A stretch of 39,734 bases of DNA, from assembly GCA_016286785.1 (NCBI GenBank), contig JAEEUB010000007.1:1-39734 (forward strand), written 5' to 3'. The DNA comes from Candidatus Saccharimonadota bacterium (lineage in GTDB: Bacteria; Patescibacteriota; Saccharimonadia; Saccharimonadales; Saccharimonadaceae). A program made the position numbers and the translations under genes. Positions 1-39,734 of the stretch are shown piece after piece; the first letter of the stretch is position 1; every line of letters begins with the position of its first letter. The notes beneath the pieces are model-generated. The model worked only from the letters and a program-made list of their open reading frames with translations, searched no databases and was not told the origin of the DNA.

Positions 1-1
1 G

Positions 2-1171
2 TTTGCGGGTACTACATTTGAGATAATCAATAAGTCTAATAATGCTATTAAATCCGGAGATCAGGTGATTGATACAGACGGGACCATTACTACAATAGTT
101 TTTAGTGAAGACACTTGCGATTTTACAATAAATTCTTTGCCTTACGGAAAATACCAGGTAAAGGAAACAGAGGCGGCCCCGGGATATAAAATCGCTTCCC
201 CAGTTACCATTACTATTCCAACAGAAAACTCTGTAAATGTTAGTGAAACAATTCCGAATGAGCCAACTTTTGAAATTGGTACCAAAGCGGCTGATGCGGA
301 TGATGAAGATAATTACGTTGAAGCGGACGGCGAGGCTAAGATTATTGATCATGTAGAGTATTGCGCGCGCGCTGGTAAAGAATATACTATCAGAGGTATC
401 TTAATAGATAAGGAAACTAAAAAGCCAGTAATGGTAAATGGTAAAACGGTTGAAAACTCAATTAAGATAACTCCTCAGGAAGCGTGTGGACGAGTTGACA
501 TGGAATTCGTCTTTGATGGTAGTGAACTTGGTGGACGTGATGTTGTAGTATTTGAAACCTTATACGAGGAGGATGAAGACGGAGAAGATGAACCGGTCGT
601 GTCCCACGAAGATATCGAAGACGAAGACCAAACTGTTCACATGGTATATATTCATACTACGGCTGTCAACGATGAAGATGATTCGAAAGTCTTACCTATG
701 AATGAAGATGTAGTTATAAAGGACACTGTTGATTATTGCTTAAAGGTGGGTGAACCGTATATTATTAGGGGAGTGTTAATGGATAGGAATGAGAATGCGC
801 CACTTCTTATAAATGGTGAGATGGTACAAAGTGAAGTTGCTGTTACTCCAGAAGAGAGATGCGGTCAGGCTGTTATGTACTTCCATATTAATACAACGGG
901 CCTGAGTGGCAAGCGTTTGGTAGTATTTGAGAGCCTATATCTTGTGGATGAACCAGATGAGCCAATTATCAAGCACGAAGATATCTATAACTATGATGAA
1001 TCTATCGATGTTGAACCAGAAGTGCCAGATACTGGTATTGCTACAAGGTCTGGATTATTTGGTGGATTTTCGAACGGAACCTTTGTGATTATGGGTGGAG
1101 TAGTAATTGTGAGCTTAGGCGGATATCTATTCACTCGTTATTCTTCCAAGAAGAATGCCATGAAATTCTAA
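2..1171 (+). CDS. Surface-anchored adhesin-like protein, SpaA/VaFE (T-Q ester) repeats, 3' part
   Basis: The reading frame is open from base 2, so the gene begins upstream of the window; 389 residues are visible. The first part (to about base 210) resembles a SpaA-type prealbumin-like domain ending in the typical GKYQVKETEAAPGY stretch. Two VaFE/T-Q ester repeats of about 120 residues follow, each with a GLxGxxxVVFExLY-like core and an HEDI motif; the first ends in DEDQTV, the second in NYDESI. Each repeat has two cysteines at matching places (YC and xCG). The C-terminus has VPDTG (bases 1022-1036), a hydrophobic segment and a short K/R-containing tail, as in sortase substrates. Known for the family: Gram-positive pilin and adhesin stalks stabilised by ester bonds. 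Inferred: a cell-surface stalk or adhesin. No sortase lies in the window. It is convergent with fusA and shares a terminator. Confidence 0.8.
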   Translation, partial: FAGTTFEIINKSNNAIKSGDQVIDTDGTITTIVFSEDTCDFTINSLPYGKYQVKETEAAPGYKIASPVTITIPTENSVNVSETIPNEPTFEIGTKAADADDEDNYVEADGEAKIIDHVEYCARAGKEYTIRGILIDKETKKPVMVNGKTVENSIKITPQEACGRVDMEFVFDGSELGGRDVVVFETLYEEDEDGEDEPVVSHEDIEDEDQTVHMVYIHTTAVNDEDDSKVLPMNEDVVIKDTVDYCLKVGEPYIIRGVLMDRNENAPLLINGEMVQSEVAVTPEERCGQAVMYFHINTTGLSGKRLVVFESLYLVDEPDEPIIKHEDIYNYDESIDVEPEVPDTGIATRSGLFGGFSNGTFVIMGGVVIVSLGGYLFTRYSSKKNAMKF

Positions 1172-1206
1172 TTAGAGTTGCATTTCTCGCAACGCCCGTG
1201 ATGACC

Positions 1207-1235
1207 AAAACACGCTAGCTTTGCTAGCGTGTTTT
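1207..1235. terminator. Bidirectional intrinsic terminator between adhesin gene and fusA
   Basis: A perfect 9-bp stem, CACGCTAGC (1211-1219) with GCTAGCGTG (1223-1231), has a 3-nt loop and is flanked by AAAA and TTTT. It can therefore end transcripts from both converging genes. Confidence 0.85.
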
Positions 1236-1251
1236 CTTGTGGCTTTTTAAA

Positions 1252-3351
1252 TTATTTAGCGTTTCTTTGTTCGATGATTTCCTGTGCTACATTAGGTGGA
1301 ACTTCTTCGTAGGTAAAGAGCTCCATACTGGAGGCAGCGCGACCCTGGGTCATACCACGAAGATCGCCGGTATAGCCAAAGAGATTGGCTAGAGGACAAA
1401 AGGCTTTGATTAGCTTTGCGCCACCATTTAAATCTTCCATTTCGTCGATGCGGCCGCGGCGAGCATTGATGTCGCCGATTACGTCACCCATGAACTCTTC
1501 TGGGGTGGTGATTTCGAGTTTCATGATTGGCTCCAGCAAGACTGGGTTAGCCTTCTTGATTCCTTCCCTGGTGGCCAGGCTACCAGCTAGTGTAAAGGCG
1601 AGCTCAGACGAGTCTACGTCGTGGTAAGAACCATCGTAAAGAGTTGCTTTAACGTCTACCACTGGGTATCCGGCAATAACGCCACCAGCCAATGTATCCT
1701 CAACACCTTTTTGGACTGGTTTGCGGTATTCCTGAGGAACTACGCCGCCTTTAATCTGGTCGATAAATTCAAAGCCTTTACCTGGTTCGTTTGGTTCAAA
1801 TTTAATCCAAACATCACCATATTGTCCACGGCCACCAGATTGCTTAATGTGCTTACCTTGGGCTTCGGCGGTGCCACGAATAGTTTCGCGGTAAGCTACT
1901 TGTGGCGCGCCAGTGTTGGCTTCTACGCCATGCTCGCGCTTTAGGCGGTCAATAATAATCTCTAGGTGTAATTCGCCCATGCCAGAAATGATGGTTTGGC
2001 CGGTTTCTTCGTCTGTATGGACGCGGAAGGTTGGATCTTCCTCTGCCATTTTGGATAGGCCAAGACCCATTTTTTCTTGATCGGCTTTGGTTTTTGGCTC
2101 TACAGCAATAGAGACTGGAGGATCTGGGAACTCAATTGATTCAAGCAAAATTGGATGTGCTGGTGAGCAAAGTGTTGTACCGGTGGTGCAGTTTTTTAAT
2201 CCTACAACTGCTGCGATGTCGCCTGCGGTAATCTCATTAATATCTTTACGGTCATTGGCATGCATTCTAACTAGACGCCCGATGCGCTCTTTGTCTCCGG
2301 TTGAGGCATTGAGTACGGTGTCGCCAGATTTTAATGTTCCGGCATAGACGCGGATAAAGATTAACTTACCTACGAATGGGTCGGTAGCAATTTTGAATGC
2401 TAGAGCGGTTAGAGGTTCACTATTTTCGGCTTTTCTAACAATTTGGTCGCCGGTTTTTGGATCTGTGCCGACTGTTTGACCTTGATCTCGGTCAAGAGGG
2501 GACGGCAGGTAATCGGTCATAAGGTCTAGGACTTTTTCTACGATTACTCCGCGACCATCGCCGCCGGTAACCAAGAAGAAATCACCATCTAGGACGCGCT
2601 TTCTTAATGCCGATTTTAACTCATCAATTGAGATAGCCTCTTCGCCTTCACTAAAGTATTTTTCCATTAGAGCTTCATCGGCTTGGACTGCTTCTTCTAC
2701 GAGCATAGAGCGAGCATTTTTGGCTTTTTCTACCATGTCGGTTGGGATTTCGTCTACGGTAAGTTCGTGGTCTGCATAATCTTTGTAAGTATAGGCTTTC
2801 ATATCAACTAGGTCTACTACGCCACAGATATCTTTTTCAAAACCAATTGGTAAGTGAATAGCGACAGCGTTTTTAGACAAACGCTTATGAATTGAGTCAA
2901 GCGATTTGTAGAAATCGCCACCGATTTGGTTGATTTTGTTAACAAAGCAGATGCGTGGAATGCCATATTTAGTAGCTTGGCGCCATACAGTTTCAGATTG
3001 GGCTTCTACTCCCATTTTGCCGTCGAATACTACCACTGCACCATCAAGAACACGCAGGGATCTTTCCACCTCGGCAGTAAAGTCGATGTGCCCTGGGGTG
3101 TCGATGATGTTGATTTGGTGATTTTTCCAATAGACGGTAACAGCTGCAGATGTAATAGTGATACCACGTTCCTTTTCCTGCTCCATCCAGTCGGTATCAG
3201 CACCACCGGTGCCACCTTTAACTAAGTCGATTTTATGTTTGAGGCCAGTACGGTAAAGAATCGCCTCAGAAGTTGTAGTTTTACCTGCATCGATATGGGC
3301 GATAATACCAATATTTCGCAGTTTTTCTAGATTGTTATTCCCAGTAGCCAT
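1252..3351 (-). CDS. fusA: Elongation factor G
   Basis: The 699-residue protein has the usual EF-G length and order: GTPase domain with P-loop AHIDAGKT (18-25), RGITI, DTPGH (84-88), then domains II-V. EF-G drives translocation of tRNA and mRNA on the ribosome and ribosome recycling with RRF. The G4 motif, normally NKxD (NKMD in E. coli), reads NKIN (138-141); I checked the codon on the DNA and it is AAC. The start is supported by AAAGGAG 4 nt before the ATG. A TGTTATAAT box at 3421-3429 predicts a leader of about 60 nt. The gene is alone, not behind rpsL-rpsG as in the classical str operon, which lies 35 kb away in this window. Confidence 0.97.
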   Translation of the reverse strand: MATGNNNLEKLRNIGIIAHIDAGKTTTSEAILYRTGLKHKIDLVKGGTGGADTDWMEQEKERGITITSAAVTVYWKNHQINIIDTPGHIDFTAEVERSLRVLDGAVVVFDGKMGVEAQSETVWRQATKYGIPRICFVNKINQIGGDFYKSLDSIHKRLSKNAVAIHLPIGFEKDICGVVDLVDMKAYTYKDYADHELTVDEIPTDMVEKAKNARSMLVEEAVQADEALMEKYFSEGEEAISIDELKSALRKRVLDGDFFLVTGGDGRGVIVEKVLDLMTDYLPSPLDRDQGQTVGTDPKTGDQIVRKAENSEPLTALAFKIATDPFVGKLIFIRVYAGTLKSGDTVLNASTGDKERIGRLVRMHANDRKDINEITAGDIAAVVGLKNCTTGTTLCSPAHPILLESIEFPDPPVSIAVEPKTKADQEKMGLGLSKMAEEDPTFRVHTDEETGQTIISGMGELHLEIIIDRLKREHGVEANTGAPQVAYRETIRGTAEAQGKHIKQSGGRGQYGDVWIKFEPNEPGKGFEFIDQIKGGVVPQEYRKPVQKGVEDTLAGGVIAGYPVVDVKATLYDGSYHDVDSSELAFTLAGSLATREGIKKANPVLLEPIMKLEITTPEEFMGDVIGDINARRGRIDEMEDLNGGAKLIKAFCPLANLFGYTGDLRGMTQGRAASSMELFTYEEVPPNVAQEIIEQRNAK

Positions 3352-3420
3352 ATGCTCCTTTATAATTTATTATTCACTTCTTGTGAGCTCCACACTCAAA
3401 AACAAGACATACTTTTGGTT

Positions 3421-3426
3421 ATTATA
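3421..3426 (-). promoter_or_regulatory. Extended -10 of fusA promoter
   Basis: On the minus strand TGT precedes TATAAT, about 70 nt upstream of the fusA ATG. The leader between them contains the pair TCTTGT and ACAAGA and an internal GAG/CTC, so it may fold into a hairpin. No good -35 box was seen. Confidence 0.55.
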
Positions 3427-3465
3427 ACACAAGTAGCTAAAAAGTGAAGTCTATTTTTTGCTAGG

Positions 3466-4881
3466 CTAGCTTAGTTTTTTTCGAAGGATTTCTTGGACCG
3501 TACTGGGGTTAGCTTTGCCTTTTGATTCTTTCATGACTTGGCCAACCAAAAAGCCTATTACTTTTTCTTCGCCAGCTTTAAAATCTGTCTGAGCTTTTTG
3601 GGTCTCCGGCTTAGCTAGTACCGTGTCAACGATTTTTTCAAGCGCGTCAAGATTGTTTTCTTGAATTAGCCCTAATTCTTTGGCGATGTTTTTTGCGCCG
3701 CGGTTTTTCATTTGCGGATCGAACAGTCTTAAGAATACTTCTTTTGTGGCGGTAGACGAGAGTTCTTTCTTCTCGTTCATCTCGGCTAGTTCTTTTAACT
3801 CTTTGGCGCTGGGCAAATCGTTTAAGTATTCTGCTGATTTTTCTTCTGCTAGAAGAACTGAGGTAAATAAGTTTGCAATCAATGAGATTGTTGAAGTGCT
3901 TTCCAATTCGCTTATTTTTTGCATTAATTTAGGATAATCCAAAAGGATTTCTAGTATGTCTTCTTTTAGAATACCCCTTAGTTTATTGCGATAATCGGAC
4001 GGCATAGGTGGTAGTTTTGCCGATTCGGTTTCAATAAATTCTTCGGTAAGATTAATCGGCGGCAAGTCTGGTTCTGGCATATAACGATAATCTTTGGCCT
4101 CTTCCTTGCTTCTTTGCCCCGTCGTTTTACCCTCGGCGTCGTTCCATCCGCGGGTTTCTTGGATGATTTTTTCTCCAGAATCGAGGAGTTTGCTTTGCCT
4201 TTTGATTTCGTAGGTAACGGCTCGCTCAACCGAGCGGAACGAGTTGAGATTTTTAACCTCAGCTCTTGTTCCTAGCTCTTTTGCGTCTTCGGGGGCCAGT
4301 GAAACATTGATATCGAATCTCATATTCCCATTGTAGAGATCGCCATAGGTAACTCCGGCATGACACATTAGTCGCCAAAGCTCTTTGCAGTAATCGTGAG
4401 CGTCTTTTGCGGAATGGATATCGGGCATGGAAACGATTTCTATCAGTGGTGTATCTACACGGTTCAAATCTACTAGTGAATAGGTTTCAAAATGGGTTAG
4501 TTTGCCAGCATCTCCTTCCAGGTGTGCGTGTTCGATGCGAATTTTAGTCCCAGATGGAAGTTCAACGTATCCGGGCCCGATAATCGGATGATAAAACTGT
4601 GTGATTTGATAGCCTTTTGGGGAATCTGGATAAAAATAATGTTTACGGTCGAACCTTGAATGTGGATTGATTTTGCAATTCATAGCGTGTCCGGCCAAGA
4701 TTGCTAATCTGATTGCTTCACCGTTTAGTCTTGGTAGCATGCCGGGTAGGGCGTAGTCTACGGGAGAGACGCAAGAATTCGGCTCTTTGCCTCTTGCGTC
4801 ATTGTCTACTTCGGAGAATAATTTGGTTTTAGTGCAAAGTTGGACGTGACATTCGATTCCGATGGTTGGTAAATATTTCAT
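3466..4881 (-). CDS. gatB: Asp/Glu-tRNA amidotransferase subunit B
   Basis: GatB of 471 residues. It is the tRNA-binding kinase subunit of GatCAB, which converts Glu-tRNA(Gln) (and often Asp-tRNA(Asn)) to Gln-tRNA/Asn-tRNA with ammonia delivered from GatA. The start was set at MKYLPTIGIECHVQL because GAAAGGGG lies just before this ATG and family homology begins there; a longer frame upstream to 5022 overlaps the preceding gene and has no family similarity. The core carries ECHVQL, the SxxFDRKHYFYPDxPKGYQ region, EIVSMPD and a C-terminal YqeY-like tail. It starts 10 nt after the HEPN-like gene, and both are in one unit with gatA and gatC. Confidence 0.96.
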   Translation of the reverse strand: MKYLPTIGIECHVQLCTKTKLFSEVDNDARGKEPNSCVSPVDYALPGMLPRLNGEAIRLAILAGHAMNCKINPHSRFDRKHYFYPDSPKGYQITQFYHPIIGPGYVELPSGTKIRIEHAHLEGDAGKLTHFETYSLVDLNRVDTPLIEIVSMPDIHSAKDAHDYCKELWRLMCHAGVTYGDLYNGNMRFDINVSLAPEDAKELGTRAEVKNLNSFRSVERAVTYEIKRQSKLLDSGEKIIQETRGWNDAEGKTTGQRSKEEAKDYRYMPEPDLPPINLTEEFIETESAKLPPMPSDYRNKLRGILKEDILEILLDYPKLMQKISELESTSTISLIANLFTSVLLAEEKSAEYLNDLPSAKELKELAEMNEKKELSSTATKEVFLRLFDPQMKNRGAKNIAKELGLIQENNLDALEKIVDTVLAKPETQKAQTDFKAGEEKVIGFLVGQVMKESKGKANPSTVQEILRKKLS

Positions 4882-4891
4882 AAGCCCCTTT

Positions 4892-5311
4892 CTATATTGC
4901 CCCCAGGTCTTTAAGTGCTTGTTTATAAATGGTGAGGGCGTTTTGCGCTTGTTTGTAACTAATACTTGCGTCAGATTCATGTGCGATGACGTTACGGAGT
5001 TTATGTGCTCGCCAGACGGCATTAAGATTGCTAAATCTGCTACCGTATTTCTTTAGACGTTCTCCCATGGTCTTGCCTGGTGCGCCCATCTCCATTAAAG
5101 CTTTATCGAGTAGTTTATCAGATTCTATAATGGTGGTCATATAAGTAGCTGGATTGTTTGGATCTAACTTGTTTTCAATGGTTAGAATCTTGGTCTGATA
5201 AAAGTCAACATTAAAATGGTAACTACGTTTGCCGGTTAATAAAATTGCTACAAAAATTAGAACGGCAACGATTAAAATTGCGAGTATAAAGACTACTACT
5301 TCTGCATCCAT
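4892..5311 (-). CDS. Small membrane-anchored HEPN-like protein between gatA and gatB
   Basis: This 139-residue protein is not a recognised family member by length or name. Residues 5-27 form one hydrophobic membrane segment; the remainder is predicted mostly helical. Near the end it has R106-N-V-I-A-H111, which fits the Rx4-6H signature of HEPN ribonuclease/nucleotide-binding domains (polar N right after R), followed by two helices. Its ATG overlaps the gatA stop by one base (TAATG), and it ends 10 nt before gatB, so it should be translated along with the amidotransferase subunits. Function is unknown. A HEPN role is inference from the motif and helical pattern; a non-catalytic four-helix protein is the alternative. 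Confidence 0.75.
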   Translation of the reverse strand: MDAEVVVFILAILIVAVLIFVAILLTGKRSYHFNVDFYQTKILTIENKLDPNNPATYMTTIIESDKLLDKALMEMGAPGKTMGERLKKYGSRFSNLNAVWRAHKLRNVIAHESDASISYKQAQNALTIYKQALKDLGAI

Positions 5312-6690
5312 TAAATTAGCTCCTTTGCAAATTCGATTAGTTTTTTATCGCTTCTGCGTGGCCCAACTAGCTGCAAGCCTAGTGGTAAATCGGTCTTAGT
5401 TCTACCGGCGGGTATGGTGAGGCCCGGTACTCCGGCAAGATTCAGAGAAACGCTCATGACGTCTTCTAAATACATTGCTACTGGGTCATTAACTTTTTCG
5501 CCAAGTTTAAAGGCTGGGTTTGGTGCGACTGGCGATAAAATGTAATCAACCTTAGAAAAGGCCTTTTCATACTCTTTTATGATTAGGGTGCGAGCTTTGG
5601 CAGCTTTCAAAAAATATGCATCGTAAAAGCCACTAGACAGAACAAAATTTCCAATCATGATTCTGCGTTTGTTTTCGGGCATGAATCCTTCGCTACGAGT
5701 GTGGTCGTATAGTGAGTCTAAAGAGGTTGAATTCTCGGAACGAAAACCATACCGGATACCATCATAGCGTGATAAGTTGCTGGCGACTTCGGCTGGGACT
5801 ATGATGTAGTAGGCGCTTAAGGCATATTTAAGACTTGGCATCTCTAGTTCAATTATTTTGTGGCCTTTCGATTCTAATAGCTCGCATTTTTCTTTTAATG
5901 CTCTTCGGATTTCTGAGTTTACGGATTCGTTGTCGAATTCCTTAATAACTCCGATTTTGTGTGGTTTACGCTCGTTTTTAGCATCTGATTCGTTATAGTA
6001 ATCCGGCAGAGTGGTCATATCTTTAGGGTCTTGGCCGGAGGCGATTGACATTAGGAGATCCATGTCGTCTGGGGTTTTTGTAAAAAATCCAATACAGTCA
6101 GTAGAAGAGGCCATGGCTACCACGCCGTATCTAGAGATGCATCCGTAGGTGGGCTTTAAGCCGTAAATACCGTTAAAAGAAGCTGGCTGACGAATCGAAC
6201 CGCCCGTATCGGTGCCGGTTGCAAATTCGACGATATCTAGCGCCACCGCCACGGCTGAACCGCCAGATGATCCGCCAGCGACACGCTCTTTATCGTAGGC
6301 GTTTAGAGTTGGTCCAAAATAGGAGTTTTCTGTAGATGAGCCATGGGCAAATGCATCTAGGTTAGTCCGGCCAATCATGATGGCACCTTCGGCTTCGAGT
6401 TTTGCAACTGCCGTGGCCGTGATTGGCGAAGTGAGGCCTTGTAATATATGTGCCGAGGCTGTAGTTTCGCCTTCTGGGGTTAGGAAATTATCCTTTAAGG
6501 CGTATGGTACGCCAGCTAGTTTGCCGACCTTTTCGCCTTTAGCGATTTTTTCATCTATTTCGCGTGCCTTTTTAATGGCGTTTTCTTCGTTGATAAAGGT
6601 GAAGATATTATAATCGGCAAAATGTTTAGCTTTTTTCAAAGCATCTCTTACTAATCTTTCGGCGGTAATTTTTTTATTAGCTATTTTCAT
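5311..6690 (-). CDS. gatA: Asp/Glu-tRNA amidotransferase subunit A
   Basis: GatA of 459 residues, the glutaminase/amidase subunit of GatCAB. The amidase signature is complete: catalytic Lys in ALKDN, the GGSSGGS stretch and the nucleophile-bearing GTDTGGSIRQP. It hydrolyses Gln and channels ammonia to GatB. Start and stop both sit in TAATG one-base overlaps with gatC and the HEPN-like gene, which indicates translational coupling and explains the lack of a strong ribosome binding site. Confidence 0.96.
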   Translation of the reverse strand: MKIANKKITAERLVRDALKKAKHFADYNIFTFINEENAIKKAREIDEKIAKGEKVGKLAGVPYALKDNFLTPEGETTASAHILQGLTSPITATAVAKLEAEGAIMIGRTNLDAFAHGSSTENSYFGPTLNAYDKERVAGGSSGGSAVAVALDIVEFATGTDTGGSIRQPASFNGIYGLKPTYGCISRYGVVAMASSTDCIGFFTKTPDDMDLLMSIASGQDPKDMTTLPDYYNESDAKNERKPHKIGVIKEFDNESVNSEIRRALKEKCELLESKGHKIIELEMPSLKYALSAYYIIVPAEVASNLSRYDGIRYGFRSENSTSLDSLYDHTRSEGFMPENKRRIMIGNFVLSSGFYDAYFLKAAKARTLIIKEYEKAFSKVDYILSPVAPNPAFKLGEKVNDPVAMYLEDVMSVSLNLAGVPGLTIPAGRTKTDLPLGLQLVGPRRSDKKLIEFAKELI

Positions 6691-6977
6691 TATAATACCT
6701 TTGGTACTTTAATTTGATGATCTTGTTCTTCTTTCGTAAGGGCTAGCAGCATTTCTCTTTCTGCATCTTGAGGAATTATTTCGTCATTTCGCCAGATGTT
6801 TTCCATTTCAAAAACTTGATAAGTGGGTTCTACATTATCGGTCTTTAGTTGATCTAGCTGTGAAATATATTTAATGATGTCTTTTAGATCTTCGCCGAGC
6901 TTATTAATCTCTGCTTCGGAGAGCGAAAATTCTGACAAGCTAGCTAAATGCAAAATATTCTCGCGTTTTATATCCAT
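6690..6977 (-). CDS. gatC: Asp/Glu-tRNA amidotransferase subunit C
   Basis: A 95-residue GatC, the small subunit that wraps around GatA and holds it to GatB. It has the typical N-terminal helix with HLASLSEFSLSEAE and the central LDQLKTDNVEPTYQV region. It is first in the unit gatC-gatA-HEPN-gatB. The start has no ribosome binding site; instead TGATATAAT lies exactly 7 nt upstream of the ATG, so the mRNA probably starts at the A of the start codon. Confidence 0.93.
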   Translation of the reverse strand: MDIKRENILHLASLSEFSLSEAEINKLGEDLKDIIKYISQLDQLKTDNVEPTYQVFEMENIWRNDEIIPQDAEREMLLALTKEEQDHQIKVPKVL

Positions 6978-6984
6978 GTTTTAA

Positions 6985-6990
6985 ATTATA
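6985..6990 (-). promoter_or_regulatory. Leaderless promoter of gatC
   Basis: Minus-strand TATAAT preceded by TGA, 7 nt before the gatC ATG and directly after the murJ stop codon. Transcription would start at or next to the start codon. Confidence 0.75.
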
Positions 6991-6993
6991 TCA

Positions 6994-8634
6994 TTATTTT
7001 GCGTTTCTAAAGAGTATTTTTTTGATGTAGGCAAAGATTGGTTTTGATTCTTTGAGATTTAAGAAATAGCTGGCTAGTAGATAAGAGAGCATAGAAATAG
7101 CGGCAATGAGTAAGAATTTAGGTACGGTAATAACGAGTGAATTGTCGGTAGCCATAAGTGGAATAAACTTTGTCATCGAAAATGCTACGCATCCTGCGAC
7201 GGTGGTTGCAACAAGCATCCTAAAAAAGGCTTGCCAAAATGATTTATCTAGTAGTTCATTTCTTGAACGGCGTTGCAATATATATAAAAGTATTATTATT
7301 TCCAGCATTGCTCCGATTGATTGGGCCCAGCCAAGACCATCCACCCCCCAACCGAGAGAATAGAACCAAGCCGATAAGATAATCGTAAAACCGATAGCGA
7401 TAATCGAGACTAAAAATGGAGTTTTAGTATCTTGGCAGGCATAGAATCCTCGAGAGGCAATATGAAAAATTGATCTTGCAAAAATTGCGATACACAAAGT
7501 ACCCAAGATTGATGAAATAGTGCCGTTGCTGTCGTTGTTGCCGATATTTGAGATAAAGCTTGTGACGTAGCCTCGCCCAAAATATGCGATAATTGCCACT
7601 GGTAATGAAATCCAAATAATTGTTCTAAGAGCGGTCCTAAACGTGTCGTAAAACTTTTTTTGATCGCCGCCGCCGAGTTCTTCGGTGAGTTTTGGAAAGA
7701 AAGCAGTAGAAATTGCTACCCCAATTAAATTGATTGGCATTTGATGAAGTGATGAGGCCTGATTAAACGAACGTACCGCTCCGGTGCCCATTCTGGAAGA
7801 TAGGTTAGTATTAACTATGCCATTTACGTAATCAATTCCTTGGTCTAAGGAGCGAGCCGGAAGCAATCTTAGAATCGATCTAAAACCTTGATTACGCCAG
7901 TTGATTTTAAAGTCGTAATCCATTCCAAGGCCAAATAATCCGATTAAAGAAACTATGAGTTGCATGACCGCACCTAGAATTACGCCGAGAGCGACGCCCA
8001 TGATGCCGCCTTCGAATATTTGTACGCCGAAGATATTGATGCCGTTCGTAAACCAAGTAATGCCGATAATGATACCGACATTGTATATGGCTGGAGCAAA
8101 CGAGTAGAAGATGAATCTCCCTACCGCTTGCTGGATAGATGTTAATACGGTGGCGATTGAAAATAGGAATGGGTTAATTGCGATTACGCGCGTCATATTG
8201 ATGGCAAGAACCATGCCCGATTCGTCTAGGCCAGGACTCACTATGTAGCGGATTAGTGGATCGGCGAAAATCATTATTAATACACTGGTGATTAAAGTAA
8301 TAATAGCGAAGAGATTTAGGAGGCTAGAAGAGAGCTCCCAGGCGGATTTTTTATTACCCGTAACAAGACGCTGATTAAAGACTGGTATGAAAGAGACGGC
8401 TAAGGCTCCGGATGTTAGGATAAAAAACATGAAATCTGGAATCGTGAATGCAGCGGTGTAGGCATCAATACCAGTTGGATAAGTACCAAGATAATAAGAG
8501 TTTAAAAGTCGATCACGAAAAAGGCCAAGTAGAGCCGACACTAAGGTTGAGCTTGCGAGTACGATCGCGGCTGATTTGATTGACAGCTTCATGTTTGCAA
8601 GCGCAACTACTGATTTAAACCTGAATTTTCGCAT
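6994..8634 (-). CDS. murJ: Lipid II flippase MurJ
   Basis: A 546-residue MATE/MOP-fold membrane protein with about 14 hydrophobic segments and the MurJ-like N-terminal pattern (LGLFRDRLL, then PDFMFFILTSGALAVSFIPVF). MurJ moves lipid II across the cytoplasmic membrane for peptidoglycan synthesis. The divergent neighbour is a class A PBP that uses that substrate. The start is uncertain: ATG 8634 has TGCTATTAT 9 nt upstream, a near-leaderless arrangement, while an internal ATG at 8592 (MKLSIK) is also possible and begins nearer the first membrane segment. Neither has a ribosome binding site. Confidence 0.92.
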   Translation of the reverse strand: MRKFRFKSVVALANMKLSIKSAAIVLASSTLVSALLGLFRDRLLNSYYLGTYPTGIDAYTAAFTIPDFMFFILTSGALAVSFIPVFNQRLVTGNKKSAWELSSSLLNLFAIITLITSVLIMIFADPLIRYIVSPGLDESGMVLAINMTRVIAINPFLFSIATVLTSIQQAVGRFIFYSFAPAIYNVGIIIGITWFTNGINIFGVQIFEGGIMGVALGVILGAVMQLIVSLIGLFGLGMDYDFKINWRNQGFRSILRLLPARSLDQGIDYVNGIVNTNLSSRMGTGAVRSFNQASSLHQMPINLIGVAISTAFFPKLTEELGGGDQKKFYDTFRTALRTIIWISLPVAIIAYFGRGYVTSFISNIGNNDSNGTISSILGTLCIAIFARSIFHIASRGFYACQDTKTPFLVSIIAIGFTIILSAWFYSLGWGVDGLGWAQSIGAMLEIIILLYILQRRSRNELLDKSFWQAFFRMLVATTVAGCVAFSMTKFIPLMATDNSLVITVPKFLLIAAISMLSYLLASYFLNLKESKPIFAYIKKILFRNAK

Positions 8635-8643
8635 ATATTATAT

Positions 8644-8649
8644 ATAATA
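8644..8649 (-). promoter_or_regulatory. Probable -10 of murJ
   Basis: Minus-strand TATTAT preceded by TGC, 9 nt before the murJ ATG; the leader would be only 2-3 nt. The AT-rich run between contains overlapping alternatives. Confidence 0.5.
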
Positions 8650-8754
8650 GCACATAAAAATTCTGTGGAGATATTAACTTGATGTTGTATTGGTGGAGCG
8701 ATGGGTCTTATCAAAAAGCGTTTAAAAACTTTACCTTTTTTAAATCATTTAGTG

Positions 8755-8760
8755 TATAAT
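8755..8760 (+). promoter_or_regulatory. Leaderless promoter of the class A PBP
   Basis: TATAAT ends 6 nt before the ATG at 8767. No ribosome binding site is present. This sets the start at 8767 instead of the upstream in-frame ATG at 8701, which would lie outside the transcript. Confidence 0.75.
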
Positions 8761-8766
8761 GTAAAC

Positions 8767-11505
8767 ATGGCAAAAAAGTTATCAGGGGCGATTTTGCCGT
8801 CTAAATCTTCTAAGACAAAGAGGACAAAGACGAAAAAATCATCCAAAAAAACTGCGAGAAAAAATTTAAATTTGTATTCAAGTTTGGTTTATAACCATCA
8901 GGAGCGTAAAGAGGCAAATTCGAGGCGTCGTGCCGAAGAATTAGCGAAACTGCCAAAAGAACCGGTTAAGCGTTTTTTTGCGCGTTTGCATCCCAAGCGC
9001 GTGTTTAAATGGTGGTTTTCATGGCGTGGGCAAAAAGCAATACTAAAGTTTTTTGCAGCCAGTATTTTAATCATAATTATTTTTATCGGCGGCCTTTTCT
9101 TATATTACAAGAAAGATCTCGATGAAATCCGCTTAGATGAGATGACGATTTCGGAAACCGTGAATACTTATTTAGACCGAAATGGTGTTGTGCTGTGGAA
9201 AGATACTGGAACGGAAGATTATCGTCTCGTAGTGAATGGTGATGAAATCGCAGAATCTATGCGTCAGGCAACTATTGCAATTGAAGATAGAAATTTCTAT
9301 AGTCATATTGGCGTTGATTTTAGCGCTCTTATTCGTGCGACTTTTTCAACACTAACCGGAAGAGGCGTGCAGGGTGGTTCAACATTGACTCAACAGCTTA
9401 TAAAACAGGTTTATTTTTCTGATGAAGCAGCTAGTGAAAACCGTGGTGGCTTAACTCGTAAGATTAAAGAGTTAATTCTAGCGATTGAACTTGAGAAAAT
9501 GTACAATAAGGAACAAATCCTTACGATGTATCTTAATCAATCTCCATATGGTGGTCGCCGAAATGGCGTGGAGTCTGCGGCGCAAACTTATTTTGGCAAG
9601 TCTGCCAAGGATCTTACGCTCGCTGAGTCAGCGTTGCTTGCAGCCATTCCAAATAACCCGGGCGTACTTAATCCTTATAACACCTATGGTAATGAAATGT
9701 TGATTGAGCGTCAACATAAGGTGCTTGATTCGATGGTGCAAATGGGCTATATTACGGAAGCTGAGGCTAACGAGGCTAAAGAAGTTGCTATTCTTGAGAC
9801 AGTACGACCAGAATCTAATCAATACGCAAACATGCTGGCGCCGCATTTTGTGCTCGAAGTTCGCTCTCAATTAGAGGATAAATATGGAATTAAGACAATG
9901 AGGGCTGGTGGTTGGACGATTAAAACAACTCTGGATTACCGAGCTCAAAAGATTGCCGAGGAAGCGGTGGCTCTCGGTAGGGAGCATACTTACAAGAATA
10001 ATAGCGATAATATTGCTCTTGTTTCTGTTGATGTGGAGACTTCTCAGATTATGGCGATGGTTGGTTCGGTGGATTTCTTCAATGAATCTTATGGCGAGCT
10101 AAATGTAACGGCCGATTCTTTGATTGAGCCTGGTTCGTCTATTAAGCCGATTTTGGATTATACTCCACTGTTCATGGAACGCGATGGAATGAATTTTGGT
10201 CCTGGGTCCGTACTGAGAGACGAAAATATTAATTATATTTATTGTGCTGGAGCAGCTGGTGCTTGTGATCTTGGAAATGCTACTGGAAATTTCTTTGGTA
10301 ATGTGACGATTCGTTTTTCGCTTGGCCACTCGCTTAATATTGCGGCAGTAAAAGCACTTTATATTAATGGTATCGATAATTCACTTGAGGTGGCGCACGC
10401 ACTTGGCGACAAAACATATTGTGATGGGCGTGAGGGATATGGACTATCAATTGCGATTGGTTCTGGTTGTAACGTCCGCATGGTGGAGCACGCCAATGCC
10501 TATGCTTCCCTTGCTCGTGGTGGTACATATAAAGATTTATCATATATCCTTGAAGTAAAGAATTCTTCGGGTGAAGTAATAGAAAACTGGACCGATAGTG
10601 AGGGTACGCGCGTTGTGGACGACCAGGTTGCCTATATGATTTCTAGTATTCTAAGTGATCCGGGCGCTCGTTGGTTTAATAATGAAGGATTTGTGGTTCC
10701 TGATGTATGGACTGCTACTAAAACTGGAACTACCACTACAACGAATTCTGCAGTTACGAAGGATTCGTTAATCGAAAGCTATTCTACTGCTCTTTCGACT
10801 TTTGTATGGAATGGTAATCATGATGGTTCTGGCCTCGCTTCAAATACCAATGATATAGTGCGTTACACGGTTGGAAACTATATGGAGCGTGTTCACAAGG
10901 AAGTTTACGAGCCGGATGGACGTTGGCATTATGGTGATCAGCCGGTGCGTCCTGCTGGAATTCAAACACTGGCGGTTAATGGGCGTACGGATATTTGGCC
11001 GAGTTGGTTTAATGCTGCAAAAAATTCTGGCATAGCAAAAGAAACGCTTACTTTTAATAGATATAACCATCTTCTTGCTTCTGAATGTACAAACGAAGCA
11101 TATAAGATTGAAGTTGAAGTCACTAAGGTTACGGACCCGATGACTGGCAATGCGGTTTATAACGTGCCAGAACCGTACAATAAAGACACTAAGGACACCT
11201 GCGACTATGAGCCGCCTAGGCTTTCGCTGGCAACAAGTGGCAATAAAATAATTGCTACGGTGCGACGTGGTACCTTTAATATAAAGGGTTATACTCTTTA
11301 CGTTAACGGCGTAGAACAGAACGGCATCTCACTTGGTGGCGATGGAACAGTTAATGGTTATACTTTGAAGGGTACAGAAACTTCGATTCGTCTAGTTGTT
11401 TCTGATGATTCTGGCTACACGGTTTCTGATGAAATGACATTAACGCCTAGTTCATCTAGCGGGAACGGTTCACACAGTAGTCAGCACCAGTCAACAAACC
11501 CATAG
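8767..11505 (+). CDS. Class A penicillin-binding protein (glycosyltransferase/transpeptidase)
   Basis: The bifunctional peptidoglycan synthase has 912 residues. A very basic, Lys/Ser-rich cytoplasmic tail of about 90 residues is followed by one membrane segment (about 91-114). The family 51 glycosyltransferase motifs are EDRNFYSH, GGSTLTQQ (203-210), the KELILAIELEKMY helix and ESAAQTYFGK. The transpeptidase has SSIK (S457-K460), SLN (522-524) and KTGT (652 on). A beta-rich C-terminal part and a Ser/Gly/His tail follow. It polymerises lipid II and crosslinks the stem peptides outside the membrane. It is divergent from murJ, which supplies the substrate. The start is set by the promoter position. 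Confidence 0.95.
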   Translation: MAKKLSGAILPSKSSKTKRTKTKKSSKKTARKNLNLYSSLVYNHQERKEANSRRRAEELAKLPKEPVKRFFARLHPKRVFKWWFSWRGQKAILKFFAASILIIIIFIGGLFLYYKKDLDEIRLDEMTISETVNTYLDRNGVVLWKDTGTEDYRLVVNGDEIAESMRQATIAIEDRNFYSHIGVDFSALIRATFSTLTGRGVQGGSTLTQQLIKQVYFSDEAASENRGGLTRKIKELILAIELEKMYNKEQILTMYLNQSPYGGRRNGVESAAQTYFGKSAKDLTLAESALLAAIPNNPGVLNPYNTYGNEMLIERQHKVLDSMVQMGYITEAEANEAKEVAILETVRPESNQYANMLAPHFVLEVRSQLEDKYGIKTMRAGGWTIKTTLDYRAQKIAEEAVALGREHTYKNNSDNIALVSVDVETSQIMAMVGSVDFFNESYGELNVTADSLIEPGSSIKPILDYTPLFMERDGMNFGPGSVLRDENINYIYCAGAAGACDLGNATGNFFGNVTIRFSLGHSLNIAAVKALYINGIDNSLEVAHALGDKTYCDGREGYGLSIAIGSGCNVRMVEHANAYASLARGGTYKDLSYILEVKNSSGEVIENWTDSEGTRVVDDQVAYMISSILSDPGARWFNNEGFVVPDVWTATKTGTTTTTNSAVTKDSLIESYSTALSTFVWNGNHDGSGLASNTNDIVRYTVGNYMERVHKEVYEPDGRWHYGDQPVRPAGIQTLAVNGRTDIWPSWFNAAKNSGIAKETLTFNRYNHLLASECTNEAYKIEVEVTKVTDPMTGNAVYNVPEPYNKDTKDTCDYEPPRLSLATSGNKIIATVRRGTFNIKGYTLYVNGVEQNGISLGGDGTVNGYTLKGTETSIRLVVSDDSGYTVSDEMTLTPSSSSGNGSHSSQHQSTNP

Positions 11506-11542
11506 CTAGTCGAGCTAAGAATTATAGTTTTACGTCAAATAT

Positions 11543-12223
11543 CTATTTTGAGATTTTTGCAAAAATCATTTTGCCGGCAGATGTTTCGTGAAAACGGATG
11601 AATTCTACCGTTACGACTTTGCCAATCTTTCTTGATGCGCTTTCTACTACCACCATTGTGCCATCGGGTAGATGCCCAACGCCTTGATTGCGATTCGAGC
11701 CTTTTTCTAGGATTTTCAATTTTATTTTTTCACCTGGTAAAAACTCCGTTCTAACGGCCAAAGCTAAATCATTAATGTTTAGCACGTTGATTTTTTCGGC
11801 TTCTGCGACTTTTATAAGATTATAGTCTAACGTTAAGATTGCACCTTTAGTTTTTTTAGCATATTTTAGTAGTTGTTCATCGACTTGCTTTTTCCCCTCT
11901 CCATCATCTAATATTTCGGTATTAACTTCGATTACTCGTTCTAGCTCTGATACATTATTTAGCCCAGTTCGGGCACGGGTACGTTTTTCGTTATCTTTAC
12001 TATCCGCAAGAAGCTGCAACTCTCTTAGTACGCTCTTTAGAATGATTAGATCAGAGTCTATAAAGCCGGTTCTTGCAATATTTAATATGCGGCCATCGAT
12101 TAGGGCGGAAGTATCCACAAAAATTTTACGACTATTGTTTCTTGATGGGTGATGGTTTTTTATGACGATGTATGTGGTCTCTGCCAAAATGGCCAGGGCG
12201 ATTATTAAAATATAAAATTCCAT
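11543..12223 (-). CDS. PIN/TRAM domain membrane protein (YacL-like)
   Basis: 226 residues: one N-terminal membrane segment, then a PIN nuclease-fold domain (VDTSALIDGRI, LRELQLLAD, LTLDYNL with the expected acidic residues) and a C-terminal TRAM domain (from GVGHLPDGTMV). This order matches the YacL/PilT-like family of Gram-positive bacteria, whose exact role is poorly defined; RNA binding or cleavage is likely from the domains. The start at 12223 (MEFYIL) was preferred over ATG 12232 because TGATATAAT covers 12231-12239 and leaves 7 nt before this ATG, a leaderless arrangement. Confidence 0.85.
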   Translation of the reverse strand: MEFYILIIALAILAETTYIVIKNHHPSRNNSRKIFVDTSALIDGRILNIARTGFIDSDLIILKSVLRELQLLADSKDNEKRTRARTGLNNVSELERVIEVNTEILDDGEGKKQVDEQLLKYAKKTKGAILTLDYNLIKVAEAEKINVLNINDLALAVRTEFLPGEKIKLKILEKGSNRNQGVGHLPDGTMVVVESASRKIGKVVTVEFIRFHETSAGKMIFAKISK

Positions 12224-12230
12224 AGAATGC

Positions 12231-12236
12231 ATTATA
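12231..12236 (-). promoter_or_regulatory. Leaderless promoter of the PIN/TRAM gene
   Basis: Minus-strand TATAAT preceded by TGA, 7 nt before the ATG. It lies on the last codons and stop of the phosphoketolase C-part (ATG ATA TAA), so the promoter is embedded in coding sequence. Confidence 0.7.
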
Positions 12237-13383
12237 TCATATCGGTACCATATTTCACGGCGTGGGCATGGTTTTCAGATAATGACGTTTCATATTCTGA
12301 TACTAAATAGTCAAGCTTTAAAACCTTTGCTACGTCTAGCGCTAAATCATAGCGTGATGCTGCATTTTTTCTTAACATTTCGAACGGTGTAGTGGTTGAG
12401 CCTTCTTCGTTAAATCCGTGCACTCTGAGTCTTCTTCTTTCGGTATAATTTTCCAGAATGTTTTCTAGGGTTTCTGGATATCCATGGAAATTTGCAATAA
12501 TTGGTTTGTCTTTCGTGAAGAGCTTTTCAAATTCTGTCTTATTGAGCTTATTATTAGTGGTTCCAATTCCGCGATACGACAGTGCATCGATATAGACGAA
12601 ACGAATTTTGATTTCTGGAATATCGTGACTTAATATTCTAATTGCTTCGATGGCTTCGTTTGCTACGATATCTCCACAAGCTGCAAAAATAAAATCCGGT
12701 TCGGCGTCTGGTTTCATGATTCTTGCTCCAGAGATTTTAGAATCTACGCCACTAGGGTTAAGTCGTCTAGGATGTTCGTTCTTATCAAATGTTGTAAGAT
12801 TTACAACATTGTTTGATTCGATCATGAATTTATAGACTTGTTCTGTGGCAATATCATCAATTGGAAAGATGCAGTTTGCCATGTTAGAAGGGATGCTAAG
12901 CAAAGTACTAATAAGCGCTGGACTTTGATGGGTAAAACCATTGTGATCTTGCCTCCAGCAAGTTGAGGTAGATAGTAAATTTACAGCTGGAATGGGTTTT
13001 CTCCACGAAATTTTTTCGGACTGCTTGATAAATTTGATATGTTGCAAGAGCTGTGCGGTAATAATGGGATAGAAGGCTTCGTAGCTTCCCATCATTGCTT
13101 TTTCGCCGTTCATGAGGTGGCCGGTCATGGTCGAAAATAGAACATTTTCGGACAGCATCTCTATAATTCGTCCGTTTGATGCCTCGGGTAAATCCCACGG
13201 TTTTTGGACGAGGTTTCCCCATGCACGTTTTTCAACGTCAAAGATTTGATCAAATCTATTGGAGGTCGTTTCATCAGGAGAGAAGAAATAGAAGTGAGGA
13301 TCTTTTTTAAATTCTTCACTAAGTAAGCTACCGATTCTTTTTGCACTGGAGAATAGTGGCTCTTTATTACCTTTATTCGTCAT
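12232..13383 (-). CDS. xfp: Phosphoketolase, C-terminal part (separate polypeptide)
   Basis: 383 residues corresponding to the second half of xylulose-5-phosphate/fructose-6-phosphate phosphoketolase. Family motifs are present: FSPDETTSNR with the conserved Glu, WRKPIPAVNLL, WRQDHNGFTHQSP and EGSTTTPFEMLRKN. With its partner it would form the ThDP site and split xylulose-5-phosphate to acetyl phosphate and glyceraldehyde-3-phosphate. The start at 13383 (MTNKGNKE) has AAGGAG 4 nt upstream and overlaps the partner gene by 11 nt in another frame. Phosphoketolases are normally one chain of about 800 residues; here the break falls in the interdomain linker, part of which is gone, which argues for true fission over a sequencing error. 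Confidence 0.9.
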   Translation of the reverse strand: MTNKGNKEPLFSSAKRIGSLLSEEFKKDPHFYFFSPDETTSNRFDQIFDVEKRAWGNLVQKPWDLPEASNGRIIEMLSENVLFSTMTGHLMNGEKAMMGSYEAFYPIITAQLLQHIKFIKQSEKISWRKPIPAVNLLSTSTCWRQDHNGFTHQSPALISTLLSIPSNMANCIFPIDDIATEQVYKFMIESNNVVNLTTFDKNEHPRRLNPSGVDSKISGARIMKPDAEPDFIFAACGDIVANEAIEAIRILSHDIPEIKIRFVYIDALSYRGIGTTNNKLNKTEFEKLFTKDKPIIANFHGYPETLENILENYTERRRLRVHGFNEEGSTTTPFEMLRKNAASRYDLALDVAKVLKLDYLVSEYETSLSENHAHAVKYGTDMI

Positions 13384-14317
13384 GGGTCTCCTTTTTAAGG
13401 CCAAGTAGCTCTTCTAGATTATCTGGCTTAAGCCACTTTAGCCACCTTTCCAATTCTTTTAGCTCTTGCTCGCTAGTCTTAGGGTTTTTTAATGGTATTT
13501 GATGGGCTTCGTGGTAACGATTAGGGCCACCGAATCCCTTTTCGCTTTTTAGAATAAAGAAGGGCGAGTTGGCCTTTTCGTTTAATACCATTTGAAAATC
13601 TTCGGGATCATTGCTGTCTATTACGCGTGGAGTAAAGCCAAAGCCTCGTATTAATTCAAGTAATTCTCTTTCTGATTTTCTGGCATAGATTGAGGGGGCG
13701 GAAATCTTGTATCCATTTAGATGTAAAATGGGCAAAACTTTGCCATTATTTTTATCACTTAATAGGTCGTTAAGGTTCAAAGAATCAATCGCCGTTGCGG
13801 TTTCTAGTTCGCCGTCGCCGATTAAGACTGCTATGGTTTTTTCGGGGTGACCTAAGCTGAATCCATATGCGTTTGCAAGCGCATAACCAAGCTCTCCGCC
13901 CTCGGTGATTACGCCTGGAGTAATGGGGCTGGCGTGGCTTGGAAACCCGTCTGGCCAGGAAAAGTTTTTGCATAGATAGGCGAGCCCAGCTTTACTTATA
14001 GTTGCTTTTTGGTCAATTTTTTCTAACTCTTTATCTAGCCAGAGGTTAGCATTTAATGCCGGAAACCCGTGTCCTGGACCTAGTATGAAGGAAAAGTCTG
14101 GGTCGTCTTGGTATTTAGCTTTTAGATTTGCGTAAGCTACATTAATTCCGTGGCAAGTGCCCCAGTGACCAAGCAATCTAGGCTTAATATCTTCGTGTTT
14201 GAGCTCGCGAGCTAATAAAAAATTCTCTTGTAGGTATAGCTGCGCAACGCAAAGATAATCGCATAGCTTGATGCGTTCCTTAATCTGGTTAATTTCGGCA
14301 ATACCCACCGCTTCCAT
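13373..14317 (-). CDS. xfp: Phosphoketolase, N-terminal part (separate polypeptide)
   Basis: 314 residues corresponding to the ThDP-diphosphate-binding half of phosphoketolase. It has HWGTCHG, GPGHGFPA, SHASPITPG, EGGELGYAL, the Mg/ThDP motif GDGELETA and LHLNGYKI. The chain ends soon after the AHQIPL region, where the usual single-chain enzyme continues into a linker. The downstream gene carries the rest. The start has no ribosome binding site, but TGCTATACT lies 6 nt before the ATG, so the mRNA is probably leaderless; the downstream half has its own good ribosome binding site. Combined length is about 697 residues against about 800 for single-chain enzymes. Confidence 0.9.
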   Translation of the reverse strand: MEAVGIAEINQIKERIKLCDYLCVAQLYLQENFLLARELKHEDIKPRLLGHWGTCHGINVAYANLKAKYQDDPDFSFILGPGHGFPALNANLWLDKELEKIDQKATISKAGLAYLCKNFSWPDGFPSHASPITPGVITEGGELGYALANAYGFSLGHPEKTIAVLIGDGELETATAIDSLNLNDLLSDKNNGKVLPILHLNGYKISAPSIYARKSERELLELIRGFGFTPRVIDSNDPEDFQMVLNEKANSPFFILKSEKGFGGPNRYHEAHQIPLKNPKTSEQELKELERWLKWLKPDNLEELLGLKKETHDE

Positions 14318-14323
14318 ATTATA

Positions 14324-14329
14324 AGTATA
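14324..14329 (-). promoter_or_regulatory. Leaderless promoter of the split phosphoketolase genes
   Basis: Minus-strand TATACT preceded by TGC, exactly 6 nt before the ATG of the N-part gene. Confidence 0.7.
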
Positions 14330-14354
14330 GCATAACTAGTAATGTAACTCTAGT

Positions 14355-16379
14355 TTAGGATGTCTTCTTACCTTCCATAAAATCTTTGATTCTTGCCACT
14401 TCGTCACGCAGGGCTGCTGCGCGTTCGAATTCTAGATTTGCTGCTGCAAGTTGCATTTCGGAAGACAGTTGCTTAATTAATGCAGGTAGTTCATCTTTTG
14501 GAATTCGTTTAACATCTAGCTTATTTTCCTTTTCTTTTTCAGGAATGATCGCTCTTAGCCCCATAGATATTTCTTTTTGAACTGAGTGGGGTGTAATGCC
14601 GTGCTTTTCATTATATTCTTTTTGAATCTCGCGACGTCGATTAGTCTCCGTGATTGCTTTTTCCATGCTTTCGGTGATGAAGTTGGCATACATAATTACT
14701 TTCCCTTCTTCATGTCTGGCGGCTCGCCCGATGGTTTGAATCAATGCAGATTCGGAACGTAGAAACCCTTCCTTGTCGGCATCTAAGATTGCAACGAGGG
14801 ATACTTCTGGAAGATCTAGTCCTTCACGCAAAAGATTAATTCCTACCAGTACGTCGTAGACGCCTTCGCGCAGATCTCGTAGAATATCGCCGCGCTCTAA
14901 GGTATCAATATCGGAATGAATATAGGCGGTCTTTACTCCTCGCTCTTTAAGATGGTCGGTCAAATCTTCGGCCATCCGCTTGGTTAAAGTTGTGATTAGT
15001 GTTCTTTGGCCTTTGGCGATTCTTTTGTCAATTTCCTCCATTAAATCATCTATTTGCCCATCTGAACTTCTGACTTCAATATCTGGGTCAAGTAGTCCGG
15101 TCGGCCGAATGACTTGCTCGGCTGGTTTTGGTGAAACCTCTAGTTCGTATTCTCCTGGTGTTGCGGAAACATAAATGGCTTGATTAATATGTTTTTGAAA
15201 CTCTCCGTAGGTGAGTGGGCGATTATCGAGCGCGCTTGGTAATCTAAAACCATAATCAACCAGAGTTAGTTTTCTGGCATGATCGCCATTATACATCCCG
15301 CGTACTTGCGGTAAGGTCATATGTGATTCGTCGACGATAAGCAAAAAATCTTTTGGAAAGAAGTCGAGCAAAGTTGCCGGTGGTTCCCCTGGTTTTCGCC
15401 CGTCTAAGTGTCTAGAATAATTTTCAATCCCCTTTACGAAGCCAGTTTCTTTCAGCATTTCTAAATCGTATTTAGTTCTTTGTGATAATCTTTGAGCTTC
15501 TAGATACTTTTGGTGTTTCTCGAAGTACTTTAGTCTATCTTCGTATTCGGCTCTAATTGTAATAAGGGCTTTTTCTAGTTGGTCCATCGGCGTTGCGTAA
15601 TGGGTGTTTGGAAAAATATGTACATGGTCTGGTTTTTCGCGCAGCTCAAAAGTTAATGGATCGACAATCTTTACTTCCTCTAACGTGTCGAATCCAAATT
15701 CGAACCGATAAGCATATTCTCCATTTGCGGGGTACAAATCAATAGTATCGCCTATAACTCGAAAGTTTCCGCGTTCAAATGCTAGGTCGTTTCGATGATA
15801 TTGCATACTAACAAGCCGGCGGATAAAATCAAGCTGAGCAAGTGGCAATAGCGAGGATTTTTGTTCTGAATCGATTAGCCATCCGTTTTTAGTTTTCCAG
15901 ATTGGTAAAGACATTTCCTCGTAGTGTGCCGGCGAACCGATACCGTAGATACAGGAAACAGACGACACCACGATTACATCGCGGCGTGTAAGAAGTGCTT
16001 CGGTTGCGCCATGCCTTAATCGGTCAATTTCGTCATTAATTGCCGAATCTTTTTCGATATATGTGTCGGTGGAGGCAATGTAGGCTTCTGGTTGATAATA
16101 ATCAAAATAACTAACAAAATAATGTACTTCGTTTTCTGGGAAAAAGTCACGGAATTCCGAATACAGCTGTGCGGCTAAGGTTTTATTATGTGCCAGAATT
16201 AAAGTCGGTCGCCCTGTTTTTTCGATAATATTGGCCATGGTAAAAGTTTTGCCTGACCCAGTTACGCCAAGCAGGGTTTGCTCGTGGACGCCGGCATTTA
16301 TCCCGTCTACGAGCTGCCTTATTGCTTTAGGTTGGTCGCCAGTCGGCTGATATTTGGATACAAGTTTAAACTTAGCCAT
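14355..16379 (-). CDS. uvrB: Excinuclease ABC subunit B
   Basis: A full-length UvrB of 674 residues. Walker A GVTGSGKT (38-45), the beta-hairpin region with [20 protein letters not shown], helicase motifs ending in QTIGRAARH and a C-terminal UVR motif ([13 protein letters not shown]) are all visible. It verifies DNA damage after UvrA loading and recruits UvrC. The partner uvrC at 29644-30912 is shortened at its C-terminus. Transcription probably begins at the start codon: TGTTATAAT lies 7 nt upstream and no ribosome binding site is seen. Confidence 0.98.
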
Positions 16380-16386
16380 ATTTACT

Positions 16387-16392
16387 ATTATA
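16387..16392 (-). promoter_or_regulatory. Leaderless promoter of uvrB
   Basis: Minus-strand TATAAT preceded by TGT, 7 nt before the uvrB ATG. The 22-bp direct repeats at 16423-16466 lie about 30-70 bp upstream. Confidence 0.75.
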
Positions 16393-16422
16393 ACACCTAG
16401 GTGATAATATTTCTGATTGGTC

Positions 16423-16466
16423 GTTTGCGCTCGATTAGGGTGCCGTTTCTGCTCGATTAGAGTACC
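16423..16466. repeat. Two 22-bp direct repeats between uvrB and the DUF167 gene
   Basis: Two adjacent 22-mers beginning GTTT and sharing GCTCGATTAG match at about 18 of 22 positions. The period is close to two DNA turns. They sit between two divergent promoters, as an operator would. No known LexA box was recognised. Confidence 0.6.
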
Positions 16467-16473
16467 CTTATGT

Positions 16474-16479
16474 TATAAT
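16474..16479 (+). promoter_or_regulatory. -10 of the DUF167 gene
   Basis: TATAAT preceded by TGT, 10 nt before the ATG at 16490; the leader would be 3-4 nt, without a ribosome binding site. Confidence 0.6.
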
Positions 16480-16489
16480 AAAAGCCAAT

Positions 16490-16705
16490 ATGAGATATCA
16501 AATAGTAGTTAAGCCAGGGTCTTCACGGGAAAAAATTGTGGAGACTAGTCCTGGCGAATTGACTGTTTATCTTCGCGCAAAGCCTCATGATGGCGAAGCT
16601 AATGCTGCCCTTTTTAAGGCGCTCTCGAAATATTTTAGTGTTCCAAAAACTTCGATTACTATTGTTCGTGGCCAAAAATCCCGTGTTAAGATAATAGATT
16701 TGTGA
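16490..16705 (+). CDS. DUF167 (YggU-type) family protein
   Basis: A 71-residue protein with the typical YggU pattern: [11 protein letters not shown] near the start, [14 protein letters not shown] in the middle, and [12 protein letters not shown] at the end. The family is widespread, small and basic; its biochemical role is not established. The gene is convergent with lysS and its stop codon abuts the lysS stop with no base between them. Confidence 0.9.
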
Positions 16706-18157
16706 TTAATCTTCCTTAGATTTTAAAGTTGGAAATGGCACAGCTTCGCGGCCAGATACACCTTCAAGTAGCCAAAAGTTTCTTTCGCTATTTCCCCATC
16801 CGCAAGCGGGTGGCATACCGTACTCTAACATCTCCACAAAGTCCATATCTAGCATTTGAGCTTCTTCATCTCCTGCGTCGCGTGCTGCTTGTTGCTCTTT
16901 GAATCTGTCGAGCTGGTCAAGTGGGTCGTTTAACTCAGAGAAGCCGTTCCCCATTTCGGTGCCGGCAATCACGGGATGGAAGCGTTCGGTAACCAGAGGG
17001 TTTTTAGTTGATTTTTTAGCGAGGGGAGACAAGCTAAGTGGTTCTTCGATTACCCAATATGGTCCGGCCGAAGTTTTACGTATTAATTTCCAGACGTGGT
17101 CGATTAGATGTGGAGTGGTCATATCAAAGTTGGACACTACGCCGTTTTCTTTTAGAATCTGAATTAGCTGCTCTCTATCGGGATTAAACACATCTACATC
17201 GTATTTTTCGCGCAGTAAATCGGCGTATTTATACCGCGGCCATTCGCAATCTAAATTAATATCAAAGCCGCCAACTTTAAAATGCAAGGTTCCCCATGTT
17301 TTTAGACAGACGTATTTCATCATTTCCTCGTAAAACTTAATGCCGTCTTCGTAGTTTTCGTAGGCCGCATAGGCCTCGAAGGCGACATGCTCTGGAAGGT
17401 GCTCATCGTCTACGCCTTCATTCCTAAAACGTGGACCAATGTCATATACTTTTTCGAATCCTCCGCCAAGTAGTCTTTTTAGCGGTAATTCGTGCGAAAT
17501 ACGAAGATAAAAATCTTCATCTAGCGCATTCATGTGTGTAATAAACGGATTTGCGTCTGCGCCGCCAGTGGTGTGTTCTAGAACTGGAATGTTTATTTCT
17601 ATAAAACCATGTGAATTCATAAAGTCTCTTGTAGCTTGCCAAAACTTAGAGCGCCTAACCAGACGTTCTCTTACTTCGGGATTGACGTTCATATCTACGT
17701 AGCGTCTTCGGTAACGTTCTTCCTTGTTAGTGAATTTTTCTGGTAAAGGACGAAGCGATTTAGTAAGCAACCTAACGAAGTCAGCGAATACCGAAATTTC
17801 GCCGGTCTGGGTCTTATCGACGATGCCTTTTGCTTCGATAAAATCACCTATATCAAGGAGTTTTAATTCTTTTGCGCCAAACATGTTTTCTGGTGTGGCG
17901 TTTTGTGATGATTTCATGAAAATTTGCACTGCACCAGTGTAATCTTGTAGCTTAATAAAAGCTAGTTTCCCGAAGGAGCGGATGGCGGTAATTCTGCCAA
18001 CTACAGTGACTTCTTGCCCCTTCTTTTCATCGTAATGATTAATAACTTCAGCTATTTTGCAGTTTCGGTTGCTTTTTGATGGAAAAGGATCGATGCCCTT
18101 TTTTCTGATTTCTTCTAGTTTGCGTAATCTTTCGTTTCTATAATCTTCGAGTAACAT
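16706..18157 (-). CDS. lysS: Lysyl-tRNA synthetase, class II
   Basis: 483 residues. An N-terminal OB-fold anticodon-binding domain (VTVVGRITAIRSFGKLAFIKL) leads into a class IIb catalytic domain with motif 2 FRNEG and the EYGMPPACG segment. It charges tRNA-Lys in the cytoplasm. Motif 3 is unusual: most LysRS enzymes have GLGIGIDR, here the DNA gives GWGNSER, one residue shorter, then a RE-V-FP tail; the class-defining Arg remains. TGTTATAAT lies 7 nt before the ATG, predicting a leaderless mRNA. Confidence 0.95.
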   Translation of the reverse strand: MLLEDYRNERLRKLEEIRKKGIDPFPSKSNRNCKIAEVINHYDEKKGQEVTVVGRITAIRSFGKLAFIKLQDYTGAVQIFMKSSQNATPENMFGAKELKLLDIGDFIEAKGIVDKTQTGEISVFADFVRLLTKSLRPLPEKFTNKEERYRRRYVDMNVNPEVRERLVRRSKFWQATRDFMNSHGFIEINIPVLEHTTGGADANPFITHMNALDEDFYLRISHELPLKRLLGGGFEKVYDIGPRFRNEGVDDEHLPEHVAFEAYAAYENYEDGIKFYEEMMKYVCLKTWGTLHFKVGGFDINLDCEWPRYKYADLLREKYDVDVFNPDREQLIQILKENGVVSNFDMTTPHLIDHVWKLIRKTSAGPYWVIEEPLSLSPLAKKSTKNPLVTERFHPVIAGTEMGNGFSELNDPLDQLDRFKEQQAARDAGDEEAQMLDMDFVEMLEYGMPPACGWGNSERNFWLLEGVSGREAVPFPTLKSKED

Positions 18158-18164
18158 GTTATAT

Positions 18165-18170
18165 ATTATA
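18165..18170 (-). promoter_or_regulatory. Leaderless promoter of lysS
   Basis: Minus-strand TATAAT preceded by TGT, exactly 7 nt before the lysS ATG. Confidence 0.75.
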
Positions 18171-18204
18171 ACATAAAAACAGAACTTTGTATGGGGATGC
18201 TAAA

Positions 18205-18651
18205 TTAACTAATGTCGAGGATTTCGACCTTTTTACCATTAAAATCAAATTTTTCACCAGCTTTGCGACCAAGTAACATCTTGCCGATTGGTGAAGCATC
18301 AGAAATTTTGCCTTCAAGTGGATTAGCCTCGGTAGGGCCAACTAGGGTGTATTGCATTTTCTTTCCGCCCATACTGAGTGACAAAGTTGCTCCTAGTACG
18401 GCTTTATTCTTCTTGCCGCCACGAATTATTTTGGCATTTTTTAGAATGTCTTGAATTTCTAGAATACGCCCTTCGGCCATTTTTTGCTCGTTACGCGCTG
18501 AACTATATTCTTCGTTTTCGGAAAGGTCGCCAAAAGCGCGTGCTGTGGCAATTTTTTCAGCAATTACGGGGCGATTCTTTATTAATTCTTCTAATTCGGT
18601 TTCTAATTCTTTTTTGCCTTCGGCAGTTAAGTTAATTCTTTTCTTAATCAT
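18205..18651 (-). CDS. greA: Transcription elongation factor GreA
   Basis: 148 residues. An N-terminal coiled coil (LTAEGKKELETELEEL to about residue 75, with ENEEY-type acidic tip SENEEYSSA) is followed by the FKBP-like C-terminal domain (PLEGKISDASPIGKMLLGRKAGE). GreA rescues backtracked RNA polymerase by stimulating transcript cleavage. ATG 18651 was chosen because GGGAG lies 5 nt before it; the frame also has a GTG 4 codons upstream that overlaps this site. Confidence 0.96.
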   Translation of the reverse strand: MIKKRINLTAEGKKELETELEELIKNRPVIAEKIATARAFGDLSENEEYSSARNEQKMAEGRILEIQDILKNAKIIRGGKKNKAVLGATLSLSMGGKKMQYTLVGPTEANPLEGKISDASPIGKMLLGRKAGEKFDFNGKKVEILDIS

Positions 18652-18677
18652 TTTTACTCCCACTTACATCCTAGAAC

Positions 18678-18706
18678 AGTTTACCTAAAATTACCTTACT
18701 AGTCAA
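18678..18706 (-). promoter_or_regulatory. greA promoter, TTGACT-17-TAAACT
   Basis: On the minus strand TTGACT (18701-18706) and TAAACT (18678-18683) are 17 bp apart. The -35 box lies within the last codons and stop region of proS, so greA can be expressed separately from proS, with a leader of about 20 nt and a ribosome binding site. Confidence 0.65.
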
Positions 18707-19913
18707 GAGTTTTAACTAGTTTAGTGTCACCGGTTTTTCGGTCTGTAATTTCAAGTGAACCAGCCTCTAGTGATTTGTCGGAGATTACGATGCGATACGG
18801 GATACCCATGAGCTCGGCATCAGCAAATTTTTCACCAGTACGCACGTCTCTATCGTCGTACAGAATTGCATCTTGGTTTTCTTGATAGAGTTCCTCAGCG
18901 CGACGAGTGCCAGCTTCGCCTATGCCGACTAAGTAATACTTGAATGGCGCTACCGCTTCTGGCCAAACAAGACCTTTATCGTCGGCAAATTTTTCGGCTA
19001 TAACGCCCATGAGTCTTGAAATACCAATTCCATAACACCCCATATATACGTCTTTTTGAACATTGTCTTGATCTACAAATTTTAGATTTAGAGGTTCTGA
19101 ATACTTTAGCTTTAGCTTGAAGATATTGCCTACTTCTGCTGCGGAGGTTTCTTCCAACTCGTCTCTCTTTACGCCGAGGTCTTTCATGGTTTCTTCGTTT
19201 AGAACTTCTTTGTTTAATGCGACTGTACGATTTTTATTGTAGTAAATAGTGTCTTCCCCTACAGGTAGAATTGTTTGAAACTCGTGGGAGTATTTGGAAA
19301 ACATTCCACCAGATGCAAACACTTCTAAAGTTGAGTCACCTAGGCTTAGATGTTCAAAGATTTTCATGTAGGCTTTTTCTACTTCTTTGTAGAAGCTATC
19401 TAAATCTTCTTCGGTAGCATGAAAGCTATAGAGGTCTTTCATCAAGAATTCGCGACCACGCAAAATTCCAGATTTTGCTCTTAATTCGTTTCTAAATTTG
19501 GTTTGAAATTGATAGACATATCTAGGTAAATCTTTATAACTGGATATATAATTCTTCATCAGACTGGTGATTGGTTCTTCGTGCGTAGGCGCAAGGCCTA
19601 GCGTGCCGCCGCTTGCAAGCTCAGTTTTAAACCATACATCCACTTCTTTTTCGCTAAATCGACCAGTCTTTTCCCACGGTTCTGGATTTTGTAAAGCAGT
19701 AAGAAGTAATTCTTCGCAACCGATTTTGTTTAGCTCTTGCCTAACAATTTCTTTAATGTTTTCGATTACTCTTAGTCCTAGTGGTAGATAGTCGTATATT
19801 CCGGCCATTTCTTTATGAATGTAGCCGGCTCGTACCAGTAATGCTCCATTCCTTGCTGTTTCGTCTTTGGGAGCTTCTCTTAGTGTCTTGACAAAAGTGT
19901 TAGATAATCTCAT
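18699..19913 (-). CDS. proS: Prolyl-tRNA synthetase, short form without editing insert
   Basis: 404 residues. Class II core with the RxGYIHKEMAGIYDYLPLG start, motif 2 region TKFRNELR, GREFLMKDLYSFH, CYGIGISRLMG as motif 3 and a C-terminal anticodon-binding domain (YLVGIGEAG). Bacterial ProRS such as that of E. coli is about 570 residues because of an editing (INS) domain between motifs 2 and 3; here the two motifs are joined by about 100 residues with no room for it. ATG 19913 (MRLSNTFVKT) was chosen over the longer frame to 20048 because TGTTATAAT lies 6 nt before it. It also overlaps the upstream CPBP stop in ATGA. Confidence 0.95.
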   Translation of the reverse strand: MRLSNTFVKTLREAPKDETARNGALLVRAGYIHKEMAGIYDYLPLGLRVIENIKEIVRQELNKIGCEELLLTALQNPEPWEKTGRFSEKEVDVWFKTELASGGTLGLAPTHEEPITSLMKNYISSYKDLPRYVYQFQTKFRNELRAKSGILRGREFLMKDLYSFHATEEDLDSFYKEVEKAYMKIFEHLSLGDSTLEVFASGGMFSKYSHEFQTILPVGEDTIYYNKNRTVALNKEVLNEETMKDLGVKRDELEETSAAEVGNIFKLKLKYSEPLNLKFVDQDNVQKDVYMGCYGIGISRLMGVIAEKFADDKGLVWPEAVAPFKYYLVGIGEAGTRRAEELYQENQDAILYDDRDVRTGEKFADAELMGIPYRIVISDKSLEAGSLEITDRKTGDTKLVKTLD

Positions 19914-20641
19914 GCAAACATTATAACACAGAACGCAATCGTGTTTTTGATTATGTGCATTAGCATTCCAGAGTAGATTGTACCCGTGGTTTCTCGCATG
20001 GCACATAAAACTATGGACATCGCAAACATGTTTGCTGCTGCGTCCCATTGACCGTGAAAGACGCCAAATAGCAATGATACCACTAACATGGAAATGACTG
20101 TGGATGTTGGGGCTTTGAACATGGTTAGGAGCGAGTTTTGCATCTTACCATATAGCCAGCCGCGAAAAATGATTTCTTCAGCAATAGGAACAATGACTGC
20201 TAGGTTTAAAAACAAAATGATTGTATCAAAATTTGATAGTAATAAATGATTGTTAACGATCGGCATTTGGCTTTCATGGGGCCACGGGAGGCAAAATAAT
20301 AGCGAGGTTAGTCCTAAGGCGAAAAGGAAGTAGGCTCCAAAGCCTATGGGTGCGAGCCCAAGGTCGGCCCAGGTGGGCAAGCCTTTTAGTCCGATTTCCG
20401 TGCGGTCCAGTTTTAAAAATGTGATGCTTTTTCCTAGATTGGTCTTACGAAATTTTTGCGCAATAAAGCCAGGCAAAAGAATAGCGAGTAATATAGTAAA
20501 AATGCTTGGAAGTGCGGATTGGCTAAATGGCCAGATGGCGAGTATTGTGGTTAGTAAAAGTAGCACTAATATCTCCATAAAAACAATTATTAGTGACTTT
20601 TTAGTGACATGCTTTATCTGTGTGTTTTTCTTATTCGCCAT
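19910..20641 (-). CDS. CPBP family intramembrane glutamic endopeptidase
   Basis: A 243-residue protein with about 7 hydrophobic segments. The CPBP (Abi/Rce1-like) motifs are intact: E155-E156-x3-R160, FxxxH with H196 and a third motif with H229 and N233. Members cleave within membranes; bacterial ones process or modify envelope peptides, and some serve in bacteriocin self-protection, but the substrate here is unknown. It lies between rseP and proS, the position that is empty in most genomes with this cluster. Start ATG follows the rseP stop by about 12 nt. Confidence 0.9.
   Translation of the reverse strand: MANKKNTQIKHVTKKSLIIVFMEILVLLLLTTILAIWPFSQSALPSIFTILLAILLPGFIAQKFRKTNLGKSITFLKLDRTEIGLKGLPTWADLGLAPIGFGAYFLFALGLTSLLFCLPWPHESQMPIVNNHLLLSNFDTIILFLNLAVIVPIAEEIIFRGWLYGKMQNSLLTMFKAPTSTVISMLVVSLLFGVFHGQWDAAANMFAMSIVLCAMRETTGTIYSGMLMHIIKNTIAFCVIMFA
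19920..19925 (-). promoter_or_regulatory. Leaderless promoter of proS inside the CPBP gene
   Basis: Minus-strand TATAAT preceded by TGT, 6 nt before the proS ATG. It is formed by the codons near the end of the CPBP gene (GTT ATA ATG). proS can thus be read from a leaderless message or coupled to CPBP translation through ATGA. Confidence 0.65.
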
Positions 20642-20653
20642 ATTTTTTGGTTA

Positions 20654-21916
20654 TCAGTTTGCTATTCTTACTATGTCTAGGATTGTAACGATGAAGATAA
20701 GTGCAAGTAAAACAAACATGGCGCGGGAGACTATTTTTTCCTCAGTTTCCTTGGTAAGTTTTTTATTGAAAAGTTTATAGACTGCGATAAGTAACCATCG
20801 TCCACCATCAAGAGCTGGGATGGGGAGGACGTTCATGCAAGCCAAAGAAACCGATATCAGTGCCGTGAGGAAAGCTAGGTTGGTTGGGCCAGCTGCAGTA
20901 AAAGTTGGAAAGAGCACGCCGATGATGCCTACAGGGCCAGAAATTGATTCGCCGACCGTCGAAATTGCTTCTTGCCCATCTTCGCGTACTTCTGGATTAA
21001 AGCTAAATTGCCTGGCTATGCCAGATACTAAATTACCAATCATCTCTGCAACGCCTTTAAATGTTTCGCCTGTTAGCTGTAGGGTTAGTCCGGCCCCAAC
21101 GATAGGTGCCGACCATGTGGAATAAGTGAGTGATTGTGATGTGGACATCGTAACCCCAAGTAGGTATTCGGATTCTTTATTGTTTAGAGTGGTCGGTATT
21201 TCTAGCGATTCTAGGGGCTCATTACGGTCACATTCACCATTCCAACATTCTGGATTTTTGATGCATTCGCTATTTTGGCTTCGGATAATTTTATAGATTA
21301 CACTTTGACCCGCATGGGCTTCGTTGTATTCCGAGACATCGCTTGAATATTTAACGGTAGTATCGTCTACTGCGATAATGTAATCCCCGTTTTTTATGCC
21401 GGCTTTGTCTGCCGGGGAATTTTCGGCCACTGAAGTTATTTGAACTGGTTTTGCACTTATTCTGGAGTCGCTTGTAATCGTAAATTGATTATCAAGGAAT
21501 TCTGGCATACCGGTCCAGGCGAGGACCGTAAAAATAATGAAGGCCACAAGCCAGTTCATGGCTACGCCGCCAAATAAAATCTTGGTTTTACTTAAAAAAC
21601 TAGCATTGCCAAAAGTTCCTTTTCTGGTGTCAGCCGCAGATTCACCGTCCATTTGGCAAAAACCGCCAATTGGTAGCCAGTTCAGGCTAAAAATCAACCC
21701 ATCTTGAGGTTTTTTCCATTCTTTGCGTGGCAATTTGCGCCATTTTTTAGTTTTAGGATCTTTGACCCAGGCAACCATCCTAGGTGGAAAACAAATTCCA
21801 AATTCTAATACTTTAACGCCGTTTTTTCTGGCCATAATAAAGTGGCCGAATTCGTGTGCGGTCACTAAAAACATTAAAACTATGAGACCGACAATTACCC
21901 CTACAACAATATCCAT
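20654..21916 (-). CDS. rseP: Site-2 protease, M50 family (RseP-like)
   Basis: 420 residues. The zinc-binding HEFGH (21-25) is in the first membrane helix, a single PDZ domain follows the second hydrophobic region (SVAENSPADKAGIKNGDYI), and LDGG with later helices is at the C-terminal end. Family members cut membrane-bound regulators such as anti-sigma factors and clear signal peptides. The position after uppS in the frr-uppS-rseP-proS order fits the conserved cluster. An insert near residues 215-240 with three Cys (NPECWNGECD region) is unusual. TGCTATAAT lies 6 nt before the ATG, predicting a leaderless mRNA. Confidence 0.93.
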   Translation of the reverse strand: MDIVVGVIVGLIVLMFLVTAHEFGHFIMARKNGVKVLEFGICFPPRMVAWVKDPKTKKWRKLPRKEWKKPQDGLIFSLNWLPIGGFCQMDGESAADTRKGTFGNASFLSKTKILFGGVAMNWLVAFIIFTVLAWTGMPEFLDNQFTITSDSRISAKPVQITSVAENSPADKAGIKNGDYIIAVDDTTVKYSSDVSEYNEAHAGQSVIYKIIRSQNSECIKNPECWNGECDRNEPLESLEIPTTLNNKESEYLLGVTMSTSQSLTYSTWSAPIVGAGLTLQLTGETFKGVAEMIGNLVSGIARQFSFNPEVREDGQEAISTVGESISGPVGIIGVLFPTFTAAGPTNLAFLTALISVSLACMNVLPIPALDGGRWLLIAVYKLFNKKLTKETEEKIVSRAMFVLLALIFIVTILDIVRIAN

Positions 21917-21922
21917 TCTTTA

Positions 21923-21928
21923 ATTATA
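21923..21928 (-). promoter_or_regulatory. Leaderless promoter of rseP
   Basis: Minus-strand TATAAT preceded by TGC, 6 nt before the rseP ATG. Confidence 0.75.
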
Positions 21929-21972
21929 GCATAAAAAAGTTAATTCTTAAGTTTAGTTGCAAAATGAATCTG

Positions 21973-22638
21973 TTATTTGCCGAACCTGCGGTTGCGGTTA
22001 TTGTATTCTTCGATGATTTTTTTGATGTCTTTCGCGCTTAGGTCTGGAAAGTATTTTTTTATAAACATAAATTCGGCATATGATGAGCGCCAGAGCATAA
22101 AGCCGGAGATTCGCTCTTCGCCCGAGGTTCGAACTACCATATCTAGGTTTGGAATTTCTGGATGGTATAAGTGTTTTCGGATGGTCTTTGGCGTGATTTC
22201 GCCTTCTCTAGCCGCTATTTTAGCCGCGTCGGCGATTTCTTGTTCGCCACCATAGTTAAAACAAAAGGATACCGTCATACCGGTACAATCCTCGGTTATT
22301 TTTTCGGCTTGCTCCAAGAAGCTAACGAGTTTGGGATTAAGTCTATCTTTGGTGCCAAGGACTATAAAACGAAGATTCTTTTCTTTTAGCTCTTTAGCGT
22401 ATCCTAAAATTCGGTTTTTAATTAGGGACATGATAAAGGAAACTTCGGTACTATTTCTTCCCCAGTTTTCGGTGCTAAAAACGTAAAAAGTAAGATATTT
22501 AACACCTTCAGCGGCCACTAAATCTACTGTTTTTTCGAGTGTATCTAGGCCTTTTCTGTGACCTTCAAAAGTTGGTAGTCCTTGTTCTTTCGCCCAACGA
22601 CGATTGCCGTCTGCGATGATTCCTAAGTGATTAATCAT
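21973..22638 (-). CDS. uppS: Isoprenyl (undecaprenyl) diphosphate synthase
   Basis: 221 residues. The cis-prenyltransferase signature is clear: HLGIIADGNRRWAKEQG with the catalytic Asp and substrate Arg, TFYVFSTENWGR, FNYGGEQEI, and RTSGEERISGFMLW near the end. It makes the C55 lipid carrier used for peptidoglycan. Its ATG overlaps the frr stop in ATGA, so it is coupled to frr. The usual next genes, cdsA and dxr, are not found; rseP comes instead after 56 nt. Confidence 0.96.
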   Translation of the reverse strand: MINHLGIIADGNRRWAKEQGLPTFEGHRKGLDTLEKTVDLVAAEGVKYLTFYVFSTENWGRNSTEVSFIMSLIKNRILGYAKELKEKNLRFIVLGTKDRLNPKLVSFLEQAEKITEDCTGMTVSFCFNYGGEQEIADAAKIAAREGEITPKTIRKHLYHPEIPNLDMVVRTSGEERISGFMLWRSSYAEFMFIKKYFPDLSAKDIKKIIEEYNNRNRRFGK

Positions 22639-23180
22639 ATTTTCATTATTTCTTCGGATTTTTCTTTAAAAGCGGCCTCTATTTTATCACTAAACTCTTT
22701 AGTAAGGTCGTCAATTTCTTTTTCGGCACGTTTTTTGATGTCTTCACTCATTTCGGCTGCAGCCTTGATGGCTTTTCTCGCATCTTCGCGTTTGTTGCGA
22801 AGAGCAACTTTTGCTTCTTCCACTTTGACCGAAGCTTGCTTTACGATTTCTTTGCGGCGTTCCTCGGTGAGGGCTGGGATTGGCACGCGTACTACTCGGC
22901 CGTCGTCGGCGGGATTGAGGCCTAAAGATTGATCTGCTCTAATAGCCTCAGAGATGGCTTTGATGTTTGCTGGATCAAAAGGTGTAACAACGAGCAGGGT
23001 TGCATCTGCGGCAGTAATATTGGCAACTTGATTCAGGGGCATCATTTGACCATAAGATTCGACTTTGATTCCGGCTAGCATGTCTGGATGGGCGCGCCCG
23101 GTGCGAACCTTTTTCATTTCATTATCAAATCGTTCGATGACTTCTTCCATCTTCTTGCGATCTTCTTTGGTGTCAAACAT
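22635..23180 (-). CDS. frr: Ribosome recycling factor
   Basis: 181 residues, within the usual RRF length. It has the family's KVRTGRAHPDMLAGI motif, the LNQVANI region, and the PIPALTEERRKEIVK helix. With EF-G it splits post-termination ribosomes. AAGGAG is 6 nt before the ATG and TGCTATAAT (23206-23214) lies about 25 nt upstream, so this gene has a conventional short leader. uppS is translationally coupled downstream. The gene normally preceding it, pyrH, is absent. Confidence 0.97.
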   Translation of the reverse strand: MFDTKEDRKKMEEVIERFDNEMKKVRTGRAHPDMLAGIKVESYGQMMPLNQVANITAADATLLVVTPFDPANIKAISEAIRADQSLGLNPADDGRVVRVPIPALTEERRKEIVKQASVKVEEAKVALRNKREDARKAIKAAAEMSEDIKKRAEKEIDDLTKEFSDKIEAAFKEKSEEIMKI

Positions 23181-23205
23181 AACAACTCCTTATTAATATT
23201 CTTTT

Positions 23206-23211
23206 ATTATA
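23206..23211 (-). promoter_or_regulatory. -10 of the frr-uppS promoter
   Basis: Minus-strand TATAAT preceded by TGC, 25 nt before the frr ATG; the leader carries AAGGAG. A conventional arrangement beside the leaderless ones. Confidence 0.6.
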
Positions 23212-23229
23212 GCATAGTGTGGTTTTGAA

Positions 23230-23255
23230 CAAAAAGAGACCCTGCTAGGGCCTCT
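23230..23255 (-). terminator. Intrinsic terminator of rpmE
   Basis: A 9-bp stem AGAGGCCCT / AGGGTCTCT (one G-T pair) with a 3-nt loop is followed on the minus strand by TTTTTG. It begins a few bases after the rpmE stop. Confidence 0.8.
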
Positions 23256-23258
23256 TTT

Positions 23259-23612
23259 CTATTTATCGGCTTTTGCTTCGATTTTGTCGTTTGCGCGAGC
23301 TTTTTTCTCGGCTTCTTTAGCGGCTTTTTTCGCTTTGTTTTCTAGCGCCTCACGCAATTTCTTGGCTTTTTCAGCGCGAGCTTTGAATCTGTCTACGCGG
23401 CCTTCTGTATCGATGATCTTTTCTTCACCGGTGAAGAATGGGTGGCTCGCAGAAGATATTTGAACTTTTACTAATGGGTATTCGTTGCCATCTTCCCATT
23501 TGATGGTTTCTTCGCTAATTGCGGTAGATTTGGTTAAAAACGAAAAACCAGCTGCCTCGTCTGAAAAAACGACATAGCGATAATCTTTAGGATGTAATTC
23601 TTTTTTACTCAT
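23259..23612 (-). CDS. rpmE2: 50S ribosomal protein L31, type B, with basic C-terminal tail
   Basis: 117 residues. The first 75 match type B L31 ([16 protein letters not shown], then [27 protein letters not shown]) and have no zinc-binding cysteines. About 40 residues rich in Lys, Ala and Glu follow, predicted helical. L31 bridges the two ribosomal subunits. ATG 23612 was chosen over 23624 because the latter overlaps the TATAAT box at 23623-23628; the leader would be only 3-4 nt. Confidence 0.94.
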
Positions 23613-23622
23613 AATTCTCGTC

Positions 23623-23628
23623 ATTATA
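23623..23628 (-). promoter_or_regulatory. -10 of rpmE
   Basis: Minus-strand TATAAT preceded by TGA, 10 nt before the rpmE ATG. Confidence 0.6.
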
Positions 23629-23676
23629 TCAGATATTCTAAAAAATGTAAAGGAAAACTATTTGTGGGATTTTTAC

Positions 23677-23716
23677 CGAAAAAGGAAGGCCCCCGGGAGC
23701 TGATGCTCTCGGGGGC
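23677..23716 (-). terminator. GC-rich intrinsic terminator of the 70-residue gene
   Basis: A 12-bp stem (23689-23700 with 23705-23716, one G-T pair, 4-nt loop TGAT/ATCA) is followed on the minus strand by CCTTCCTTTTT. It has the same C-run then GAGA-type stem as the terminator at 31308-31340. Confidence 0.85.
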
Positions 23717-23724
23717 GTAAGGTG

Positions 23725-23937
23725 CTAGGACTCGTACATGATTGATCGGAGCTCTTCAGTCTCCTCGCGCCTTTCGGCCAGCTTGTCGTCATTGCCATCT
23801 TCGGCATGGACGAACCCGGTCTTACCAACGACCGGCCTTTTTGCTGTAATGCCGTGTTCGCGATAAACCCTGCTCACTCCTCTGAGCTGAATGTCCATGT
23901 ACCATTCTTCAGATCCTATGGGGCTTAATCTGGCCAT
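23725..23937 (-). CDS. Small protein of unknown function, own promoter and terminator
   Basis: 70 residues, charged (18 Glu/Asp and 13 Arg/Lys), with no membrane segment or signal peptide. I do not recognise it. It has AAAGGAAAG just before the ATG, a TTGACA-17-TAAACT promoter and a GC-rich terminator, so it is a complete single-gene unit. Codons use C and G in third position (GCC, GAC, AAG, CTC, GTC) more than flanking genes, where A and T dominate. This could mean recent transfer or strong expression. It lies between divergently placed rpmE and rpsB. Database search of this short sequence could change the view. Confidence 0.65.
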   Translation of the reverse strand: MARLSPIGSEEWYMDIQLRGVSRVYREHGITAKRPVVGKTGFVHAEDGNDDKLAERREETEELRSIMYES

Positions 23938-23971
23938 AATCTTTCCTTTCTATGTGGAGGCCTTGTTAGTA

Positions 23972-24000
23972 AGTTTATCATATATTTGCTTATTTGTCAA
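23972..24000 (-). promoter_or_regulatory. Consensus promoter of the 70-residue gene
   Basis: Minus-strand TTGACA (23995-24000), spacer of exactly 17, TGA then TAAACT (23972-23977). The predicted leader is about 28 nt and includes a ribosome binding site. Confidence 0.8.
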
Positions 24001-24064
24001 TAGGTTATAATAACGAGACGCTCACGAAATGAGGTTTACATCGGCGCTGCGTTAGTACGACGGA

Positions 24065-24093
24065 TTGCATTTTTTTATGATTCGTGATATAGT
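24065..24093 (+). promoter_or_regulatory. rpsB promoter
   Basis: TTGCAT (24065-24070), spacer of 17 ending in TGA, then TATAGT (24088-24093). Transcription would begin near 24100. A second TATAAT at 24006-24011 could give a longer leader. Confidence 0.6.
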
Positions 24094-24122
24094 TGTGGGG
24101 TATATTAATTAATGAATCAATT

Positions 24123-24161
24123 CTTGGGAGGTTTCCTGGCGATTAGGCTTAGATTCCCAAG
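24123..24161 (+). promoter_or_regulatory. Stem-loop in the rpsB leader
   Basis: CTTGGGA (24123-24129) pairs perfectly with TCCCAAG (24155-24161), enclosing a 25-nt loop that holds a further CCT/AGG pair. It ends about 8 nt before the ribosome binding site. By analogy to other rpsB leaders it may bind S2; this is inference. Confidence 0.5.
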
Positions 24162-24182
24162 GATGAAGAGAAAGGAAATCAT

Positions 24183-24869
24183 ATGGCTACGAAAGTCGAT
24201 ATGAAGGCTCTGTTTGAGAGTGGTGCTCATTTTGGGCACAAAACTAGCCGTTGGCACCCAAAGATGGCGCCATATATTCATAGCAAGCGTAACGGCGCGC
24301 ATATTATTGATCTTGCTAAAACGGTCAGTAGTTTAGAGGTAGCATTGCCTAAAATTACCGAGATCGCCAAAAATGGCAAGAAAGTGCTTTTTGTAGGCAC
24401 TAAGAAACAAATGAAGGACATAGTAAAAGAGGCGGCGGAATCTGTTGAAATGCCTTATGTTACCGTAAGGTGGGTTGGTGGCACTCTTACTAATGTTGAA
24501 ACCGTTAACCGCCAGATCAAAAAACTTAAAGATCTCGAGAGGCGCATGAATAGTGGTGAGCTCGAGAATCGTTATTCTAAGCTTGAAGTTCAAAGGTTTC
24601 AAGAGGAAATCGATTTATTGAATGAGCGTTATGGTGGCATAAAAGATATGACTGAACAACCTGCCGCTGTATTAGTAGTAGATGCGAATGAGGAAAAAAA
24701 TGCCATCAAAGAAGCTAAAGGATTAAATATTCCGGTCTTTGCCCTGGTTGACTCAAATGTAGACCCTACGGGTATTGACTATGTAATTCCAATGAATGAT
24801 GATTCTATCAAGGCAACCAAATTAGTGCTAGACTATTTTGTGGATGCAATAAAAGAAGGTAAAAAATAA
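24183..24869 (+). CDS. rpsB: 30S ribosomal protein S2
   Basis: 228 residues with all S2 hallmarks: LFESGAHFGHKTSRWHPKM at the start, GTKKQ, YVTVRWVGGTLTN and the ending PVFALVDSNVDPTGIDYVIP. S2 binds the 30S head-body hinge late in assembly. GAAAGGAAA is 4-5 nt before the ATG. tsf follows after 12 nt. In many bacteria pyrH and frr come next; here tsf ends at a terminator and frr is on the other strand nearby. Confidence 0.98.
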   Translation: MATKVDMKALFESGAHFGHKTSRWHPKMAPYIHSKRNGAHIIDLAKTVSSLEVALPKITEIAKNGKKVLFVGTKKQMKDIVKEAAESVEMPYVTVRWVGGTLTNVETVNRQIKKLKDLERRMNSGELENRYSKLEVQRFQEEIDLLNERYGGIKDMTEQPAAVLVVDANEEKNAIKEAKGLNIPVFALVDSNVDPTGIDYVIPMNDDSIKATKLVLDYFVDAIKEGKK

Positions 24870-24881
24870 CTAGGAGGCAAA

Positions 24882-25478
24882 ATGGCAGACGTAAAAATTG
24901 ATATCGAACAAATAAAAAAATTAAAAGAACTTTCTGGCGCTGGTCTTACTGATGCTAAGCAGGCTTTAGTTGAAGCTAAGGGTGACTTTGATAAAGCTTT
25001 AGAAGCTATGCGTAAAAAAGGTTTAACTAAAGCCGAAAAACGCGGCGATCGTGAGACTCGTGAGGGTAGGGTTGAGGCCTATATTCATGATGGGCGCCTT
25101 GGCGCGATTGTTGAGGTGAACTGTGAGACTTCCTTTGTGGCTAATACTGAGGAGTTTAAGACTCTTGCTCACCAGATTGCTATGCAAGTTGCGTCAATGA
25201 ATCCTCTTTATGTTTCTGAAAAAGATATTCCAGAAGAAGTTAAAAACGCTAAAATTAAGGAGCTAGAAGCTAACTTTAAGGGCCCAGAGAATATGAAAGA
25301 GAAAATTCTCGAAGGTCAAATGAAGAAGGCTTTTTCGGATAAAGTTCTATTGAATCAGCCTTACATTTTGGACGACACTAAGACTGTTGAACAGTTTATT
25401 AAAGAGTCGATTGCTAAAACTGGTGAAAATATTGCTATTCGTCAGTTTAAGCGTATCGAGCTCGGCGTAACTGAATAA
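24882..25478 (+). CDS. tsf: Elongation factor Ts
   Basis: 198 residues. The N-terminal UBA-like domain (IKKLKELSGAGLTDAKQAL) and the core motif VNCETSFVANTEEF are clear. It exchanges GDP on EF-Tu. The length equals the single-core form (as in Thermus), not the 280-residue E. coli form. AGGAGG is 5 nt upstream of the ATG. The family usually has ETDFVA; here Asp is Ser. Confidence 0.97.
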   Translation: MADVKIDIEQIKKLKELSGAGLTDAKQALVEAKGDFDKALEAMRKKGLTKAEKRGDRETREGRVEAYIHDGRLGAIVEVNCETSFVANTEEFKTLAHQIAMQVASMNPLYVSEKDIPEEVKNAKIKELEANFKGPENMKEKILEGQMKKAFSDKVLLNQPYILDDTKTVEQFIKESIAKTGENIAIRQFKRIELGVTE

Positions 25479-25490
25479 ATATATCATTAA

Positions 25491-25528
25491 AATTGGGCAC
25501 CCTCGCAGTATGAGTGCCCAATTTTTTT
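25491..25528 (+). terminator. Intrinsic terminator of rpsB-tsf
   Basis: AATTGGGCAC (25491-25500) pairs with GTGCCCAATT (25514-25523), followed by a run of T. It begins 12 nt after the tsf stop. Confidence 0.9.
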
Positions 25529-25551
25529 GTGCAGAATATGAGTTTTAAGTC

Positions 25552-26448
25552 TTATTTCTTAGAGCTATTTTTGCGACGAGATACGAAATAGATGCCGCCA
25601 AAACTAGCAATTAACAGAACGATGAGGCTAGTTACAAGAAAGTCTGATTTAGAGACGTTTAGCGCCCCGGCTGTAAGTGTACCAGTGTTAGGTACATCGG
25701 TTGGAACGTTTTTTCTAGTATAATCTAGGCCTACTACGTATGGTACGTACAAATCTTCGCCGTTTGCATTGTAGGCAGTAGTGGTGATTATATATTTTCC
25801 TGCCGCATAGCCTTCTTCGGCGAACGGTAATTCTACTTTAGTGGTTCCACGCGGAACGGTGATGGTCCATAGAAGTTTCTCTGGATCTTTTTCGTCATAA
25901 ATATTAAGCACTAGAGTATCGATTTCCGGATTGTCTAGATCGTAATCTAGATTGGCGTAGACATCTTCGGTGTCGGGATCTTGCTCTACGGTTGTGGTTA
26001 CTGGATAATACGAAATAGCGATAGCATCTTCGTATGGTTCACCATAGATTCCCTCACCAATTACTTTGATTGTCATATCTCCATATCCGTATCCAGATAG
26101 GTCTATGGATATTCCGGCGGTTCCAGTATCTTCGCTTAAATCAATTTCGCCAAGATCTACGGCGTGAGTGGTGCCGTGGTCATCGGTGTATATTAATTGT
26201 GCCGTGGCTTTTCGAAGTTTTCCATATTCAAATTCAACAGTTTGTTGTGGATGCGACAAAATTGCGTCATTGCTTGGATTGTTGATTTTAATCCATGCAT
26301 GACTATTTACCACGGTTACAACAACGGTGTCGGTTACACCGTCCATGGCTGAGGTATCTGATGATGGCATAATTGCGGCGAGAAGCGTCATTACTATGAC
26401 TGCTACGAGCCCAAAAATGCCAAGTATTGTTTTTGATGTTTTTTTCAT
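25552..26448 (-). CDS. Secreted surface protein with VPNTG sorting-type C-terminus
   Basis: 298 residues. An N-terminal signal peptide (KKTSKTILGIFGLVAVIV, cleavage probably near residue 33) is followed by an acidic beta-rich ectodomain, then VPNTG, a hydrophobic segment of about 20 residues and RRKNSSKK. This is the layout of a sortase substrate, with Val in place of the usual Leu of LPxTG. The ectodomain (residues about 40-250) looks like two Ig-like folds but I do not assign a family. It follows the DUF916-like gene after 53 nt and likely forms a unit with it. The same VPxTG occurs in the adhesin gene at the window start. Confidence 0.85.
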   Translation of the reverse strand: MKKTSKTILGIFGLVAVIVMTLLAAIMPSSDTSAMDGVTDTVVVTVVNSHAWIKINNPSNDAILSHPQQTVEFEYGKLRKATAQLIYTDDHGTTHAVDLGEIDLSEDTGTAGISIDLSGYGYGDMTIKVIGEGIYGEPYEDAIAISYYPVTTTVEQDPDTEDVYANLDYDLDNPEIDTLVLNIYDEKDPEKLLWTITVPRGTTKVELPFAEEGYAAGKYIITTTAYNANGEDLYVPYVVGLDYTRKNVPTDVPNTGTLTAGALNVSKSDFLVTSLIVLLIASFGGIYFVSRRKNSSKK

Positions 26449-26501
26449 ACTCTACACTCTCTTTTTAATTTTTATTGTTTATTTTGGTTTCGTAAAATCG
26501 T

Positions 26502-27500
26502 CTAGATAGCCAACCTAGAGCGACGTGCTTTACGTTTCCTGATTAGCATTATAATCCATATGGTTAAAAATGTCAATAATAAAATTACACCAATTAGCGC
26601 TACTGGCGAGAATAAGAAGAAAGTGCGCTCGGTTGTTTCTGTTTGATCGCCAGCGGTTACTGTCCAAGTAGCTTTGTATAGTCCAAAACCTGGAGTATCC
26701 TTCCATTCTTCAAAGACACTCATCTCTACTTCTGGGATAACGGAGACTCTGGCGCCGTTGGTGTTTTCGTAGGACGAGAATCCGATAATTGGTTTAACTT
26801 CTAGTTTTCCGGTTGCAACAAAATCCACATTGCCGTTATTTTTTACCTTTGCGGTTGCATATATGTTGTTGCGTGAGATTTCATTTTCGGTTATTCCCTT
26901 TTCGATCGAGAGCTTAGAAACCTCGGCAGAGATAATATTTTCCCCTTCGGTAGCATGACCATATACTACGATGCCTGGGCTTGCTTCTGTGCGGATACCG
27001 CTACCAGATGTTACGCTGGTTAAGGCGTGAGTAAATATCACAGCATATTGGCCGCCGCTAGGCATGTTGATTGGAGTTTTGATGCGGTATTTTACGTTGA
27101 GCTTTTCGTTGCCGGGGATAGTGAATGTCGGTTTTTCGACATAGTTTCCAGATGCGTCTTCAAAAGTCATCCAACGGGACAATTGGGTAAAGTTGTTTTC
27201 TTTGGAAAATCCTAGCTTGTAGGCATCCTCTTCTTCGGAATAGGTGTAGGAATATGGACTAGCGTATACTTCGACTTTGATTTCGCTTTCGCCTTCGTTT
27301 TTGATTTCGAAGGTATTTTCGACTATGGAATCTGGAGGTAGTTTTACCACGAAATTGGCTGGTGATAGTCGGATGCTGGTGCCGGATGTATCTTCGCTGG
27401 CCTTAGTTTCTTCTTCGGCGTATACTTGGCCTACAAAAAACCCTAAGCCAAGAACCATTAAAAGGCCGATTGCTAGGGTACTTATAATATTCTTTTTCAT
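26502..27500 (-). CDS. Secreted, C-terminally anchored protein, DUF916/WxL-interacting-like
   Basis: 332 residues: signal peptide (residues 1-28, ending VYA), an ectodomain with RLSPANFVVKLPPDSI, then IKNEGESEIKV and a second Ig-like part (AKVKNNGNVDF), one membrane helix (about 302-323) and a strongly basic end (RKRKARRSR). The ectodomain resembles DUF916-type domains, which in Gram-positives bind peptidoglycan or WxL proteins; the match is by pattern only. It is encoded upstream of the VPNTG protein, so the two may act together at the envelope. The ribosome binding site is strong (AAAGGAGGTAG before the ATG). Confidence 0.75.
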   Translation of the reverse strand: MKKNIISTLAIGLLMVLGLGFFVGQVYAEEETKASEDTSGTSIRLSPANFVVKLPPDSIVENTFEIKNEGESEIKVEVYASPYSYTYSEEEDAYKLGFSKENNFTQLSRWMTFEDASGNYVEKPTFTIPGNEKLNVKYRIKTPINMPSGGQYAVIFTHALTSVTSGSGIRTEASPGIVVYGHATEGENIISAEVSKLSIEKGITENEISRNNIYATAKVKNNGNVDFVATGKLEVKPIIGFSSYENTNGARVSVIPEVEMSVFEEWKDTPGFGLYKATWTVTAGDQTETTERTFFLFSPVALIGVILLLTFLTIWIIMLIRKRKARRSRLAI

Positions 27501-27543
27501 CTACCTCCTTTGTTTTGTTGTGATCGCTTTGCACCACTAAGTT

Positions 27544-27634
27544 TGGTGCGCGCGACTGGACTTGAACCAGCACAGCTGTAAATGTGGCCACTACCACCTC
27601 AAGGTAGCGTGTCTACCAATTCCACCACGCGCGC
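27544..27634 (-). tRNA. tRNA-Leu (anticodon GAG)
   Basis: A class II tRNA with long variable arm. The acceptor stem is 7 alternating G-C pairs (27548-27554 with 27628-27634). The D-arm has GGTGGAATTGGTAGACACG and the anticodon stem CTACC/GGTAG holds the loop TTGAGGT, anticodon GAG, for CUC and CUU. The T-arm is GCTGG-TTCAAGT-CCAGT. Discriminator A and CCA are encoded (27544-27547). TGATATAAT ends 8 nt before the first base, so the transcript may start at or next to the mature 5' end. Confidence 0.95.
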
Positions 27635-27642
27635 ATAGCACA

Positions 27643-27648
27643 ATTATA
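27643..27648 (-). promoter_or_regulatory. -10 of tRNA-Leu, nearly no 5' leader
   Basis: Minus-strand TATAAT preceded by TGA; 8 nt separate it from the first tRNA base, so little or no 5' leader would be transcribed. Confidence 0.65.
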
Positions 27649-27663
27649 TCACAATATTTATGA

Positions 27664-29397
27664 TTATGGGGTTTTGTTTTTGGTGGTTTTATTAACCGCC
27701 CAGTTATTGATATCGACGAAACGATCGAGGGCGGTGACAAGCTTAGTATCGTCACTAAAAGTACGTACGTTTTTATTATAAAAATAAGTTAGATTGGATT
27801 TGTAAAGTCCGATAGCGGGTACGTTTGTCACCCAGCGTTCGAGGAAGCTCTCGTATTTTTTTATTCTAAGGTTTTCGTCCAAAGTGTCACGCGCGCCAAG
27901 AAGTAAATCGTCTACTAGCGTATCTTTATAGTTTGAGAGATTGAGCCCTCCCGCAGAAGCCTGTGAGGAGTGATAATACGGTAATAAATCTGGATCTGCT
28001 CCGAGTTCAATTTCGTATATTAAAATGTCGTAATTTCGTTTCGAAATGACATTGGTGATGAAGTCCTGGTTCTCTTCGTAGATTGAGACAGTAGCCTCAA
28101 TTCCCAGGTTTTCTAATTCTGATTTAACCGTTTCTGTAACGTTTGGTAAATATCCGGAATTAGCTGTTGCGATATCTATATGGATTGGAGTTTCGCCTGA
28201 TAACTCCGATATTTTGGTTTTGGCCGTTTCGGCGTCATATTCTGGAAGGGCGGGATAATTGCTGATTTCTATTTGTGAACTTAGTAAAGGATAATTAAGT
28301 GGCAGAGCTTCTTTTGCTTGCTCGCGAATCTTGGCTAAATCTATTCCTTGTCTGATGGCTTCTCTCAATTCTCTTTGTTTGACGCTTTCGTGCGCGGTGT
28401 TAAAGAAAATAAATGCACCCGAATTTAACGTGGAGTTTTTCTGATTAAATTGATCGGAGTTAATCTGGCTGGAGTCTATTTCGGATAATTCTGCGGTAGC
28501 CGTAACCGCTCCACTATTGATTGCGCGAATAACGTCTTCTTTACTATTATATGTATGGATTGCGAAGCCGTTAAGTAAAGGTCTCCCCTTGTAGTAATCT
28601 GGGTTAGTAGATAGATAATAGACAAATTCTCCTGGAGTAGAATTTTGGGCAGCATTGTACGAAAAGGCTCCAGAAGTAACTGGAGATTTAGAGAAATTGT
28701 CCTCTACGAGCGTTTTGGGGTTAGTATTTTCTAGAACATGCTTTGGGACAACTGGAAAATCGAGGGCTGAAATAAAGTCAGCATACGGTGTGGGCAGAGT
28801 GAAGATGATTTCTCCCGCTTCGCTTATCGAAGCCTTAACGTTGGCGAGATTAGAATCGTAGATTGAGTTTACGGCCGGATCTTTGATTAATTCCATGGTA
28901 AATAATACGTCGTCATTGGTAATTGGTTCGCCGTCTGACCACTTTAAATTATCTTTTAATTTTACGATCCATGTTTTGCCGTTTTCGCTTGGAGTGATTG
29001 ATTTTGCGAGACCAATTCCGGGGTGGCCAGAGTAATCATTGTTGGAAATCGTGGCGAACAGTAATTTACTTAATACCTTTTCGCTGCTCGTTGTAGCAAA
29101 AAGAGGGTTAAGAGAAGCAACTTCCCCTAATGTAGCCTCGGTATAGGTACCCCCGGTTGTAAAAACGTTTTCGGCGTATGAATTACCGAACCAAAAGGCT
29201 TGAGCTATCGCTAACACGATTAGGGCACTAATCATTAATATCCACTCAAGAATCAATAAACGAATATTTTCGACGTGAGAAATACGATTGATGAGTTTTT
29301 CTTTGATGTGTTTACGGCTGTTTTCGCTAGCTTTTAGAGAAGCTTTAGAAAACTTTCTTGCTATCTTTTGCCCACGCTTTTTGATTGAGTTTGCCAT
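27664..29397 (-). CDS. Oligopeptide ABC transporter substrate-binding protein, membrane-anchored
   Basis: 577 residues of the SBP family 5 (OppA/DppA type): LNPLFATTSSEKVLSKLLF, WIVKLKDNLKWSDGEPITNDDVLFT and the later DILIYEIELGADPD region. An unusual 45-residue basic cytoplasmic part precedes one membrane helix (about 46-68); there is no lipobox Cys, so it is held by a signal anchor and not a lipid. It would capture peptides outside the cell. The permease and ATPase genes are not adjacent. The ATG lies 1 nt after the secG stop, so it is probably coupled to secG. Confidence 0.9.
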   Translation of the reverse strand: MANSIKKRGQKIARKFSKASLKASENSRKHIKEKLINRISHVENIRLLILEWILMISALIVLAIAQAFWFGNSYAENVFTTGGTYTEATLGEVASLNPLFATTSSEKVLSKLLFATISNNDYSGHPGIGLAKSITPSENGKTWIVKLKDNLKWSDGEPITNDDVLFTMELIKDPAVNSIYDSNLANVKASISEAGEIIFTLPTPYADFISALDFPVVPKHVLENTNPKTLVEDNFSKSPVTSGAFSYNAAQNSTPGEFVYYLSTNPDYYKGRPLLNGFAIHTYNSKEDVIRAINSGAVTATAELSEIDSSQINSDQFNQKNSTLNSGAFIFFNTAHESVKQRELREAIRQGIDLAKIREQAKEALPLNYPLLSSQIEISNYPALPEYDAETAKTKISELSGETPIHIDIATANSGYLPNVTETVKSELENLGIEATVSIYEENQDFITNVISKRNYDILIYEIELGADPDLLPYYHSSQASAGGLNLSNYKDTLVDDLLLGARDTLDENLRIKKYESFLERWVTNVPAIGLYKSNLTYFYNKNVRTFSDDTKLVTALDRFVDINNWAVNKTTKNKTP

Positions 29398-29398
29398 A

Positions 29399-29626
29399 TT
29401 ATGCCGGAATTAAGAGTAATCCTATTATTGAAGAAACAAAAACTAATGTTGTGACAATTGTAGTTATGAAGAGTGATTTCTCTAGGCCACGTCTTGTAGT
29501 GTATAACTCGCTAGAGCTGCCCGAACCGGAGCCGAGCGATGCGCCACGTTGTTGTACTAAAATTAAAAGGATAGTCAGGATTGCTGAGATAAAAATGATA
29601 ATTTCTAAAAATCTTCCTATGTCCAT
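29399..29626 (-). CDS. secG: Preprotein translocase subunit SecG
   Basis: 75 residues with two membrane helices flanking the typical LVQQRGASLGSGSGSS loop and a TRRGLEK segment. SecG assists SecYE in protein export. AGGAGTT precedes the ATG by about 6 nt. It sits between uvrC (17 nt upstream) and the substrate-binding protein gene. Confidence 0.93.
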   Translation of the reverse strand: MDIGRFLEIIIFISAILTILLILVQQRGASLGSGSGSSSELYTTRRGLEKSLFITTIVTTLVFVSSIIGLLLIPA

Positions 29627-29643
29627 AAAAATAACTCCTGTTC

Positions 29644-30912
29644 TTAATTTAGCATATTTTTTCTTTTGAGTAAAGAATGATATGTGATGGCAAAGCGGTG
29701 GGCTTCTTCGTCTACTCTGGCAATTAGTCTCGTGACGTGATCGCCGCTAGATAACTTTATGCGACGGAAGCTACCAGTGGCTTCGGGTATTACGAGGGTG
29801 ACCTTAGCTGATTTTGAATGATCTCCAGATTTGCTGCGTCCAATTATTGGAATATTATAGGGCCCAATAAGTGGAAGCACTGCATTAATCTGCGTTTCTC
29901 CACCATCAATAAGTATCAGATTCGGAAAATCCCATTCTTTGTGTTTTAGTCTTCGTTCTATAACTTCTCGCAAGCTTTTTAAATCGTCGTTTGTGGAGGT
30001 GCGTACTTTAAATTTGCGATATTCGCTTCTGGTGGCGGTGCCGTTTACGAAAACTACCATACTGCCAACCGTATCTTTGCCGGATTGGTGCGAGATGTCG
30101 TAGCCTTCGATTCGGCGTGGTGGTGAGATTAGATTTAGCATTTTTTGAAGCTGTTTTAAGGCTTGGTCTGACGAAATATCCAAGAACTCTTTGTCTGAAA
30201 AAACGATTTTCTTTTGTAGCTCTTTTAGGCCTCTTAGTTGGTCTCTTGCTTCTGCTGCGGCTTCAAAGTTTCCTTTTTTTGATTCTAGCAGCATAGTTTT
30301 TTCGAGTTCTTTTAGGAGTTTTTTTCTGTCGCCTTCGAGGTAGCGAATCATTTTTTTGAGATTTCGTTTATAATCTTTGGCGGTTGACTTGCCGATTTCG
30401 ATACCCGGAGTTAGTCCAAGGTCGGTGTTTAGTGTTTTTCTGCCCGTGTATGGTTTGTCGTAGTATGGGAAAATCCTGCGCAATATTCTTACCGCTTTCT
30501 CGATTCCCGATTTGCCATAAAATGGCCCAACGTAAGTAGCTTTATCGTCTGTGGGGTTACGTGTGAACGAAACAAAAGGTACTTCTGATTTTAAATCGAT
30601 TCTAACGTAGGATACGGTTTTATCGTCGCGTAGCAAGATATTCCATTTTGGCATGTAACGTTTGATCATTTCTGCTTCTAAAAATAAAGCATCCATTTCG
30701 GTATCAACTACGATCCAGTCGGTGTCTACAATTTCTGAAACTAAGGCTTCGGTTTTTGGGTCTTTTTGAGATTTTTGAAAATATTGTCGAACGCGGTTTT
30801 TGAGGACGGCTGCTTTCCCTACATAGATTATTTCATTATTGACGTTTTTATGAAAATAAACTCCGGGACTTGCCGGGAGGGTTTTTAGCTTTTCTTTTAA
30901 CGCCTCGTTCAT
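29644..30912 (-). CDS. uvrC: Excinuclease ABC subunit C, short form without HhH domain
   Basis: 422 residues against about 600 for usual UvrC. The N-terminal GIY-YIG nuclease (GVY at 17-19, YVG at 30-32), a UVR motif (KGNFEAAAEARDQLRGL) and the RNase H-like nuclease domain (EGYDISHQSG, SMVVFVNG, LILIDGGETQ, HRFAITYHSLL) are present. The chain ends right after this domain, so the tandem helix-hairpin-helix domain that binds DNA is absent. It should cut DNA on both sides of lesions marked by UvrB. TGCTATAAT lies 6 nt before the ATG, so the mRNA is probably leaderless. Confidence 0.95.
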   Translation of the reverse strand: MNEALKEKLKTLPASPGVYFHKNVNNEIIYVGKAAVLKNRVRQYFQKSQKDPKTEALVSEIVDTDWIVVDTEMDALFLEAEMIKRYMPKWNILLRDDKTVSYVRIDLKSEVPFVSFTRNPTDDKATYVGPFYGKSGIEKAVRILRRIFPYYDKPYTGRKTLNTDLGLTPGIEIGKSTAKDYKRNLKKMIRYLEGDRKKLLKELEKTMLLESKKGNFEAAAEARDQLRGLKELQKKIVFSDKEFLDISSDQALKQLQKMLNLISPPRRIEGYDISHQSGKDTVGSMVVFVNGTATRSEYRKFKVRTSTNDDLKSLREVIERRLKHKEWDFPNLILIDGGETQINAVLPLIGPYNIPIIGRSKSGDHSKSAKVTLVIPEATGSFRRIKLSSGDHVTRLIARVDEEAHRFAITYHSLLKRKNMLN

Positions 30913-30918
30913 GACTAG

Positions 30919-30924
30919 ATTATA
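30919..30924 (-). promoter_or_regulatory. Leaderless promoter of uvrC
   Basis: Minus-strand TATAAT preceded by TGC, 6 nt before the uvrC ATG; secG and the SBP gene may be read from it too. Confidence 0.75.
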
Positions 30925-30937
30925 GCAAATTCAAGAT

Positions 30938-30969
30938 AAAAGGAAACCCCGGGACGCTAGGTCCCGGGG
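30938..30969 (-). terminator. GC-rich terminator of small unit A
   Basis: A perfect 9-bp stem CCCCGGGAC / GTCCCGGGG (30947-30969, 5-nt loop) is followed on the minus strand by TTTCCTTTT. It ends the transcript of unit A, 14 bp before the uvrC -10. Confidence 0.85.
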
Positions 30970-31007
30970 CTCGTCAGGTTCGCAGTTATGGGCTTAGGGC
31001 AGTACGC

Positions 31008-31139
31008 TTAGGCGTCGGAGCCGTGACGCCTAAACGCGTTGCGGTGTGAATGAGGGGCGTCTCCGCCGTTCCTTTGGCATCGATTGGGGGCAACGGCGTG
31101 TTGATGTACGGGCGCAGCCCGCGCTGGTCTATTGAACAT
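31008..31139 (-). CDS. Possible 43-residue basic peptide in unit A
   Basis: AAGGGAG lies 3 nt before an ATG; the frame gives 43 residues rich in Arg, His, Ala and Pro, without hydrophobic stretch. The codons are GC-rich. The stop codon is inside a perfect 9-bp stem-loop. It resembles nothing I know; it could be chance. Confidence 0.25.
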   Translation of the reverse strand: MFNRPARAAPVHQHAVAPNRCQRNGGDAPHSHRNAFRRHGSDA

Positions 31140-31181
31140 ATTCTCCCTTCTTTTGAAGTGATAGGGGGCGCGGCGCATATG

Positions 31182-31211
31182 CTACTGGGTGGCGGTATAA
31201 TGCCAAATCAT
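31182..31211 (-). CDS. Possible 9-residue leader peptide in unit A
   Basis: GAGGAGG lies 6-7 nt before ATG; the product would be MIWHYTATQ. The start context GCCTATGATT and the distance from the predicted 5' end (60 nt) match the 21-residue frame of unit B (63 nt). Confidence 0.35.
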   Translation of the reverse strand: MIWHYTATQ

Positions 31212-31277
31212 AGGCATCCCTCCTCATACTGTTCTCGACGATTAATGTTCGCGAGCCAAGTGGCTCGTTATCGTTTT

Positions 31278-31306
31278 ATGATATCACTTCGTAAAGTTTT
31301 TGTCAA
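31278..31306 (-). promoter_or_regulatory. Consensus promoter of small unit A
   Basis: Minus-strand TTGACA (31301-31306), spacer of exactly 17, TGA then TATCAT (31278-31283). The -35 box follows the terminator T-run of unit B by 1 bp. Confidence 0.85.
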
Positions 31307-31307
31307 T

Positions 31308-31340
31308 AAAAAAGTGCCCCGAGACTTATTGTCTCGGGGC
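31308..31340 (-). terminator. GC-rich terminator of small unit B
   Basis: A perfect 10-bp stem GCCCCGAGAC / GTCTCGGGGC (31316-31340, 5-nt loop) is followed on the minus strand by ACTTTTTT. Confidence 0.9.
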
Positions 31341-31384
31341 GCTTGCGAACTCCCCTAAAGGGGTGCTTCCCTCCGCCCGATAAG

Positions 31385-31429
31385 CTATCGTGACGGACGG
31401 GCCTTGATAACGGCTCTGATAAAGATCAT
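31385..31429 (-). CDS. Possible 14-residue peptide in unit B
   Basis: AAGGAGAAGGTG precedes the ATG by 5-11 nt; product MIFIRAVIKARPSR, short, basic and partly hydrophobic. It starts 4 nt after the 9-codon frame ends. Evidence for translation is only the site and spacing. Confidence 0.25.
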   Translation of the reverse strand: MIFIRAVIKARPSR

Positions 31430-31433
31430 CAGC

Positions 31434-31463
31434 TCACCTTCTCCTTTTTTCCATGGGTGACAT
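31434..31463 (-). CDS. Possible 9-residue peptide in unit B
   Basis: CAGGAG lies 2 nt before an ATG (MSPMEKRRR), and a second in-frame ATG follows. Its codons overlap the ribosome binding site of the next frame, so translating it could influence that frame. Confidence 0.2.
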   Translation of the reverse strand: MSPMEKRRR

Positions 31464-31495
31464 TACTCCTGGGCTTCTTCGGCCGTTCTCGAAGC

Positions 31496-31561
31496 CTACT
31501 TGGCGGCCCAGGTGGCAGCGGCATAGCTATTTTTGATATTCTGCATGCAATTGACAATCAT
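31496..31561 (-). CDS. Possible 21-residue peptide in unit B
   Basis: AAGGTAA lies about 5 nt before the ATG in the GCCTATGATT context shared with unit A. The product MIVNCMQNIKNSYAAATWAAK is weakly amphipathic. The 3' end (GCC..ACC..GCC..AAG TAG) resembles the end of the 9-codon frame of unit A (ACC GCC ACC CAG TAG). Confidence 0.35.
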   Translation of the reverse strand: MIVNCMQNIKNSYAAATWAAK

Positions 31562-31630
31562 AGGCGTTACCTTACCCTTCTTCGAGGTTTAACGTGCTGG
31601 AATCGGCTTTTGCCGATTCAGGATGTTGTT

Positions 31631-31659
31631 AGTATACCACTATGAATTATTTTTGTCAA
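31631..31659 (-). promoter_or_regulatory. Consensus promoter of small unit B
   Basis: Minus-strand TTGACA (31654-31659), spacer of exactly 17, TGG then TATACT (31631-31636). Confidence 0.85.
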
Positions 31660-31679
31660 TACTTTTTCGAAAAAAAGGT

Positions 31680-33185
31680 TTATTCTATATTTAGATTATT
31701 GGCGATGTTTTCTATGAATTGTTGTATAATCGTCTCATATTCTTCGTAGTTCTTCGGTTCGGATATGGTAATATTGTTGGGGTATGCAATATTTAGGTCC
31801 GTTATCATGCTAAAATCATTATTTTGGTATTCGAAATATAGTCTAGAGATCTTATGTTGTTCGTCAATTTCGACATATAGATTCGGTAGATTTGATATGC
31901 TACTAATTAGGTTATCCGAATTTAAATCATCGTTACTGTGTCCTAGGCAACTAGCTAAGTTAGTCACTTCTTTGGAGCTATTAATTGAGGTAATAAAGCT
32001 TTCAAACTTTGTTTTATTTAAGACAATGCGGCGCACCGGATAGTTCTTATTGCTGATTGGGATGCCTTCTGTGCTGGAGGAAATAAATGGATTTTGTTGG
32101 TATAGCAGGGCGATATTTTTTGAATTACTGTCGAGGCTATTCACAAGTGGTGTAAAACAACTTGAGTTTTGGTTAATTGCTTGATTGATGGTATTACTAG
32201 AAATCTTAACCCATTTGCTTTCGGCATTGTTAGTGGTTTTATTGGGGTAATTTGAGTCATCCGCAGATGGGGTGATTGTAGCGCAATCTTTTTCGTTCTT
32301 GCAGTCAATTACTGGTTCGGGATTGTTTATGAGCGATGTAGTTAGATTCTCCATGTTTTCGGTTCTAAAATACAAATCTCCTTTTGGTGTGTATATTTCG
32401 CTAATATTTACTGTGGTATCTTCTGGTGAATTCTGTGTTTTAAGATTTAAGTTTATATCAGCTGAATTAGCAAACGAGCCACCGAGTTTTTGGGAGTTTA
32501 GATTAATCTTAATTCTTGAAAAGGGGGAGCTATCGTCATTAATGGTGATTGCGACTGTGCCGCTTATATCCATATTGTCGTTGTAGCCGTTTTCTAATAG
32601 GTTTTGAAAGGCCATACTTACTGGATCTTCTGGCTTATTGATGATTAAGAGCGCTGCAACTACGCCGCAACCTATTGCTAAAAATATCGCAATAATACCA
32701 CCGACAATCAAGCCCCGTTTTTTGAGCAGAGTATGAGTAGATTTAACCTCGGTAACGATTGGCTTTGGTGCAGCGTTGATTTGAGGGGCTGAGCTATTAT
32801 TTGGTTGTGCGCTTGAAGTGTTTGGAGCTTCGTCTAGTATTGGGGTCGCTTTAATATCGTTGTCTGGCTTTACGGGTACGAATTTTTTGTTGGCCGCTAG
32901 TGGTCTTGTTACGCCAAAGTTTGGGCGACTAAGAGTTGTTTTTATGGGATTTATTTTTTCTGATTTTGTGCCAAATGGGTTTTCGGGTTGTATTATTGGC
33001 TTAAGCGAACCAAATGTATCGTCAGCTTGTTTTATTGGTTTAAACGATTCGGGCGCATTATCGTTTTGTTGTCTAGTAACGTTATCGTTGTTTAGATCTG
33101 TAGCTTCCGATGCGTTCTTGACCGGCTCTTCTGGTGTAGGCTTGGGATTGAGGGGATTTGGGGTGCCCTCGTAATCTTGATCCAT
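31680..33185 (-). CDS. Membrane protein with disordered Pro/Asn-rich cytoplasmic part, unknown
   Basis: 501 residues. Residues 1-155 are Pro/Asn/Lys-rich and probably disordered, with a 13-residue tandem repeat (47-59 and 60-72, pattern S-[FL]-KPI-x-Q...FG). One membrane helix spans about 158-182. The outer part, about 320 residues, is rich in Asn and Ser with several Cys pairs (for example DCKNEKDC). The topology (N-terminus inside, bulk outside) is predicted from the basic KKRG before the helix. I do not recognise a family. AAAGGAG precedes the ATG by 5 nt, and TGATATCAT lies about 30 nt upstream. It is divergent from eno. Confidence 0.8.
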   Translation of the reverse strand: MDQDYEGTPNPLNPKPTPEEPVKNASEATDLNNDNVTRQQNDNAPESFKPIKQADDTFGSLKPIIQPENPFGTKSEKINPIKTTLSRPNFGVTRPLAANKKFVPVKPDNDIKATPILDEAPNTSSAQPNNSSAPQINAAPKPIVTEVKSTHTLLKKRGLIVGGIIAIFLAIGCGVVAALLIINKPEDPVSMAFQNLLENGYNDNMDISGTVAITINDDSSPFSRIKINLNSQKLGGSFANSADINLNLKTQNSPEDTTVNISEIYTPKGDLYFRTENMENLTTSLINNPEPVIDCKNEKDCATITPSADDSNYPNKTTNNAESKWVKISSNTINQAINQNSSCFTPLVNSLDSNSKNIALLYQQNPFISSSTEGIPISNKNYPVRRIVLNKTKFESFITSINSSKEVTNLASCLGHSNDDLNSDNLISSISNLPNLYVEIDEQHKISRLYFEYQNNDFSMITDLNIAYPNNITISEPKNYEEYETIIQQFIENIANNLNIE

Positions 33186-33212
33186 AAAAACTCCTTTATA
33201 ATACTTATGTTT

Positions 33213-33218
33213 ATGATA
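33213..33218 (-). promoter_or_regulatory. -10 of the 501-residue membrane protein gene
   Basis: Minus-strand TATCAT preceded by TGA, about 27 nt before the ATG, back to back with the eno promoter. Confidence 0.5.
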
Positions 33219-33239
33219 TCACGTTCCATAAAAAAATGC

Positions 33240-33245
33240 TATAAT
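33240..33245 (+). promoter_or_regulatory. Leaderless promoter of eno
   Basis: TATAAT preceded by TGC ends 6 nt before the ATG at 33252. The in-frame ATG at 33246 directly adjoins the -10 and is unlikely to be transcribed as a start. Confidence 0.75.
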
Positions 33246-33251
33246 ATGCTT

Positions 33252-34535
33252 ATGGATAATTTCGTTATTAAAGATATAAAAGCGCGACAAGTTTTAGATT
33301 CAAGAGGAAATCCAACAGTAGAAGCAGCTGTTTGGCTTAGAAATGGTGGTTTTGGCAGAGCTATTGTACCTTCTGGTGCATCTACCGGTTCTGGTGAAGC
33401 TTTGGAGCTGCGTGATGGGGACAAAAATTATTACCGCGGTAAAGGGGTATTAAAGGCGGTCTGGAATGTTAATTCTAAGATTCGCGATGTGCTTGTGGGT
33501 AACATTGCGGATCCTTTTACCGTTGATCAATTGATGCTCGAACTAGATGGCACCGAGAATAAATCTAGCTTGGGCGCAAATGCCGTGCTAGCTGTTTCTC
33601 TTGCAAATGCCAAAGCGAATGCTAACGCAAGAAAAATGCCTTTTTATTATTATATCGCTGAACTGGCTGGCACCACTAACCAGATGTCTATTCCGATGCC
33701 GATGATGAATGTAATGAATGGCGGAGCGCATGCAGCTTGGGCAACCGATTTTCAGGAGTATATGATTATGCCACTTGGTGCGGGAAATATAGCTGAGGCT
33801 GTGCGATATGGGGCGGAAGTTTTTTATGCGCTTAAAGACATTTTGAATGAACGCGGTTATCCGACTACAGTTGGCGATGAGGGTGGATATGCACCACGAG
33901 TAAGAGAAGGTAATAATGAGCCGCTAGAATGCATTCGTTTAGCTGTCCAAAAAGCGGGTTTTGAACTTGGTAAAGATATCTCTATTGCTATGGATATAGC
34001 GGCAAGCGAGTTTTATAATCATGGCCACTATGAGTTGAAGACTAATGGTGATTGGAAATCTGCTGACGATTTGATTAATTGGTATACTTGGATTATCGAT
34101 AATTATCCTGTGGTTTCGATTGAAGATGGTTTGGCTGAAGATGATTGGGATAATTGGAAAAAAATGACCGAAAGATTAGGTGGGCGAGTACAACTGGTTG
34201 GAGATGATTTGTTTGTAACGAACACGGAATTATTGGAAAAAGGCATAGAGTTAGGAGCCGCAAATGCGATTTTGATTAAGCCTAATCAAATTGGTTCTTT
34301 GTCGGAGACTATCGACGCCGTCATAATGGCAAAGAATGCTGGATATCATACTATTATGTCTCATCGTTCTGGCGATACGGAGGATGTTTCGATTGCACAT
34401 CTTGCGGTTGGGCTTGGTACAGGACAAATCAAAACTGGTTCTTTGTCTCGTACGGAACGTATTGCTAAATATAACGAATTAATTAGAATTGCAGATGCTA
34501 ATTCCCAGCTTGGCCTAGTGCAGAAGCCTCTCTAA
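33252..34535 (+). CDS. eno: Enolase
   Basis: 427 residues, the usual length. VPSGASTGSGEALELRDGD, MPMMNVMNGGAHA, the metal-binding Asp of MDIAASEF, VSIEDGLAEDDW, GDDLFVTN, the catalytic Lys in LIKPNQIGS and SHRSGDTED are all present. It dehydrates 2-phosphoglycerate to phosphoenolpyruvate. The start is fixed by the -10 box. Its last 38 bases overlap the end of the convergent LOG-family gene. Confidence 0.98.
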   Translation: MDNFVIKDIKARQVLDSRGNPTVEAAVWLRNGGFGRAIVPSGASTGSGEALELRDGDKNYYRGKGVLKAVWNVNSKIRDVLVGNIADPFTVDQLMLELDGTENKSSLGANAVLAVSLANAKANANARKMPFYYYIAELAGTTNQMSIPMPMMNVMNGGAHAAWATDFQEYMIMPLGAGNIAEAVRYGAEVFYALKDILNERGYPTTVGDEGGYAPRVREGNNEPLECIRLAVQKAGFELGKDISIAMDIAASEFYNHGHYELKTNGDWKSADDLINWYTWIIDNYPVVSIEDGLAEDDWDNWKKMTERLGGRVQLVGDDLFVTNTELLEKGIELGAANAILIKPNQIGSLSETIDAVIMAKNAGYHTIMSHRSGDTEDVSIAHLAVGLGTGQIKTGSLSRTERIAKYNELIRIADANSQLGLVQKPL

Positions 34536-35214
34536 AGCCATCATAGAAGTTTTCTGAAACTTTTGGATGACCGATTTTGTTGGCGGCCTTAACGACGTCT
34601 TTTAGGTTGTTGGTAATTTTAAAAATCCCAGTATCGTGTACGCTTATTAGTTTTAGTGCCAACATTTTGCCGATTATTTTATCGAAACCTTTCCAGTAGC
34701 TTTCGCCGATCAAGAATATTGGCATAGTCGGCATTTTCTTTTCCTGCGTCAAACAAAGGATTTCGGATAGTTCGTCCATTGTACCAAATCCTCCTGGGAA
34801 AAAGACGAATACCTTGGCAGACATAGCTAATGCAACTTTACGAGCAAAAAAGTACTCAAATGTTAGACAATCAGTAAGGTAGGGGTTAGGAAATTGTTCG
34901 TGTGCGAGTGTAATATTTAGACCGATAGTTCTTCCACCGATTTCGTACGCCCCGTGAGATGCGGCTTCCATAATGCCTGGGCCGCCGCCCGTAATTACTG
35001 CATGGCCGTTTTCGGCCAACATGTGGCCGAGCTCGTGTGCCATTTTACAATACTTATTGTCTTGCGGTAGTCTAGCTGAACCAAAAACAGTGACTCCCTG
35101 TGGAAACGAACGAACTATTTTCAGTCCTTGTCCTAAATCTCTGGCGTATGCATTTGCGCGCTCTAAATCTGCGATTGATAATTGTTTTATTAATTCTTCT
35201 TCGGCCTTTATCAT
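34498..35214 (-). CDS. LOG family protein (TIGR00730, phosphoribohydrolase-like)
   Basis: 238 residues with the Rossmann-type GGGPG (76-80) and the signature PGGFGTMDE (140-148), as in LOG/YvdD proteins that hydrolyse nucleoside monophosphates to base and ribose 5-phosphate. Release of ribose 5-phosphate would fit its place at the end of the gap-rpiB-rpe-pfkB unit. AAAGGAAAA precedes the ATG. The last 12 codons overlap the eno gene antisense by 38 nt. The N-terminal 40 residues are an extra helical part. Confidence 0.9.
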   Translation of the reverse strand: MIKAEEELIKQLSIADLERANAYARDLGQGLKIVRSFPQGVTVFGSARLPQDNKYCKMAHELGHMLAENGHAVITGGGPGIMEAASHGAYEIGGRTIGLNITLAHEQFPNPYLTDCLTFEYFFARKVALAMSAKVFVFFPGGFGTMDELSEILCLTQEKKMPTMPIFLIGESYWKGFDKIIGKMLALKLISVHDTGIFKITNNLKDVVKAANKIGHPKVSENFYDGFREASALGQAGN

Positions 35215-35224
35215 GTTTTCCTTT

Positions 35225-36187
35225 CTAGATTTTTTGAATTGGCATTAGATGTAATTGCTCTTTTCCCGATAAAATTCCTTTACTGGCGCCGATTTTGGTA
35301 ATTACGGATGTTGAATTGGCGGATGCAAAGATTAATGATTCTTTAAATGACTTTCCACTAGCTAAATGAGCCAAAAAACCGGAGCCAAATGCGTCCCCTG
35401 CGCCGGTTGCGTCCTTTATTTTTTTATCTTCGTAAATGCCGAAACGATATGTTTCATCTTTGTTGCTGGCTATGCCACCCATTGGTCCAGCTGTAATAAT
35501 AACCGTGGGGCAATAATTACGCAGATGGCTTATTAGCTCGCTAAGGTTAACTCCGGGTACAATTTGTCTGGCTTCGGATTGGTTAAGATTTAAAACATCT
35601 ACGTATTTAAGAAGACTAATTAAGTTTTTATGCTCCTCTATTTCTTTACTGCCAGGATTGAACATTATTTTAATATTTGCGTCCTTAGATTTCTTGAAAA
35701 ATCTCTTTAATGTGTCAAAATCGCCTTTTAGTGATGTAGTGTAGAGCCAGTCTGGTTGAATTAGGTCCAGATCCTGTTCGTTAAACTCGCCAAATTGAGC
35801 AGAGGCGCCTCTGTAGGTTAGAATGGTGCGTTCTCCGCTCCTCTCGTCTAGCAGAATAATAGACGTGCCGGTAGATTTTTTGTTTAAGAAGTTGATGTAG
35901 CTACTATCAATGTTTTCTTTGTCTAGTATGCTAATTATGGCTTCGCCAGCGGGGTCATGGGCGATATTTCCCATAAAAATAGCTTCGTGGCCGTGTCTCG
36001 CAAAGGTGATAGCCGAGTTTAATCCTCCCCCGCCGATTTCATAAGCTATTTTATCGATGTCAACTTTGGAGCCAACCAAAATATCACCGTAAATTGGGCC
36101 TTTATCGATGGGTCTTGCAACTAAATCGTCATGGTCTATCAAGAAAATATCTTGCAGGGCCGAACCAAGGGAGACGATGCGTGCCAT
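35225..36187 (-). CDS. PfkB family carbohydrate kinase
   Basis: 320 residues of the ribokinase fold: GGGGLNSAITFARHG near the start, and the PfkB signature 2 DATGAGDAFGSGFLA containing the catalytic Asp in the last third. It phosphorylates a sugar, sugar phosphate or nucleoside; the substrate cannot be told from sequence. It starts 2 nt after rpe and runs into LOG after 10 nt. Given its neighbours a role in ribose/ribulose or nucleoside use is plausible. Confidence 0.9.
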   Translation of the reverse strand: MARIVSLGSALQDIFLIDHDDLVARPIDKGPIYGDILVGSKVDIDKIAYEIGGGGLNSAITFARHGHEAIFMGNIAHDPAGEAIISILDKENIDSSYINFLNKKSTGTSIILLDERSGERTILTYRGASAQFGEFNEQDLDLIQPDWLYTTSLKGDFDTLKRFFKKSKDANIKIMFNPGSKEIEEHKNLISLLKYVDVLNLNQSEARQIVPGVNLSELISHLRNYCPTVIITAGPMGGIASNKDETYRFGIYEDKKIKDATGAGDAFGSGFLAHLASGKSFKESLIFASANSTSVITKIGASKGILSGKEQLHLMPIQKI

Positions 36188-36189
36188 TA

Positions 36190-36846
36190 TTACAACACTA
36201 CTCCGTTTTTGTCAATTTCGGCGACCAGGCTTCTAAATGCTGCTCCCGGATCGGTGGCTTGCGAAATAGCTGCCCCTACGTTAATTACATCGAGGTCAGC
36301 GTGTGAGAGGGCTCTGATGTTAGTAATATTTGCTCCGCCATCCCAGCCAATTTCTACTTCTGGTTTCATGTTGCGGATAAGTGCGATTTTTTCCATCTGC
36401 ATAAGATCGGCCGGTGCTCCCTGTACGCCTAGTTGCCCGGCGAACACCAGTACGTGATCTACGGCGTCAATGTATGGTTTAATATTTCCTGGATAAGTTG
36501 ATGGCAAAAGTGCAACGCCGGTTCTAATACCAGCTTCTTTTAGCGTGTTGAAAGTTGGGAGAAGGTCTTCGTTTGCTTCGGCGTGCAAAATGCAAAGAGA
36601 GGGGTGAAGCTTTAAGATGGTGTCTAGATAATTAGAAGGATTTGAGGCCATTAAATGTAAATCTGCTGTCCAGTTTTTGGGCCACCAGATGTTGGTGATG
36701 TCTAATGTGGGGTAAGGAGCAAAAATCCCATCCGAGACATCGATTTGTACGCGCCTGGTAAAAATATTGATTCTTTCAACTTGCGTACGATAGTCCTGTT
36801 TGTTGTCGGTTAAAATTGCCGGCACGATTGATACTGTTCTAATCAT
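36190..36846 (-). CDS. Ribulose-phosphate 3-epimerase-like protein
   Basis: 218 residues with the TIM-barrel order of Rpe: start VSIVPAIL, QIDVSDGIFAP, LHLMASNP, HVLVFAGQLG, IGWDGGAN. Of the four metal ligands known from E. coli Rpe (H34, D36, H67, D177), three are kept, but the first His is Gln here, and the early Ser of the PSILS motif is Ala. The activity may be changed, so I do not give the name rpe as certain. AAAGGGAGG precedes the ATG 36846, which overlaps the rpiB end by 8 nt. In the frame a start 5 codons further up is also possible. Confidence 0.85.
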   Translation of the reverse strand: MIRTVSIVPAILTDNKQDYRTQVERINIFTRRVQIDVSDGIFAPYPTLDITNIWWPKNWTADLHLMASNPSNYLDTILKLHPSLCILHAEANEDLLPTFNTLKEAGIRTGVALLPSTYPGNIKPYIDAVDHVLVFAGQLGVQGAPADLMQMEKIALIRNMKPEVEIGWDGGANITNIRALSHADLDVINVGAAISQATDPGAAFRSLVAEIDKNGVVL

Positions 36847-37288
36847 AGTCCTCCCTTTCATCTAGGCGATTAACGCGTCTTACGCGACGTTCTATTTCGG
36901 TAAAAGTCGTATTTAAAAAGGCCATTACAATATCTATAGCTTCCTCGTCTTCCATAATGCGTGCAGACAAGCATAAGATGTTGGCATCGTCGTGTTGGCG
37001 CGCAAGAATGGCGGACTCTGGGTTAAAACAATTAGCCGCACGAATCCCTTTAAATCTGTTGGCTTGAATTGTCATTCCGTGGCCGGAGTCGCAAATTAAA
37101 ATACCCATAGAGCCATGGTCTTCGCGTACGTTTTTAGCTACCGCTATAGCTGAATCATTATAATCGTCTTCTCTTTGATATTCAAAGGCGCCCTCGTCTT
37201 GGACCTTGTATCCTTTAGTAATGAGGACGTATTTTAATAATTCCTTTTTAGCTAATCCATGATAATCTGCCCCGATGTAGATTTTCAT
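36839..37288 (-). CDS. rpiB: Ribose 5-phosphate isomerase B
   Basis: 149 residues, the RpiB length. MKIYIGADYHGLAKKE, GILICDSGHGMTIQAN with the catalytic Cys, KGIRAANC and ARQHDDANIL match the family. It interconverts ribose 5-phosphate and ribulose 5-phosphate. ATG 37288 was chosen since GGAAAGGGAAG is 4 nt upstream and it overlaps the gap stop in ATGA; the frame continues upstream inside gap. The usual ICGTGxG is ICDSGHG, within family variation. Confidence 0.94.
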   Translation of the reverse strand: MKIYIGADYHGLAKKELLKYVLITKGYKVQDEGAFEYQREDDYNDSAIAVAKNVREDHGSMGILICDSGHGMTIQANRFKGIRAANCFNPESAILARQHDDANILCLSARIMEDEEAIDIVMAFLNTTFTEIERRVRRVNRLDEREDYD

Positions 37289-38292
37289 GATCTTCCCTTT
37301 CCGAAATCTACGGCAAGCTCTACGAGGCGATTGGAATATCCCCATTCATTGTCGTACCAGGCTACAACTTTAACCATGTTTCCACCTACAACGTCTAGGA
37401 GTGGTAGATCGATTACGCAGGAATTAGGGTTACCAATAAAATCGGACGAGACTAATTCTTCTTCTATAACGCCTATGATACCTTCGTAATAAGGTTCCCT
37501 TGCAACTTTTTTAAATAGTTTATTTAGTTCTTCTATCGATGTGTCTCGTTTTAATACCGCAGTAATGTCTGAAAGAGAAACTACTGGAGTTGGAACCCTA
37601 ACGGAAAGCCCTGTAAATTTATCCTTTAAGGTAGGAATTGTTAGAGCGGTTGCTTTTGATGCCCCCGTAGTAGTCGGCACGATGTTTTCGGCGGCACTAC
37701 GAGCTTCGCGGAGGTCTTTTGCTGGTGCATCTAGTAGTTTTTGTGAACCGGTATAAGAGTGGACAGTCGTCATCATGGCTTTTTCAACGCCAAATTCGTC
37801 TTCTAGGACTTTCATGATTGGCGCAATGCAGTTGGTTGTGCAGGAAGCATTTGATAATATTTTATCAGATGCGTCAACGACATCTTCGTTGACGCCGAGT
37901 ACTACGGTTTTAGCCCCTGCACCTTTTGCTGGAGCCGAGATGACCACTTTTTTGGCACCCGCCTTGATATGCTCGCGTGCATCTTCTGGATTTGTGAAAA
38001 AGCCAGTAGATTCTATTACGACATCAACGTCTAGTTTTTTCCATGGAAGTTTAGAGGGATCTTTTTCGGCATAAACGGGTATCTCACGAGTATTTATGAT
38101 GATAGAATTATTACCGGCGGACACCTTTTTGTCGTATACTCCGTAGGAGGAATCATATTTTAGAAGATGCGCTAGCGTTTTAGCATCGGTGATATCATTA
38201 ATGGCTACGACTTGTACGTCGCGTCTGTCCAAGAGAATTTTGAGTGCATTTCGGCCAATCCGTCCGAAGCCGTTAATCGCAACTTTTACCAT
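37285..38292 (-). CDS. gap: Glyceraldehyde-3-phosphate dehydrogenase
   Basis: 335 residues. NAD-binding NGFGRIGR (7-14), catalytic Cys151 in SNASCTTNC, the active-site His in TTVHSYT and WYDNEWGYSNR are present. It oxidises glyceraldehyde-3-phosphate, the sugar product of phosphoketolase, to 1,3-bisphosphoglycerate. It is first in the unit gap-rpiB-rpe-pfkB-LOG. AGGAGG lies 6 nt before the ATG; TGCTATAAT at 38320-38328 gives a leader of about 20 nt. Confidence 0.98.
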   Translation of the reverse strand: MVKVAINGFGRIGRNALKILLDRRDVQVVAINDITDAKTLAHLLKYDSSYGVYDKKVSAGNNSIIINTREIPVYAEKDPSKLPWKKLDVDVVIESTGFFTNPEDAREHIKAGAKKVVISAPAKGAGAKTVVLGVNEDVVDASDKILSNASCTTNCIAPIMKVLEDEFGVEKAMMTTVHSYTGSQKLLDAPAKDLREARSAAENIVPTTTGASKATALTIPTLKDKFTGLSVRVPTPVVSLSDITAVLKRDTSIEELNKLFKKVAREPYYEGIIGVIEEELVSSDFIGNPNSCVIDLPLLDVVGGNMVKVVAWYDNEWGYSNRLVELAVDFGKGRS

Positions 38293-38319
38293 TTTTACCT
38301 CCTAAATCTACTTATGCCT

Positions 38320-38325
38320 ATTATA
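38320..38325 (-). promoter_or_regulatory. -10 of the gap operon
   Basis: Minus-strand TATAAT preceded by TGC, 27 nt before the gap ATG, with AGGAGG in the leader. Confidence 0.6.
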
Positions 38326-38351
38326 GCACAGTATTGGTTAAATGAAACAAA

Positions 38352-38411
38352 ATATGCTTCTTTTCGGACACGCTCAAGGGCGCTATACTTATGGTCCTTA
38401 AAGAAGCACAT
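38352..38411. terminator. Long imperfect inverted repeat downstream of rpsG
   Basis: Two 18-nt arms (38352-38369 and 38394-38411) match at 14 positions plus wobble pairs, with CGC/GCG pairing in the 24-nt loop. T-rich sequence follows on both sides. It is the likely terminator of rpsL-rpsG, 7 nt after the rpsG stop. Confidence 0.65.
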
Positions 38412-38417
38412 TGTTTT

Positions 38418-38894
38418 TTAGCGGGCAAAGTGTGCAAAGGCACGGTTTGCTTCGGCCATGCGATGGCAGTCTTCCTTCTTCTTGAAGGCTGCACCGGTTT
38501 CGTTGTAGGCGTCAACAATTTCTGCCTCGAGGCGTTTGGCGTACGGCATACCACTACGTGCGCGTGCCGATTGTACTAGCCATGAAAAGGCAAAGTGAAG
38601 TTGTCTGTGACCAGAAATTGGGAAAGGAATCTGGTAGTTTGCGCCACCAACGCGGCGAGATTTAACTTCGAAATTTGGACTAACGTTGGCTATAGCTTTT
38701 TCTAAAACTTCTACTGGATTTTCGGATTTTAGTTTTTTAGCAGCTCCTTCGATTGCGGCATAAACAGCGCGTTCGGCAACTTGTTTTTTCCCGTCTAGCA
38801 TTGATTTGTTGATTAATCTTTGGACTAGAATCGATTGGTATTTGCGATCCGGATTAACTTTGCGTTGCAAGGATTTTGTGGTTTTACGTGGCAT
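38418..38894 (-). CDS. rpsG: 30S ribosomal protein S7
   Basis: 158 residues, full length. [49 protein letters not shown] and a C-terminal KKKEDCHRMAEANRAFAHF region match S7. It organises the 30S head near the tRNA exit site. The ATG overlaps the rpsL stop in TAATG with GGAGGG upstream, so the genes are coupled. Confidence 0.98.
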   Translation of the reverse strand: MPRKTTKSLQRKVNPDRKYQSILVQRLINKSMLDGKKQVAERAVYAAIEGAAKKLKSENPVEVLEKAIANVSPNFEVKSRRVGGANYQIPFPISGHRQLHFAFSWLVQSARARSGMPYAKRLEAEIVDAYNETGAAFKKKEDCHRMAEANRAFAHFAR

Positions 38895-39307
38895 TACTTA
38901 CCCTCCTTTTTGGCGCCATACTTAGAGCGCCCTTGCTTACGATTGGCGACACCTTGAAGGTCCAATGTGCCGCGTACTACGTGGTAGCGGACACCAGGAA
39001 GATCTGGTACGCGACCGCCGCGCACTAGAACTACGGCGTGCTCTTGTAGGTTGTGTCCCTCTCCTCCGATATAGGCCCAAACTTCTTGGCCGTTGGTGAG
39101 ACGAACGCGGGCAACTTTGCGCATAGCGGAGTTTGGCTTCTTTGGTGTTTTAGTTGTAACTTTAATACAAACCCCACGCTTCAATGGCGAAGCCTTTTCG
39201 TAGCGCTTGGTTTTTAGGGTGTTAATGATAGAACCAAGTGCTGGGGATTTGGATTTTTTCGCAGCCTTTTTTCTAGGTTTGCGAATCAACTGGTTAATAG
39301 TTGGCAT
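38894..39307 (-). CDS. rpsL: 30S ribosomal protein S12
   Basis: 137 residues. [13 protein letters not shown] start, [13 protein letters not shown] and the loop [14 protein letters not shown] are present, plus an insert-like lysine-rich region (11-35). S12 shapes the decoding centre. In most bacteria the second loop reads GGRVKDLPG; Lys is Pro101 here (codon CCA, checked on the DNA). Substitutions at that Lys (K87/K88 of E. coli) are known to affect streptomycin response. GGAGAG precedes the ATG. The leader is long and structured. Confidence 0.98.
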
Positions 39308-39421
39308 TAAAATGCTCTCCTTATACTTAATATATTATATATAGTAATTTAGCTACGCTATATGTGGTGTTTAGCGAGTCATAATTACTTCGAAAACCCT
39401 ACATCTAGTGTTCGCTATTTT

Positions 39422-39452
39422 GCTTGTTTGTATACAGCAATAACAAACAAGC
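39422..39452 (-). promoter_or_regulatory. Stem-loop in the rpsL-rpsG leader
   Basis: A perfect 10-bp stem GCTTGTTTGT / ACAAACAAGC encloses an 11-nt loop. It begins about 10 nt after the predicted transcription start (TGATATAAT at 39470-39478) and 115 nt before rpsL. A TAGCGA/TCGCTA pair further on may form a second, larger stem. Possible ribosomal-protein autoregulation; inference. Confidence 0.55.
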
Positions 39453-39515
39453 TGAAACTCTTAACAGTATTATATCACAAACTTTTTATTTTTACTAGTC
39501 TTTTGAGGTGTTAAA

Positions 39516-39540
39516 AAGCCGCCCCGTGCTGGGGCGGCTT
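39516..39540 (-). terminator. GC-rich terminator of the right-edge gene
   Basis: A perfect 10-bp stem AAGCCGCCCC / GGGGCGGCTT with a 5-nt loop, followed on the minus strand by TTTAAC. It ends the gene entering from the right edge. Confidence 0.85.
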
Positions 39541-39616
39541 CTTATCGAGTGGATTGCTTCTCTTTTTCCGAGGAGTCCCTTATCGAGTGGATTGCTTCTC
39601 TTTTTCCGAGGAGTCC
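39541..39616. repeat. Perfect 38-bp tandem duplication at the end of a gene
   Basis: The 38-mer beginning CTTATCGAGTGG occurs at 39541-39578 and again at 39579-39616 without a mismatch. The copy at 39579-39616 codes for the last 11 or so residues and the stop of the right-edge gene; the other copy is noncoding trailer between stop and terminator. Confidence 0.95.
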
Positions 39617-39734
39617 GTATCCGATCCAAACAATTGGTCACGTAGAACCTGGTTGGAATTATTTAGCAACCCGATCTCGATGCCTATCCAATAGATGTTC
39701 ATTCCTAGAATGAAATAGATAATCAGCGACACAA
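39580..39734 (-). CDS. C-terminal end of a membrane protein, unknown, cut by window edge
   Basis: 50 residues are visible (51 codons from 39732 with the stop). A hydrophobic segment (SLIIYFILGMNIYWIGIEIG) is followed by a polar tail ending SSEKEKQSTR. Third codon positions favour C and G (ATC, AAC, TCC) more than nearby ribosomal genes. The gene starts outside the window, so neither function nor length can be given. A short terminator follows after the duplicated 38-mer. Confidence 0.65.
   Translation of the reverse strand, partial: VSLIIYFILGMNIYWIGIEIGLLNNSNQVLRDQLFGSDTDSSEKEKQSTR

Follow-up and report, generated by a model that had tools for sequence, protein, structure and literature searches.

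A tandem pair of candidate sibling small RNA genes upstream of uvrC in a Candidatus Nanosyncoccus-type Saccharibacterium

Two adjacent units, A and B, lie upstream of uvrC in the genome of a very small gut bacterium, a Candidatus Nanosyncoccus-type Saccharibacterium. They share one anatomy from promoter to terminator, their ends are related, and neither is found in the relatives that were searched. From this arrangement we infer transcription, translation, an origin by duplication and a regulatory function. Our preferred reading, which we hold tentatively and at slightly less than even confidence, is that A and B are tandem sibling small RNA genes, that they derive from one unit by copying and divergence and were gained in the lineage of this species, and that B probably also codes for a peptide. 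We do not claim that they belong to any described family.

Two complete units in an intergenic gap

The window, the whole stretch of 39,734 nucleotides analysed here, is one contig (C14) of a 767-kb genome, and genome-wide searches were done by pattern. On the minus strand, a 767-nt gap separates a gene for a 501-aa protein (31680-33185), which is membrane-type by inspection, from uvrC (29644-30912), and two complete predicted transcription units lie inside this gap. On re-reading of the sequence, the coordinates and letters of both units agreed with the original prediction, and so did two of its other points. The gap is of the size described and holds no long gene, and the units, each about 320-335 nt, are GC-richer than their surroundings (56% for A and 51% for B against 42% for the window). 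A 102-aa frame on the plus strand (31050-31358) has no family match and was considered mechanical.

The features are listed below. Codon usage was scored with frequencies taken from 7 further genes of this genome that follow promoters of the type seen in A and B; several frames were scored, and the p values are uncorrected.

31659-31308, minus strand: unit B
31631..31659, minus strand: unit B promoter, TTGACA-17-TATACT with extended -10 (TTGACA at 31659, TATACT ends at 31631)
31598..31621, minus strand: unit B 5' hairpin (folded alone, -12.9 kcal/mol, z -3.2)
31556..31565, minus strand: GCCTATGATT block of unit B
31496..31561, minus strand: B tiny frame 1, MIVNCMQNIKNSYAAATWAAK, 21 aa (AAGG 8 nt upstream; codon usage p=0.0006)
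31434..31463, minus strand: B tiny frame 2, MSPMEKRRR (not coding-like)
31385..31429, minus strand: B tiny frame 3, MIFIRAVIKARPSR (GGAG upstream, within frame 2; codon p=0.08)
31310..31340, minus strand: predicted unit B intrinsic terminator (terminator scan and shared stem pattern)
31306-30938, minus strand: unit A
31278..31306, minus strand: unit A promoter, TTGACA-17-TATCAT with extended -10 (TTGACA at 31306, TATCAT ends at 31278)
31252..31267, minus strand: unit A 5' hairpin (folded alone, -10.8 kcal/mol, z -1.9)
31206..31215, minus strand: GCCTATGATT block of unit A
31182..31211, minus strand: A tiny frame 1, MIWHYTATQ (AGGAGG 8 nt upstream; codon p=0.05, borderline)
31008..31139, minus strand: A frame 2, 43 aa, His/Arg/Pro/Ala-rich (codon p=0.62; overlaps a strong RNA stem)
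30998..31043, minus strand: unit A long central stem (region 31090-30985 folds at -34.7 kcal/mol, z -3.7)
30938..30972, minus strand: predicted unit A intrinsic terminator (terminator scan and shared stem pattern)

All parts of the anatomy originally described for each unit (TTGACA, a spacer of exactly 17, a TGn-TATnnT box, a 5' hairpin, a start context and a GC-rich terminator) were found. Both promoters have the form TTGACA-17-TGnTATnnT, in which TG precedes the -10, and in both A and B the 5' hairpin begins 4-5 nt from the predicted RNA 5' end, which lies near 31271 for A and near 31624 for B. The two GC-rich terminators, scored at 30972-30944 and 31340-31316, top the list of predicted terminators for 20-39.7 kb, and the folds of the two whole units, when compared with shuffles, have z values of -3.9 and -4.1. 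Judged by sequence signals, a separate promoter and a separate intrinsic terminator are present for each of these adjacent units. In each unit a strong housekeeping-type promoter would start transcription and the unit's own terminator would stop it, and the 5' hairpin would cap the RNA end, probably stabilising the RNA. That these are the strongest promoters in the window, as had been stated, is not strictly true, since there is a 12/12 site at 26576 and another 11/12 site at 36215.

Tiny reading frames

In each unit an ATG lies within GCCTATGATT, 60 nt (A) and 63 nt (B) from the predicted start, with a purine-rich site before it. The conservation of leader and start context points to this GCCTATG start as the place where ribosomes would load. 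The codon score of B frame 1 exceeds that of 99.9% of random frames, which makes this frame a good lead rather than proof, given several uncorrected tests and a small training set. Unit B probably makes the 21-aa peptide, and unit A would make at most the 9-aa one. Support for the tiny reading frames of the original prediction comes mainly from B frame 1, with A frame 1 at the borderline; the 43-aa frame of A is probably not coding. Searches of Pfam and PHROGs with the tiny frames returned no significant match. The proposal of secreted peptides or leader peptides found no support, and uvrC retains its own extended -10 promoter below the A terminator.

Likeness between A and B

When A and B are compared in register, just 2 of 1000 shuffles are as similar over the first 90 nt, and two hairpin pairs in the leader alignment differ on both sides yet stay paired (by inspection). 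Taken by itself, the GCCTATGATT block does not reach significance when local alignment is left free (212/1000 shuffles). The terminator pattern GCCCCGRGAC-N5-GTCYCGGGG occurs in the window at these two sites only, with 0 expected. The middles, in contrast, are no more alike than shuffles (395/1000). Thus the ends are related, although just moderately similar, and the middle is divergent.

These results bear on the original idea of a duplicated module for structured RNAs. The related 5' leaders and terminators, the tandem order, the lack of a long gene and the lack of an Rfam match fit this idea, whereas the relatedness is confined to the ends. The pattern suggests that a unit was duplicated and the middles then diverged, or that two units were built from one cassette, and some of the similarity could reflect a common cassette style, not duplication.

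Searches for relatives and the proposed gain of the units

At the gathering threshold, no Rfam family matches A or B, and a relaxed search (E up to 5) gave just below-threshold matches to Spot 42 and two Aggregatibacter sRNAs. RNase P, tmRNA, SRP and 6S RNA were not recognised in the original observation, and Rfam gave no covariance-model match to these families. Blastn of the region against 100 relatives yielded merely short promoter-like or chance matches. A pattern joining the promoter to GCCTATGATT had no credible copy in 174 genomes of the genus, its two outside matches being coincidental as judged from the matched sequence, and both occurrences of GCCTATGATT elsewhere in this genome (on contig C23) were judged to be within coding sequence. 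A covariance model of the two leaders, run against 174 genomes of the genus and 393 of the order, likewise gave no credible copy; the matches in the genus had E values of 0.2-0.4, and three candidates in the order (G219, G359 and G463) are without a comparable unit. The conservation in related genomes that the original prediction had set as its own test was thus not observed, although very diverged copies could be missed with a model built from two sequences and with the stricter filters used in searches of more than 40 genomes. With no homolog found, comparison of covariation and codon conservation is limited to two sequences. Nothing relevant was present in phage, plasmid and viral collections, of which the viral contigs were scanned with one exact pattern. 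Apparent promoter matches at three loci (L017, L018 and L025) sit, by inspection, between 23S and 5S rRNA.

A search of the genome collection with uvrC matched, among others, Candidatus Nanosyncoccus alces and many Saccharibacteria of the ruminant gut. Identities were at most 83%, so there is no near sister species among the compared genomes. At those uvrC loci of relatives whose upstream region is readable, about 10-90 nt usually lie between the end of the preceding frame and the start of uvrC, and at most loci this short gap has a leaderless-type promoter; a few loci carry different upstream genes. A site that is filled here and nearly empty in relatives suggests a lineage-specific gain of A and B, which would have been acquired between the membrane-protein gene and uvrC in the lineage of this species. 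Loss of the units in all other lineages is less likely.

The uvrC gene itself appears to be leaderless in most of the genus (L019-L045, L061-L131), where TATAAT ends a few nucleotides before the ATG. In the window, an extended -10, TGCTATAAT, is located just before the uvrC ATG and downstream of the unit A terminator, and a -35 is no longer recognisable beside that terminator (30913-30937).

Comparable units in the genome

The strict promoter pattern has 23 occurrences in this genome, and several of these promoters drive GC-rich, terminated units with small open frames, positioned between core genes. Two small proteins from such units, of 70 and 118 aa, were tested and have no relative in 119 other genomes. 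The cassettes of these orphan proteins (window 23937-23728; G000:C23:24649-24296) have in common with A and B a strong extended -10 promoter, a leader, a ribosome site, a GC-rich body and a GC-rich terminator. A and B therefore match the cassette style of these units, but they have no comparable open frame. The 70-aa frame in the window (minus strand) is GC-rich, with its extended -10 promoter at 24000-23972 and a GC-rich terminator.

Several other elements were encountered during this analysis. Two strong promoters (G000:C8:56216 and G000:C11:5987; L143, L144) have no frame of at least 45 aa starting in the next 420 nt and are candidate orphan RNAs. A structured, leader-like RNA of about 190 nt is found behind a strong promoter in three copies here (G000:C20:33776-33551, minus strand; C20:31590-31362, minus strand; C7:3414-3651, plus strand; L164, L172, L142) and also in six other genomes of the genus (relatives L165-L170, L173-L175), and is better conserved than A and B. 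This RNA has no Rfam match at the gathering level, its consensus fold has 45 pairs with 4 changed on both sides, and GC-rich reading frames follow both C20 copies. Finally, in three genomes of other families in the order (L003:1501, plus strand; L005:1501, plus strand; L008, minus strand, ~1506), a TTGACA...GTGATATCAT promoter has a terminator-like hairpin within about 90 nt. The gene downstream codes for a small Lys/Gly-rich protein (MAGTKAGG... or similar), and the arrangement is a possible attenuator.

Discussion

The combination of alike ends and divergent middles suggests that A and B are sibling small RNAs. OmrA and OmrB are encoded in tandem, and their first 21 and last 35 nt are near-identical (PMC4211561). 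A and B resemble this pair, and other tandem sibling sRNAs (PMC4211561), in their tandem order, similar 5' and 3' ends and divergent middle. By analogy with OmrA/OmrB, the 5' leader would give the siblings a handling signal or a target in common, and their bodies would set them apart. However, OmrA and OmrB are 82-88 nt long and their ends are more nearly identical; A and B, unlike them, have no known target or Hfq dependence and are confined to a single genome in the searched data. Rfam gave no sequence homology of A and B to Omr or any other described sRNA family. Their length is great for base-pairing sRNAs, which counts against the sibling-sRNA reading, and we also list against it that the A body and its long frame are without coding signal.

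Peptide-encoding sRNAs are common (PMC5521070). The dual-function RNAs SgrS, RNAIII and VcdRP (PMC4021124, PMC8672173) are like A and B in being RNAs with a small frame, a ribosome site and a terminator of their own, whereas the frames of A and B are shorter and without sequence match to these RNAs, and for A and B both the peptide and a base-pairing function are putative.

The main rival explanation, unlikely in our estimation yet deserving serious consideration, is that A and B are decayed small-protein cassettes. In this view they started out like the GC-rich small genes (70-126 aa) elsewhere in this genome, and the promoter, leader, start site and terminator are what survives after loss of the frames. 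Such an origin would account for an architecture and GC-rich style that are the same as those of the intact small genes. In addition, frame 0 of B is the most coding-like of the whole unit (p=0.02), runs past the first stop and has few stops, and the start frame of A continues with a single internal stop. Nevertheless, one would not expect dead units to have kept, as A and B have, their promoters, hairpins and both terminators intact and their stems paired through changes on both sides, and the A body has no coding signal (p=0.81). We find it rather improbable that the products are simply the short peptides B1, B3 and A1, with the RNA serving merely as message. The purine-rich sites before the starts, the common start context and the codon usage of B1 would agree with genes for tiny peptides, but the peptides of A and B are dissimilar, A1 is only 9 residues long, A2 is not coding-like and no family match is significant.

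There is a smaller chance that the region is an attenuator or leader controlling uvrC, which lies directly downstream on the same strand, and the order of start, stem and terminator does resemble attenuation. Against this, relatives are without such a leader, and uvrC keeps, a few nucleotides from its ATG, an extended -10 like the leaderless-type uvrC promoters of relatives; with the -35 of this promoter unrecognisable, uvrC may depend in some measure on readthrough. Very improbable is a divergent version of a known housekeeping RNA (RNase P, tmRNA, SRP or 6S) or of a known regulatory RNA. Strong promoters and structure would suit such an RNA, but there is no gathering-level Rfam match, and housekeeping RNAs would be present in the relatives from which A and B are absent.

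A broader interpretation, which we offer as speculative and on balance doubtful, is that between its core genes the genus has a pool of structured, strongly expressed units that turn over fast and are private to a species, some of them coding for small proteins and others, such as A and B, acting as RNAs. A literature search by title and abstract found no paper devoted to small RNAs or small proteins in Saccharibacteria. Were this interpretation true, A and B would become the first pair of RNAs described from such a pool. It is unexpected that genomes of 0.6-1.2 Mb would keep strongly promoted, species-private structured units. Ordinary annotation sees no gene at A and B and would miss such units, which, if expressed, would be candidates for the adaptation of dependent bacteria to particular hosts.
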